Source: Dicyema japonicum (Eukaryota > Dicyemida > Rhombozoa > Dicyemidae). Taken from it: a DNA stretch of 64,000 nt. Under the pieces are notes generated by a model that was given only the letters and a program-made list of their open reading frames with translations, had not been told where the DNA came from and made no database searches. Shown here piece by piece: positions 1 through 64,000 of this stretch. Position 1 is the first letter of the stretch; each line of letters opens with the position of its first letter. Both the position numbers and the translations under genes were made by a program. The stretch lies in the NCBI GenBank assembly GCA_011109175.1, contig RDEW01000033.1:434001-498000 (forward strand). The letters are read 5' to 3'.

Positions 1-952
1 AGGGACTTAAGTGGAGATATAACAATTGTTAATCCTTTCATCAAAATCGCTGGGAGTTGGTAACAGAGACTTTTTCCACCACCAGTGGGCATCAGAACAA
101 AGCAATCGTGCCCGAGGAGGGCTGCGTTTATTATTTGGAGCTGATTTTGGCGGAATGTATGAAGACCGAACTTGCAGTGAAAAGTCCTCATGGCCTTCTC
201 ACTGTGGGGATGATCAGTTCGGCAAAGAATAGGGTCTTGGCTGTCGTCTACTATTTTCTTAAATTTTTCTGATGAAAAATTTTGTTCTTGCTCTTTGTGG
301 TACTTTTCTATGTTTTCCACAGCAAGGGAGAATTCGTCGTCGGATGGAAAATCAACCAGGGGAAAATTTTCCGTGATTTTACCAGTTTTGGGAGCCACGC
401 GGATCGAGGATTTGTTTGATAATGAAGAATTGTGAGGATACGTGAAGTCATCCACTTTGGGAGACGATACGGAAACGTCAGACTTCCTTGAAGTCATAAA
501 TTACTCAAACCAAACTTCGACAAGTTCGCAAAGTTCAGAGAGTCCGTCAGGATCAAGTATTCCGCTGGAACTAAGATTATTGGCTCTGGAAAGAAGCTCA
601 CAAATAGATCTGGAGATCTCCTTCTGATTAAGGGAAAATTAACCTCATTTGACCTCTTGCTACTATTATTAGACGATTCGAAAGATGATACTCGCTTTGA
701 AGAAACGATTTCTTTTACTGGACTTGGAATAGTCATTCTTTCGTTGGGAAGAAATTTTGCAGGTTTTTTGTCCACAGTAGAATTGGCTGAGCCATGGAAC
801 GTAGAGAAATGCTGAAATAAGTGAACACATCAACCGTATTCATATCAGCAACGGATGACACATATGACTTCCAAGGTGGGTGAAAAGGGATTTTAATGGA
901 TCTTCTTTGTGAAATGTCTAAGAGTTCTTTTGTTATAACAAAATCAGTATTT
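1..952 (-). CDS. blm: BLM-type RecQ DNA helicase, N-terminal part (cut by window edge)
   Basis: The minus strand reads open from 486 to 1 and holds the start of a RecQ helicase core: [20 protein letters not shown] (motif 0), then the Walker A stretch [16 protein letters not shown], then TIVISPLKS at the edge. The match is closest to Bloom helicase, including [16 protein letters not shown] just before the core. Exons 511-623, 644-811 and 835-952 join in frame across introns 487-510 (24 bp), 624-643 (20 bp) and 812-834 (23 bp), all GT-AG. Exon 511-623 gives a leucine-rich segment ([18 protein letters not shown]) where BLM has its N-terminal dimerisation helices. A further 5' exon is likely beyond an intron at about 953-986; the start codon was not located. 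The protein would unwind recombination and replication intermediates in the nucleus. Motifs Ia to VI lie outside the window. Confidence 0.9.
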
Positions 953-1189
953 CTGCAGTAATTTAACTATTTTACTTGAATATTACATGTTGGCCGACTT
1001 GTGAATTAATACATTCGGCTAATTGCATATAGCCACAAAAGATATTTAAAAAATTGGCGCTTTATTTAAATTGAATTGAAATGAAAAATGAAATGAAAAA
1101 ATTAACTTATTTAATAATCATCTTATAAGTAAAATTTTTCGATAATATTTTATTTAAACAAATTTATAAAAATTTAATGTTATTGTAAA

Positions 1190-2840
1190 GTATTTTACCT
1201 GCTCCAAATACTGTGCAAGCTAACAGCCTTATGAAATATTACGCATCCATAAGTCACAAGGACTTCCCGAAATGCCATTTTTGTCACCTTCGGAATTTAA
1301 TGCCTAAACCAACTTCGTGGATCAATTTATTTACGCATGCCGAGGTCACACATGCTATAAGATCGATGAAGAGATCTTATACGTGTGGTCCTGACGGTAT
1401 TCCGGGAATTTTGCTAAAAAACCTTGGTAATGTTGCAATCAATTCGATTACGTCAATTTTTAATTTGTCTTCTAACATGAACGTCATCTTATGCAAATGG
1501 AAAAACTCACTTATAATACCAATTTTTAAACCAGGAAAACCGAAAACCTTACCTTCTCCCTACCGTCCAATTTCATTAATGTGCGCATTATCGTGCCTAA
1601 TGGAGAAACTCGTACTCTGGAAAATTAAACCCCATTTGCCCGACTGCCACTTTCAACATGGTTTCAAATGTGAGCGTTCAACTACGACACATTTGACTTC
1701 ACTGTCTCAATTTATATCAGAAGGGTTCAACGTACCGAAACGCCATCTGCGGACAATAGTGGTTTCCCTGGATATCCAGAAGGCGTTCGATTCTGTCTCG
1801 AGAACATTACTCACGAAGAAGGTTTTTGACACCACCATTCAGACGGATTTGAAAAATGGATAGCCAATTTTCTCTCCTGAAGAAGAGGACGTGTCTGTAT
1901 AGGCCACGCAAGATCGAGGTCCCGTCTCCTACCAAATGGCGTCTCTCAAGGATCGCCCTCTCTCCGGCGTTATTTAACTTATTCCTCAACGCTTTACCCT
2001 GCCCTGGAGGACCAGATTCAATGCTTCTCACTTATGCTGACGACCTAATCATCGCTAGCAGGAACAAATACGTGGGGACAGCAAAATCAGAGCTTCAGTC
2101 ACATATTGACGACCTGGGAGCTGGTTGAAGTTGAATCGTCTCTCCATATCCAGGGATAAATCAACGTATACAATCTTCACCACGGACAGAAAAGAAAAAC
2201 ATACACTGGATTTGAACATTTATTGAGACTCCTTACCACTACAGATTCGTCCAACTATCCTGGGAGTGACATTTGACCCTTTGATGATGTTTTCTCAACA
2301 TGTGAAGAACGTTATGACAAAGGGTCTCAAGAAATTTAATATAATCAAACCGCTCTTGAAGTCCAGGCCGTCACAGGAATGCGCCCTTGTCGTGTTCAAT
2401 CAACTCCTAAAACCGACGATTGAGTATGCTTGTGCCTCATGGGCCTATGGAGCTTCGATATCAAATTCACTCAAGATCAATTCCCTAATTGGCAAACTAG
2501 CACGTCTAACGAATCTACCCCCGATCTTTTCCCCCAATGCTTGACCACGCCGCAATCAAAAAATAATGGCTCCGGCTTCATCGGTCTGTGTGGCCAAGAA
2601 ACAAGTCGTTTCTTCCATTCAAGGCTAGTGGCCTCAAATACACGAAATTTGGGGAAAAACCCACCCCTCTTCAAACTCTAATGAAAGATGATCGTCGTCT
2701 ATTCAGAAAGCCGTGGGTACTTTGGAGGAACACAGGAAAAACCTCTCGATCCTGTTGAGGCGTACCGGGATCACTTAATTAGTTGGATTACTCCTTCTTT
2801 CTTGGTGTTCCCTTTTCGGGATTATTAAATAAATAAATAA
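1190..2840 (+). mobile_element. LINE-J copy 1 (Jockey/I-like), RT part, broken
   Basis: Reverse-transcriptase blocks follow in order but in several frames: CGPDGIPGILLKNLG, IFKPGKPK, PYRPISLMCAL, FQHGF, SLDIQKAFDSVSR at 1213-1830, then SPALFNLFLNALP and TYADDLIIAS at 1960-2060, then thumb sequence to about 2700. Frameshifts and stops make it inactive. The 3' end has 'cttaattagttggattac' and a short (AAAT)n tail near 2830. No endonuclease part is present, so it is 5' truncated. Confidence 0.85.
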
Positions 2841-2939
2841 AGGGAATTGATAGAATAGTTGTATAGCCTCGATAACACGATATGCACCTGAGGTCATAGG
2901 TGTTTGAGGTGAATAGCACAGACACCGTCAGGAACAAAG

Positions 2940-4825
2940 GGTCGGGTGAGTCTTAGAAATTTTATAGTCTTATGAAGACCATATGGATGCTATATCAAAA
3001 TACTGACGATTCGAATGTAAAATCAAAATTGCGGCTAGAAAGAAAAACTATCAAAACAAAAATAAGAAAAACTATACGCCAGCATAACAGAAATAGAGCA
3101 CTGGACCAGATTAAGAAGATAGAATCTCTCAAGGACAACGCTAGATTCTACGAGGCTGTTAAACAGATAAAGGAAAGAGACCCCATCAACCGATAATGAT
3201 AAGAGATGTCAAAGGAACGCAGATTGTGGACTAAGGGAAGTGGCGAAATTATCGCTGCCCACTTTGGAAAAATTTTCAATCCAAGAACGACACTATCATC
3301 CTAGAACGAGTAAAATTGGACGAGAAATCACACCATATGAAGTTGAAATTGCGAGTTCAAAGTTAAAAAACAACAGGACTCCTGGCCCTGACGGACTCGG
3401 TGGTGAATTCTTCAAATATGGGACCCAAAAGCTGTATGAATGCATCGCTAGGATCCTGAATAAAATGTACTATTATGGTCACACGCTGACCCTGGGAGAG
3501 GATATCTTGATACCTGTACAGATGGCGAATAAACCAAGAGCTAAGGTCGAGAACCTCCGTCCGGTCATATTAACGAATTCACTTCGGAAAATTCTGGAGA
3601 ACATAACATTACAAAGGATGGAAGGACGCCTAGATTCTTTTCTGTCGCTATACTACAGCGGATTCCGAAAAGGAAGATCTACTTCCGATGTTTTGTGGTC
3701 CCACAAGTGGAGATCTTAAAAGTTCAAAATGTCTACAACCATTTTCGGAATCGACATTTCAAAGGCCTTCGACTTTGTTGACAGACAGAGGCTAATACTG
3801 GTTCTGGGGAGTTTCCTAGACGCTTCCACTATCAGAATGACCACCATCCTTCTAGCTGATACATAGTTCACTGTAAGAGTCGGGGGAACCTTGTCTCACC
3901 GATTTGAGACGACTATTGGCACTCCACAGGGAGATCCATTATCACCTATCCTTTTTGTCATATACCTTGAAGCTGCTCTAGGAGAATCAAAACGGATACT
4001 GGGTGAAAAGACAAACATTATTGCGTATGCTGACGACGTAGACTTTATTTCAAATGACAAAATACCGCTCACTCGCTTGATGGAAGAAGTGCCTAGAAGA
4101 CTAGCCGAATAGTTCCTAACAGTAAATCCTGACAAACTCAAGAGGGAAGAAACAAAGACGGAGGAATACTGGCGCAAGTGCAAAAAGCTTGGCTCCCTTC
4201 TAGGAGACCATTAAGAAATTACAGAAGGAAAACCCTAGCACTAACTGCCCTCTCCTATTTAAAGAACACTGGCTCCACAAAAAGGGCCTTTACATTGTGA
4301 CAAAAACTCGATTATACAACTCGCTAGTGAAACCCATACTACTGTATAAGCTGATACCTGGGCCTGCTCAAGAAATGAACTGAAGAGACTTAATGCGTTT
4401 CATAGAGACCAACTACGGCATATTATGTTCGAAAGAAGTGATTCGAGGATATCATCTAATCTTCTTTATAAGAGGACGAAGACCTCAGAAATTTCTAATG
4501 AGATTTTGGATACACGATGGAGGTTTTTCGGGGATATTTTTCGACTGGACCTAGATGCCCCCGCGAACGTAACCATGGAGGATTACTTCATGTTGGAGGT
4601 CCCCCGTTTCCGTGGTCGCACAAGGACGACACTGTCAGTCGTTCACGACGAGGACTTCAAAGAAATGGGACGGCATCTTGGAAGTGGAGAAAATCTTGAC
4701 TGGTTGCGCACTGCGGCTTTGAATAGGAGGAAGTAGATGAAACTAACCAGTGATTTGCTAACTCGTGTTGCACATGCTTTGTCAAGTCCTATGACAGCGA
4801 TAAGTGCTAATAATAATAAAGTATT
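2940..4825 (+). mobile_element. LINE-R copy 1 (RTE-like), RT part, broken
   Basis: Relic of the family whose best copy is at 58.1-61.2 kb. A lysine/arginine-rich linker (KTIKTKIRKTIRQHNRNRAL) leads to RT blocks NRTPGPDGLGGEFFKYG, VENLRPVIL, YYSGFRKGRSTSDVLW, TPQGDPLSPILFVIYLE and IAYADDVDFIS, then the C-terminal FRGRTRTTLSVV. Stops and shifts near 3720, 3865 and 4110 disable it. It ends in 'gctaataataataaag', the (TTA)n-type tail of the family. Confidence 0.85.
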
Positions 4826-5582
4826 TTCAAGAAATTGACTAGGACTTCGATGAGACAGTTGAAATTAGAAGAGACCTCAAAGATATGTAGAAGAATAGCT
4901 TTTTAGTAATAGAAGTGGTTGATTGATGTAATTATCTAAAAAAACTTAAATGATAAAATACTATCTTAGAAAAAATAGTACTTCCCAGCAGTGATAAAAA
5001 TTGTCCTACTTAGTTTGTCTTCATGATAGCATAAGGTAGACCTCTAATAATCGAACCGATTGGTGGATATTTAGTAGCCTAACGTGGAAAAAATACAATG
5101 GGACTTAGTATCGCTCACGACCAGTATGAAAATTTCGGGCAATTTTTAAAAATTGCCCGTCTGACTGGTTCACTTGATGCTAATAGAACAGTTTCCATAG
5201 TTCTCGTAAGAATTTCTTTATATTACCAATATGACCCTAGCTAATATCGCTTACACTGAGGTCACGGTTTTACACCCCCAACGGGCTCAAATTTTGATCT
5301 TAAGACGTGACCACGTTGTGAGGCCGGAAATACCCGAATAGGTTTTATCCAGTTCCCCCGGTAGAGTGAGACGCACCCTTTCCAAGTATCCGCTATTATG
5401 GGAACTCCTTTACTGGAGTAAGGAAAAGAGGTTTCCTTTTTTGGGGCTGGCCATGATTGGGCGGTGGATTCAATGACGCTTCTAATAATAGAATTAGAAA
5501 CCCAGAACCCAAAAGTCGGAAAATCCAGGAGGTCGGTTAATTTATCAAAAAAGTAAACAATTATATTATTAATTAGAATGTA
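4826..5582. other. Intergenic, no gene seen; one perfect hairpin
   Basis: No convincing coding sequence on either strand. The stretch holds a 24-bp perfect palindrome at 5136-5159 (reported separately) and AT-rich unique-looking sequence. It could include an old nonautonomous transposon, but no terminal repeats were found. Confidence 0.4.
5136..5159. repeat. Perfect 24-bp palindrome (hairpin)
   Basis: The arms cgggcaattttt and aaaaattgcccg are exact reverse complements with no loop. Flanking 'ccagt' (about 5121) and 'actgg' (about 5163) extend the symmetry with gaps. It stands alone in non-coding DNA. Confidence 0.7.
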
Positions 5583-5902
5583 TTATAGAAGCATTCTTGC
5601 GGGCACACTGTCAGCCAAAGGAGGTTCTGCGAGCTGTTTCTTCTTACGTCTGTACTCCTGACGAATCAGGTAGGCTCGTTCGATCTAACGTCAAGTGAGT
5701 ACAGAACCTGCTTCCTTTTGCTGATACATTCGTTCATATCTTCAATAAAGGGGGCACAGTGAGTCTTTACTTTATTCCTACCCACAATAGAGGCACATTT
5801 ATAAAAGTCTTTTTGAAAGTTCTCGCAAGTCTTTCCTTTGAGGGATATAAAGGAGAACGAGTATCGAGAGTACCAGTTTGAGTAAATGGGAAACATTCCC
5901 AA
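5583..5902 (-). CDS. ndufs5: NADH dehydrogenase (complex I) subunit NDUFS5, twin CX9C protein
   Basis: Two exons (5708-5902 and 5583-5684) joined by a 23-bp GT-AG intron at 5685-5707 give 98 residues; the mammalian protein has about 106. The core is a coiled-coil-helix-coiled-coil-helix fold with C-x9-C (CENFQKDFYKC), a 12-residue spacer, and a second C-x9-C (CAPFIEDMNEC). That spacing is the same as in NDUFS5. The C-terminus is basic and charged (IRQEYRRKKKQ), also as in the family. These proteins are imported by the MIA40 route, fold with two disulphides in the intermembrane space, and form part of the membrane arm of complex I. The start may be the Met at 5902 or the one at 5896. The neighbours are transposons. 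Confidence 0.85.
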
Positions 5903-6093
5903 TGGCCCACCTAAATATTATTCAAGAGACTGCCTGTTTCATCAAAATAGTTGTACGGATCTAGAAGCTTCATACAACAAAATTAAATATTTAATTTTAT
6001 TAATATTTTTAATCTATGTTTATTTGTTTAGTTTATTATTTTTAATAAAATCTTCTAAAGCTTATGTTCAAAGAGATGTGAGGGATACAATAC

Positions 6094-6354
6094 ATTCCTC
6101 TCTCTTTTCCTATTAGAGTGGCGTCATGTGATCCACATGTCTAGGTGACGCCCAGTGCCAGGCCGGCACGAAAAAGGATCATTTGCTCTTCCCCATTTCC
6201 ACTGGAGGGGTTTCCACAACTGCATGTAATGGACGTCTTACCTTTTATGCTGATTCCGGATGGACTCTGTTTCTGTAGAAGTGGAAACTGGATACACTTA
6301 ATTAGTTGTTTACTTTAACTTCTTTCTCGGTGTATCCAGGGTTAATAAATAAAT
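6094..6354 (+). mobile_element. SINE-B copy 1
   Basis: About 260 bp, repeated in reverse orientation at 47727-47985. Shared landmarks are 'gagtggcgtcatgtgatcca', 'tttgctcttcccca', 'cctccagtgg' in reverse complement form, and 'atgctgattccggatgg'. The 3' end ('cttaattagttg', 'cttctttct', then (AAAT)n) is the same as the 3' end of LINE-J copy 1. No clear tRNA B box was found. Present twice with no coding capacity, it looks like a SINE mobilised by LINE-J. Confidence 0.7.
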
Positions 6355-7480
6355 ACATTCCACAAAAACGACATACTCCCACGGACCAGACGACATTCCT
6401 GTTATTTTATTAAAAAATCTTGGAGACGGGAGAGTCACGTCGGTTTTCAATTATTCGATTAACCAGAATGTGATACCATTATTATGGAAACAGACAATAA
6501 TACGCCCAATACTAAAACCAGAACGACGAGAGATGACCCAGCGTCTTTTAGACCGGTGTCACTACTATGTTCAATCTCAAAAATCCTAGAGAGGCTTGTG
6601 TTCGGGAGAATAAACGATTTTTTAGCAGAGATGCCTTTTCAAAGTAGATTCAAAAATAAGAAATCCACGTCTACATATTTATAAACATTGATAGACTTCA
6701 TTCGAGTCGGATTCACAACCAAGCCTAGGGACTTAAAAACAGCGCTCTGCTAGATCGACATATATAAAGCTTTTGACTAAGTCTCGAGGAAGATTCTATC
6801 GAGAAAATTATTTCAATCGGATATTCCAGAAAAGCTATAGCTTTGGATCACCAACTTCCTATGGGGACGTGTTTGCCTCGGAGGTCTGATATCAATCTCA
6901 CGTCTCCTCCCAACGGAGTCCCTCAAGGATCTCCTTTATCCCCTGCTCTGTTTAACCTCTTTCAGGCTGATCTCCCGACTCTTGAATCTGATAATGATCT
7001 TCTATTATCCTGTTATGATATTGTGTTGGCATCGCGAGATCAGGACATCCAGAAGGCCTCAGAAAGAATACAAATTAACCTTGACAGGCTTAATGCCTGG
7101 ATAATAAGAAACCGACTCGTGTTGAATGCAGAGAAGTCGTCTACGTCACTATTTACTTCTGACAAAAGATTAGGAAGAAAGACAGTCACCTTGAAGTTAA
7201 ACAAGGTCGGCATCTCTTTCAACAGATGTCAAAGGATCTTGGGTGTGACAATTGATATACATCTCTGTTTGACACCACACGTGCAAAACATTCTATTGAA
7301 ATGCGAGAAGAAACTGAACGTATTGAAAAGTTTATCGGGAATATGGAAGAGTGGTACTCACCCAGTCTTGATGAACGTGTCAAACAGTACATCAAGCCAT
7401 GTTTCTCATATGCATGCGCCTCGTGGAGACCGTCCATATCTTGGACAAGTATGAGAAAAATTGAAGAAATGCAAAAGAGG
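6355..7480 (+). mobile_element. LINE-J copy 2, RT part, broken
   Basis: Starts inside the RT (GPDDIPVILLKNLG) directly after the SINE-B tail. It continues with SFRPVSLLCSISKILERLVF, PNGVPQGSPLSPALFNLFQ at 6910-6970, and LSCYDIVLASRD where YADD is expected, so the catalytic motif is destroyed. The thumb runs to about 7470 (YACASWRPSISW). It then switches to the end of another element (7480-7575). Confidence 0.8.
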
Positions 7481-7775
7481 GCTTACTGGCTGAGGCAAAG
7501 AATTGGTATCGCAGTTGTTCGCGGAAACGCTTACTCCGTGATGTCAGCAGCCGCTCTCCCCCATAGTTAATGAATAATATTTTATTGTTAACAAATTTTT
7601 GAAATTAAAAGACGTTGGTCCAATGACGGCTGAATTCTTGCAAGAACTCGGAGGATTGCTTGCCAGAAAGAAAAGGGATCAACGAGATGAGTTATGGCTA
7701 AGACAAAAGAAAGGAATAGCCATACTCCGAGGGAACTCGTTCGCAATCCACGCAGCAGGCTTCCTCAACTGACAT
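7480..7775 (+). mobile_element. Two adjacent 3' ends of LINE-E type
   Basis: Two short pieces encode the same C-terminal signature. Residues WLRQRIGIAVVRGNAYSVMS lie at 7487-7545, and ELWLRQKKGIAILRGNSF with AIHAAGFLN at 7690-7770. The same signature closes the LINE-E copy at 63.3 kb (LLQLISVAIVRGNATSIMSA). The first piece is fused in frame to LINE-J copy 2. The second is followed by an A-rich tail (about 7795-7840). Confidence 0.7.
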
Positions 7776-8269
7776 TTGTTTAATTGTTAAAAAAATTTTT
7801 TGTTTTAAAAAAAAAAATAAAAAAAAAATAAAAAAAATATACCTTTATCTGCGAAAATAGTAGCAGACAGGACTATTAAGATGTCTTCGAATTTAACTAT
7901 TCAACAAGTCACTGACCTGAAATTGGATAATTAGATTTCGATAGCAATAGATGAATCATATAAATGACATTGCACGGGTATTTTTTACTGTTATCCTTAG
8001 GTGTCTCTGTTTGTTCGTTATGTGTCCAGAGGCTTCCTTAGACAGGATCGAGAAAGGGATTTATCACACTAATTAAAAAGAAAATTGACATGAAGTGATT
8101 TATTGTATTATCCACTAAAAAACATTATCTGCATAAACATTTCCAGAAGAAATATTAAAAGCGATGGAATTGGTGATAAAGATTACTAACTTCATTATAT
8201 CAAGAGTAATATATTATTTATTATCTATTTAAGGGACTTAACCATCGACTATTGAAATATTTGTTAAAA
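7776..8269. other. A-rich and AT-rich spacer, no gene seen
   Basis: Begins with a poly(A)-rich run that probably ends the LINE-E fragment. The rest is AT-rich with stops in all frames. Confidence 0.4.
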
Positions 8270-8900
8270 GAAACGAACAATGAGAATATTGATCTTCTCT
8301 AGTACAACAAAGTTCGTTGGCTCTCGAGGGGAAACGTGCTCAATCGGTTTTCATCGTGTATGCAAGAAATCAAACTTTTTGACGTAACATCAGAACTAAA
8401 CCAACTAAATTCAAAAATTGCAAGAAAGTGGAAATGTCACCTTTTCCATGTTTGAGGAAGTGATATTGTTTGAAAAAAAATTCTGTTTGAAGAGGATATA
8501 GGACGGGATATTTTACATTTCCCAAAATTACCTCAATATTTAGAAGAAAATAATCAAATCATAAATAAAACTTATTTTAAAAATGCTCTTTCATATGTGA
8601 GATAACCCTTTAAAAATATGTTTAAAACTAATTTTTAAATATAGGTTCCATGATTTTAGAAAAAAGAGGCAACTCTATCGTTTGTTATAAATCCTCTATG
8701 TGCTAAAATGAGCACTTTGAATTTATTGCCGATTGAAATTAACGTAGCTGAGTTTGAAATGCAACTATTGGACTTGACATGTAAAGATTTATGGGCGTCA
8801 AAATTTATTCGTCTTTCTGAAGAATTATCGTCAAAATTTACTTGAAATCCTGGAAAGAATAATTATTCTGTAGAATGCAAAAAAAACCGGAGGATATCAT
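8270..8900 (+). mobile_element. hAT transposase remnant 1 (ZBED5-like)
   Basis: The block YNKVRWLSRGNVLNRF at about 8305-8350 is the hallmark of ZBED5/SCAND3-type hAT transposases (FHTEVRWLSRG in functional relatives). Downstream are degraded pieces of the same protein, including FPKLPQYLEENNQI (about 8520) and LLPIEINVAEFEMQLLDLTC (about 8718). It has many stops and no terminal repeats were found. Confidence 0.75.
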
Positions 8901-8981
8901 TTTCAGAACTTGGAATTCCCTTCCGGATTCATTTTATGAATTAAAAAAATTTGCCTATGGAATTTTAACAATATTTTTGAA

Positions 8982-9317
8982 ATGATTTCCCTAATAATTG
9001 TTGGACTTTTGATTAGGATAAGTGGTAAGCAAATAAAAGGTGGCTCTTCAATTTTTCGTAATTTCAAAGATGCCAAAAAGTGCCAAAAGTATTTGCCGTC
9101 CCCTGCCTTAGTACATATAGAACAGGATAGAATCATTAACAATCATATACGGCTTTATCCCCCGGATTCTTTCGATTTTGGAATAAACAGAATTAATCCC
9201 CCGGGTCCACCCCCAGAAGGACAACGATGGCTCAATGCGATGTGTAAGTTCTGTGAGGTACGCATCACATCAACCATCCTACGAAGTAACCCCTGGAACC
9301 ATAAGATCAGAAAATAA
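8982..9317 (+). CDS. Unidentified ORF, 111 residues
   Basis: Open from an ATG with a hydrophobic start (MISLIIVGLLIRI), then a proline-rich centre (NPPGPPPEGQRWL) and a lone CKFC pair. It follows the hAT remnant closely, so it may be transposon-derived or fortuitous. No family was recognised and no introns were inferred. Confidence 0.25.
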   Translation: MISLIIVGLLIRISGKQIKGGSSIFRNFKDAKKCQKYLPSPALVHIEQDRIINNHIRLYPPDSFDFGINRINPPGPPPEGQRWLNAMCKFCEVRITSTILRSNPWNHKIRK

Positions 9318-9554
9318 GTGACAATAAACTATCCCCCAGCCATTTTTACAGTTAATGAGAGCTTTAGAATAAAAAGGAATATATCTTATTATTTCATAAA
9401 AGTCACATTTTTGTGTAAAGGAGATCTTAGGTAGTAAACTCCATTCAAAATGTCCTAAAATAAAGGGGGCAGAACCTCTTTGTAGGTACCAAAGACAATG
9501 AAGAACACGACTGTAATCGTTATAAATAAGAAAATAAACTAAAATGGTGAAAGG

Positions 9555-9975
9555 TTATACCATCTTCATGGCGATTCTCCAGTCATACACAAGGGCAAGC
9601 CAGTTCATCACCGCTGAAACAGAGAGCAGAGAAGTCAATAGTCCGAGAGCGGTGACTTCCACGCACTTCTCCATGTTATAGGACAATATTTCTTCCATGT
9701 TTGTTTGAACGTACTTCAATGAAGCTCCAAACATCAGCACAAACATAATCTAAGTAAGTAATAGCACTACAGACATAAGGATGCTCGAAATAACGTTAAA
9801 AATTCTCAAAAATTTTAGTCTTTCGTCGAGAAATTGGCTGATGTCATCAATAAAGGCGTCTACTCTGTGCATTTTCACGCCAACATGGAGTTTAGCTTTT
9901 AACTGATCGGTGCTAATTATAATCGAAGACGTAGGAATTCGAATAACCTTGCTCAAAATATTCACTAGGAAAAAA
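9555..9975 (-). CDS. Small multi-pass membrane protein of unknown function
   Basis: Two exons join in frame across a short GT-AG intron (21 bp, about 9751-9771): an upstream part ending LRIFNVISSILMS and a downstream part starting IMFVLMFGASLKY. Together they give about 135 residues with a hydrophobic segment at the junction and another at LLTSLLSVSAVMNWLALVY. A charged region (HRVDAFIDDISQFLDERLKF) precedes the first segment. The 5' end is not fixed: a possible acceptor lies near 9968 and the start codon was not found. The family was not recognised. The short intron and open frame suggest a live host gene rather than transposon debris. Confidence 0.5.
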
Positions 9976-9980
9976 TCCAA

Positions 9981-10355
9981 TATGACATTTCAAGGACAAT
10001 ATAAAAATTTTATTGATCCCGCTAATTGATAAATTCCATGAAACCTTGAGTTCGGCTTAGAAGAAAGAAATGGGTGAAAACCTAAGAGTCTTAAGGAATC
10101 CTTGCCTCAGTGTAACTCAGTTAAGTTCACGTTTGATTTTTTACTCACATTTTGTAAAGCCACTTTATAAAATTGTAAGTGAATTGAAGATCATTTATAT
10201 TTTGAATAAAAAGTGGCAATTTTGTTTAATCTGTGTAATTTTTTTCATGACCTTACTTAAGTTTAGCGATAACTTCTTCCTGAGACTTTATATCTGAAAA
10301 CTAAAGCCTAAAGCTACAAATTCGAAAATAAAATAAGAATCTCATTGCTATGTAT
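9981..10355. other. Intergenic, no gene seen
   Basis: AT-rich with only short chance ORFs. It may hold the first exon of the membrane-protein gene on the minus strand. Confidence 0.3.
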
Positions 10356-10361
10356 TCCGGC

Positions 10362-10455
10362 TGAAGGTTCCACGCATCTTGGGTATGACGAGTGATGACG
10401 TCATCAATAAGTGCTTCACTGCGGATCATTTTTATTATTGTTATTAAACCAAAAA
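10362..10455 (+). mobile_element. SINE-A fragment (middle part)
   Basis: Carries 'gaaggttccacgcatctt', 'gacgagtgatgacgtcatca' and 'cttcactgcggatc', the same succession as the centre of the complete SINE-A at 43.1-43.4 kb. It ends in TTATTATTGTTATTA. The tRNA-like head is missing. Confidence 0.7.
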
Positions 10456-10679
10456 ACCAGCATCATATCTAAAATAAACAAAATTCAGGTAATTCCAGCC
10501 TCCCTCAACAGCCTCCGTATCTTTTCTCGGTGTTCCGACTGCGTTCTTGCGCATTTCCAATATGGACGGGGTCCGCATACTCGAGTCCTTTGCAGGGGTA
10601 CTGTTCCAGTCACCTCTATCATATTTTTAGGTTTCTAGGCAGGATTTCCACTCGGGAATATTTCCTTAGTAAGTTTGCT

Positions 10680-11160
10680 GCCTTTATTATTATTATTAAA
10701 AAGCACTCCCGAGAAAACATAAAATTAGTTAAGTTTCCCTTGTGCCGTATTCCGAACCATCCTCTCCGTCAGCTTCGACCATGATATTCTGTTGCGCACT
10801 AGTTCTCTTAGGTAGTCCAGGTCGTTCGCCATTTCCATTATAATATCAGATACTGTCCACAGCCTTGTAACGTAGTGAATCAGGTTCTGATAGACTGCAA
10901 ATCCGAGACCATAATGTCGGCAGGCCGACGGGAGGATAAAAAGGTGGAATTTTCCAAACAGTTCTGTATTTTGTCTCTTGTAGACAGCAGACAGAGACGT
11001 CATATTTGGTTAGATCGCATAACAGTTGGTGTTTTTTGCAAGGTTGATCAAGTCCTCTGCAATTGAAAGATCCCAGAGTGAACGAAAAGTCGGTAAGGAA
11101 TACGAATAAGACATAGTACAATGTAGGTGTCGTCACCACCTCAACTAATGCCTACCCTCA
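10680..11160 (-). mobile_element. LINE-R copy 2: internally deleted, 5' end joined to 3' end
   Basis: On the minus strand the family 5' end (gttgaggtggtgacg) leads into the endonuclease start (FNCRGLDQPCKKHQLLCDLT, VSVCCLQETK, CRHYGLGFAVYQNL). After TVSDI it jumps straight to the C-terminal tail of the polyprotein (LDYLRELVRNRISWSKL). It finishes in (TAA)n at about 10690. The middle, about 800 codons in the intact copy, is gone. One frameshift lies after LQETK. Confidence 0.8.
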
Positions 11161-13320
11161 CTCGAATGTTGCATATCTTATCGTTGCAGAAAGGTTAGAT
11201 CCCCAGATATTACATGCGTATCCTATTGTAGCCTCAATGAACTGTTTGTGTATGAAATCCAGACCACTCATATCTTTTTTGTCTCTTAGGTTTCCCAAGA
11301 ACGCCTTCAGGAAGTTGATTTTCCTCGTACAAGTCAATAACATATTTTCGACATGTTTTGTAAAGGTTAGGAATGTGTCAAAGGTAACTTCCAGGATTTT
11401 CTGGTATTTGTTTTACGGGATATTCTTGCCATCCAGTGTGACGTCAATTGATACTTTCCCTAGTCTTCTGTTTGTCGTGAATAGGGTCAACACCGACTTC
11501 TCCGGGCTAGCAGTCAATTGATTTTCCAAATCCATAAACTTTAATTCAGATTGTCCTGTATTCTTCTCGTTGCTTCCCCAATACTCACATCCCTTGAGGC
11601 AATGACTATATCATCAGCAGACGTTAATAATATGTCATCGTCCCCCTGAGGGAGTGGCAAGTCATCCATCATAACGTTAAACAAGAGGGGAGATAATGGG
11701 GAGCCCTGGAAAACACCATTTGCTAATAGTCTCGATACGGAACATCGATTCTTAGTGTACTCCTCCTCGTCGACCACTCAATAAATTTCCCAACCATAAT
11801 TTCAGGTTTGCGTCAATGTTCGACAAATATATTTTGTGCGTGATAATCTTCCTCGAAACCGAGTCAAAAGCCTTCTGGATATCAATTCAGCATACAATCG
11901 TCTTTTTCTGTCCTGGTCTTTTGTTAAGGTCATCTGTTATGAACTGTGATAATTGATCGTCCCTTTTTTAAAACCATGCTGAAATCTGGCATCCGGAAGA
12001 GAATGTTGTGTGAGTGTCACAACCATTTTTCTAGGACTCTCGTCTGGACGCATAAGAGCGACAAAAGCCTGTAAGAAGCAGGGTCTTTCCTTGGTTTCCC
12101 AGGATTCAGTATTGTATGAATATTCAAAAATTTCCATATAGCGGGAATACAGTTGAAGTTGATTGAGTAGTTGAAGATGCATGTTAGTGCTGATACTCCC
12201 ACTGTGCCCATCTTTTTCAACAGAATAACCGGGATCCCGTCTGGTCCACAGGAATGTGTGTTCTTTGCTCAATAGATCTCCAAAGCGACATCTCCAGGTA
12301 GAACATACATTGTTGGATGCCTCCTTTTCGGTTTCGGATTTTGTGTAGAGGAATATCCATCCTTTGGAATGGTTTGTGGCTTATTCTCACACAATGTTTG
12401 ATAAGTTTATTCAGATCCACCTTTTGTTCACAGTTTCTTTTAATACTGTTTTCAGCGTTTTTGACATTTCGCAACATCTTCCACATATTGGTAAGTGAAC
12501 TATTTTTTTCATAGCTCTAAAAATTCGGCCCAGTTTTGTTTTTGGAGAAGTTTTGTCTTTTCGTCGATCTTCATGTTCAATGCATGATTTCTGCTGGCAT
12601 CATGTTTTGTTAGGTGCTTTTTACATTTGGGACAATTCCTTTCTTTTATTAGTTGGATTGTGCTATCATCATATTTCTTTGTGAGTTTTAAGATTCCTTT
12701 TCTGACAAATAGTTTTTTCCCTTCCAAAATCACCTTATTAAAGTGATAGACAATTGAGCTGAAATTATTCGGATGGAAATTCAATAGGGCCGAATCCACG
12801 TATCTTCTGAATCCTGTTCAGTCAGCATTAATCTAGTCATAAAAAATGACGTGTTTTCACCGCGTCATTGGTGTACAATTGATCTCGATCAGAATGGGAT
12901 TATGGTCACTTTGTAAGTCATAGTTTACAGACCAGCATATAAGCGGAACAAGTCGTGGTGAACATAACGTAAATCCGGTGATGTAACCGAATCCTTGCTA
13001 TTATACGGGGTTCGTGTATTTCTAGTTTGGTCGTTCATACAGATTTTCTAATTGGGAAATAATATGAAATCCCCTTGTGTCTGGAGGTTGTTTCTCATAC
13101 CACCAAGGGTGCTTGGCATTAAAATCTCCGGACACCAACAATTTTTCCATCATATCTAGGGCAGATAAATCCATAGAAAATCTTTTTGCACAGGAACCTG
13201 GGGGGGACATAGATGTTGGCGATAATAATAGCTCCGGGAGAGGTCTGTACCGAAATCCCAATAACTTCTGTGTTTGCGTCTTCTATCAGATTCCTGAATA
13301 TGGAAGAGTGTTTATCGAAC
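11161..13320 (-). mobile_element. LINE-J copy 3, endonuclease to RT, broken
   Basis: Read on the minus strand it runs endonuclease (VIGISVQTSPGAIIIANIYV near 13250, LVSGDFNAKHPWW at about 13130), a linker with a CPKCKKH motif (12500-12800), and RT (CIFNYSINFNCIPAIWKF, ASYRLLSLLC, NGVFQGSPLSPLLFNVMMDD, LLTSADDIVIASRD). It ends in thumb sequence at 11343-11161. Frames change many times and YADD has become SADD. Its 5' edge lies inside hAT remnant 2. Confidence 0.8.
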
Positions 13321-13324
13321 ATAA

Positions 13325-14060
13325 TATTATTTTTATCTACGGATGATCGCCAAAATTCAATTTTCCGTTTTAAGGTTATTACTTTATCATTCAAAATAAA
13401 AACTGTTTGATATTTTCCTTGTAGCGATAATGTAAATTTATTCAGTTTTTCATAAAATGAAACCAAATATGCAAGTCTCTGTAACCAAATATTGTTTTCC
13501 AAATTTTTGTAAATTGGAAAATTTCGATTCTCGAGAAACACAACAAGCTCGTTTTGTAATTCAAACAAACGTTGCAGCGCCCTTCCACGTGACAACCATC
13601 TTACTTCTGTATGGAAAAGTAATGATGTATGATTAAATTCCATTTAACTCATCAATTTGAATAACAAAACTATTACAATTATTCAAACGAATTAGTAACT
13701 CGTTTCAATATTTCCCGAAAGTTCCTGAATTCGCCTTGAAATATTACTATTTGTCAAAGAAACAACATTTGTTCGCCATAAATACACTCGATGATCTTAT
13801 TGGAACATGGCTTTATAAGATTTTCGGCAATTTTATGTGCCTCTCTACTACGTGCGACAAGATAACTCACCTGTTTATTAAAAATGATTCTAAACTTCGT
13901 AAGATGCTCTGGTACATTCTAAGTTGTAGTCTTTTGATAAATTTGGTGTTTTCAACTTGCACCTTGTAGAAACATTTAATTTGTTTTGAAAAAGGAAATA
14001 GCTTTATCCTTTAAATGAGGATGCTTCATCAATAAATGTCTGAGTCGACAACTCCGGGAC
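13325..14060 (-). mobile_element. hAT transposase remnant 2 (ZBED5-like) with BED finger trace
   Basis: On the minus strand: a BED-type N-terminal trace (RHLLMKHPHLKDKAISFF near 14030), then SYLVARSREAHKIAENLIKP (about 13880), then LLFHTEVRWLSRGRALQRLF at about 13610-13550, and SLQGKYQTVFILNDKV near 13400. The order and motifs fit ZBED5/SCAND3-type hAT proteins. Stops interrupt it. The last part is fused to LINE-J endonuclease sequence, showing a nested insertion or deletion. Confidence 0.75.
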
Positions 14061-14179
14061 TTGTTTGTCCGAGAATAGTTCTTTGTTAGGTTCTCTAACG
14101 CTTTAATAAGATTAACTAATGTTTACGTCTTTTGAGAATGGCTTGAAGTTAAGTATTGAGCACGTTTATGAGCACATTC

Positions 14180-15480
14180 TGGTGTATTTCGATTTTTTTC
14201 TGAACGGACTTCCCAGTCCATTTACATCTTCGAGCTTTAATTTGTTTCAGTGTCTTCCATAAATGCAGTATGTGGTTCTCCTTTGAGGAGGCCGATCAAT
14301 TGCTGTTATCTCTTAATTCACTTCCTCCCGCCATTGAGGGGGAGCACATAGTCAACTCAGGATATGTGCATGTGTCATTTATCCCCAGCGGGGTTCTCGT
14401 ATGGACATCTGAGTCATTCAGAAAGACTAGGTTCTTGAAGATGCTTGCAATGTACTCCCCCCGTTGTTGGACGGTTTGTGGTTAGTCAAAGTGGATTCTT
14501 TCCATTTAGATCGTCGCATATCACTGTCTTCCAATTCGGAGATCCAATATAACCGTGGGTTGTAGGCAGGGGGATCCCTGAGGAGGTATATATAAATGGG
14601 TCAAAATATTCCAAAATTAATGAGAGCAGCAGCTTGATTGTGATCAGTTCGGTAATAGAGTCTGGGTTCAAAAACTCTGAAATCCACGAATTAATGTCCG
14701 TGAAAGATACCCGTTATTTATAATGGTAAGTAAGCCTCCATCACAATCTCTCTCGTTTCTTGCGAATCACACTGTAGTCAAGGAAAGTAAGTGTTGCTAC
14801 AATGAAAGAGAGTTTAGACTTTCATACAGAGAAAAAAGAACATCATCCATTGTCTTTTGAGTTGTTCGGAGGCAGGACTCAAGGGTAGAGGTTTTAGGGA
14901 TTCTAACAAGGATAATCTTCCTGTGTGTTTAAATAGAAATCACCTTGAGATTGGTATTGGTTAAAGTCCTTGTTAAGCAGATTCATGATGTTAGAATATT
15001 TGTAAGTCCATACTATGGTTAAAGGCGTCATATTGGTGGAGACTATGTTTTATGGACTTATCTCAGCTAAAAATCCGGACACCTTTAATTAGTTAGTTGA
15101 CCTCATTAACTTGCAGGAGGTCGGCTGCCATCAAGCGTCCAGCTGATAATGTTGATAACTCCCATAAGTCACTTAATCCCTTAGCAGTCCAGATTCGGAA
15201 ATGATTTTGTTGATAGTATCACCGAGCTGATCATATGAGGGGATCCAAAACTCTGATCCATCTCAGGGGTGGAAATGTCCTGAGCGGATTTGCTTCTTGT
15301 GAAATCTCTATCGAGGGTTGATTCCGAATATTCTATTGGCCGGGGAAGACTATCCAGCAGCACGATTCTTTTAGGCGAAACACCATAGTAATAAGCAGAG
15401 ACTATTTTAATCTCTTCCAGACATCTTTAAGTACTCATCATGTTTCACCCAATCATTTTGTAGTCTTGATTTTTGTTCCA
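14180..15480 (-). mobile_element. LINE-J endonuclease fragments
   Basis: The minus strand has endonuclease C-terminal blocks such as LNDSDVHTRTPLG and NDTCTYPELTMCSP at 14330-14450, which resemble the NTRTPYR and SSPDLTLASP blocks of copy 7. Weaker LINE-like coding pieces continue to about 15380. All frames are broken. Confidence 0.5.
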
Positions 15481-16100
15481 CGATTCGTGATTTATTAGCT
15501 CTGGCATTCTACTCTTCGCATTAAATGTTAGAAATGAGCGTGAAACTGAGTCGCATGTTTCCACAGATAAGGAGTAGAATTGGCAGAGCTCTTCAAGATT
15601 GGTGTTAACACAGACTTTTGCAAATCAATAACCATAATATGAAATTTATAAAAGAAAAATTATAATTTAAAATAATTGGATCACGAAAAAATGTCAAGTC
15701 AGCGATTTTCCTCTCTTAATTCCTGCTAGCAATCTGTTGGAAGAAGCAATTGTTCTCAGGGTAAGATACTTATCTTTTCCAACTCTTCGTGACTGTTAAC
15801 TCAATTTGTTTCCAAAAAATATTAAAATATGAGAACAGACTGACCTATTTTTACTGAAAATTCAGGTATGAACAATCTAACATATAATAAAAGAAATTGA
15901 ATTCAATTTATTAAAACCAAAAATAATCCCCAAAGAGAAACCCAAGCTATCTAAGGTTGGAGCAGTCAGGTTCAACTATTATTGGTTTCAACTATAATCA
16001 AATAAGATTAATCATTACAAATCAGGTCTAACAGTACATGGAAGTTTCTCAATGAGGTGAATTGGACAGAATTATTGTCCCAATACAATTCGAATTGACT
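15481..16100. other. Intergenic, no gene seen
   Basis: AT-rich, with stops in all frames and no repeats recognised. It lies downstream of the 3' end of the thioredoxin-fold gene. Confidence 0.35.
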
Positions 16101-16103
16101 GTT

Positions 16104-16890
16104 CTAAAAATCACTAAAATATAAATTTACGTTGAATTCAGGATTGAGGAAATTGTGAATGGAATGCATTAGATTTTTTGTAGTAAAGGGTTCAAATGGA
16201 AGGAACCGCCTGACTACATGGTTATGGCTTCTTATTCCAACAAAGGCAGGGTAATGTCGTACTTGGAATAAATTTGTGAGGAAGTCGAAATGAAGATCCT
16301 TTTTATCCACAAAGCAAACCCCCAACTAAAATAAAACTATAATTTTGACATCATAGTATTCCTTTGTAGCATTGTTAGTTGCGTCAACTAATTCATTTAT
16401 TTTATATGATTTTTTATCAACCATTATCACAATCACATTTTTATTTCTAAATATGTCTTTATAATTGAATTTATTGAGCCAATGTTGGCCTGTTATCTCT
16501 TCAAGGTAATCTCTCATAGATTCCGTATTTCGTTCTCCTAAAGTAGACTAGATTATGAGTTACCATAATATTCTTCCAACTTTTTTCCATTTTTAAATAG
16601 GATATATGCTGGATAAGTTCCAATTCCTAATTCGCCGACTAACTTCTTATTCATAATCCCATCCACAAAACCGAACTTTATGCTACTTCCTGGGAATTCT
16701 TTAGCAAGTTTCCGAAATTCATTACGTAGAATGAGCTGACTTAAGCTTTCTAGAATGAAACTATTAGCTATAATTATAATAGGCAATAATACTGATTTCT
16801 ACAAAAAACAATTCGGATTGATCAATTGTCTTATAGAAATTTTTATTATTTAGATGTATGACTTTCTGAAAAGTAAGGTCAATCAGAAAA
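16104..16890 (-). CDS. Protein with two thioredoxin folds, redox-inactive (PDI-related)
   Basis: Exons 16564-16786 or longer, 16350-16537 and 16104-16325 join in frame across GT-AG introns at 16538-16563 (26 bp) and 16326-16349 (24 bp). The first domain has the thioredoxin ending: FGFVDGIMNKKLVGELGI, then GTYPAYILFKNGKKLEEYYG with the usual cis-proline, then a helix. A second fold follows (VRHYPAFVGIR, again with cis-Pro). Where thioredoxins have WCGHC there is LLPIIIIANSF, so no catalytic cysteines. Upstream codons VIHLNNKNFYKTI look like the domain's first strand but sit in another frame; the 5' exon boundary and any signal peptide are unresolved. A redox-dead member of the PDI family acting in the secretory pathway is the likely role, by inference. 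Confidence 0.6.
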
Positions 16891-17074
16891 AGGATAATGT
16901 AGATCATTATTACCTACTTTTATTAATAATTTATTATATGTTTGGTTTGCCAACCTAATCTTAAAATAATTTATCATTTTTTATAATTTAATTATACAAA
17001 AAATTAAAAATAAACGATAAATTTGAATTAGTTCAATTTTTTCGTATCAACTGAATTAATTTGGTATATCGATT

Positions 17075-17625
17075 CAAAAGGATTTGGAATCTGGAAATGA
17101 GAGCCTTGGAATTCCTCTCCCAAGCCTACAGTCTAGAACATCCCTGCCACTCCCTATGCAAGCCGCAAAACAAAAGGAAAACTATTATGACAACCAGTGA
17201 CCTGTCTCGGATGTTATCATCCATTCCTTCCATCCCCAATGACAGGAGTCGTCTGAAACAGATACACGATTTTGTTTCTACAAGAAGCATCCGAAGACTC
17301 GGAGACAATAAAATATTACAGCGACCCCCTCCTCCAATAGACCAATCAGAATCCTCTCTTTCAAGGGACGTGCGAGTAAACCTGGCTCGTCTACGATGTG
17401 GGCACCACCCATATCTACCAGCTTATGATATACTCTGCCCCTTTTGCAACCTCCACGTGGTGACAACAAATCACCTATTTCAATGTCATGAATTGGCACA
17501 ACATTTTTCTACAATGCCGGAATTAACCGATCTATGGGAGCGACCAACATCTGCTGCGTACTACTTAATAGCTGCTGATCTCCTGAAAGTTAGTGAGGCT
17601 GGGGTTACTTAACTAACTAACTAAG
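17075..17625 (+). mobile_element. LINE-J C-terminal end with zinc-knuckle
   Basis: One open frame of 183 codons. Its second half is the C-terminus typical of Jockey/I-clade polyproteins: VNLARLRCGHHPYLPAYD, then CPFC-x9-HLFQC (a CCHC-like knuckle), then LTDLWERP. It ends at 'ctaactaactaa', the 3' tail of this subfamily. The upstream RT is missing. Confidence 0.75.
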
Positions 17626-17639
17626 GATTTGGAAAAGCC

Positions 17640-18000
17640 CAGGTACACCTAATTCCCACCGAAAAAATGATCTTTAGACCCCCTTCTCCCTGGGACATTC
17701 TCGTCCTCGGGCGATGCATTCCGCGGAAGATCTTACCTTCCCAGAGGAAATCCTCAGCCCATCAAAGAGAAAAGCACTTTTTGCTCTTCAGCTTAACATA
17801 ACTGGAATTAAAGAGAAAATCAGGAAACTCCAATCACTCGTGGCAAGTCAGAAGATCAACGTGGTTATGACAAAAGACCAAACTCACTTTTAATGACCCT
17901 ATCTCTAAATTTTCGGATGCAAGGCTATCAGGGTGGACCGTAAAGAGAGATGATGTAGAGGTCGGCTCACTCTATTCAAAAACCTGAAATGCAGAGACAT
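17640..18000 (+). mobile_element. LINE-J endonuclease N-terminal fragment
   Basis: LFALQLNITGIKEKIRKLQS at about 17790-17850 matches the first strand and helix of APE-type LINE endonucleases. It decays after about 17890. The same start recurs near 43890. Confidence 0.5.
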
Positions 18001-18049
18001 CACAGAAATGAGTAAAGTTGTTGGGGATGATGAGGTTACCGAAATAATT

Positions 18050-19380
18050 GGAATCTCGCTCGGGACAATGAAAGGAAGACTAGGATTCCCCTGATCCCCT
18101 GCTCTGTTTAACTGTTTTCTGGCCGATCTCCCGACTCTTGAATATGATAATGAGGTTCTACTCTCCTATCTGGATGATATTGTTTTGGCATCAAGGCCAC
18201 AGAAAGAATAAAAATTAACTGGACTAGCTTATGCCTGGATAATGAAACCGACTCATGGTGAATGCAGAGAAGTCGTCTACGTCCTTTTTTACCTCTGACA
18301 AAAGATTGGTAAGGAAGACAGTCACTTTGAAGTTAAAAAAGTCGACATCTCTTTGAACAGATGTCAAAGTATCTCCATCTGATAAGCATCTCTATCTGAT
18401 GCCACACGTAGAAAACATTCTGTTGAAATGCGAGAAGAAACTGAACGTATTAAATAGTTTATCGGGAATATGGATGAGTGGTTCTCACCCGATCCTCATG
18501 AACGTGTACAGACAGTACATATAACCATGTTTCTCATATGCATGCGTTTCGTGGGGACCTTCCAACAACGTGGACAAAGTCTTCTAACTCATTCAAAACC
18601 GAACCCAAGATTTAAAGGATTCTTCTTTATGGTTGCTGACCAAGTGAATCATTCAAAGGGTGGAGGTGTGCTGATAATGGTGCAGGATGCCATTCCCTTC
18701 ACTAGCACAACCGACGCTACATGTCAATTTGTGTATTTCCCCTTTATCCAGTTGTCACAAAGGACATAAACTATATTTCATGACTTTCATCATTGAGGAA
18801 TCTAATTGTTTGTTGAGACTTCAACGTAAAGAACTCTCTGTGGTTTCCCTGCGATATCTCCGATCCAAAAGGTCTTTACTAAAGACTCAAATACTTTTCA
18901 AGATCTTACCTTATGTTCTTCTGAGCTTTCATCTTTACTTCCTGGAGTGTCATATTGATCTCCCATAAGATTGCAATTCCATCCATTGTCCATCAAAATG
19001 GGTGCAACAAAATCTCACTTCAAAGATTTTTATGTAGCAAATTTTAATTCCATTATAATTTTCGCTGATCGAAAATCCATTCCAGGGGTGATTCCCAGTA
19101 CTACTCGTTTCTTAGCAGTGAGATCATAGCCCTTAAAAAAGAAAGACGTACTTTAAACAAGCAACACCTCTGAGACGCATCTCTGTAATAAACTTTCCAC
19201 CTTAAATCAGAAGATTTCCGAACTGACTTATCACAGAAATAGATGGAACGAATTTGTCTCCAGTGTGAATTACGGAACAAAGACTTCAGAATTTTGGAAT
19301 ATTCAAAATATATCTCAAATTCACAGGCGAAAAACATAAAATGCTAAACAGTGATTATCTCCGAAGACATAATGAAGTGG
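18050..19380 (+). mobile_element. LINE-J copies 4/5: RT fragment followed by endonuclease fragment
   Basis: 18090-18580 repeats the RT-to-thumb part of LINE-J copy 2 (LFNCFLADLPTLE, YLDDIVLAS) with many small deletions. From about 18590 a new endonuclease begins (KPNPRFKGFFF, NHSKGGGVLIMVQDAIPFTS), followed by a degenerate linker to about 19340. None of it is open. Confidence 0.65.
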
Positions 19381-19479
19381 TAAAGTGTATCCCTCTTCAT
19401 CTTTGTCGAGGTTATGGAATCAAAAGAAGCCTTAAATGGATTCTGATTTGTTTGTATCAAAAGAAGATATTTAAACAAT

Positions 19480-20210
19480 AGAAGTCAGGTAGCTGCCGCC
19501 CTCACTGCGTGGCTGTTCTCTCTCAAAATTGCAAGCGAAATTCGCTCAAATTAGCCAGCGGCGTTCACGGAGATCTCCAGTGCATGAAGTGATCCGGTTT
19601 CCAAGACGTCCGAAAAACTCGAGTGTAGAGGGGGAGTAGGATCCGGAAGTCTCCAGCCTGAAATTGAAAGGACATTTGGTTCAGTCAATATTGATGACTC
19701 AAAATGTCGAAATCAGAGTTGACACGTCGATTATGACAGAAACAAAAGTCAATAAACCTAATATTTTTGTGAATGACAAAATAAAGAAAGAAGTAACCTT
19801 AATCGAAGTGGGAATTACCTCACAAGACCGACTAAAGCAAGTTGAAGTTGAAAAACTCCACAAATATGACTTGCTTGCAAACTAACTTTGGCTGCTCTAT
19901 GAATGCCAAGTGAAGATTATTCCAGTGGTTTTGACATGGAGTTGTCTCAAGATGCTTCAAGAATCATATGGATAAATTATCTATTGAAGAATCAACGAGA
20001 ACTTACATCCAATCGGTTGTGCTGAAGAGAACGCTCGAAAGTATGCTCATTGAACATAAGCATGGGATGAAGGTATACGATGAAGAGTACGCCTCTGCTA
20101 CCTTCCAACTTGAAAAACTGAGGATAGCCCATTGGACTTTAAAAAAGAAATTTCGACTGAATCTGATGTGGAGATGGTGAATAACAGGGAGTTTATGGCA
20201 CACACTTCTT
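19480..20210 (+). mobile_element. Lone 'LIEVGITSQ' nuclease-like cassette, copy 1
   Basis: Open pieces give NKPNIFVNDKIKKEVTLIEV and GITSQDRLKQVEVEKLHKYD, then LLAN. A frameshifted continuation (VVLKRTLES) follows. The pattern of an acidic residue, then hydrophobic-I-E-V, then K is that of PD-(D/E)XK restriction-like nucleases at the C-terminus of some LINEs. The leader 'cgtggctgttctctctca' (19509-19526) recurs at about 41045. Related cassettes are at 45.56-45.93 and 55.17-55.49 kb. No RT adjoins any of them. Confidence 0.55.
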
Positions 20211-20639
20211 CTAAGAGAAGAGGGATTATCAACAATCTGTATTAAAATCCGCTTAATTGGTTAATTTACTGTCAATTTTCTTAAGTAAAGTTTAAATTAA
20301 GTTATTCTTACCAATTTTACCAATAAAGTTACTATGATAAAAATAACTTATAAAAATCTTCTTTAAATATGACTGAGGTTATTCATTTAATAAATCGAAA
20401 GATCTTTTCGAAAATATTTATTAGGGATTGTGGAACATACAAGTTCATCGAGCTTTCCAGAGCCATTGTCTAAAATGAGTTGGAAAGTGCATCTCAGCTA
20501 TCCATGAAAATGAGAGACGAAGACATATTTATGAGAACCACGTTAACTGATGCCTCTCAATATTTCACGTGGAGTCTGTTGATCAGTCGAATCAGTGAGG
20601 GACAACTCGCTTAGAAGCATTATGTAGTAAATATAATTT
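20211..20639. other. AT-rich spacer, no gene seen
   Basis: Stops in all frames; no family signature. Confidence 0.35.
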
Positions 20640-20890
20640 TTATTTTTTTAATGTGGCGATGAAGATCACTTCATGTTCGAGGGGAAATTGGCCTACTAAG
20701 GATAGCACTACCTATCATACTGCACAAAGATTTCCAAAGAGTGAGGAAATGCCTAAAAAGGAGACGATCTGGACGAGCTGAGATTGCGTGTAACCATCTA
20801 GGATGAAAGAGGCTAACTTATAACAATTCTTGTGTTGCGCATGCTTTACTATAACAATTATGGCAATTTAATAATAAATAATTTTTTCCA
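20640..20890 (+). mobile_element. LINE-R 3' end fragment
   Basis: The 3' part shares 'gtgttgcgcatgcttt' with 'gtgttgcacatgcttt' of LINE-R copy 1 (4770) and ends in 'aataataaat'. The coding part is too decayed to read more than short blocks. Confidence 0.6.
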
Positions 20891-20944
20891 TTAAACACGT
20901 TTTATTTAATAATAAATATTATTTACTAACAACCCTACATTCAA

Positions 20945-22990
20945 TACAAGGACTCCCTATAGAGCGAATGACAAGACATCGTCCCCCGATCTCACTCTTG
21001 CCTCACCTAACATCGCAACATTAACAAAATGGACAGTGCTATACGAGACCAGCAGTGACCATAATCCCGTTATGATTACGTTTGAAGAAAGAGTGTCAAT
21101 TGTAAAGAAACCTGTTTTATTTACCGACTACAAAAATGTCGACTGGAAAAATTTCTCAAATTTTGTCGATTATTATCTACTTAACTTTCATTTATCCAAC
21201 TTCAACTCCATCGATAAAGCACTACACTATTTTAATAGAGTGGCACGCGTAAGAATGAAAATTTGTATTAAAAGAAGGCCACTGACCTCACGAAAGAATT
21301 CTTCCCCCAGAGCCGATCCACTCATAAAGGAAAGAAATTACCTAAAAAGCCTCCAAAAGCAATTCTGGGAAACAAGATTGAGAATTCGTACATTAGAAAA
21401 AGAGATCAGGAACAATGCAACGAAGAAACAAGAGAAAGTTTGGAAAAACCTCATGTCCAATTAAACAAGCAGAACTCCCTTACAAAAATGTGGAAAACAC
21501 TTAGAAGCTTTAGTAACGCTGACAACCCGGCCACACGTGATGAAATGGAAAACAAGATCTTCCTAAACAAACTTATGAAGTACTACTCCTCCACGAGTTC
21601 ATCCATCCCACACAAGAAATTCAAGGGTCCATCAATCCTAGCCTCAACGTACAGAATATGGTCAAGGGTCAAAAGTCGACTTATTCCTGTGGTCTGGACG
21701 GAATCCTGCAATAGTTCTGAAAAACATAGGCCCCTATGCTATCATGGCCCTCACAAAAATTTTCAACTTTTCAATCAACAAAAATTGTATTCCTTCCATA
21801 TGGAAGCTATCAAACATACGACCAATTCTGACATCCGGGGGACCAAAGGGATCACCAGCCTCATACAGACCAATATTTCTTTTATGTATTACAGAAAAGC
21901 TGATTTTTGAACTAATCAAACCAAACCTTATGGATGCACCTTTTCAACACGGATTCAGAAAAGGGCACTCTACAGAAACGTATCTTACATGCCTTACAAA
22001 TTTCATCAAGAATGGCCTAAAACGCAAACCTCATCAGAAGTCTTTGTTATGCTCCATCGATATAGAAAAGGCTTTTGATACTGTCCCGAGAAAGCTTTTG
22101 ACAAGGAAGATCTTTACGTCAAAAATTCCAAACAACCTGAAAATCTGAATCGCTAATTTCCTAAATGGAAGAAGAGGAAGAGTAACTGATAGAAAAACTA
22201 GATCAGTGACCAAGTTCCTTCCAAATGGGGTCCCCCAAGGATCTCCACTTCATCACACCTATTCAACCTATTCTTGAATGACATACCCTCCCTTACCAGT
22301 GACGATGCTCTGGTTCTGACATATGCGGATGATATAATCGTCGCAGTCAAAGACCAGTGCGTTAATACTGCTGTTTACCGGATACAAGCTTCATTGGACG
22401 ATCTGAACTGTTGGCTCGTTAAGAACATTTACATACAAGTCACGAATAGTCTTATACAACAATTTTCACAACAAACAGAAGATTGACAAACTCCGCTCCA
22501 AGATACTGGCGTAACTTACGACCCACTCTTGACCTTCAGCAAACACATCGACAACGTCATCTCTTCGGCACAACGAAAGCTAAATTTTGTTAAAACACTC
22601 CTTGGACAAATAAGGGGTGTTTCAACTCAAATTTGGACTCGCTCTACGTGCAGTATATTCAACCGTCTCTAACTTACGGGTGTGCTGCATGGGGAACCAA
22701 CTTATCAAACATGAATATAGAAAAAATCAATACCTTCCAAAAAATGGCCAGTAAGGCTTTGCAAAGGTTTTCTTGGAAACCTCTAAACCCTACACCCTTT
22801 GAGGAATTAGTGAGGAAAACCGGAGCCTTACTACCCTCCAAAAAAGTTAAAAACCCCCGCCCAATCCGGAAATGCGTTGGAACCCAAGAAGAACATCGAG
22901 CAAGAATGAGATGGCAACTCGAGGCGGCCGGAATCACCTGACGGCTATGTAGTTAATTAATTTGTCGGTGATTTTTGGTTTTGAATAATA
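20945..22990 (+). mobile_element. LINE-J copy 6: end of endonuclease to 3' end, broken
   Basis: The longest LINE-J copy here. Endonuclease C-terminus NTRTPYRANDK, SSPDLTLASPN and SSDHNPVMI (20950-21080) leads to a linker and then RT: NFSINKNCIPSIWKLSNIRP (about 21760), SPASYRPIFLLC, FQHGFRKGHSTETYL, CSIDIEKAFDTVPRK, LTYADDIIVAV (22310-22350), and thumb to 22941 (YIQPSLTYGCAAWGTN). At least five frameshifts or stops. YADD is intact. Confidence 0.85.
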
Positions 22991-23059
22991 ATTTACTAAC
23001 AATCGATGACGTCTCCATATATTTTTGTATCGCTTAACACATCGATTATTAAAAGCGTC

Positions 23060-23450
23060 GGCAGGTGTCGAGATCATCTACTTACACGTCGAGTCCTCGT
23101 GGTCCAGGCAAATAAAAAGATTTTTCTATACAAAAGTGGACTATGTCCGCAGGCATGCGAGTTCCACTCTGACGGCCAAGATCCGAGCTTTAGTATTTTG
23201 TTGCCTTTAAAGACCCTTATAGCACCGGTGTGAAGGTTACTTTGTAGGTGTGAAGGCCAGCCTTCTGAATTGGTTTTNTTTAACAACGATTTTGAAAGAC
23301 TGATTTCAAAAGATCCGAGATTTAGTATTTTGTTGTCTTTAAAGACCCTTATAGCACCGGTGTGAAGGTTTCTTTGTAGGTGTGAAGGCCAGCCTTCTGA
23401 ATTGGTTTTATGTGATATCTCTTCCAAATTTCTGGGATACTATTCGTATT
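23060..23450 (-). mobile_element. LINE-J fragment carrying a 132-bp duplication
   Basis: The minus strand reads LINE-J-like RT pieces continuing from the tandem block at 23452-23693. The segments 23179-23278 and 23311-23410 are near-identical copies, starting 'agatccgag' and containing 'agcaccggtgtgaaggtt'. One base is undetermined (N at 23278), at the end of the first copy. Confidence 0.5.
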
Positions 23451-23451
23451 T

Positions 23452-23693
23452 ATCGACGTATTAAATATTGAAGCTAACATCTCTAGCGTTGAGGACCCAG
23501 ACGCCTCAGTTCCGTAATGGAAATAGAATCCGGTCCTCTGACTCTGGAATTCCGCGTCATACTCATTCAAGAATCGACGTATTAAATATTGAAGCTAACA
23601 TCCCTAGAGTTGAGGACCCAGACGCCTCAGTTCCGTAATGGAAATAGAATCCGGTCCTCTGACTCTGGAATTCCGCGTCATACTCATTCAAGA
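23452..23693. repeat. Tandem duplication, two 121-bp units, upstream of rps8
   Basis: Units 23452-23572 and 23573-23693 are almost identical, each starting 'atcgacgtattaaatattg' and ending 'catactcattcaaga'. On the minus strand they encode a LINE-J RT finger (SIFNTSINTNSIPEIWK). The block ends about 90 bp before the rps8 start codon. Confidence 0.8.
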
Positions 23694-23784
23694 AGAAAAA
23701 ATAGTTATGTTAATTATTTTTTTAATTTATATAAAAATATAATTATAAATATTAATAAATATTTAAATATAAAACGTGTGATTA

Positions 23785-24400
23785 ATGGGTTGGTGTGTTG
23801 TAGTTATGTTTAGGAATTTCAAGAGACTCACAACATAAACGAAGAAAGACAGGCGGACGAATGCCTGTATTCAGGAAGAAGAGGAAATTCGATATGGGTC
23901 GTCAGCCAGCGAATACAAAACTATCAACTAAAGAAGTAGTTAGACCAGTGCGTTGTCGTGGAGGAAACAAGAAATATAGAGCATTGAGGTTGTCTTCAGG
24001 AAGTTTCTCATGGCCATCGGAAGGATTTACAAAGCGTACTAGAATAAATGATGTGGTGTACAACTGTACATCCAACGAACTGCTTAGAACAAAGACTATA
24101 GTGAAGGGGTGTATTCTAAGTATTGACTGTGCTCCATTTCGTACTTTGTATGAGAATTACTATGGAGTAATCCTTCCAAGGAAGAAGGGAGATCAGATGA
24201 CTGACAAAGTTGGTGATATTTCAACTTCTTTATTGGATCAGTTTGTGAGTGGAAAGTTATTGGGTTATATTCTATAATTATTTGTAGCTATTGTTACTTC
24301 TCGGCCAGGACAACATGGTCGTTGTGATGGGTACATTCTTGAGGGTTCAGAGTTGGACTTTTATATTAAGAAACTTAAGGCCAAGAAGGGTCATGCTTAA
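23785..24400 (+). CDS. rps8: 40S ribosomal protein eS8 (RPS8)
   Basis: Three exons: ATGG at 23785-23788, 23814-24263 and 24288-24400. Introns at 23789-23813 (25 bp) and 24264-24287 (24 bp) are GT-AG. Splicing restores the universal N-terminus [16 protein letters not shown], then [38 protein letters not shown], and after the second intron [17 protein letters not shown]. The product has 188 residues; the vertebrate protein has 208. The difference is a lysine-rich insert before [12 protein letters not shown] that is absent here. It is a structural protein of the small ribosomal subunit. The first exon carries only the start codon plus one base. An AT-rich stretch (23700-23780) separates it from the tandem block, so the promoter must be very short. 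Confidence 0.97.
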
Positions 24401-25830
24401 TATTTGTTCCTTATTTGATGATTTGTTTTCCCAATTGTTTCTTATTACTATTGATTTCTTTTAGTCTTGTTAGGACACACTGATCATCAGAAGCTAACGG
24501 CTTTTAAAGGACCTTACTCAGTTTCCAGAGGTTCCCAAAGTCTTTGAGTAAGAGGGGCCAAGGATAGAGGATTCTCTTAAAGGTGGGATATACTTTGATC
24601 TGGGTGAGTGGTTCATGAATCTAAGGAGCTAATATGGGAGAACAGTGTATTTCCCTTCCTATAGGTTGATCGGTGGAGAAAATAAATATCTCACGATTTA
24701 CTGAGTAAATCCCACAATCGGAGATGTGAGAGTGGATAGCTTTTGGCTCCGGAGTCTCGGCAAGTAAAAGAGTTTGGAGTAGTTGGTTATACTGTTGGGT
24801 ATTTTTTGAGATGGATTGGACAAGCCATATGTTTTTCCATGAATTGAAAGCAAGCTATTGGAGATGGTTTGAGATCTGAAAACTTGTGATTTTCAATAAA
24901 GTAATCGATTTGAATGTACAAAGCACAATTAGTCCTTGGGAGATATTTTTGGTTAGTTGTAGGTAAATAACATAAGAAAGTGATCTATGATGGAGAAGCA
25001 TAATGTTTTGATCTATTTGGCGGAGATATTGAAGCGTAAAAAAATTTACCAGCGTAGGAAATATACCTCCTGGGTGATGTATTGTTTGTTCCTCTTGATG
25101 TATAAACCTATGAATCTCTTAGACATTTGTTTTACGCTCTCTTCAAAAGACTTAGCCAGCTTAGAGAATCTTTGAGAACTATGCAGTTTATTCGAGTAGA
25201 TTTTTCTACCAGTCCAAAGAGTATAGCCATGAAGTTAGGGCTGCGGTTCTTAAACTCAACTTTATCTTGAGAAAGGCGCCGAGTTTATCCGTCTCTCAAT
25301 AACCTCTTTATTCAGCCGCGTGAATTGTAGATTGAACGTGTGACATCCTGGTGGTCAACGAGACCAAGGTGAAAAAGACCAACACTACTTTGCTGCATGG
25401 ATTCAATTCTATATATATACCGTGGGTAGAAGGTGCTGAGGCTGTCACTGGAACAACATTGTTTTACAATAATGACTAGGGTAATGACTAGGGCAAACAT
25501 TTTTTAACCTTAAAATTTTTGAGATTGATGGATTGGACACTTGTAAAATATAAATACGAAACAATAAAAGACAAATGTTGGTTTAAAGACTATTTATTGA
25601 AAATGGACATTACGTAGTTTTCCAGATTTCATGTACAAAAGTTTCTGTTTGTCCTCAAAAAACTCTTGAATTGCGAAAAACATCTTTCGACAGATGCCGA
25701 GGATGGTTAATAATATAGAAAGAACGAATAATCTTCAGGAAAGACATTTTTACATTCCATATTAATAATTTTAGTTAGGTCGCTTTCCAAAATTCTCTTC
25801 TCCAAATATTTTGACCCCTGTTTCATCTTT
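24401..25830. other. Unassigned stretch downstream of rps8
   Basis: No family could be recognised. Two ORFs might be exons. A plus-strand ORF at 24987-25175 starts MMEKHNVLIYLAEILKRKK. A minus-strand ORF at 25312-25500 has a signal-peptide-like start (MFALVITLVIIVKQCCS) and 62 residues. Neither could be extended convincingly with short introns. Confidence 0.3.
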
Positions 25831-25834
25831 CCCA

Positions 25835-26890
25835 AAATTTATTGCACTAAAAAGAAAAATTGCTGTTGCATCCTCTTGCATTGCGGCCATTTTGTTGCCT
25901 GGGGAAACAACAGCTCATTCTCGGTTTAAAATACCAATTTAAAATTTTTGACAATTCTAATTACCATATTCCTTAAGATTCCAACATTGCAAAATTGTCC
26001 AGAGGCGTATGAGACGAACTCCTATGTCCTATTTTTAGAAAAGAGTGTTTTGAAGCGGTGGATAGAATCCTCCGGATTTCAATAATTGTAGTTGTTTTTT
26101 GGAGGATTTTTAACCGTGTTATGTGGTGATTTCCGTCAAATTTTTCCAATCGTGAAGAGAGGCATAAATGCTTATGTTATCAATGTCTGCATTAAAAAAT
26201 CATATTTATGGAGACACATGAAGAAATTTGAGTTAATTATAAATATGCGAATTTTGGATGCCTCTCTTCTACATTCAGAATTTTTATTGCGTGTTGGGGA
26301 AAATAAAATACCCAAGGACAATAATCAGAATAAAACGTTGCCTCCAGAGTACATTTTACCGCTTGGTTCGAGAGTTGAATATCTCTCATATATTTATCCT
26401 GATTTTTTTCATCCACTTTCCCTATTTGCTAATAATTGTATATTAGTAACAGATAATGAAGTGGTCCGAGAAATCAATAGTTTATGCATCAAACGATTCC
26501 CGGTTTTCAACCCGGAAAATTTTTGCAATCTGTTGAAATATCGGGACTTCCAGATCATCAATTAGAATTAAAGATTGGTTGTCCAATCATGTTGATGAAA
26601 AATTTGCAACCTCCCAAACTATGTTTAGTCGTGATTGAGTTGCACAAGAATTTGCTTGTTGGAAAAATACTTTTTGGTCAATTAAAAGGCGAAGTAGTAA
26701 TGATTCCAAGAATAAAAATCTGTTTGGAAGAGAAAGAGAGCATACCGTTAGAAAAAACGCAATTTCCAGTGAAAATATGTTTCGATGTGACTATACACAA
26801 AGCCCAAGGACAGACGATGAACAAGGTGTTGGTGCTTTTGGAAAGACCTGTGTTTAACACGGACAACTCTACGATGCTTTGAGAAAGGGA
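25835..26890 (+). mobile_element. Helitron helicase (Pif1-like) remnant
   Basis: Motifs of the Helitron SF1B helicase follow in order: IAVASSCIAAILLPGETTAH and SRFKIPI (25850-25940), DELL with FEAVDRILR (26010-26075, motif II region), FLTVLCGDFRQIFPIVKRG (26106-26165), GCPIMLMKNLQPPKL (26578-26625), and FDVTIHKAQGQTMNKV (motif VI region, 26780-26830). There are stops in the first third and one frameshift near 26540. The Rep domain is not in the window, so this is a truncated Helitron. Confidence 0.85.
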
Positions 26891-26994
26891 ACATTTAAAG
26901 AGAATGTGAAATAACTTAATTATGTTTTATGTTAAGTAAAAGTCGTGGTGAATACAGCCGGTAAAACAAAACAATTGTTTTGGAAGGTGTTCTC

Positions 26995-27115
26995 AGATAT
27001 GATTAGGGCAACCATAAAATTGCAACTTTTAAAATATAAATTGCAACAGAAAATTGCTTTAATTGCAAAAAAATTGCATTGCTGAAAAATATACGAAATC
27101 ATTTATTGTACAGTG
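26995..27115. repeat. Subterminal ATTGCAA repeat array with TAGGGC end
   Basis: After 'gattagggcaacc' the sequence repeats ATTGCAA-like units at least six times within about 100 bp. The pattern parallels the GTCAAA arrays at 36.9-37.15 and 45.13-45.27 kb, which also begin or end at TAGGGCG. Probably one end of a nonautonomous DNA transposon. Confidence 0.45.
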
Positions 27116-27254
27116 AAGTTTCTTAAATTTGCTCAAAATTGTTTCTGAACTATTTTTGGACAGTTTGGGAATTAAAAAAAAATTTTATTTAAAAAACCAT
27201 TAAAGCAAAATATTATTTTTATCAAAATAATCAGTTTATCTGCATTGACTAACT

Positions 27255-28285
27255 TTACACGATATGGTTTCTCGCACAGGCCGCGACACATGAAGACTGT
27301 AATTTGCTCCATAGACGTTTACAAATCTTTCGACTCTGTCAAGGAGGATTTTTACTTGGAAAATTTACTAATCAAAGATCCCTGGAAAGCTCAAACTCTG
27401 GCTAGCTAATTTCCTTAGTGGTCGGAGGGGATGCGTCTGCATTGGCCAGTCAAGGTCTATTTCACGGCTTTTCCCTAATGGAGTTCACCAAAGATTCCCT
27501 TTGTCTCCAGTTTTATTCAAACTATTCATGGCGGATCTCTCCACTCCAGAAATCGAAAATGATATTATTCTAACTTTTGCCGACGACATCGTCATTGCGT
27601 CACGCGATCAGGACATCCAGATTGCCACTTCGAAATTGCAAGAAAATCTGGACCATCTTGACGAATGGCTATCGATGAATCGCCTAACTGGCAGCAGTGA
27701 AAAGTCCGTCACAACCCTAATTACTTCAGACAAGAGACTGGGAAAACGGTCGAACTGAAGGCAAACAATGAAGCTATTCCTTTTAGAAAATCCCAAAGGA
27801 TCCTTGGGATGACTTTTGACATGCATATGTCATTTTATCTCCATGTTGAAAACGTAATTACGAAATGCGAACAGAAAACTAATGTCCTGAAATGCCTCAC
27901 AGGCTTATGAAGGATCAAAAAGCATTCTGTTTTGAGCACTTTATATAAACAATTCATCGAACCATTCATCTCTTATGCATGTGGCATATGAGGCCCATTC
28001 ATCTCTTAGACGAATGTCTTGAAGATCGAGGCTAGCCGGAAAAAGAGGTCCCAAAATCAAGGAACGCTAGATTTCTGGAGAACTCCAGCCACCAATGTTT
28101 CTTGAAGCCTTGATTAGAATGAACCATAAAACTTGCCGTCGTGACTGCGAAGGTCCAGTCACTTGACCAATAAATGCTTGTGTAGAAAAGAGGGATGAGC
28201 ATCGGGCCCAGATGAGGTCATTACTATTACGTGCTGGGATCACGAGATTAGTTAGTTTGTGTAACCGTGGTCTCTGGTGTTATTA
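27255..28285 (+). mobile_element. LINE-J copy 7, RT end to 3' tail, broken
   Basis: RT pieces CSIDVYKSFDSV (about 27310), SPVLFKLFMADLSTPE and LTFADDIVIASRD (27500-27605), and thumb to about 28000. The 3' end reads 'gggatcacgagattagttag' followed by 'ggtctctggtgttattatta'. The same 3' end occurs alone at 61410-61480. Many stops. Confidence 0.75.
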
Positions 28286-28860
28286 TTATTATAAGCCCTA
28301 GACGGAATCAACCGGATGGCATAGTGTTAGGTGTCCTGCCTATGCGGAGCTATAAATATCATGGCTCTCGTGAAAAGGCTGTTATTATTATTAGACGGAA
28401 TCAGTTTATAGTAAAGCCCTGTCTCGTCCATATTGTAAATTTCACCTCCTTTATAAAGTTTGGAAATTTCTTAAAAGTGATCTCAAATCTTTCTAGGTCA
28501 GGTTGTTTGTCAGTTATTATTTTCCCATTCGAAAACCACGTCTTTTTTGAATCTTGTAAAAAATCCTTTAGAAGTCTTGAAATCACTAATTGATAACCTT
28601 TCAGCAATATTTTGTGCTTTATTTGATATTAGTGCCTCATTCGAAAAGCACCTAACATAAACAAATTAAAAATATCCTTAGATTCCATCAAATCCATCCA
28701 TTCTAATATCATAGTATCAAGTTCAGGAAATTTTGACGATTTGCATGTCTTTGTTGAAGGAATATAATTTTTAGATGTTTTTAAAATGGACTCTGGGGAA
28801 TTAAGAATGTTATTCACGGTTTTTTTGAAATTCGAGAATTAAATAAATCAGAAAATATGT
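28286..28860 (-). mobile_element. pogo/Tigger transposase remnant 1
   Basis: The minus strand gives KFPELDTMILEWMDLMES and then SNKAQNIAERLSISDFKTSK plus GFFTRFKK, a CENP-B-type helix-turn-helix, and then YNMDETGLYYKLIPS holding the first D of the DDE triad. Order and spacing fit pogo/Tigger elements. Frames are broken, and a SINE is inserted right after the MDETG block. Confidence 0.8.
28298..28402 (+). mobile_element. Short SINE-A insertion with target-site duplication
   Basis: Flanked by 'agacggaatca' on both sides (about 28299-28309 and 28392-28402). The insert of about 80 bp has a tRNA A-box-like 'tggcatagtgttagg', then the LINE-R-type tail 'cctgcctatgcggagcta', 'atggctctcgtgaaaa' and TTATTATTATT. 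Confidence 0.75.
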
Positions 28861-29458
28861 GAGCGATTTTTTGGTACAATTTAGTTTTATTCTCGTCTTT
28901 ATATCTCAAACGTGTGGCCGATTTAAGGGAAGGAATTCACTGTATTAAAATCTGAATCACAGGCTCTAACAAAGATTGTTAATTGTGCAATTCCAACAAC
29001 GTCCACTGTTTCATTGATCGTAATTTAAGAATAATCAAATTTTAAAATTAAGACTTTAATTTGTGTTTCAAATTCAAAGACATTTCATTAATGTGTTCGG
29101 CAACAGTTTTTCTGATTAATGAAATATCTTTAAATGTTGTCTGGACAAATAATTATTGTTGTTTTTACAAGGCATTGCTTGATGAAATCACAGTCGGATA
29201 TGATTTTCCATTCATTGCATGCATTCTGATAACTGTATGATCGATGATTAGATCGGTAGTGCTCATTTAGGTTGTATTCTTTCATTATAGCGATAAACTG
29301 GTTACAATAATGTATTTTTACATCAATTATTAAATTTAAAAAATAACAAAATGATTTTTTGTTTTTTATAGCCATTAAATCGGGCTTCACTTATGCTTGT
29401 TAAGGTCGTATGAGGGCCGCACCTATGCTTGTCGAGGACCGCATGTTTGACACCCCTG
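28861..29458 (-). mobile_element. hAT remnant 3, N-terminal end with terminal repeat
   Basis: The right end 'gcatgtttgacacccctg' (29441-29458) is the inverted terminus of the hAT group also seen at 49522 (caggggtgtcaaac). Inside, the minus strand encodes MKEYNLNEHYRSNHRSY (29285-29235) and FIKQCLVKTTIIICPDNI, as in the N-terminal part of GTF2IRD2/ZBED-type transposases. Confidence 0.7.
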
Positions 29459-29727
29459 CTCTAGCACAAAGATATCTGATTTGTTGTCTTGTACTTTTGT
29501 ATTTGTGCTTATTGAATCTCGACTGATTCACTCACAACTACTGATTGCACAGAATGAGTTTTCAGTTACTTGGATTTTTTATTCCGTATTGTCTGCATAA
29601 TGAAAATGTAAGCATCTACAACTTCGTTATGGTCACTATTCGGCAATCGACCACATCTTGTTGCCAAGTGGTTTTCTGGCTGAGTTGCAGTGGCTGCAGC
29701 TGGCCCCAGGATTATCAACGAATAGGT
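29459..29727. other. Spacer, no gene seen
   Basis: No recognisable coding sequence; it separates the hAT end from LINE-F. Confidence 0.3.
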
Positions 29728-31280
29728 TTATGTCTTGTGATAGACACAACATTCCTTCGCATCAGAAAAGTTATTCTCGTGTGATAGCCAAATGGAAGAC
29801 TCGGTGATGTCGATATTTAAATCACTCAGACAGTGGAATAACACTCTTTGTAGCAGCTTTTTCTGAATTTCTTCAATTAGCCAGTTCTTTTGATGTTCTT
29901 TTAATAGGACGAGACTGAGAATATCAGGCCCTTGAGCTTTATATTTTCTGCATAGAAATTCGGCGATTGTGGCCATGTTTGTTTTCTTTGATTTGATGAC
30001 CCGCAGAATCCCCGTCTCCTCAAACATTAAGTCGACTTCTTTTCAAAGTCTCTTAGGAATTGTATGGGTTATCCATGACCACTTTTGGGTATTTCGCATT
30101 TAAAGCCCTACTCAGTGGGTCCATTATGAGTACAAATATCTGCGGTGACAAAGAGTCACCCTGCAGAATTCTCTTTTTCACTCTGAATTCCCCAATTTGT
30201 TTCCGGTTGAAATTCAATTTAATTTTCTACCTCATGACCAAGGTTCTTTACAATGGTCACAATCCAGTAAGGGAGTCCAGAGATATCGAGTACCCGGTAC
30301 AAAAAGTCATGATCCACCGAATCGAACGTCTATCCAGGCAGTGGCCAAACTATTCCCGTTCTGCCGGTTGATACATCGGTTTAATAGTGCCTGCTCCTTA
30401 GCTCCTTGGCAATCCTTCGTGTTCACGATTGATTTTCTCTGATGGTGTTCCTCAATGTAGTCACTTCGTAACCACTTTTATAAATTGGGAATACACGTAA
30501 TTAGTCTTAGGTTTTTTGGGGTATGGCACAAGTCTTTCTTCTAGATAAGATGTGTGATTCCAGTGTAGAACCACTCATCTGGAGTATACTTTCCGTGTAT
30601 TAACTGAAACCTCTTTACATAGTTGGTCATGAATCGATGTAAATTTTTTGAGGAATAAATTGTTGTATACCCAATCACATCCGCTAGTTCTCCAGCTAGG
30701 GAGATACTTAATCAATTCCAGAATGTTTTTTGCTGAAGTCTGAAAATGTCTGTCCTGTTCCAGTCACTCGTCTGTTCATCGAAAATGTGTTCTCACTGCT
30801 CGGCTGTTCCTTCCAAATGTTCTCCCAAAATAAAAAACACTGGCTTTCGTTGAACAAAAATTGAAAATTCTCTTACTCCTCGTCTAAGCTACGATAAAAA
30901 TATATTCGGTTGAGTTCTAAACATCAATTTTGTCTTCTGAATTCCTTTCTAGATTCATGTATTCAAGTCTTTTCTCCACAATCTTTATGTTATCCTGGAT
31001 ACAAGTGCTGATTCTCCCTAATTCACCTTTCTTTGACTTTCGGTATCCATATTGGCTTTATTGGCGAAGCACATCCCTCCTTTCATCGTCGTATCTTTGG
31101 TTTCCTCTCAGTCCAGTATTCTCTGTTCGGCTCTTCGGTAGAGAATTTGGATCAATTTTTTGTACTCTGAACAGCCCTCATTGGTTTGTTCATCCGGTTC
31201 ATACACAGGAAGGTCCGCAGGATTATTATTGGAAACAATCGTGTTCATCACCACAAGAATTAATTATTTAGGCTTGCATA
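29728..31280 (-). mobile_element. LINE-F: reverse transcriptase remnant of a different LINE class
   Basis: On the minus strand: PDEWFYTGITHLI (about 30570), RLITCIPNL, NTKDCQGAKEQALLNRCIN (about 30420-30365), AWIDVRFGGSWLFVPGTRYL (fingers/palm), RRILQGDSLSPQIFVLIMDP (about 30175-30115), and a thumb-like KEVDLMFEETGILRVIKSKK at 30035-29985. The motif set, with QGDSLSP but without the LINE-J signatures, resembles R4/Dong- or NeSL-like RTs that carry a restriction-like nuclease. It may be the source of the 'LIEVGITSQ' cassettes; that link is inferred. Several stops. Confidence 0.6.
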
Positions 31281-31690
31281 TTAGTACTTTTCAATAAGGT
31301 TAAAGTCTTAAGATTTGTTAGTGTAGATCGGTTATATACTCAAATTATCTTGTCTCATGAGTTTTTAACATACTTAGACTGTTCTCTCTTAGATTAACTA
31401 TAAATATTTGAAAATACCAATAAACTCTTATTTATAGACAATTTATATCTCTTTTCATAAAAGATTTTCTCTTTTTAGTGACTTGTATGGGCTTCTGATG
31501 ATGGATCTATTACTGATGGCCAGAATCACAGAGAGGTTTCATATGAAGACAAAAAGGACATGTACACACATTAACTATATACAGAATACGACTAATATAA
31601 CAAATAACATAGACAATATCAAATCTAACGTAATCCAGTTTCCCCCATATAACATTCAATATAAGCACTCATATCAGACTTTTTAACCCC
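31281..31690. other. Intergenic, no gene seen
   Basis: AT-rich; covers the 3' flank of vps53. A short extra vps53 exon could lie near 31630-31680. Confidence 0.35.
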
Positions 31691-31691
31691 C

Positions 31692-33771
31692 TCAAGTTAC
31701 AATGCAAAATACCTTCATATCTAGTATCCGTTCAAAATGGTGAACACTCGGAGAATCACAATGCTGAAGATAGGAATGCACAAACTCTGGAATATCTGAC
31801 TCTCCTGAGCTCATAATAATCTTAAGAATTAACTCAGCCCGATTCATCTCATCGTTCACAGCCTTGCTATAACTGTATGTGCTTACACAGTATCACCTTG
31901 TTGGTGGAGACCGAATATTAGAAGATCCAGCCACAGGAAGATTCTGGAGGCACATTTTGATGGAGTAAGTGTCCAAGAGGAGCTGTTCTGCAGCCAGAGG
32001 GACTACCTGTCGGCATTTCATCAAAGATTCCAAGTATTCCTCAACAAATACACTAAAATTGACAAAACCCGACCAACTCAAGAAAATGACGACAAAATGA
32101 AATGAAATTATCTCAGATTATGAGAAAGATGAACCCTTACAGACGGAATCCACCCTTCCATAGCATCACTAATAGCACTGATATATCCACCTTCGTTTCC
32201 CGTAGTAACCACGTTCTGCCACGAGAACTTTGACATTGTCTTCAAATGAGGACGACAGAGACCGATCAGATCATCACACAGTACATTTATAGCGTTAGTG
32301 AGAACACTTAAATTACCAAAATTATACCCCTTGAAGGGATTCTCTGTCTTGGAGGACTCTGGGTGTCGACTTATCAACTGGAAGGCCGATTCGGTACAAA
32401 ATCCAGCGGTGGAGATCACAACACAGATCTCTTCGATGTCAGAAACCGTTAATCTCTTAGAAGACTGGAAAAACTGAGACTTTTGATCAGAAGTGACCCT
32501 CGAGAGGGTCTGATTGAGCACGTGCTCTGCATAATCGTTCAGGAATTTGTAGATATATGAAAATCCCAGTCCTAAATGAGCAGACTCGTCCACAGATCCA
32601 CCAAGAACAAAAAACAGTTGGACAGCACTGGATAGCACGTGGGTATCATCCATAGTGGCGTCCTCCTCACTGTGAGTTAGATCTCTTAGGTTGTTCTCCA
32701 GAGCAGTTTTGTACACACCCACATGGGGACGGAAGCAAGAAGTGATTATTCCATTAAAAGAACCCCCTTCCAACAGATTCTCTGCAGACAATCGGGTTTG
32801 CAACAAATTTTCAAACTGTGTAAGCTTTCTGATAGCCATTAAGATATCCTCTCCACTAATTTCTAGGCCTTCTATGTCGTCAGTGAGTCCGTTTCTAAAT
32901 TCCCAACATAACCGAATTGCCAGTCGCTCAGACAGTTCCCATTCGTCTGGAAAAACTCCCCCAAACTGGTTCTCAAATTCAGAAAGCATCCGTTTAATGT
33001 ATTTTATCCTTAAAGTGACCACATGCAGCCATCCATCCTGCATGGAAACAAATATCTGAGCAAAATGATCACAGATCCATCCAACGAGAGGCTCAATATA
33101 GTCGTTTCCCAGCTCAGTCAAAGTAGTAGAGGCCTCAGCCAACATAGGGAGAGTTATTGACAAATCATCCTTAGCTGCGTATTCTATGACTGACTTAAAG
33201 TCCGAGTAGATCTTCTCAGCCAATAATTTATGGGTCTCTTCGAACTTGGACAGCAAAGACTGCACGTGAGTGTTCTTATATACAGAAAGTTTATTGGCAA
33301 GAACAGAAAGAGCGTGTACCATATGGGAGGCATCACTGTATTGTCTTGAGTCAGTGAAGAGTTCAAGTGACTGAATCCCCTGCATCAGCATGTGCACCTG
33401 AGTGAGAGTAGAGATGGACTCTGACAAGTTAGCCTTTCCCACATTCCACTTTCGAATGTCCCCTCTGATCTCCTCTCTTGTTTTAATCTCTTTTATGCGG
33501 ACTAGCAACTCCCTTATGTTGTTGTTAGTGATCTGCCAGTTACATGGGGTCTCTGCACAAACACACTGCAAATTTGCTTGTCTACGGTTTGGATTCTCTT
33601 CTCTACTTTGCTTATAACACTGTCCAGTTTGTTGAGCGACTCTTCATTTGGAAAGAGTTCATTTATGTAGGAGATTACATCAAAATCACTTCGTTCTAGT
33701 GGATCTTCAGGGGTTTGACTTGTAATGTCGCTTACAAGTAGGTTTATTGGGTCGTCTGAGTTCATTAACAC
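31692..33771 (-). CDS. vps53: VPS53, GARP/EARP tethering complex subunit
   Basis: Exon 1 (33559-33771) gives DPLERSDFDVISYINELFPN, the start typical of VPS53. A 26-bp GT-AG intron at 33533-33558 (alternatives of 20 bp nearby) joins it to a long exon from 33532 to about 32108 (IRELLVRIKEIKTREE, YIEPLVGWICDHF). Next comes FVEEYLESLMKC with AAEQLLLDTYSIKMCLQNLP (32060-31897), a 24-bp intron at 31873-31896, and SYSKAVNDEMNRAELILKII down to FERILDMK. All blocks line up with animal VPS53. The protein tethers endosome-derived vesicles at the trans-Golgi network. Two points are open: the junction near 32050-32150 has no clean GT-AG solution, and the C-terminus either stops at 31692 (VFCIVT) or continues through a 34-bp intron. 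Total about 600 residues versus about 700-830 in other animals. Confidence 0.92.
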
Positions 33772-33849
33772 ATTGAAGATTTAAAATTTTAAATATTATT
33801 TTATATTTTATTAATTTTATAAAAATATTTGTTAAACGATGAGTTTTTA

Positions 33850-34330
33850 TAATCTGAAAGAATATTTGTGAAAAAAATGTGTATTGAGAAGGCTGTCTCC
33901 TCCAACAATTTTGAAGACCGGATACGTCTACTCTACTTCTCCCCAAGTACGCTTAACATATTTCCCAGCAGAGGAAAAGATAAGCCACTAACACCCGCCG
34001 TAAAAGAAAACATCAATAAGTTTTTCTTATAAGATCACAAGAGTTTCATAAATGAACACCAATACATAAAAAATATATGGGAATCATCGAAGGCGTCAGA
34101 TATTACTTAATACACTGCAAACTGTTGGGAAATCTATCTCCAACGGTTCGAAAAAAATTGATAATGCTCTTTTCTTTTTCTGTACTAGTTCTTGCGTTAG
34201 AGTAAAGTCTGTTTTTTACTGTCTCGTGTATTAAAGGCATGTGTGGTTATAGAATCCTGGGAATCCTTACGTGAAGAATTATTTTTTCTCGTGAACTTTA
34301 ATCCAAACTTTTTTTATTGAAAGAACAATT
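33850..34330. other. Spacer with a short unassigned ORF
   Basis: A plus-strand ORF from ATG at 33878 reads MCIEKAVSSNNFEDRIRLLY and stops near 34030. It shares the intergenic space with the vps53 start and points away from it, so it could be a small divergent gene. No family recognised. Confidence 0.25.
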
Positions 34331-34379
34331 GTGGTACTTGAGTAGAGTTATTCACGGATTGTGAGGATATTGATGGAGA

Positions 34380-35310
34380 GTTTACAATTTTTTATTCAAA
34401 TTGAGTCCACAGATTTCCAGCCAGACCTTCGATCTTTCCGAAAAAGTACTAGTAATAAATTAAACCCGCTCTGTTGTCCAGTCTGGCACTATATTGGTGG
34501 CTATAATCCTTGATCTCGTGAACTTGATGTTTTCGGATAATGTGTCTGATTTTGGTCGTAGTCTTCTTTTCCCGTAAAAGACAGTGGAATTTAGCCTATT
34601 GCTGTTGGTAACATTTTGGCCAGTCGACTTGTTGGAAACATTTCGACCGATTTGTAGTCTTCATAGCTGGGTGTCAGAGTCAAGGACGGCAGTGAGGGTG
34701 ATTCATTGGCTTGTGTCTTTCCCTGCTATCGTACACTGCTTTAAGTGCTTTCTTATTCTCTTAATTTATCCATGCCATTGATGGATACAATCCTCAACTT
34801 ATATTACAGACATAATAGTGCAGAAACAGCTACAGTGCCCAATTTTTTCAACAGGATCGCCGGGATCACGTCTGGCTCACAGGAATGCGTGTTCTTTGAA
34901 CGAGAAATTTCCGATGCTACATCTCTCGGTATAAAATGACCTCTTAGATGTTTCTATTTAGTGTTCGATGGAATGTCGACTCTTGTTTGGTTTGTACTTA
35001 TTCTCACACAATACTTCATGAATTTGTTTAGATCCATCTGGTAATCAAATCATCCTTATTCTTACTGTCAGCCTTTTTAATGTTCCGTAACATCTTTCAC
35101 ATCTTTAAAAGTGAACCATTTTTGTTATTGGAAATTTCCTTCTTTGTAAACGTTTTGCACTTTCATAGGGCTCCTCGTTCAGTCCTCGGATTCTGTTAAT
35201 AGCTTCTCTTGTTAGATTCGTCTTACGTTTAAGGCGACTCTGTACGTCCACTTGTCCTGAGGACCCCTTTGAATATTTATGTTTCTGTTGCAACCCTTTA
35301 CCGGCAAAAC
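34380..35310 (-). mobile_element. LINE-J fragment (linker and start of RT)
   Basis: The minus strand resembles the LINE-J linker (SAKRLQRRKFPITKMVHF near 35105-35160) and the RT start (RRDPGDPVEKIG near 34870; compare RRDPGYSVEKDG at 12240). Heavily decayed. Confidence 0.5.
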
Positions 35311-35448
35311 CATCGCGTCAGCTGTGGAGTGTGCCTCTGTTGGGTTGTGATTCGCGTTGTTGAAGACCACAGTGTACATAATACAATATGCAGAAAATAA
35401 TAAAACTAGTATATAATAGCAAATTACTACATAATAAAGAAAACATAG

Positions 35449-36528
35449 TTAACCAAGATTACTATAGTAATCCGAAATAAATTCCCTTAATTTCCACAAT
35501 CCATGAATAATAACAAGCTGTAAACAGCATTCTATAATAAATGATCCGAATCCTCTATAAAATCCAGAAAATCCCTCCACTCTGAGTATTGATGTGTAGC
35601 AATCTCTCAGTCCTTCATATTTGTTCCCAATCACCATAACTCCGAGTCCACTAGCATCATCTATTATAGAGCGAGTCCCCTGAAGCACTAATCGTGCAAC
35701 AACTGTCCTCAAAGGGTACAAAAAACAGGATGAAACTGAACTACAGGTGGCAGCTATATTATAGTTTCTAATGTTGTCGTCCACAGTCCTCATAAATTCA
35801 TCATTCTACATAACCACATGCAGCAAACCGAGTCAGATTCTTTGGGTTTAAAGTAGAAGTGTTGGAGTAAATAATATATTGCATTAGTAATTACATCATC
35901 AATAAGACAAAGGGGGACTAGCATATACATTGGGATGACTGAGGAAGACTGGCCTACACCAAAAAGTCTGTTAATGCTGAGAATAAAAGTCTCTGTAACT
36001 CCAGGGGTTATACTGGCTAGTGAACTCTAAACTGTAATTTTACAATGAGTATTACTCTGACTGATGTTATTATTGAGGTTATGTGGAGAGGAATCACCAA
36101 TAGAGATGAGAGTCTTGTATTATTATAATAAATACATCTTATAAATATAAGAATCAATCTTTTTGGAAAATAAAACATCCCTATGTGTTAACCAAACTAA
36201 TACCCACAGCCATACTCTTGAAGAGTTATTTCAGAGAAATACTTGACTGCCTGAGTGAGAAGAGTGCAATGAAATCCCTTCCAGAGACAGTAGATGCTCT
36301 ATAATGAATTATGATAACACCTGGGATGATATTATATTGTAAAAGACAGGAATTACAGAAAATGGAGTTGTATGAAATGTGTATATAGATGAATTAACCT
36401 GGAATGCGGTTATGAAAGTACCTGTGCTTGTCTACAAATGACTGTGAATGGATGAGACACAGACATCTGTGCGAGAGTGCTTTTTTAAATCACTTAAATT
36501 AATACCAAAACAAATTTCCATCAGCCAT
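35449..36528 (-). CDS. slc25a46: SLC25A46, outer-membrane mitochondrial carrier-family protein
   Basis: Seven exons: 36506-36528, 36422-36479, 36321-36398, 36208-36298, 36056-36180, 35829-36026 and 35449-35805. Six GT-AG introns of 26, 23, 22, 27, 29 and 23 bp. The spliced frame is 930 nt (309 residues), open throughout from MADGNLFCTLAQ to the stop. Landmarks are SHPFTVICRQAQVN, TTPFSVIPVF, YCLWKGFHCTLL, the carrier repeat FLYPLRTVVARLVLQGTR, and YEGLRDCYTSILRVEGFSGF plus YRGFGSF. This order matches vertebrate SLC25A46 (about 418 residues); the difference is the missing disordered N-terminus of about 100 residues. The family sits in the mitochondrial outer membrane and acts in fission, cristae upkeep and lipid traffic at ER contacts. 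It is well separated from neighbours and flanked by transposons. Confidence 0.95.
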
Positions 36529-36539
36529 GCAAATATTTA

Positions 36540-36890
36540 AATTATTATTTTTATTATTTTTATTTATTTTGGATTTATACATAGTTTTTTTAAATCAGAG
36601 AAAGTGTTAACCTAAAAAATAAAAAAGAGAAAAATGTTAGCGTCTCTCACGATTAGCTGTAAGTTTGAATTCCAACACAGCTATTGTAGGATTGTCATTT
36701 CTTTCAACAATGTGATTAATTTAACTTAGTAGATAGCTTGTCGGCATCTTATAAGGAAGGGTTTTCACAATAGCTGATATGAATGGATCTCACTTTGACC
36801 GTGAGTACTGGATATACCTTAATTATGTATGTCAACTCTTAACCTCTTTCCTGTAATTCAGGGGTATCAGAACCAGAAATTGCATCAATG
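36540..36890. other. Upstream region of slc25a46, no gene seen
   Basis: AT-rich with runs of A and T and no coding sequence. It must contain the slc25a46 promoter on the minus strand; no specific element could be named. Confidence 0.35.
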
Positions 36891-36896
36891 ATAATT

Positions 36897-37145
36897 AGGG
36901 CGATTTTTTCAATAAAGTCAAAAATTGATATGTTCTTTAAAATTGCTTAAAACTTATTAAAATGTAGTTTTTAGTCCAAAATATTATATTAATCAAAAGT
37001 TATAAAGTCAAAAAAAAGTCAAAATTTTGGGTAGTGTCAAAAAAGGTCAAAATTTAATTTTTTAAGTCAATAAAGTCAAAATTTTTATCAATTTTGATTT
37101 TTCATTTTTTTAAAATTTCGAGTTTTTAAATAAAATACTAGCGTG
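36897..37145. repeat. DNA-transposon end with GTCAAA repeat array
   Basis: Starts 'tagggcgattttttcaataa' and then carries about nine copies of (A)GTCAAA, several as 'aaaaaaggtcaaaat'. The mirror arrangement ends at 45267 ('aagtcaaaaaatcgccctac'). The shared end TAGGGCGATTTTTT and the reiterated internal motif suggest a nonautonomous element with subterminal binding sites. Confidence 0.6.
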
Positions 37146-37199
37146 GGATCAATTATCATCATTCACTATGTTGCCGCGTTCAACCAATAATGACATTGA

Positions 37200-39745
37200 A
37201 AAGATTTACTCTATTTTAGAAAATATCCAGACGAATTTTCTATCAACTCACAAGGAAATCTTTTTTGGAATTTATGTTACTTGTGAAGAATGCCAAGGTT
37301 GATGTCTTGGTAGCCACCGAGACGAAAATTAAACACGGAAAATATTATTTTTTGTAGGAATTGGTGGACATCTCGTGGAAGGATGGAGCAGTGGTTGGGA
37401 CTGGGACTTCGATTTTTTTCCTTAAAGAATTGCAAACACGAAACGATTCTATTTTATTGGTCGCCCATTCGGAATTCGTGTCCGTCGATGTACAATGTGG
37501 AGGGACATGGATAAGTGTGGGAAGATTATACTCTAAGGACTTGGCCCGATCTTCTGCGAAATTATTGAGTTCTTCAAAAGAAACCCGATGTCGATCTTGG
37601 TAGGAGATCTGAATGCTAAGAATACGAGTTACGGATGTTGCAAAAACAACGCAGATGGGCGACTTTTAGCAGATCTGGTTAACGAAATTGAAGTATTGAC
37701 GTCTGAGGAACCTAATCATTTTTCACACTATGACGGTAATATGCTGGGATTGGTCCTAGTATCTCCACAACTTCTAGATCATGTGGACAGACCAAGAATA
37801 CTTTTGGATATAGGGAGTGATCAGATCCCACAGGAAGTGATTATAAACCTGGAGCGAATTTTGTTGAAGATATTTTCATAAAATATGATACCTCGTCGAT
37901 AGACTGGGGACATCATCGTTGTTACTTGTCGAAGACCTTACAAAGGAGTACTAGTTCTTTTTCTACACCTGAGGAGCTGGACTTTTTTAACTGAGAACTA
38001 TCTAATATTATGCTGGTGTATCTGCGATTGTATTGAAAGAAGGTCTATTCATAGAGTTTTCAAACAACAAACAGTCCTGCCCACCTATGATACGGAATCT
38101 TATTCGCGAGAGGAACAGTGTGAAGGCTAAGCGTTGTGTGGATTTGTGGGACAGGACAACTCCGAAAAGCAAAATTTCTGATTCAAAAATTACTGGAAAG
38201 AGTTTGGAAAGTTGTTGCGGGGGATAAATTGAAAAATGCAGTCTCAAAAGGTAACTGGAAAAACCCATGTTTCTGGAAAATGTACAGAATGCTTACTAAT
38301 GGAAATTTAAAGGCAAAGAGTATTGTGCTGGCCGATCATGAGGGAAGGACAATCCCTCTGGAAAGAGTACCTTCGTGTGTTCAGGAAGCAGCTCGAGGAT
38401 ATACAGGGAGTTGATCCTCTTAGCATTATACCTGAGAAGTTTTCAGAGGAGATATCTAATTTTATAAATTACTCTGTGGGCGAGCTGGAAAGCCTGGGAG
38501 AGGATATCACTCTGGTAGAAGTTAGAACTGCTATACGCAAGTGCAAGAACAAGTCTCCTGGATTCGACAGCATTCCCATGATTATGTTTAAAGAAGGGTC
38601 CGATGAACTACTATTTGTTCTACAAAAAATGCATAACTCGAGTTTTAAGTTCGGACAAGTTCCTCCGCTATGGAAGCGCTCTATTGTGAAGATGATCCTC
38701 AAACCTGGAAAGTCGAGGAAGGCTCCTTTTAGTTATAGACCGATAAGCCTTATATGTTCTACATCAAAGATTAGGGAACGGATTGTATTCAAGAGATTGA
38801 ATCGGCATATAGAAAAGAGTAATTTTCCAAGACCTTTCCAATGGGGTTTTCGTCGGGGAAGATCGTGCGGAAATTGTATTTACTCACTAAATTACGAAAT
38901 TACAAATGCATTTAAGAAGAAAAGTCAGTTAAGCCTTGTTTGCCTTGACATCTCGAAGGAGTTCGACAGTATATGGCCTTACGATCAAAAATATCCAAAC
39001 AAATGTTCTTATGGTTGAAAGACTATTTGACTGGGAGGATATCTCATGTGGTAGTCGGTGGAAGATATTCTGATGGTACATCGTTTAAGAGGGGAGTGCC
39101 GCAGATATCTATTTTAAGCCCCCTGTTATTCAACGTATTTAAGAAGATTTTCCGTCACCGCTAGACGTCAGGACCGAGCTGATAATATACGCTGATGACA
39201 TTTTAATCTTGGATTCGTCTTTGAGTAAATACCTTTCAGAGCGGCGACTAGAAGTTTTTTAACAAAGTACAGGATTGGTGTGATCGGAGAGCCCTGAGAT
39301 TCTCCATGGAAAAGTCCAGTTATTCACGGGTAAGCAGGCTGAATAGGCATCACGAAGAGCCTTACACTCTTCACATCCCGAGAGTTTCGTCGCTGAAATA
39401 CCTTGGAATTGTAGTTGATGGGAAAGGATCATATCTGAAGGACATCGAAGAGCAGAGAAAGAAGGCTGTGCAAGCATTGTTCTTCACTAGAAGCCTAAAG
39501 TTGGATGGTGATACCATGCTTTTTGTTTTTCGGAATGTGATACTTATGGATGGTTTTACAGCCCCTCGAGGAGAGGATCCTCGCTAGAATTGAGAAAACA
39601 AGGCGATCGGCGAACAAACTATCCCTTGGGAAGAAATTGTACGAAGGCCTGACTGAGGAAGAGAACAAACTTGTCAGGCCAGTCAGGGAAGATATTCAAA
39701 TCAGGATGTGTAACTTCCAAGACCAGCAGATAAATTCATAAATAT
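37200..39745 (+). mobile_element. LINE-D copy 1: endonuclease and RT, broken
   Basis: Endonuclease pieces EVFLELMLLVKNAKVDVLVA and VGDLNAKNTSYGCCKNNADG (37590-37650). RT pieces KCKNKSPGFDSIPMIMFKEG, KMILKPGKSRKAPFSYRPIS, FQWGFRRGRSC, VCLDISKEFDSIW (38540-38980), then GVPQISILSPLLFNVF (PQG has become PQI) and IIYADDILILDSS at about 39180-39220, then a C-terminal part to 39741. At least six breaks. A second copy is at 56.5-57.6 kb. Confidence 0.85.
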
Positions 39746-40262
39746 TCAACATGTGCTCTATAAAATGTTTATCTCTATGATAATAATGGGCTTTGTCAAA
39801 AATATTATAGAATATCAATCCATAGTGAAGTAACTCTCTCTAATTTATTTAGAGACTAGATACTTTCTAGAGAAGCCAACAGCGCATACTGACTGGAATC
39901 TTCTGGCCGAGAAAAATCTCAAACAAAAACTATATGCTCTATGTAAATCTACACAAATTAGCATAGACGTTATTCTATCGAGTGGAACTACTTGGACTTA
40001 TTCTTTGACTGGACCCGACTACGCCGTGTAACAGAATAATGGAAGAATATTTTTACTGCGCCGGAAGTCATGGATTTCGAGGCAGACCAAGAAATACACT
40101 TCCAATATGCTTAATAGATGATTACGAAACAATCGGTCGTAAATTGGTGACAGCAGAGTCTGAAATGCGAACTATTGCGGAGTCTATCCATAGAAATAGC
40201 GATTCGGGGATTCGTATATTGCAGCAAGAATGTCTGCATAAAACGGAAAATTATTGAAAAAA
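39746..40262 (+). mobile_element. LINE-R 3' fragment
   Basis: MEEYFYCAGSHGFRGRPRNT and LPICLIDDYETIGRKLVTAE at 40039-40160 match the C-terminus of the intact LINE-R (VVMEEYFDTSGEKFRGRPRI). The upstream part is decayed. Confidence 0.75.
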
Positions 40263-41015
40263 TTGTCATAGAGTGCACAATTTGCAAGTTTTCTATTAAC
40301 GTAAAGCAGAAAATTAATCTATTTAATAGGTCTCCGATTCTAAATATTTGTGACTGCTTATGTTTCAGGTATTTATTGTATAAAGTATGATAGAAAACTT
40401 AGATTCAGATCATTTGGTCTTAATTTTTCTATTCAAATCTAAATTCAGCCTATTTTAAGCGGATGAACAAAAGAATGAACGTTCATCAATCAAAATATGA
40501 TTTTTCTATTGGAAATGAGGTACTTTTAGTAAATAAATTTAGATGCGAGTTTTAAAGGATTATGGGACTAATCCATCGCTAAGGTTGAGCAGATTTGAAT
40601 CTACATATGAAGAGCCAAATAAAATTACTCAAATTTTGTCAAACAATCGAATAGAGGTTTATTTAATTTTGTTATTACAGATTAAGGCACATTCGTGAGA
40701 ATTGAAAATAGTCAACATGGGTCGAGTCAAGAAAATATAGACTTAAAAAAATAAATTCTTTGATTAGAAACAAATTAATATTGACTGACAGATGACATGT
40801 CAATTGACAGGTGAAATGTAACCAGCACAGGATGGGTAACCCGTGCGGGACGCGACATAATATCATAATATGCCCAACACTAATTATATTTGTAGCAAAA
40901 TTGATTATCACATATCATAAACACAACAATTTAATCCTATTATTTGTTAAGCCTACTAGTTCTGATATAAGCTATATTTTTTTAAGAAAAATCAATTTAT
41001 TACGGAAAAAAGTAA
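40263..41015. other. Intergenic, no gene seen
   Basis: AT-rich; no coding sequence or recognised repeat. Confidence 0.35.
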
Positions 41016-41019
41016 GCAA

Positions 41020-41460
41020 ATGGACATATAGTTGTCGCCCTAACTGCATGGCTATTCCCTCTCAGGATGGCGAACGAGATTAGCTCAAATAACCATCAGC
41101 GCTCATTGGGGTTTTCTGATCGTGTAGATATCCGATCTTCTAGAAGACTCAAGAATTCCATCGTCGCAGATGCAAAGGAACCAGACGTCTCACCGACGAA
41201 TGGAACGAACAATTCTATATTACAATCCCGGAACCATCTGGGTTTTGGTTGACACTTATACATTAATCAATATTGATTAAATAAAATTATTCCAATGACC
41301 AAGGGTAAAAAAGGACGAAAGCTGAAAACTGGAGATGATCTGGATACGCTCGGAATAACTGCCTGTAACCGCGGAGCATAGAGGAAGTTAGTCAAGAGAA
41401 TTGTGGAAGATAAAATAACCTGAAGAAAAATACGGCACAAGCGGAACCTTAATTAAATAA
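41020..41460 (+). mobile_element. Fragment sharing the leader of the nuclease-like cassette
   Basis: 'gcatggctattccctctcag' and about 60 following bases resemble 19505-19580 upstream of the 19.5-kb cassette. It decays before any nuclease motif. A short reading MTKGKKGRKLKTG at 41295 is of unknown origin. Confidence 0.4.
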
Positions 41461-41773
41461 ATTACATTTTTGGTTCTTCGAAAGTGCTATTAATAATAAT
41501 AGACCAAGGGTAAAACCAAACAAACTATCTCCTTGATCCTGACACGTTCCATCGAATCCAGAACTAGTCTCCAGGTAAAGAAATTTTTTTCTCGTAGAAA
41601 GAATAGTTTGATTTTTTGAATTCTGAGCAGGCATTTAGTGAGGTGGATCCAATGATCCTATCAGTAAATTATTTTGTTTGATAAAATAAGAAAAATTATA
41701 TTTGTTTGATAAAATATAAAATCTAATTATAAATTTAAATTGAATTAATATTATCCAAATAGAATTAGCATTT

Positions 41774-43068
41774 ATGGAAAATAGGAACTCATTTGATGTA
41801 GTTAAGACGACTCAGAAAGTAGATGAGAATGGTAATATACGGAATTCTGATATTTTTAATGAGAAGGAATATTATATTTTCGGTATTTAGTATTTTAATT
41901 TAGAATCTCAATCTATAAATAAGGTTCCTTAGTTCATATCAATCATAGAGTATTTTCCAGAAAAAAGTTAAAGAGGATAATTTGAGTTGTTAATTATTTG
42001 TAGTTTAGAAAACTGGAGTTTACCTGAAATGTCGTCCAACTCTGACTTTTCAGGATCAGAAGTGATTTTGTCGCAAATATTTCGAGAATATACCCTTCCT
42101 CTCTACCCTTTCAGTCCATTACTAAAAATTATACTAAACTTTATTGATGGAAGGGAAAACTCATTTGTTTATAATGCTGATTTGATTGAACGATTGAATA
42201 ACTTTAAAAGAGTAATATCTAACATACATCCATTCAACATCTGTTTGGAGATTAAATCTTTAAATAAGTACGCTAAATTTATGGATACTAATAAATGTTC
42301 TATTTGGTACTCAAAAAAACTCAAAAGTATTCAAATTGTAATTCCAATATATAATACAATAGTTGTCAGAGTACAAGTTTGTTGTGGTAGACCCATTCAG
42401 ACCACTTTGTGAGGCTCACGAAATCACTGTTAATGCACTACCTAACATTAAATTTGGTGTGGAGATATCAACAAATACTGTAACTTCCTTCAGAACTCTC
42501 ATTTCCTCCAAAACAGTTGTATCTAGTTGGGTCTACCTTTTATCCCCAATTGATGTATTCTCTGCAGAATTTGGAATCTTATGTTGTTTCAGATATTAAC
42601 GATATTCTGATTTTGTCAAATTTAAAGGGATTTAAGAAAATCCTAGTCATTGGAACAGCAAATGGGCAGTCATACGATTGGATGATTAAAATGATTCAAT
42701 ACTACGTCTTCAAAAGCATTAATAATAAAGACAAACTCACAAAGTATTCCATTCTGCACGAGACTTCCCGTGATATCTGCATCATAATTGGAGAAATTCT
42801 TAAATCTGGAAAAATTGATAAAAGACACTTTAAAGTCCATATGGAAGCACTAAACCTGGTAATTTTAGTGTCATATTATTTTTCAACTGAAAACAAGGAA
42901 TCATTTCAAAAGTATAAACTAGAGACATTATATAATAATGTTATGTGTCACACATTAGCAACAGAATTAGATTTTATTGGATTGATTTTACAAAATAGAG
43001 AAATTGATATGGAAATATTATACATTAATGTTGAATTAATTTTATGCATTTCATCATTCTGTCTTTAA
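41774..43068 (+). CDS. Unidentified intact multi-exon protein, about 387 residues
   Basis: Exons 41774-41882, 41904-41923, 41949-41985, 42009-42337, 42363-42479 and 42517-43068 give one open frame of 388 codons. Introns are 21, 25, 23 and 25 bp GT-AG, with a fifth at 42480-42516 (37 bp; a 51-bp alternative starts at 42514). The frame is kept at each splice, which argues for a real host gene. The protein has an acidic, polar N-terminus (MENRNSFDVVKTTQKVDENG). A middle follows with LPLYPFSPLLKIILNFIDGR and EYKFVVVDPFRPLCEAHEIT. The second half is helical and ends with several hydrophobic stretches (ALNLVILVSYYFS, LELIL-like). No signal peptide or catalytic motif was recognised. A SINE begins 13 bp after the stop codon. 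Confidence 0.65.
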
Positions 43069-43080
43069 TTATTATGTTAT

Positions 43081-43416
43081 TTAGACACTGAAGTGGTTAG
43101 GTGTCGGGCTTAAGTGGCTTAGGCTACGGGTTCAAATCTCGCTGCTGTTCACCTGGTGGAAGGTTCCACGCATCTACGGTGCTAAAAAGGCTTTGACGAG
43201 TGACGCCGTCATCAGTGAATCTCACTGCGGAACTGGATTGTCTAGAAAGGACCCACACACAAGAAAAAGAAAAAAAAAGTGAAGATCATTCCTTGGTTCT
43301 ACGATTAGTTAAAATTAACTGTTCTTTACTTAAATAAAGTGTGTGTCCTGCCTATGCGGAGCTAATACCACGGCTCCGTGAAAAAGGCTGTTATTATTAT
43401 ATTATTAGACACTGAA
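43081..43416 (+). mobile_element. SINE-A, full-length copy with tRNA-like head and target duplication
   Basis: Body 43093-43404 between direct repeats 'ttagacactgaa' (43081-43092 and 43405-43416). The head resembles a tRNA gene: A-box-like 'agtggttaggtgtcgg' and B box 'gggttcaaatctc' about 30 bp later. The middle 'gaaggttccacgcatcta' is shared with 10362. The tail 'cctgcctatgcggagcta', 'ctccgtgaaaaaggctg' and (TTA)n equals the 3' end of LINE-R at 46000-45950. Confidence 0.88.
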
Positions 43417-44216
43417 CTACAAGTTAATGAGGCTGGGGTTAATGCACTAACTAGCGCCTCCAGAGCCCTGTATGAGACTGGATTCAGGAATGCGAATGTT
43501 AAAAATATTATTCTCCAAGGACCACTGGGTTGTATATGCACTCAACCCTCACGTTGGCCACATTCTTTAATACGAATCGGAAAAAATTTAATTGACACAT
43601 GTCTTCCAATTTTTCTCGTGGACCCTATACTCGGCATATTTTTAATAAAAAACTAAAATTGTTAATTATGCACGCTTCATGTGGTTCGCCGTTTCTGGTG
43701 GCGCAAGTTGTGGAATTTACTTCGCAATTAAAAAAGACCGATTATCCTTTCCAATCCAAGATGATTGTCCTTTCCTGGACGGCCCTCCTATTTGCCTGCC
43801 TCACCAAACTTGATCGAAACCCTGCTGATGCTCTCCGGAGATATAAACCCAAATCCCGGTCCACCAAAAGCCCTTGTCCTCTTACGACTAAACATTAACA
43901 GAATTAGAGGGAAAGTCTAGGAGCTCAGAGACCTGAAAAACAGGAAATAGAAATTTACCTACTACAAGAAACAAGACTGTCTTCCTCCACACCCTCCCCA
44001 GTCTTCCCAGGCTACAAGATTATGCGACGTGACAGCCCTCCTTCTGGCCGCTGAGGTAGTCATCACACTTATCAAATCCCTTTCACATAAAGAGCACACT
44101 TCTACTTCCCCCATCCCGTTGAATACATCACAATTTCAATTTCAACCAACATTTGATACCTCACTGTATTGAACATCTATGCACGACTTAATCCTGGCAA
44201 CAAGAGACCAGTGTGT
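43417..44216 (+). mobile_element. LINE-J debris: a 3' end, then an endonuclease start
   Basis: 'agttaatgaggctggggtta' at 43422 resembles the LINE-J 3' end at 17592. From about 43780 an endonuclease start appears: LRLNINRIRGKVxELRDLK, LLQETRLSSSTPSPVFPGYK (other frame, 43955-44020). It then decays. Confidence 0.55.
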
Positions 44217-44925
44217 CTACACAGCGAGTACCCATTTACAAGAATTACTGGACAACCGAACGGCTGGCTTATAGAAATTGATTTTATTTTTGATTAATTC
44301 AATAAAATCTGATACTACATTAGGGTCAAAATTCAAAGTTGCAGATTTTCCATGCATATTTCGTAACTTCAAACCATTCCTCTTTAACAAGCCACCCATT
44401 GCTTCCTTTGAAATCAGTGATCCCTCGTTTTGATGGAAATGTTTTTAGTTTCTCAGTAATAATTTCCGCGTTCAAAATGGCTCCTTTAACATCCATTGAA
44501 TTAACCCAAGAAATCGTATCATAATCGATTTCACTAAACTTTAAATATTCTTTGCGAGAAATGTCAGATCGTAAGATATTCAACATAATTTCAGATCCTC
44601 TTTTACTTCTCAGATTATTAATAGATCTACGAGAAATAGGTGCATTATATTTTTGGAAAAAATTTATGAAATTTTTATCCAATTCAATATTCGATTCAAT
44701 AAACTTTAAAATGGCAATTTTTGTTTGTTTTTTAATCGTGTACAGTTACGTTTCATGAAAACAACAATAAACAATAACAACGTGATAATAAGTTAATTAA
44801 AATTAAGAGCATTAAAAAATCTGGCGGATTCGAGAAATTTTGTTAGAAAAAATGGCGGATTAGAGAATTTATTAATTATAATTGGCAAATTCGAGAAATG
44901 GCGGATTCGAGAGACTTTAGTGTAT
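44217..44925 (-). mobile_element. pogo/Tigger transposase remnant 2 with terminal repeats
   Basis: The minus strand encodes RRSINNLRSKRGSEIMLNIL, SWVNSMDVKGAILNAEII, ITDFKGSNGWLVK and RNGLKLRNMHGKSATLNF, the CENP-B-type DNA-binding region of pogo/Tigger. The outer end is 'tacactaaagtctctcga' at about 44925, starting with the TA target. Between end and ORF the unit GGCGGATTCGAGA appears four times on the plus strand (44823, 44854, 44883, 44899). Confidence 0.75.
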
Positions 44926-45130
44926 ATGGAATCTAAATTTTCTGTTAATAAGTTTTCTCTATTAAAAATGGAAAAACAACATATTTCTCCATGCATATGC
45001 GCCTATTTGAAAAATTATCCTCCATGTTTATTCAGAAAGATTTTTATTATAAATTATTATCTAAAGACCGAATTTTTACCTGAAAACGTTTTTAATTACA
45101 TTATTCTATATTTTAATAAAGTTTAGATTA
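44926..45130. other. Spacer with a chance ORF
   Basis: A 68-codon plus-strand ORF (44920-45126) has no recognisable features. AT-rich. Confidence 0.25.
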
Positions 45131-45267
45131 GTTTTTTTTCATATTAAAAAAAAATTTCTAGATAAATTTTTCAAAGTCAAAAAAGGTCAAAATTTTGAAT
45201 TTTTAAAGTCAATAAAGTCAATTTTAGGTCAAATTTCGTAGTTATAAAGTCAAAAAATCGCCCTACT
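45131..45267. repeat. DNA-transposon end with GTCAAA array (opposite orientation)
   Basis: Seven or so GTCAAA-type units lead to the end 'caaaaaatcgcccta', the inverse of the end at 36897. Same family as 36897-37145. Confidence 0.55.
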
Positions 45268-45559
45268 TATCACTGAGGTAGACAAAATTCAACCAAAACT
45301 CGCAGATAAGTCAGAATTTCTTTCAAAGGTCAAATAGTGGCAGTTTCATTGAAAGAGTCGAAACTTATACTAACCGACACTACAACTGATCTTCCCAGAT
45401 CTTCCGGTCGTATTATTATTGAAACCAATCAAATAGAAAATTTGTGATTTGCTCATGGTCCTTTCTGCTTATTCTAGACACTTCTAGAAAATGACTTAAC
45501 ATAAATAGGAGTCTTCTAACGACATGGGCTATATTTTGCATTAAACTATTAACTATGGC

Positions 45560-45935
45560 CATCGCAGATCAAGATCACGATTACTTCGAAACTGAGTTCC
45601 TCAGGATTCCTTGCTTTTCCGGCACTTTAAAGTTATTTCTTCACGAATTATCAACAGAAGGAGACAAAGACCCCTTGTACTATCCTACACGGATTGTTTA
45701 ATTTTCACAGTACGCAACCATTCGACGTTAGTCGTAAATTAATGATAAGACAAAAAATACGATTACTCTTGTTGAAATTCGGATCACTTCGCAAAACTGC
45801 TTCAATCAGGTCTAGGTAGAAAAGTTCCACGAGCATGACCTACTGGCGAACGAACCTGAGATAATCCATCGCGCAAAGGTGAAAATAATCCTTTGGTCAT
45901 TTGGAATGGAATTGTCTTCAGATTCACGTGAACAC
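45560..45935 (+). mobile_element. Lone 'LIEVGITSQ' nuclease-like cassette, copy 2
   Basis: DKTKNTITLVEIRITSQN, VEKFHEHDLLANEPE and KVKIILWSFGMELSSD at 45745-45920 match the cassette at 19.74-19.95 kb, with one in-frame stop. No RT nearby in this orientation. Confidence 0.55.
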
Positions 45936-45944
45936 GCCTATACA

Positions 45945-46756
45945 GGCCAGTTTCTCGTCGGTTCTTTATTATTATTAGCACTTTCACGAGAGCCATAATA
46001 TTTATAGCCCGCATGTGCAGCAAAAAATATAAGAGAATTAGGTAGCTTTTTCCAGGCTTTTCTGTTCTTAGCTAGATCCCTCAGTGTGTTCAGAACGTCG
46101 CCTGATACCAATGTATTCTTTACGGCTTTCAGATCGTTTTGTAAAACGACCGGGAGGGTTGTTCTCGGTCTTCCACGAAAGCGTTTTACATTGGAGGAGT
46201 AGTAATCTTCCATTGCTATATTCGGGGATATCTAGTCCAACCTCAGGACGCGTCAAAAAAGTCTCCAGCGAGAGCTAATTATCTCTAGACTTAATGGTGT
46301 ACAGTCACATTATTGTACAGTCCTTTCCACGAGATCTTGGATGACCAAGACATTCCAGTTATGTTTCTTAGATGATTCCTGTGAAACGAGTCTAGCCTCT
46401 CCACTTTCTCTTTTGAGGTGCCCCGTCCCAGAGTTGTATAGAAAAATTGGTTTGATAAAGGTGTCGTATAACATTATTCTTTGTTGTATGTTATTTCCAT
46501 TCCGTTTTAGCCATAGGTTTTTCAGCCTGTGTAATGCCGCGTTTGCCATGGTCGTCGATTCTTTGTCGGAGAATATAGAAAACAATGTCTTATTTTCTAT
46601 AAAGGAAACTCGTTTTTCATTACAATTTGATGAATCCACACATTTCAGGAATTGAAATTTTTGTTGGCATATATACGATTTGTCTATTTTGGGATAATTA
46701 CAATACTTGTTCTGTAAGCCTCCTTTAACTACTACTCGAGCAATTGACATGTCCAC
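45945..46756 (-). mobile_element. LINE-R 3' part
   Basis: The minus strand gives the thumb and C-terminus of LINE-R: LYDTFIKPIFLYNSGTGHLK (46490-46430), EDYYSSNVKRFRGRPRTTLP (46210-46150) and LRDLAKNRKAWKKL. It ends with 'gctataaatattatggctct', 'cgtgaaagtgc' and (TAA)n. That tail is the one carried by SINE-A. Confidence 0.82.
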
Positions 46757-46919
46757 GATATTGAATGATTATTTCAATAATATTTTATTTTCCAATTGTA
46801 TGGTATAGCCTTGTCTATGTCTGGTCATCTTAATGGACTTGTTTCATTAGTAAATCTAAAAATAATGAGATAGTATCATCACATTGTTTTTTGCACCAGA
46901 AATATGAAAAACAATAAAC

Positions 46920-47718
46920 GGAAAATTTTATTATTACCCCCAGGATCACTGGTCAAAGAGAAAGAAATAAAAGTTCTCATCTAACTAAGTGATCCCAGAC
47001 CGACAAAAGTGAGGACGAGTCCGGCGGGGTCGAGAATCCTGAACTGCTCTTCTCATTGGACATGGCATTGGCTCAAAATTTCTGTATGATTGTAGATAAT
47101 TCGATAGTATTTGGAATAGAGAGCAGCTCGGTAGAACAGCCTCCTTTAATAGTTTGTTCGATTAAAAAGTTTTCAATGGGTTGGATATTGTGATCTGTCC
47201 AATTAACCTTATTGCAGTCTCCTCGATTGCAGATAATTTCAATGTGGAAGATCGTGACATTTGCATTGCCCATGAAGGACTTGCATACGTCATCGTTGTC
47301 GGATAAATTGTTTGTAAATCGTGGCAAGGATCCCAGTTTGATCTCTAAGTGTTTTTGAGAGCACTTTTAAAATTCTTATTTTTTCAGAGCAGAAGTTACT
47401 CTTTTTCAACATGCCGGATAAAGGTGAGTCCTGATCAAAGGTTACTCCCAGAATCTTCGGTGTTTTGTTAATAGAGATAGCTTCGTTCTTCATAAAGACT
47501 TTTGGTTCGATACAGAGCTGTCTCTTGTAGGTGGTAAACAGTGTGACAAAGGACTTTGCTGCTGATGTGTCAAGTCTCCGCTTCGAGAGCCATAGTTCCA
47601 AGTTGTCGAGCATTTGTTGAGCCAACTGAGTCGCTGATTGAATGCTTCTGTTCTTGGAAGCAAGAAAAATTTGAAAAATATTGATCAGGAAATTCGAGTA
47701 GTTATTTTTATTTTTCAT
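46920..47718 (-). mobile_element. LINE-J 3' part
   Basis: The minus strand reads LASKNRSIQSATQLAQQMLD, RRLDTSAAKSFVTLFTTYKR and KILGVTFD (RT palm/thumb), then decays to a 3' end 'ctgggatcacttagttag' near 46985. It lacks everything before YADD. Confidence 0.7.
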
Positions 47719-47726
47719 TTATTATT

Positions 47727-47985
47727 TATTAACCCGGATACACCGAGAAAGAAGTTAAAGTAACCAACTAATTAAGTACATCAAATTTCCACTTATACAG
47801 AAACAGAGTCCATCCGGAATCAGCATAAAGGGTAAGACGTCCATTACATGCAGTTGTGGAAACCCCTCCAGTGGAGTGGGGAAGAGCAAATGATCCTTTT
47901 TCATGCCGACCTGCACTGGGCGTCTCCTAGACAGGTGGATCACATGACGCCACTCTATTAGGAAGAGAGAGGAGGGACAGACAAG
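47727..47985 (-). mobile_element. SINE-B copy 2
   Basis: Reverse-complement match to 6094-6354 over its whole length, including the LINE-J-type tail (here 'ttattaacccggatacacc' on the plus strand). Small differences only, so both copies are fairly young. Confidence 0.72.
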
Positions 47986-48139
47986 CAAGCAGAAAATTTG
48001 AGCCATTTAACCACGCAGCATCACATGGCGCCACGCGGCAAAATTGTCAACCATTGGACCAGATATTGATGATATATGTAAAAAATAATAATTAAGTGTA
48101 TTTCATTTTTAATTTATATTTATTATTAGTGATCATGAT

Positions 48140-48890
48140 TCATTTTTGTTGAGCTGGTGACGTGGCTCTATTGCACACATCTCTTTTTCGTGCTTTCTTC
48201 GGGATCTTTCTGTAAGAGGATTAAAGTCGATAAAAGAAGACATTTATGCGTGGATCTTGGATCGTACAAGACAACCGTGGCGTGCTTGCAGGAAACGAAA
48301 GTAAAAGGCGGACAAGATGAAATCAACTATGATTTCCGCCTGATTTTGCACCTTTCGAATTGCCCACACTACGGCATGGGTTTTGCAATACAAAAAGAAC
48401 TGAACAATCGAATCCACAAGACGTGGAGGGTGAGCGATAGAATGTGTGTTTTACAATTAAAATACGGTGAAAAGAACAATTCTATAATCTCCATTATTAA
48501 TGTATATGCACCAACTTCGGTGAGAGTATCAATCAATGGAGACGAACTAGACGACTTCTATTCCTCCCTGTCGCAACTATATGCATCTTTGGAAACATCG
48601 TTCTTGACATATGTTGCCGGAGATTGGAACGCAAAGGCAGGACGTGAAAGTAGTCACGAAGAATTCATGGAAGCCATGGTAGAGGGATCAGGAACCATTC
48701 AGGAGAATCGCTTATCGAATTTTGCAATACATTCAAACTATTTCTATGCAATAATGCTTTCAGGCACTCAGCAAGACATAAGACGACATGGAGCTGCTAC
48801 CGAAAGGACAAATCTGGGACTATCAAGCCTATATATAACCAAATAGATTACATTATCTGCAAGCAAGCAAGCCTAGATTACATTCTTGTA
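48140..48890 (+). mobile_element. LINE-R copy: 5' end and endonuclease only
   Basis: Starts with the family 5' end ('gttgagctggtgacgtggct'). It runs open for 229 codons: CLQETKVKGG, CPHYGMGFAIQKEL, INVYAPTSVRV, VAGDWNAKAG. It breaks off near 48870 just at the NQIDYI block. The RT is absent, so it is 3' truncated or internally deleted. Confidence 0.8.
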
Positions 48891-49380
48891 TTTATTAAAA
48901 GCACCACGACAATTATGCGGTTACAACTATTTTGTATAACTTTCAATAGATTATGTTGACTAACTTTGGTTATGTCTTTTTTATAATAAACTCAAGATTC
49001 AATATATTTAAAATCAAAATAGGAATTCATGTAAATTAACAGCACCTAAATTTATACTCTCCGATACTTGGCTGGAGGATGAATTCAAGTGAAGCTAATT
49101 TATTGAAATATTAGTTTCGAAACACTAGTAGCACATATTTATATAATATTTTTTGATATTCTCTGTAAAGGCTGGACTTCTAATAAAGACGGGTATATGT
49201 TGATGATATGAACTCGTATGATTGCTATTACACGTGTATATATTAAGTCAAAAATGACACTGAAGAACAGTTAACTTGTACAAATATTAACTGTAACGAT
49301 TTAATGATAATTTTTGATTGTGAATATATGCACCTCGTGGGCTCCATTCATACAATTTTCGATAACCAAATCCCCCCATA
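48891..49380. other. Spacer, no gene seen
   Basis: No continuation of SMC3 (no LSGGQ signature) was found here on the minus strand, nor any other family. Confidence 0.35.
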
Positions 49381-49383
49381 AAG

Positions 49384-50195
49384 TCATTGAGCGAATTGTC
49401 GGAAAATTGAGTATTCAAAGTAAAAGACTAAAATAAGTTTACAATTCAATTGAGTCTTCTCCAATCCATTATATTTCTTCATGTTGAGGGAAGCATTACC
49501 ACCAGGAACAAGTCCTTTGAACAGGGGTGTCAAACTCATTTCGCTTCGTGGGCCGCATCTATAATAATTTTCATAAGGGAAGATTAGTTCTGATATATTA
49601 TTTTTTAAGAATATATTTATTATAATTAAAAACAAAAAATAAGAGAAACTTAATTATTTAGTCACTAATTGAAAAAAAAATAAAAAAAAATTTAATTAAA
49701 TGTAAAAAATAACAATATGATTTTTTTGTGTTTTATAGCCATTAAATCGGGCCACATGTTTGACACTCCTGGTTTTGAAGATCTCAGTGAAATTCTAAGA
49801 AACATGTTCAAATGTATGATTGAGAGTTTCATATTTTTGGCATCTTGATTGATCAATGTCCATTATGGACTGCAATTGCTAGGCCAATGCTTTCTGGGAC
49901 TTCGTCACATTACGCTGTCTCGAAAGCAGGTCCTCATGAACAGCAGCAATGTCAGAGAACTGATCCTTTTTATTCACATGATTGTATTGCTACAGTTTGA
50001 CGTTAAAATCATTCAATAGCTTGCACAACTGACTCTGACCACTTAATTTCTCAGCTTCCTCGAATGGGATTGTACCCAACTTTCTAACCTTCTCTGAACA
50101 TTCCTCTCCTAGCAATTAATGCAAAGAGACTCTTTTAAGCAGCATCTTCTGCTTGATTAATATCCTCTCCAATTCTGTCGGTCCCGAGATGAATC
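49384..50195 (-). pseudogene. smc3: SMC3 (cohesin) pseudogene, C-terminal coiled-coil part
   Basis: Minus strand from 50195 to 49780: TELERILIKQKMLLKR, EECSEKVRKLGTIPFEEAEK, KLLNDFNVKL, QYNHVNKK, HTFEHVS, NFTEIFK. After a 250-bp MITE it resumes at 49521 with FKGLVPGGNASLNMKKYNG. These follow vertebrate SMC3 block by block. Three in-frame TAG codons interrupt conserved positions (after FNVKL, before QLQS, and in VS-NF, where SMC3 has K), plus one TAA at 50120 in what may be a decayed 22-bp intron. The following ATPase head (LSGGQ) is missing. It must be a dead partial copy; the working gene should lie elsewhere. Confidence 0.82.
49522..49771. mobile_element. hAT-type MITE inside the SMC3 pseudogene
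   Basis: Terminal inverted repeats caggggtgtcaaac (49522-49535) and gtttgacactcctg (49758-49771). Subterminal 'gggccgcat' and 'atcgggccacat' are also inverted. The 8-bp flanks cctttgaa and gttttgaa agree at 6 of 8 positions, as expected of a hAT duplication. No coding sequence. Confidence 0.85.
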
Positions 50196-50213
50196 GGTTT
50201 AGAGGGGTTTGAC
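50176..50213. mobile_element. Orphan pogo-type terminal repeat
   Basis: In reverse complement it reads 'cagtcaaacccctctaaacc' and then 'cgggaccgac', with TA at the outer edge. That is the type of terminal repeat found in pogo/Tigger elements. It abuts the SMC3 pseudogene; no second end was found nearby. Confidence 0.55.
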
Positions 50214-51150
50214 TGTACATACTATACTAATTTTTATTATAGAAGTAAATTTTCCATATTTTTGTTTAGCTCTTTTAAAAAGACCCTCATTTTTTGGGAA
50301 AACCTCAAAAGTGGGAATATTTGCCCATTTAAGGGTCAGAATGTATATCTAGATAGAGTCTCTAGAAGCTTGTTGACAATGAGAGTTTACGCCATTAATA
50401 AAACCTAGTCGGAATTGTTTTGAAGCTTGAATTGGTTCAGCCTAGAAAATGGATTTTTTTCGAAGGCTGGGTATTATTCTCTTAAGGAGGAGAATATATC
50501 TTAAGGACTCCGTATAAGTAGTCTAACATAATAGAGGATCTTCCAAGGGGGTAGAAAGGAAATAAAATGACCGCATTTGTAAAAAAGATCGGTATAGTGG
50601 TTGCAATAATCTCAGATCATATCTCAATTACCTGCCAAGCCTTTGTTGATGCAATTGTTCTATCTGGGGGTTATTAAATCCATCCACGAAAATCATGTAA
50701 GTTTGATATTTAAGTTGTAGTAGAATAAAACGCACGAAAGCTTGTCGGAATTCGGCATGCGGAAGGTACAATATGATGGAATACAGTTTAACTCATTCAA
50801 CAATTTTGAAAATAATGACAGGGAATAAGTTGAGGGTAGAAGAGGGATCGGAATGAACGGGTTTGATTTCAAAATACTAATTATCGAGGATTTTTAGAGA
50901 ATTGATATCATCGGAGGTAAATAGACCATTAAAGCGTAGATTTTTTAGAGAATGAATTGATGTACCACCCACATTTATTGCATTTGAATTCCTTGAGTTT
51001 ATGGTATGTTTTGACACGTAAGGCTGGGAGACACTGATTAGGTCTACATTTTCTGAGGACGAGTTCACCAAATAGTAGAGTTTTGGATTATTCTATTTTG
51101 CTGCTAATAATTTATATAAAACGTCAAATCAACAATTTTTAAAATCGTTT
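50214..51150. other. Intergenic, no identified gene
   Basis: A 64-codon minus-strand ORF (50877-51071) has leucine-rich-looking residues (SIHSLKNLRFNGLF) but no recognised family. The rest is non-coding. Confidence 0.3.
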
Positions 51151-51154
51151 AATA

Positions 51155-51870
51155 ATTTTTTTAGCAAATTTCTTTCCGCATGTAGATTGAAATATATTTT
51201 TTTAAATTCGCAAATATTATTATGGTCGTGAAAAGAAAACTGATTTTGTGTAAGCAATGGAATGTTGTTGTCTATTCTACAGACATTTTTAATAGTTTAA
51301 ATCACTCAACCTGAAAATAAACATCGTCGATACGTCTGATAGGGTTTTGTAAGTTATTCAGGATTGGAAGGATGGATTCCTTAGATATTGAATACACGTG
51401 TCCATAACAATAATCTGGAAATGTTGGATTTTGGTAATCAATATTCAAAACCTTGATTATAATCTTAAAGGATACCATTTAATTTGAGTAACTCTTATCG
51501 CTTCCATTCCACTATTAATCGCACAAAACATGAATGGACTTTTATCTATCGGCTTGTTAACCACATTTTGTTAGAAAAATAAAAAATAATTGTTAATGTT
51601 TAAAAATACGCGTCGTCAATTTTGGAACTCATAAAATGCCCATCTGAGTGCCCTTTCAACTTTTATGGTCACATTTCTATAGTTTTCATAAAAATTTTTA
51701 AAATAATATCATTGTTGATTTTTCGTTCGTTTTTTGTCCTTTTAATGTATTTCTCTCCTTATTTTGTCCCATAAAGAAGATGAGTTTAATTATTTTCATT
51801 ATCAAATTTTCATTCTTTCAAATCTCCCTCACTGCAATTCTTTTTTCCACGTGACTTAGCTCTAATGAAT
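51155..51870 (-). pseudogene. GT31 (beta-1,3-galactosyltransferase-like) pseudogene
   Basis: Minus-strand blocks in family order: SHVEKRIAVREI followed by TGA where the family has W (about 51850-51810), KLIFFMGQNKER (51790), FYENYRNVTIKVERALRWAF (51695-51630), KIDDAYF (the DDD/DxD region, 51620), SPFMFCAINSGMEAIRVTQI with KW (51540-51475), PTFPDYCYGHVYSISKESIL (51430-51370), RRIDDVYF (51340), and CRIDNNIPLL. Frames shift at least four times and the W codon is a stop, so it is dead. Live relatives are Golgi type II membrane enzymes that add galactose or N-acetylglucosamine. Remaining junctions still resemble short introns. Confidence 0.75.
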
Positions 51871-52494
51871 AAATTCAATTTTAACCGGAAATCACGGCGA
51901 ATAAAAACTTGTATTTTCGAAGATAAATGTACTTGTGTTTCCTCGGACAACGATAATAAGCGAGGTCAACTGAAAATGTAAAATATTAACTACAGTAAGC
52001 AATACTAAATATCCTTGCAATTTGAGTTTTCTAGAGTATACAAAATGCTCTTCAATTGTGTGGTGAGTTTTGTTACTAAATTATCGTGAAAGGAAACGTC
52101 AATTATTTCGGCGGGAATAGACTAGACTGTTGAAATAATGAACAAAAACTTGTCTCCGTATTCACAAATTAGAGTAGCGCGTGCCTCAGAGCTCTTTTCT
52201 GCACATCATTAGGCATTTATAGAACATGACTTCAACAATGATTACATCAATATTTGCAAGACAACCGGTGGAGATAAAAGATGGCAGTTCACACCTTCTC
52301 CTTCCACTTGAAGGAACGTGAGGCACATGGGAATAAACAACCGGGATTTTCCGAAAATAATCCCATGCCAAAAAATAGTGGCAAAAAATAATCAGCAATT
52401 CCTTCTTTTCTTTTTTTTTAATCTTGTTGGCCTACATGTGTTATTCGTCTACTTATCAGGTGATGTCTTATACATTCATTTTTAGGAAAGTTCA
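51871..52494. other. Spacer, no gene seen
   Basis: AT-rich; short chance ORFs only. Confidence 0.3.
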
Positions 52495-52610
52495 TCTTCG
52501 AAACATACCACGAAGGGTGTTGGCGTTAAAGTCCCCGGAAACCAACAATTTTTCCACATTATCGAGGTCAGCCAAATCAACTGAAAATCCTTTGGCACAA
52601 AAGGTTGAGT
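52495..52610 (-). mobile_element. LINE-J endonuclease scrap
   Basis: The minus strand reads LADLDNVEKLLVSGDFNAN, matching MMEKLLVSGDFNAKHPWW of LINE-J copy 3 (13130). Confidence 0.65.
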
Positions 52611-52883
52611 GGAAAAATGTTAAAGTTTATTTACAATATTTTAATTAAAAAGCTAAATGTTTATGAAAATTGGACATTTATAGTTCATATGATTGCTTAT
52701 TTAGGTAAACGTTGATTTATCAAAACATTTTTTTTTATTATTTTATTATTTGAGCCAAAGAAACACCGTCTTAATATCAAAACATTTATGGTTTGTTTAT
52801 TTATCAAAATCAAGTTAACTTATTCCAAACTGCTAAAATGCGTCAATCATATATTTTGTGAATAATAATAAATTTATTTTGAC

Positions 52884-53278
52884 ATGGCATTGTTAGATTG
52901 CTACGAAAAACCACATTGCAAGGTTTGTGGAGAGAGGTCATCGGGGGTTCACTATGGAGTTGTAACTTGCGAAGGATGCAAAGTAACTAAATCATTATAA
53001 CTATAGAACTTTTACGGACGGTCTCAGATAGCAAATGCAACCTACAAATGTTTTCAATACATGTGTGGTCGACAAAAAAACAGAAATAATTGTCAACATT
53101 GTCGATACAAAAAATGTTTGGAATTGGGAATGTCCAGAAGTGCAATGTCCATTGATAATAATTACTTTTGACCTATCATTGTTATTATCTGATAGCTATG
53201 AAATTTGGGAGAATGCATAAGACAAAAGACAGAGTTGGGGATCAAATTGTGCCTGAATTGGTTATCAATATTGTCTGA
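52884..53278 (+). CDS. Nuclear receptor DNA-binding-domain-only protein
   Basis: Three exons: 52884-52982, 53007-53139 and 53196-53278. A 24-bp intron (52983-53006) and a 56-bp intron (53140-53195), both GT-AG, give 104 residues. The first finger is [18 protein letters not shown] with the P-box CEGCKNFYG. The second is CFQYMCGRQ then [17 protein letters not shown]. The T/A-box-like [12 protein letters not shown] follows and the protein ends 17 residues later. The first finger starts 11 residues after Met, so there is no N-terminal domain either. The second finger has C-x4-C where C-x5-C is usual. An AATAAA lies at 53309. Nuclear receptors exist only in animals. It could bind DNA as a monomer or compete with full receptors; alternatively it is a truncated gene copy. 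An alternative last exon skipping the stop is possible. Confidence 0.75.
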
Positions 53279-53540
53279 TAAAATAATTTAAAAGGACTTT
53301 TGTTTTGTAATAAATTTATAATTTTCAATAATCCTTAATAAGACATATTTGTATTATAACAACAGGCAAAATCTGAAAAAAATAATCCTGAATGACAGAT
53401 AAATATTCAGTATTCTCAATTCTTTGATATAGGGGACTAAATTACAGTCATACCCTTTAAAGACAACGTGGTAGTGGTAGAGGACATAAAGTAAGAAAGC
53501 AGCTGATAGTTACAAGGCAGTTAATTACGGTAGTTTTTCA
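53279..53540. other. Spacer
   Basis: No coding sequence; includes the likely nuclear-receptor polyadenylation signal AATAAA at 53309-53314. Confidence 0.4.
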
Positions 53541-53727
53541 ATGAGAAAGTCCATAGTAATTATTACAATACTGGACACCTGCAGATGTCCTGTCGGGAGC
53601 TTCGATTATTTGATAAACGACGTTAGAGTCTTCTGGGACCTCTACAGCTCAGACTTGCATAAATGTGTTCTCAACAAATGCAAAACAATGGGGGATGAAC
53701 ACATTCAGACTTGCAGGGAATGTGTTC

Positions 53728-54440
53728 TCAATTCTCTGAAACGACTGCTATAATGTTCTGTTGATTCATCATCCCCCATTGTTTTGCATGTGTACTCAAT
53801 TCAGTTATATGACGTTTCTGCTGTTCTTCTGATTCTTCATCCCGCATTTTTGTGCATGTATCCTCGATTGCCTTTAACGATTTTTTACCCACGTAGGCTA
53901 TCTCCCATTGTCCACCATCTCCTGGATCCATGGGATCTTGTATTAGTGCCTAAAATGATTAAGTAAAATTAACATTGAGGTCACGCCATTTGACAGGATA
54001 ATGTTTCAGAAACTCACTCACTTTTTTGGAAATGTTTTTGTTTGTTCAAAGTTCCCACTAACATGAATACACAATATACTACAAATCATCACAAATTTAT
54101 TTAATTCCAATTTTATCGACGGAAATTGCTTGTATATTTCATTAATGGGAGTATTGTGATTGAGAGTATTCGACAATAACAAGTTGACACGTGTATTTGG
54201 TTAGACAGTCTTGTAGTTTGTCATAATAATTTGTCAGCATTTCTGAGAGGTTTTCATTCATAGGTAGAGAGACCGCCATTGATGGAATGTCAGTGGAAGG
54301 AGTATGCTCACATAATATAACATCAGAGAGGTAATGAGACTGCTGTTGGTAAAACGAGGAAATAACAATTTGACTGTACGAATACATTAGTCTGTCAGCA
54401 TAGTTGGATTCAACAAACACTCTCAGTGAGTCTTCAGTCT
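53728..54440 (-). CDS. Unidentified gene, two or more exons
   Basis: Two open blocks, each preceded by a plausible acceptor. The block at 54438-54142 begins TEDSLRVFVESNYADRLMYS and includes SDVILCEHTPSTDIPSM. The block at 53953-53728 begins ALIQDPMDPGDGGQWEIAYV and continues GKKSLKAIEDTCTKMRDEES into a glutamine-rich end. It is not certain that they belong to one gene. No family recognised. The start of the second block is duplicated, degraded, at 55020-55090. Confidence 0.35.
53884..54000. repeat. Segment duplicated at about 55019-55165
   Basis: Both copies contain 'ctcccattgt', 'ttattagtgcctaaaatga' (with small changes) and 'aaaattaacattgaggtcac'. The second copy has lost the open frame. 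A local segmental duplication of about 1.1 kb spacing. Confidence 0.65.
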
Positions 54441-55165
54441 AAAATTCAATAAATGTCATGAGTATTCCTTACCGAAACAGACTAAAACTTTTAATCTTCA
54501 ACCGATAATCCTTAGTGAGCAAGTTTTCCAAGTCCACAAACCGTTTTATTTTAAATTATTTTTTTAATTTAATTTTACTATTTATTTTAAAAATATTTTA
54601 GACGGAATGACGTTTTTCCCATATTCACTAAAAAAATCATTAATCTAGGATGTCACCTTTTTGGATAGATTCTCCACTTCGCTCCTTCCAAGATCTGCTC
54701 GGAAGCTTGGATATTCAGCCAACTCAGCAGAATTGGTCAAGATCCAGAAATACTCGGCCATTGGAGAAACCGATTCACATTAGTGGCCATAGAAACGTCA
54801 GGAGTCGTAGGATCCCTCACTGCTGCTATTCTGAAAGAAATAGGAGGGAAACTAGCAAGCCGAAAAAAAGAACCCTGCGAATCGTTCTGGTCTAAGGCAA
54901 CGAGTCAGGATTGCCGGCAACGATTATCGATTTAAAGTCCTTAGGAGACTTGAAATAAGTATTTTATTATTGTATTTGTCAGAAGATTGTTTAAATAAGC
55001 AGTTTAAAAATCAAGATTTGATTGTTTTAACCACGTGCGATCTCTCCCATTGTCACCCATCTCTGGGATTTCTGGAATCTTTTATTAGTGCCTAGAAATG
55101 ATTAAAGTGAATGTTATTAAAATTAACATTGAAGGTCACGCCACTTGACATGATATTGATCGATA
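54441..55165. other. Spacer, weak ORF
   Basis: A plus-strand ORF at 54650-54895 (MSPFWIDSPLRSFQDLLGSL) has no recognised family. The end of the stretch is the degraded duplicate described above. Confidence 0.3.
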
Positions 55166-55169
55166 TTTT

Positions 55170-55492
55170 CAGATGACTTTCTTGCAAACGAGATGGGGCA
55201 GATGCTTGGTTGTAAGGTCCTCGTTATTCCTATAGTAATGACGTGGGAAGGAATTGCAACAAAGTACCACAAGGGTTGTCTGAATCAGTTGGGGGTAGAT
55301 AGGAAGCTCCAGTCCACTGTGCTAAAGCGGACCCTAGAGAGCCTGACACTGGGGTATAGGACAGAGCCCGAGATGCCATATGGGCAGAGGGTTAAATTGG
55401 ACAAGGCGCTCTCGGAGTTGTTTCAGCAACCAGAATCGAACCTGCCTGAGGAGGCTGGCGAACAGGCAGGCGAGGAAGGTTGTTGATTATTA
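55170..55492 (+). mobile_element. Lone nuclease-like cassette, copy 3 (C-terminal part)
   Basis: Open 97-codon frame: GQMLGCKVLVIPIVMTWEGI, KYHKGCLNQLGVDRK and TVLKRTLESL, then an acidic tail (EEAGEQAGEEG). It corresponds to the region after LLAN in copy 1 (VVLKRTLESM at about 20018-20047). The nuclease-like strand itself is not present here. Confidence 0.5.
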
Positions 55493-55542
55493 AATATATT
55501 AACTTTTTTATTGTTGGTTAAATAAATATGTAATAAATTTAA

Positions 55543-56485
55543 ATGTATGAAAAATGGTTGGATATGCAGGACTTGAAGTTTAATAAACCAAAATCAAATC
55601 AGACTGACAGCTTATTATCACAAAATATTGCCAATTACACTTCTGATGGAGTTATCAACTTTATTGAATCAGAATTCACTAGCATAAAATGAATGAACTA
55701 AAGTGGGACCTTGAGAGAGCAGAATATAATGTTATATGACAAATATACGTTTAGGCAAAAATAGCTTATTTGAAGGATTTATGTGAAAAGGACAAAAAGG
55801 TATTCCGAGAATTGGTCAATCGTATTAAAATTCTTGAAAATGCTTTGATTTCTGCTAATAATACCGACCCGACATTGTTCGAACGTAATTTTGCTCACTT
55901 TATAGACAATATGATTGATAACACTGATAATTCTAAATGGGGGATGAAAGAGATTTACTTAAGGGTTCTTAGTTTTCATTATATTTAGATATTTACAGGA
56001 AATAGGAGTTGATGACTTTTTAGTTAACTTACGGGATTCACATGCCTTACAGCATAAAGAGCTTACTGAGAACAATATTGACAAGATTGAAGAAAATACG
56101 AAAATTGATAATCTTGTTCTTCTAGAAGAGAATGCAACAAGTGAAGCAGAAATTGATGATAAATCCATAAACAGTTCCAATTCCCAAGATTCACATCACT
56201 ATGCTAATGAACATACTTCGCCGTCAAGCCAAACGTTTGGTGAAATCAAAAAATCCAATGTTTGCCTTTTATAGTAAATTTTAGCCAGATTTTCGCGCTG
56301 AAACTATTGAAATTTCTTATGGGTTTGTTATCATAATATAACTAAGTCATCTTCTGCCTGCGAGAGCTATTGCTTTCCACCCGAAACTCCCTCTATTAGC
56401 TACTGGATCAGACGATACCTTGTTAGACTCTGGTATTTGGATTTGGATGAAGAAAAGTATTATTTTTGAATAACTAAGTAACCTC
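55543..56485 (+). pseudogene. strn: Striatin gene fragment, truncated by LINE-D
   Basis: YTSDGVINFIESEFTSIK, MNELKWDLERAEYN, AKIAYLKDLCEKDKKVFREL and VNRIKILENAL match the caveolin-binding and coiled-coil start of striatin. EIGVDDFLVNLRDS and then the first WD repeat (ARAIAFHPKLPLLATGSDDT, RLWYLDLDEEK) follow. GT-AG introns of 24, 34, 25 and 24 bp are still in place, so it did not arise from mRNA. Two one-base losses break the frame: in AAAA at 55690 and in TT near 56424. Both are in homopolymers and could be sequencing errors. The remaining WD repeats are absent, because LINE-D starts at about 56490. In animals striatin is the scaffold of the STRIPAK PP2A complex. Confidence 0.75.
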
Positions 56486-56489
56486 CTTG

Positions 56490-57625
56490 TTCCAAGTCTC
56501 ATATGCGTTTATGAAGTGATGAGAGCTATCAGGGAATGCGAGGTCAATGCTCCAGGAAATGACCACATATCAATGAAACTTATCAAAGAGGGTCCGGATA
56601 TTTTACTTGACAATCTTTATGAAGGGTGTTTACGACTTGGCCACCTCCCTTAAATATGGAAGAAAGCTGCTGTGAGGATGATTCCAAAACCAGGGAAGCC
56701 AAAGAGAAATCCGGCAAGCTATAAACCAATTAACTTAATATGTTTTTTCGCGAAAGTGATTGAACGTATCATCTTTAAAAGGCTAACAGACATATAGAAG
56801 AGAATGACTTTCTGATTCCGGAGCAGTGGGGTTTTCGTCCCAGAAGAGGCTGTGTAGAATGTTTCTTTCTACTGAATTCTGAAATCATGAAAGCAAGGGA
56901 TTCCAATTCGGTATTGAGACCTAATTTGTTTAATATATTCATGGTGAGTTTTCCATATCCGTGGAAAATTAATACTTTTCTTATTTATGCGGATGACGTA
57001 ATCGTGGTGGACACATCTCTAAAATTTTCTATATCTGAAGGAAGAATCCGGGAGTATATTGACCAGATTGAGCATTGGTGCAATTTGAGAGGGCTAAAGC
57101 TCTCTGCTGAAAAATCATTCGCAGTCCGAATAAGCAATGTGAATACACACTGGGAGTAAACAATGCACACAGTCTGCGCTACCTGGGGATAGACTATGGA
57201 CACGCAGGAGATTACATTGACTACATAAAGGGGAGAAGAAAGAGAGCCTTTTAGTCGCTCTTATGTACACGGAAGTTACACCTACCTGTTGATCTTCAAG
57301 GGAGTTATTCTTCCTAGCCTACTTTAGAGGTGCGAGGGGTGGTTCTTCTCTTTGAAGAGGTTGAAAATCTTATCCCTTCTAGAGAAGACTAGGAGAGCTG
57401 CAAATAAGCTCTCCAAAAAACAAGAAACTGAAAGACTGTCTAAGCGAGGACGTAAACAAGCTCTTAAAACCGATTAGCAGGATTGTGGAGGATCGGATTA
57501 ATAGTTTCAGGAGGAGATTAAAGATCCAGGTTACGTATATACAGCTGGAAGAAACGTCTTGAAAAGAAATTAATAAAAAAAGGAGGAAGGGTCCAGGTGT
57601 GGAGTCCAAGTCTTATGGTAGGACT
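56490..57625 (+). mobile_element. LINE-D copy 2, RT part, broken
   Basis: EVMRAIRECEVNAPGNDHIS, RMIPKPGKPKRNPASYKPIN (56500-56740), WGFRPRRGC-like block, then LIYADDVIVVDTS at 56980-57020 and thumb to about 57300. Same motif set as 37.2-39.7 kb. Many stops; YADD intact. Confidence 0.8.
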
Positions 57626-57689
57626 CAGATGTAATACTTTCCAGAAAACCCCTTACTCTTTTGTTATTAAATCGTTGTTATTATTGATG

Positions 57690-57940
57690 ACTTTTCTGTA
57701 GTTTTAAAATATTGATGTAAGCCATCGATGACTGAGGTAGTCCTTCCACTTCTAAACCCACTTTGACTTTGGGAAAGGTATTTTTCCAAGGCTCTCGTAT
57801 ACGGTTAAGCACTATGATCGATAATGGCTTCCTGATAGTTGACAGTAGAATAATAGGCCTTAATCCATCCAGAGATCCCTCTTTTTCACAGGTATTTGTA
57901 TCGGAATTAAAACTCCATGTCCTAATGGAAGTGAACAATA
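57690..57940 (-). mobile_element. LINE-R RT scrap
   Basis: The minus strand reads LRPIILLSTIRKPLSIIVLN and RIREPW, corresponding to LRPVILLNTLRKILALITLN and RIQEPV of the intact LINE-R. Confidence 0.75.
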
Positions 57941-58139
57941 TTGTTACTTTTCTCTTTGTGATCCAAGCGTCTCAATTTGATCGTTAAATTATTAGGTCTT
58001 TGTTTTTAGATAGAGCACCAGCAAGTTAGCTCACTCTCAGAAATTCTTTTGTTCGCATCGAGTCCTTAAGCTAATGGGTAAAGGAAGAGATCCTGAACTT
58101 TTTTTCGTTACATCGTAGGCGGTGGACCTGACGAACTTA

Positions 58140-61100
58140 TTTCATTATTATTATTATTATAAGCAACTACATAGAATCATATAAACTATAATTCTATTCG
58201 TGCCGCGTCTGAACAATCCTCTTAATTAGCCTTTCCCATCTCCTCCTGTCCGATGCCAAGTGCCGCAGACTACTAAGGTCTTCACCGTCCTTTAGTGTCT
58301 GGTTACTGATCTCAGGTCACCATTAAGGACTTCCGGAAGAGTTATTCTTGGACGACCTCTGAACTTCTCCCCTGACGTATCGAAGTATTCTTCCATGACG
58401 ACGTTTGCTGGCGTGTCTTGTTCCAATCTGAGAATATGGCCAAACAATCTCCAGCGAGCCTTCATGATCATGGTGCTCAGAGGTCCGGAACCGCATCTTC
58501 TATATAAATTTTCACTCCCTACACGCATTGGCCACTTTAGTCCCAAGAGAGACCGAAGTTGCCTTCTGTGAAAGGAGTCAAGGTTTTGTTCGTCCGTTTT
58601 CGAAATTCCCCACGTCCCAGAGTTGTATGTTAGTATGGGCCTCACGAACGCCTCATACAACCTGAGTCGGAGTGATGGCCCGACCGAGCATTTTCTTATC
58701 CAACATTTCATAAGTTTTTGCATAGTAACCGTAGATAACAATTTTCTTCTTGCAATGTCTTCGGAGTCTCCGAGAAGAGAGCCAAGCTTTACGGTCTTCC
58801 TCCAACATTCACTATTGCGTAGTTCCATCCGCTTAATTTCAACAATATCCGTTTTCTGAACATTCAGTGATAGACACCATTTGGCCAAACAGCCTGATGC
58901 AACCTCCAAGAGACGTAAGAGTGCTTCTTTGTCAGTCGAGATAAAGTCAACATCATCGGCATACACGATCTCCATAATATCATTGTTGTAATACTTCCGG
59001 AGGTCTTGCAGAGCCGATTCAAGGTATATAGCAAACAATACTGGGGAAAGGGAATCTCCTTGGGGTGTGCCCACTGTTGAAATAATTTCCCGTGACAAAC
59101 ATTTTCCAATACGCACTCGTAACCTCGTGTTTGATAAGAGTATCCGTATCAGAATAACCGAGTCCTTATCCAGGAAACTTTCAAGCACTTCAATGAGTTT
59201 TCCCCGACGGACAGTGTCGAAAGCTCTGGTCAGATCAATTCCAAGGATAGTCTTTGAGCTCCGGAATCTTTGTTGAATAGCACATTGCCATCTATGGCAC
59301 CATACTACATCAGCCGTTGATCTCCCTGTCCTAAAACCACTCTGGCTCTGGGCCAAGTACCCGTCCACCGGCTCTTGGATCCGATTAAGAGTAATTAGGG
59401 CAAGGATCTTCCTTAAGGTGTTTAGAAGGATGACAGGGCGCAGGTTTTCAACTGGCCCAGGGGGTTTATTACCTTTTTGAACTGGTACTAGTATCCCCTT
59501 TCCAATTTCTGAAAAGTCCTTGTTTTCTATCATGTCATTCAGCAATTTTGAGAGTTTATCTGCAAGTTCTGGAGGGCCAAATTTTAGCAATTCAGATGGT
59601 ATATTATCTGGTCCTGGAGAGCGCCCAGATTTAAGTTTCCTTATCGCCATGCAAACCTCCTCCGGTGAAATGATCCGTTCAAGTGTTGTGTTCTTAGGCG
59701 TGAAATCTGATTTTTCTCCTTTTACAAAGAACAGTTGTTCAATATGCGATGCTATGAACTCTGTCTGTTCTGCAACATTTCCTATTGTTTTTCCATTTCT
59801 GTCATGCAAAATAAGTTTCACTGATTGGCTCTTCCTCCGTATTAGTCGTATAGCCATGAATGTCGCAGCATTGTCTTTAAGGTTTTCTACCTCTCTGATC
59901 TTGCTTTCCAACTGACTAGTGTGATGTAGTCTGTTTAGGAGTTTGATTTTTCTCTCAATTTGCCTTCGTTCTTGTTTCAGTTTGCAAACAGTCTGAGGAT
60001 CGACAGTATTTTCGGATCTAAGCCTTAAGTTCTTCTGCAAATTCAATAGGGCTGACACTTCCGGGTGACGCTGACTGCTATGGGGTTTAAGTTCCCCCAA
60101 ATGTTTGTCAGCAGCGGAAATGATCCCTCTCATAGTTTCGAGCCATGCCTTTCCTGGTGAAAGATCCGATGCCGTATTATTAATTGAATCCGATACACAT
60201 TCTTTATAGTCTGCTTGTACTTTTGGTGAAGAGCCCAAGAGTTCAGTCATATACCTTCTTGATCGCGTGGAATCTCCACCACGATGTGTTTGGAAGAAGC
60301 ATCTTCTATTAGTTATCCCGTAGAGGAACTCCTCCGCAGTTGGACCAAGTCTTAAGCTGAATCTTGCTGACACAATTTTGTGATCACTGTTAACAGTTAG
60401 TCCTCCATAAGATCTCGAGTCCCGTAAGAGAGATTTGTCTTTTACTCGACACAGAATATAATCGATCTGATTATAAATCCTTATCAGATTTCCGGTGGTC
60501 GATAGTCTAGTGCCCATCCACGTTGTCTTGTGGCGTGCGGAATGTTGGAATTGAGTATTGCACAGGAATAAATCAAAGGATTCGCAGAAATATGCCAGAG
60601 CAGTACCAGAATAGTTCCTGATCCCCCTTCCATGTGGTCCAATAAAACGTTCGTGTCCTTGATGTACCCCAGCTTTAGCATTCCAATCACCAGCGATAAA
60701 GAGGAACGATGAAAACTTCAGAGAAGATACGACCTCGACAAGTTCTTCGTAGAAAACGTCCAATTCCTCTGGGTTTTTGGAAACACGGCCACTATGTGGG
60801 GCGTACACGTTCACAATGGAAATTAGTTGCCTGGACTTCCCTTTGGGTCCAATAAGAAATTGAATAACACATATCCTGTCATCAATTTTCCAATATCGAT
60901 GTAATCTGGGGAGCAAATTCTTGTGAACAGCGAAACCCTGTCCATAGTGTTTACAGTACGATGGAAGGAGGATTAGTCTGTAGTCTCCAAGGTTTTCATC
61001 GAGTCCTTTTCTGAGCTTCGTCTCTTGGAGACAGCAAACAGAGCATCCATATTTTGCAAGGTCCAGACATAGTTGGTGCCTCTTCGACCAGTCATTAAGG

Positions 61101-61200
61101 CCCCTGGCATTGAAGGTAAGGGTAGAAAACCAGAGAGGATTATTCAAATACGTATTAGACATATGTGCTATAGAGGGACGTCACCACCTCAACCAAAGGT
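58140..61200 (-). mobile_element. LINE-R, nearly complete element
   Basis: From the 5' end 'gttgaggtggtgacgtccct' (about 61195) to the (TAA)n tail at 58160-58140. It holds one 956-codon ORF (reported separately) and a frameshifted C-terminal tail: TLKDGEDLSSLRHLASDRRR then WERLIKR to 58195. It is the least damaged mobile element in the window and gives the reference for the other LINE-R pieces. No target duplication was confirmed. Confidence 0.88.
58292..61162 (-). CDS. LINE-R polyprotein: APE endonuclease and reverse transcriptase
   Basis: 956 residues from ATG at 61162. The N-terminal AP-endonuclease-like nuclease has QET (46-48), VYAPHSGR (119-126), GDWNA (158-162), NQIDYI (231-236) and SDHKIV (259-264). 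A basic linker follows (about 395-425). The RT has GPDNIPSELLKFG (517-529), LRPVILLNTLRK (574-585), GIDLTRAFD (641-649, first catalytic Asp 643), TPQGDSLSP (699-707) and YADD (734-737, Asp 736 and 737). All catalytic residues seen are intact. The C-terminus carries ARWRLFGHILRLEQD and FRGRPRITLPEV, like RTE-group elements. A one-base deletion near 58295 ends the ORF about 33 codons early compared with other copies. It would nick the target and copy its own RNA there. Confidence 0.9.
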   Translation of the reverse strand: MSNTYLNNPLWFSTLTFNARGLNDWSKRHQLCLDLAKYGCSVCCLQETKLRKGLDENLGDYRLILLPSYCKHYGQGFAVHKNLLPRLHRYWKIDDRICVIQFLIGPKGKSRQLISIVNVYAPHSGRVSKNPEELDVFYEELVEVVSSLKFSSFLFIAGDWNAKAGVHQGHERFIGPHGRGIRNYSGTALAYFCESFDLFLCNTQFQHSARHKTTWMGTRLSTTGNLIRIYNQIDYILCRVKDKSLLRDSRSYGGLTVNSDHKIVSARFSLRLGPTAEEFLYGITNRRCFFQTHRGGDSTRSRRYMTELLGSSPKVQADYKECVSDSINNTASDLSPGKAWLETMRGIISAADKHLGELKPHSSQRHPEVSALLNLQKNLRLRSENTVDPQTVCKLKQERRQIERKIKLLNRLHHTSQLESKIREVENLKDNAATFMAIRLIRRKSQSVKLILHDRNGKTIGNVAEQTEFIASHIEQLFFVKGEKSDFTPKNTTLERIISPEEVCMAIRKLKSGRSPGPDNIPSELLKFGPPELADKLSKLLNDMIENKDFSEIGKGILVPVQKGNKPPGPVENLRPVILLNTLRKILALITLNRIQEPVDGYLAQSQSGFRTGRSTADVVWCHRWQCAIQQRFRSSKTILGIDLTRAFDTVRRGKLIEVLESFLDKDSVILIRILLSNTRLRVRIGKCLSREIISTVGTPQGDSLSPVLFAIYLESALQDLRKYYNNDIMEIVYADDVDFISTDKEALLRLLEVASGCLAKWCLSLNVQKTDIVEIKRMELRNSECWRKTVKLGSLLGDSEDIARRKLLSTVTMQKLMKCWIRKCSVGPSLRLRLYEAFVRPILTYNSGTWGISKTDEQNLDSFHRRQLRSLLGLKWPMRVGSENLYRRCGSGPLSTMIMKARWRLFGHILRLEQDTPANVVMEEYFDTSGEKFRGRPRITLPEVLNGDLRSVTRH

Positions 61201-61380
61201 TGTGACGTATTCATAGAGCCTTAAATTTTGTTGTCCCTAAAAAGTCGTATGGGTACAAAGTCGTGAATTCTTTCGATCCAGTTTAGATTTTTGGGAGTTT
61301 ATCTGGAGTGTAATTTGGATGTCAGTTAAGGTCCTTTAAGTATGCACGTGTATGATGGATTTAAGTGGTGGAAATGGTAA
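61201..61380. other. Spacer upstream of LINE-R
   Basis: No coding sequence recognised. Confidence 0.3.
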
Positions 61381-61384
61381 GTGG

Positions 61385-61485
61385 TTAAGATAAAATAATG
61401 AAGTCCCTGCTAGATCGTACTGGGATCACGTGATTAGTTAGTTTGTGTAACCATGGTCTCTGGTGTTATTATTATATTGGTTCCG
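61385..61485 (+). mobile_element. LINE-J 3' end fragment
   Basis: 'tgggatcacgtgattagtta' followed by 'gtgtaaccatggtctctgg' and TGTTATTATTAT matches the 3' end of LINE-J copy 7 at 28215-28285. Only the last 100 bp are present. Confidence 0.75.
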
Positions 61486-62019
61486 CATTTTTATATCGTG
61501 GTTGTCACGTGATTAATTCTACTAATACAGATATGAAAATCCACCAATTAATTAATAACAAAAAATAGCATGTATACATTTGACAGATAGTAAATATCCA
61601 GGAATTAGCCGTCGTCTACTGTGGCTACTAAACTCACATGGTCCCTTAAATTTACCAGCAATGAATTTACAGGTTACCGGTGTTTCAGAAGTCTTCTCAG
61701 TCGAATATCTGATCATTTAACCTCTCAGCGAACTGATCAATATTTCTGCAAGCGTATGAACTGACCCAGTTTACTGAACACAAACGATTGATCCTAACGA
61801 GAAGGAAATGGAAGTAGTAAACTTACAGCCATATCATCATTTAGATCAATATTTATGAAAGTGGTAAACTAACAGCCAAATCATCCAGAAGATCAATTAG
61901 CAATCAAGAAAGTAAATTACATTAAATATGCAAAAATTTAAAATATGCGAGCTTTGGAAATATAAATTAAAAAACAGCGTATTTACTTTATTACTTCGGA
62001 GTCTATTGACAGAGCTGAA
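61486..62019. other. Spacer with a short tandem repeat
   Basis: Units beginning at 61815 and 61863 ('taaacttacagccatatcat' and 'taaactaacagccaaatcat') are imperfect tandem copies with a 48-bp period. 'gatcctaacgagaagg' at about 61794 recurs inside the foldback element at 62107. No gene. Confidence 0.5.
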
Positions 62020-62243
62020 ATGGATTTGATGAGGAGATCTTATTTAAATTGTTGTCCCCAGTCCAGGCGCCAGAAGGAGGCCACGGATGGTTCATCTTGT
62101 TTGTATGATCCTAACGAGAAGGGAATAATCCTGAGTAGTAAACCGAAATATGAGAGCAGACAATCACGATCAACCATCCGTGGCCCACTTCTGGCGCCTG
62201 GACTGGATACAACATTTTAATTAGGTCTTCTCATCAAATCCAT
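62020..62243. mobile_element. Foldback element / long-TIR MITE
   Basis: Arms of about 78 bp (62020-62097 and 62168-62243) are inverted repeats, e.g. 'cagtccaggcgccagaag' against 'cttctggcgcctggactg', and 'atggatttgatgag' against 'ctcatcaaatccat'. The loop of about 70 bp shares 'gatcctaacgagaagg' with 61794. No transposase. Confidence 0.85.
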
Positions 62244-62264
62244 AATTAAGGAACTCAATTATTA

Positions 62265-63266
62265 TTATTTTCCATACCACCCATTAGAGGCTACCATTAA
62301 TCCAGCTGTATTATTTCTTGCTGTGAACATAATTGGTAGACCAATTTGGTTTACTTTAGCCTTACGTTCAACTATTCTTTTTAAATAAGCACACCAAAGG
62401 TTTTGCTGAAAAGTTCGGGGTTGGTTTTGTCTATTTCCCTCATTACAACATATTTCGTAGGAAAAATTGAACTGTATTTTCTGACACAATCGATATTTCA
62501 AGGTACTTGTTTAATTCACATTAGGAAATGGCTTTGGGATAACTTTTGTTTCTTCCAGCGCTCAACTCTGTGTTTATTTAATTCAGATCCGACATATTGA
62601 CACCGCTGTTATTTCTGTTGCACGAGGAATCGGTGTAATGCAATCCCAGTCATAATCAATGAGCTATTCTACCATTTTACATTCAATGTGAGTATCACAA
62701 TCTTCGGATCTTTCACTTTTATCATCTCATTACTTGGATTTTTGTTTAGTCCCCGCAGACTATTGCACAAAGACAGATCTGCTGTCAAAGAATACGTCTC
62801 TAAAATGGCGAAAGAATACTGCCAAGACCACCAAAATGAAGAACAGAGAGGATAAGAAAATGCCAAGTTTAAAAATATTTTTTGGAATTTCATCAGAAAT
62901 GTATTAAAGAATAACACAAAGATTCACTTCCACCTGAAGGAACCGCTTGAAGGTGATGTTCATAAAAATATGGATATCAATGAAATGTGGACGAATTTGT
63001 TTGTAAAATTACACGAAAATAATAAATCTGACCAATCCATAGTTAATCGAATAAATATGTTTTTGGAGATTAGCCGTGATATTATTGCCAAGAGAGCATC
63101 AGTAGATATTGGACAATGTTCTTGCTTTTTAAAATGCCAAAAATTCAAAAATCATACAAAAAGAAAAAAATTGTCCATAAAGATTAATAACAAAACAACC
63201 GATAAATCGAATAAAATAAATATTTTCTTGTTCGTTTTATCTTCTTTTTTTTTTTTTTTTTGGTAA
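62265..63266. other. Unassigned coding-like pieces on both strands
   Basis: Minus strand 62501-62265 contains YLKRIVERKAKVNQIGLPIM and then FTARNNTAGLMV. Plus strand 62970-63266 starts MDINEMWTNLFVKLHENNKS and ends in a lysine-rich tail (KRKKLSIKINNK). Plus strand 62750-62850 reads RRLLHKDRSAVKEYVSKMAK. No family was recognised. These could be exons of a host gene or old transposon pieces. Confidence 0.25.
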
Positions 63267-63295
63267 TCAGTTAATTTATCCCCAGTAAAGCATAT

Positions 63296-64000
63296 TTAAG
63301 ACTGCCATCCATCCAAAGTGGACCCCGCCGACATTATCGACGTTGCGTTGCCTCTCACGATTGCAACAGAGATCAACTGGAGTAGCCACCGGGTCTCACG
63401 TGCGTCGTGGCTTTTTAGTGTAGCTAAGCGTCCAAGTTTCTTTAGGAAGCGAAGCGATTTTCCACTTATTCCTCCAGTTGTCTCGACCACTATCGGATAA
63501 AACGCGAATCGGTCGCGTAGCGCTTCGTACTTCTCCTTTGCCATCATCGTTTTTTCCGCGGAATACAGTGTGTCTACCGCGCTCCCGACAATGTTGGACG
63601 GGCAAAGCGTGTCGACACAAGTAGCGTCCCAGACCAAAGGTTTCCCCTCTTCGAATGGGAAAATTGTGATCCCGTCGGGACGTTTTCCGTCTCCTCTGTC
63701 CAGACCAACAGGTTCTAGTATGGCTGGGTATCCCGCAGACTCCAGGGCTCGCTTGACAATTCCGTTGATCGCCTTGTGTCTTGGGAATCGTCCTGCACTC
63801 CTTCGACAAGAGAGGGCATGGAGTCCATAACAATCGACGGTTGCGCCACATCGGCATTTGTGGGTCCGGCAAATCTCCAGTCCAAGTCTGGTGGAGATGC
63901 CGATGCGGACAGTATCGTCGTCAAGATGGGTCCCGACACTGCCAACTGGGAGTGCATTGATCCATGCGCCACTCGATTCGCATCTTCCAGTGACTAGACA
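63296..64000 (-). mobile_element. LINE-E C-terminal part (restriction-like nuclease type), cut by window edge
   Basis: Minus-strand frames give GISTRLGLEICRTHKCRCGA, SRRSAGRFPRHKAINGIVKR, LEPVGLDRGDGKRPDGIT, FEEGKPLVWDATCVDTLCPS, FYPIVVETTGGISGKSLRFL and LISVAIVRGNATSIMSA. RPDG with a following WDATC is the pattern of a PD-(D/E)XK-like fold at the C-terminus of a widespread LINE-type polyprotein. Two frameshifts are apparent. The piece is clearly GC-richer than its surroundings, suggesting recent arrival. The rest lies beyond the window. Confidence 0.75.

Follow-up and report, generated by a model that had tools for sequence, protein, structure and literature searches.

Very short predicted GT-AG introns and candidate U12-type AT-AC introns in a putative dicyemid genome

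Interrupted genes in the window

The window, i.e. the whole 64,000-nt stretch of DNA analysed here, contains four genes that are interrupted by short predicted GT-AG introns: rps8, vps53, a gene for an slc25a46-like mitochondrial carrier and the 5' part of a RecQ/BLM-type helicase gene. Altogether, 16 introns of 22–29 nt were modelled in these genes. The original observation of very short introns is thereby confirmed; it had put about 25 of them, mostly of 20–29 bp, in this DNA.

The spliced rps8 protein covers the full length of the Pfam Ribosomal_S8e profile, and both introns previously proposed for this gene (24 and 25 nt) were found at the rechecked coordinates. A broken rps8-like copy is located at C128 of the same genome.

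23785..24400, plus strand: rps8, three exons; spliced protein matches Pfam Ribosomal_S8e (E 2.9e-49)
23789..23813, plus strand: predicted rps8 intron 1, 25 nt; falls between ATGG and GA, its removal regaining the MGISRDS start
24264..24287, plus strand: predicted rps8 intron 2, 24 nt; takes out an in-frame stop

For vps53, the Vps53_N score rises from 139 bits in the longest ORF to 165 bits after splicing. The protein search with VPS53 gave no match at E 1e-3, so the assignment of this gene rests on Pfam. The first intron was chosen as the best of three models by the Vps53_N score (165 vs 159 and 150 bits), and the automatic model picked 23 nt at another place.

31625..33765, minus strand: vps53, five exons; spliced protein matches Pfam Vps53_N (165 bits) and VPS53_C (55 bits)
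33533..33558, minus strand: predicted vps53 intron 1, 26 nt
32112..32134, minus strand: predicted vps53 intron 2, 23 nt
31873..31896, minus strand: predicted vps53 intron 3, 24 nt
31691..31712, minus strand: predicted vps53 intron 4, 22 nt

The carrier gene was joined by hand, given that the automatic splice model found none of its six introns and, when forced, placed different ends (20 and 17 nt) and split the gene. Removal of six GT-AG introns yields 309 amino acids plus the stop, in agreement with the 310 codons and six introns of 22–29 nt proposed originally; a length of 23 nt for intron 4 was ruled out as out of frame. The computed evidence identifies the mitochondrial-carrier family, and the gene is presumably SLC25A46; the protein search with SLC25A46 gave no match at E 1e-3, so this assignment, too, rests on Pfam, and the N-terminal piece matched no Pfam family.

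35449..36528, minus strand: slc25a46-like mitochondrial carrier, seven exons, 309 aa, hand-joined; Pfam Mito_carr (2.5e-15) in two stretches
36480..36505, minus strand: predicted slc25a46 intron 1, 26 nt
36399..36421, minus strand: predicted slc25a46 intron 2, 23 nt
36299..36320, minus strand: predicted slc25a46 intron 3, 22 nt (20 nt when the automatic model was forced)
36181..36207, minus strand: predicted slc25a46 intron 4, 27 nt, placed by hand
36027..36055, minus strand: predicted slc25a46 intron 5, 29 nt, placed by hand (17 nt, 36027–36043, is equally in frame)
35806..35828, minus strand: predicted slc25a46 intron 6, 23 nt

The helicase gene, for which the name BLM was given by the earlier reader, extends past the window, where it is continued by a Helicase_C match at C119:433093–433380. 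The four introns modelled in it, placed by coding score and frame only, measure 23, 23, 23 and 24 nt; an intron of 20 nt, as claimed before, was not reproduced.

1..1028, minus strand: RecQ/BLM-type helicase gene, 5' part; Pfam DEAD (2.9e-9)
487..510, minus strand: predicted blm intron, 24 nt
621..643, minus strand: predicted blm intron, 23 nt
812..834, minus strand: predicted blm intron, 23 nt
953..975, minus strand: predicted blm intron, 23 nt

Lengths and signals of the short introns

A splice model was trained on the chaperonin, proteasome and S8e-family loci of the 64.7-Mb genome together with the window genes, with its own output serving as training material; the final form allowed introns of 14–60 nt. 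Counted in genes of at least 80 codons, 118 of the 119 modelled introns are 21–27 nt long, with the mode at 23 nt; these come from 24 of the 30 sequences, and for the remaining six, the slc25a46 gene included, the splice model gave no countable intron. An earlier model that allowed up to 120 nt placed 103 of 109 introns at 21–27 nt and six at 54–101 nt. Of these six longer candidates (54, 61, 69, 80, 89 and 101 nt), five dissolved on re-modelling: the 54-nt intron in the CCT-zeta gene became 23 nt, with an alignment that runs unbroken across the junction (a gap of one residue lies 12 residues past it, and there are further gaps elsewhere), the 101-nt intron in vps53 became 23 nt, and those of 61, 80 and 89 nt (L018, L014 and L019, respectively) were replaced by introns of 22–26 nt in the retrained model. 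The 69-nt candidate (L030) remains, its gene model having fallen apart in the retrained run, and additional long candidates were listed when the length prior was flat. Neither length modulo 3 nor the presence of in-frame stops was taken as evidence, because a frame-based model is blind to open introns of 3n length.

Gaps of this kind could also represent frame breaks in pseudogenes, like the rps8-like copy at C128, or assembly errors, with the GT-AG ends supplied by a chance pair that is always at hand: exonic GT-AG pairs of 21–27 nt occur at 22.8 per kb, so that one is nearly always close to any frame break. Several controls argue against this explanation. Under a flat length prior of 12–120 nt, the peak again lies at 23 nt, and 49 of the 75 GT-AG introns fall within 20–30 nt, compared with 4–10 of 38–63 for five decoy boundary pairs under the same prior, where the peak is gone. 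Alignment of CCT-alpha with three animal homologues, blind to boundaries and thus free of any GT-AG assumption, recovered six of seven intron lengths (23, 24, 25, 25, 22 and 24 nt; the seventh was 15 vs 21 nt), with agreement to the GT-AG boundaries within 6 nt for 6/7 introns; the named sequences among the best 120 CCT-alpha matches listed are those of animals. Furthermore, short introns were modelled in all nine chaperonin loci as well as in rps8.

The introns also differ from decoys in composition and in a branch-like motif. The interior T content is 46% in introns vs 27% in 584 exonic decoys, and all features combined separate the two sets with an AUC of 0.95. The 5' splice site consensus is weak (0.03–0.17 bit at each of the positions +3 to +6 relative to the intron background, n=117). 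When splice-site weights were left out and 18–32 nt allowed, the motif TNAY with the A at -7 or -8 was detected in 36 of 84 introns, compared with 11.6 ± 3.2 in shuffled controls (maximum 24 over 300); it was also detected in 32 of 68 introns in the 14–60-nt run (9.8 ± 2.9 in the control), and in 197 of 1990 control GT-AG pairs. Because the motif persists without the weights, which span -8 to +1, an origin as a training artefact was ruled out. Its A lies mostly 16–17 nt from the 5' splice site, and its position follows intron size, with -7 in 16/16 introns of up to 22 nt and -8 in 12/15 introns of at least 24 nt (Fisher 3e-6; without weights, 11/11 and 5/7, p 0.0025). Taken with these differences, the controls make an origin of the gaps in pseudogenes or assembly errors extremely improbable. 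CACGTG occurs inside 3 of 117 introns.

Candidate U12-type introns and spliceosomal RNAs

A search for minor introns used a pattern with the 5' site RTATCCTT and the branch site TTCCTTRAY and covered up to 36 bases between the motifs. Among 27 pattern matches, four candidates lie in coding context. The matches show no excess over reversed-pattern controls (39 vs 37, 27 vs 26 and 3 vs 13), so that what sets the four AT-AC introns apart is their coding context and common layout alone. Three are clean, in-frame predictions of 48, 52 and 53 nt: the 48-nt intron in an ArfGAP gene (Pfam match of 5e-21 spanning the junction), the 52-nt intron in a GGPP synthase gene (homology gap-free over 134 aa) and the 53-nt intron in a Cav alpha-1 gene, where the junction is gap-free against Cav2.2 and the model score barely rises on intron removal (25.4 to 26.9). 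A short piece of the calcium channel and a badly joined piece of the GGPP synthase matched no Pfam family; both matched later with longer models. The fourth candidate, in a phospholipase C gene, is doubtful: the AC at 50 nt is out of frame, the frame needs 52 nt with an AA end, and the exons are left unjoined in the gene model even with 52 nt removed. A strict GT-type U12 motif gave three matches, none with evident coding context. Further U12 candidates of 33 nt (L044), 35 nt (L051 and L052), 40 nt (L071) and 42 nt (L058) were rejected by eye because open coding sequence does not flank them on either side as it should; for one of 34 nt (L098), the coding score is positive (2.4). The original claim that all genes use introns of 20–30 bp thus holds for the four window genes and fails genome-wide, given the predicted AT-AC introns of 48–53 nt.

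In the three clean cases, the branch A is at -8 (position 46 in the 53-nt, 45 in the 52-nt and 41 in the 48-nt intron). The genome contains a U12 snRNA match of 85.4 bits (Rfam cut-off 53) that carries GAGUAAGGAAAA and a U6atac match of 37 bits (cut-off 33) that carries AAAGGAGAG. The best of 11 U1 matches scores 69.0 bits, just below the cut-off of 69.5, and the 5' arm is canonical in 3/4 U1 copies viewed; the branch-pairing sequence is canonical in U12 and in 3/3 U2 copies viewed.

It could be argued that the AT-AC introns are spliced by the major spliceosome, as are some in sodium channels, the U12 and U6atac genes being relics. U2-type AT-AC introns do exist, with G at +5 according to a passage of PMC2831892, and the U6atac match is just 4 bits above its cut-off. 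Nevertheless, all four candidates have the full ATATCCTTT 5' site, with C rather than G at +5, and the CCTTAAY branch site, although most of both was demanded by the search pattern itself, and the U12 match retains the matching GAGUAAGGAAAA. On balance, splicing by the major spliceosome appears very unlikely here.

The account that we favor, and consider probable, is that the major spliceosome excises the short GT-AG introns at a near-fixed minimal span, and that the AT-AC introns are of the U12 type, with a longer span set by U11/U12. Judging from the sequence, the predicted introns would be spliced. The 22–29-nt introns of the window would be substrates of the ordinary major spliceosome, with the A of TNAY as the putative branch point, about 16–17 nt downstream of the 5' splice site and 7–8 nt from the AG; recognition would proceed by intron definition, aided by the T-rich interiors. 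In the minor introns, the paired U11/U12 di-snRNP would fix the distance from the 5' splice site to the branch. A reduction to a span of about 16 nt has likely taken place in the major spliceosome alone.

Tentatively, the genome might be read as a natural experiment on the limits of both machineries, the major one reaching a span of about 16 nt and the U11/U12 particle, as a preassembled unit, not going below about 40 nt; the minor introns would then be frozen at 48–53 nt even though the distance from their branch to the 3' end has shrunk to 8 nt, as in the major introns. A purely historical explanation, by which the introns are real and the few minor ones that remain have not yet been shortened to the limit, seems to us a comparably tentative possibility. 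Only four minor-intron candidates were found, and, according to passages of PMC10639083, longer minor introns occur in some species that have lost many of them; the same source reports that minor and major intron lengths correlate across eukaryotes. Against history alone, the three clean introns have their branch A at -8, as near to the 3' end as in the major introns, so that shortening acted there too and the 5' span alone was kept at 40 nt or more.

For the question of how an animal spliceosome recognizes an intron of 23 nt, the 16–17-nt span to the branch candidate at -7 or -8 offers a testable geometry. With minor introns about twice as long as the major ones and equal branch-to-3' spacing, the minimum spans of both spliceosomes would become comparable within one animal genome. 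For annotation, the consequence is that minimum-intron-length filters and GT-AG-only gene models both fail here.

Comparison with known systems

Introns of 15–16 nt are found in Stentor. Those of Paramecium (20–35 nt) and of the Bigelowiella nucleomorph (18–21 nt) are listed in a passage of PMC2222250. All three systems have similarly short introns but are unicellular or organellar.

Dicyemids offer a close match. The genome size (64.7 Mb, compared with 67.5 Mb published) and the GC content of the window are compatible with a dicyemid, to which the sequence would belong. The original statement that dicyemids are known for such introns agrees with values in the dicyemid passages of four papers: 26.2 ± 1.9 nt, n=16 (PMC2222250); 25, 24.93 and 2.51, taken as the median, mean and SD, for 41 introns of Dicyema acuticephalum (PMC2483917); a median of 27 (PMC6543705); and a mean of 38.2 in D. 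japonicum gene models (PMC6736024). The likeness, as far as these passages go, extends to introns of about 23–27 nt, several per gene, with a weak 5' site (PMC2222250, PMC6543705, PMC6736024; Ogino 2010 via PMC6543705), although the peak here is at 23 nt, compared with the published means or medians of 25–27 nt and 38 nt in the D. japonicum gene models. Whereas the dicyemid introns then available are described in a passage of PMC2483917 as having no branch signature, the present genome has the branch-like TNAY at -7 or -8; this is a mismatch with the published description, not with dicyemid-type membership by length. In the open-access library searched, that paper alone came up for dicyemids in connection with U12 or the minor spliceosome, and its dicyemid passages make no mention of U12; the library gave nothing on minor-intron spacing. 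Ultra-short dicyemid introns are thus already published, and what is further here is the branch-like TNAY, the predicted U12-type introns and the U12 and U6atac matches.

The AT-AC introns resemble animal U12-type introns in the ATATCCTTT 5' site, the TTCCTTAAY branch site and the AT-AC ends, and two of the four candidates fall in families known for minor introns, calcium channels and phospholipase C (passages of PMC6865273). They differ in being only 48–53 nt long and in having the branch A at -8, compared with the best branch-to-3' distance of 11–13 nt given in part of a review (PMC3584512). Very short, mostly AT-AC minor introns are shared with Blastocystis, for which passages of PMC10639083 give a median of 39 bp and AT-AC ends in 196 of 253, so that 48 nt is no universal floor for minor introns. 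Blastocystis, however, is a stramenopile with 253 minor introns, whereas here at least three occur in an animal-like genome, beside major introns of 23 nt.

Short introns in the window genes

The window (C119:434001-498000, within a 64.67-Mb assembly of 191 contigs; GC content 32-43% per 2 kb) was originally predicted to carry about 25 introns of 20-30 bp in rps8, slc25a46, vps53 and blm, ascribed to a dicyemid, the probable source; frame and family match bear out such lengths for rps8, slc25a46 and vps53. Spliced with predicted introns of 25 and 24 nt, rps8 matches Ribosomal_S8e (Pfam) over the full family. In slc25a46, which was joined by hand and not recovered by the automatic gene model, removal of six predicted GT-AG introns (26, 23, 22, 27, 29 and 23 nt) leaves 309 codons plus a stop, the total originally predicted, and two stretches of the spliced protein match the mitochondrial carrier family; for intron 5, 17 nt is also possible with the frame unchanged. 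The longest ORF of vps53 alone matches Vps53_N at 139 bits; in the spliced models, this score is 150, 159 or 165 bits with a first intron of 23, 20 or 26 nt, respectively, and VPS53_C is matched as well (55 bits). The part of blm within the window has a DEAD match, its four predicted introns of 23-24 nt being drawn from frame and coding score only. As a dicyemid trait, ultra-short introns were already known.

The window also contains a 121-bp unit in two copies (98% matches, 23452-23694) about 90 bp upstream of rps8, an open 962-codon ORF (58292-61180) that has endonuclease and reverse-transcriptase matches and needs no intron, more reverse-transcriptase pieces at 1189, 6777 and 38311, and overlapping ORFs at 26092-26882 that, by reading, resemble a PIF1/Helitron helicase (candidate).

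Lengths and signals of the major introns

The gene model, which combines codon usage with GT-AG introns, was trained on 30 sequences (nine chaperonin, sixteen proteasome and two S8e-family loci and three window segments). Under a flat length prior of 12-120 nt, 49 of 75 introns fall at 20-30 nt, the commonest length being 23 nt (23 cases), compared with only 4-10 of 38-63 for five decoy boundary pairs. Of the 109 introns predicted with a learned length prior of up to 120 nt, 103 measure 21-27 nt and the other six 54-101 nt. After retraining with 14-60 nt allowed and genes below 80 codons left out, 119 introns are predicted in 24 of the 30 sequences (none in six, including slc25a46), with counts of 5, 17, 50, 21, 16, 5 and 4 for the lengths from 21 to 27 nt, in that order, plus a single intron of 54 nt. 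The latter was rejected in favour of a 23-nt intron, with which the protein aligns to CCT-zeta without a gap across that junction.

Alignment of CCT-alpha with three animal proteins, allowing any intron ends at 12-110 nt independently of GT-AG, places introns of 23, 24, 25, 25, 22 and 24 nt at most 6 nt from the gene-model positions; a seventh is 15 nt by alignment versus 21 nt by the gene model. The related proteasome loci L020 and L022 keep 26- and 23-nt introns while differing in their letters.

A divergent S8e-family gene (L002/L036, C87:1040023-1040406, minus strand), which presumably resembles NSA2, has predicted introns of 25 and 22 nt. A second rps8-like copy (L003/L004/L037, C128:158062-158527, minus strand), similar to the window rps8 and with in-frame stops, is probably a decayed duplicate.

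The 5' site is AG|GT in most introns, with little preference further in, despite ACUUACC in 3 of the 4 U1 copies viewed (ACUUACU in the fourth) and GUAGUA in all 3 U2 copies viewed. The genome search for U2 snRNA gave 25 matches, 22 above the cut-off; six lie on C115 at 851-963 kb.

Near the 3' end, a T[N]A[Y] motif has its A at -7 or -8; in the run that used no splice-site weights, 36 of 84 introns carry it, against 11.6 +/- 3.2 in shuffles and 197 of 1990 control GT-AG pairs. Among motif-bearing introns, all 16 with a length of up to 22 nt have the A at -7, and 12 of the 15 with at least 24 nt have it at -8 (Fisher 3e-6); the shift is the same without weights (11/11 and 5/7, p 0.0025). Because A shifts with intron length, its place from the 5' site stays at 16-17 in most of these introns (46/58; 28/36 without weights). 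The intron interior is 46% T versus 27% in 584 exonic decoys, and all features combined distinguish introns from decoys with an AUC of 0.95, a value somewhat favoured by the model's own selection. This branch-like signal disagrees with a published statement on dicyemid introns, which reports no branch signature for the available set (n=41; PMC2483917). Three of 117 introns (in L015 and L017) contain CACGTG, a frequency of 1.1 per kb versus 0.38 overall; these numbers are too small to judge.

Minor-spliceosome RNAs and U12-type candidates

A U12 snRNA match scores 85.4 bits (cut-off 53) with the branch-pairing sequence intact, and a U6atac match scores 37 bits (cut-off 33) and carries AAAGGAGAG. 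The open literature searched on dicyemids together with spliceosome, minor spliceosome or U12 yielded no report of dicyemid minor introns or a minor spliceosome. U12-type intron patterns were no commoner than reversed-pattern controls (39 vs 37; 27 vs 26), and the GT-type U12 pattern gave 3 matches versus 13 in its control. Coding context was scored for 27 ATATCC matches, of which 25 gave a candidate; L093, L090 and L080 ranked top, then L098 (34 nt, ranked by coding context alone) and L087, the remaining 20 being negative. L093, L090, L080 and L087 share ATATCCTTT, a gap of 27-32 bases and CCTTAAY, with AC exactly six bases later in L080, L093 and L090.

Candidate U12-type introns
L080: voltage-gated calcium channel alpha-1 gene; predicted AT-AC intron of 53 nt; protein gap-free to Cav2.2 across the junction
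L093: GGPP synthase; predicted AT-AC intron of 52 nt; gap-free over 134 residues
L090 (= L070 site): ArfGAP; predicted AT-AC intron of 48 nt; Pfam 5e-21
L087 (= L065 site): phospholipase C; PI-PLC-Y 2e-27 with 52 nt removed

With the intron removed, the gene-model score of L093 goes up from 7.1 to 19.8 and that of L090 from 7.8 to 21.3; that of L080 barely rises (25.4 to 26.9). In L087, an intron end at the expected AC (50 nt) would break the reading frame, and the gene model leaves the exons unjoined, so the intron end is doubtful. Minor introns are known in the calcium channel and phospholipase C families, and AT-AC introns change to the major type more rarely than GT-AG introns do (PMC6865273, PMC2831892). 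A duplicated stretch (L051/L052, C62:977928 and 1001789) reads GTATCCTTT...TTCCTTAAT...AG over 35 nt and, by eye, is without open coding context.

Two 5' spans and the length of minor introns

The 3' spacing is alike in the two classes, the likely branch A of major introns lying at -7/-8 and that of minor introns at -8 in the three clean cases. The difference lies in the 5' span only: place 16-17 in major introns and places 41, 45 and 46 in the three clean minor ones (43 in L087). U11 and U12 of the minor pathway are described as one preformed particle that binds the 5' site and the branch site (PMC3584512). This particle would limit the shrinkage of minor introns; the main rival explanation is that their greater length reflects history. 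The 48 nt of the ArfGAP intron is not a universal floor, because minor introns of Blastocystis have a median of 39 nt (PMC10639083).
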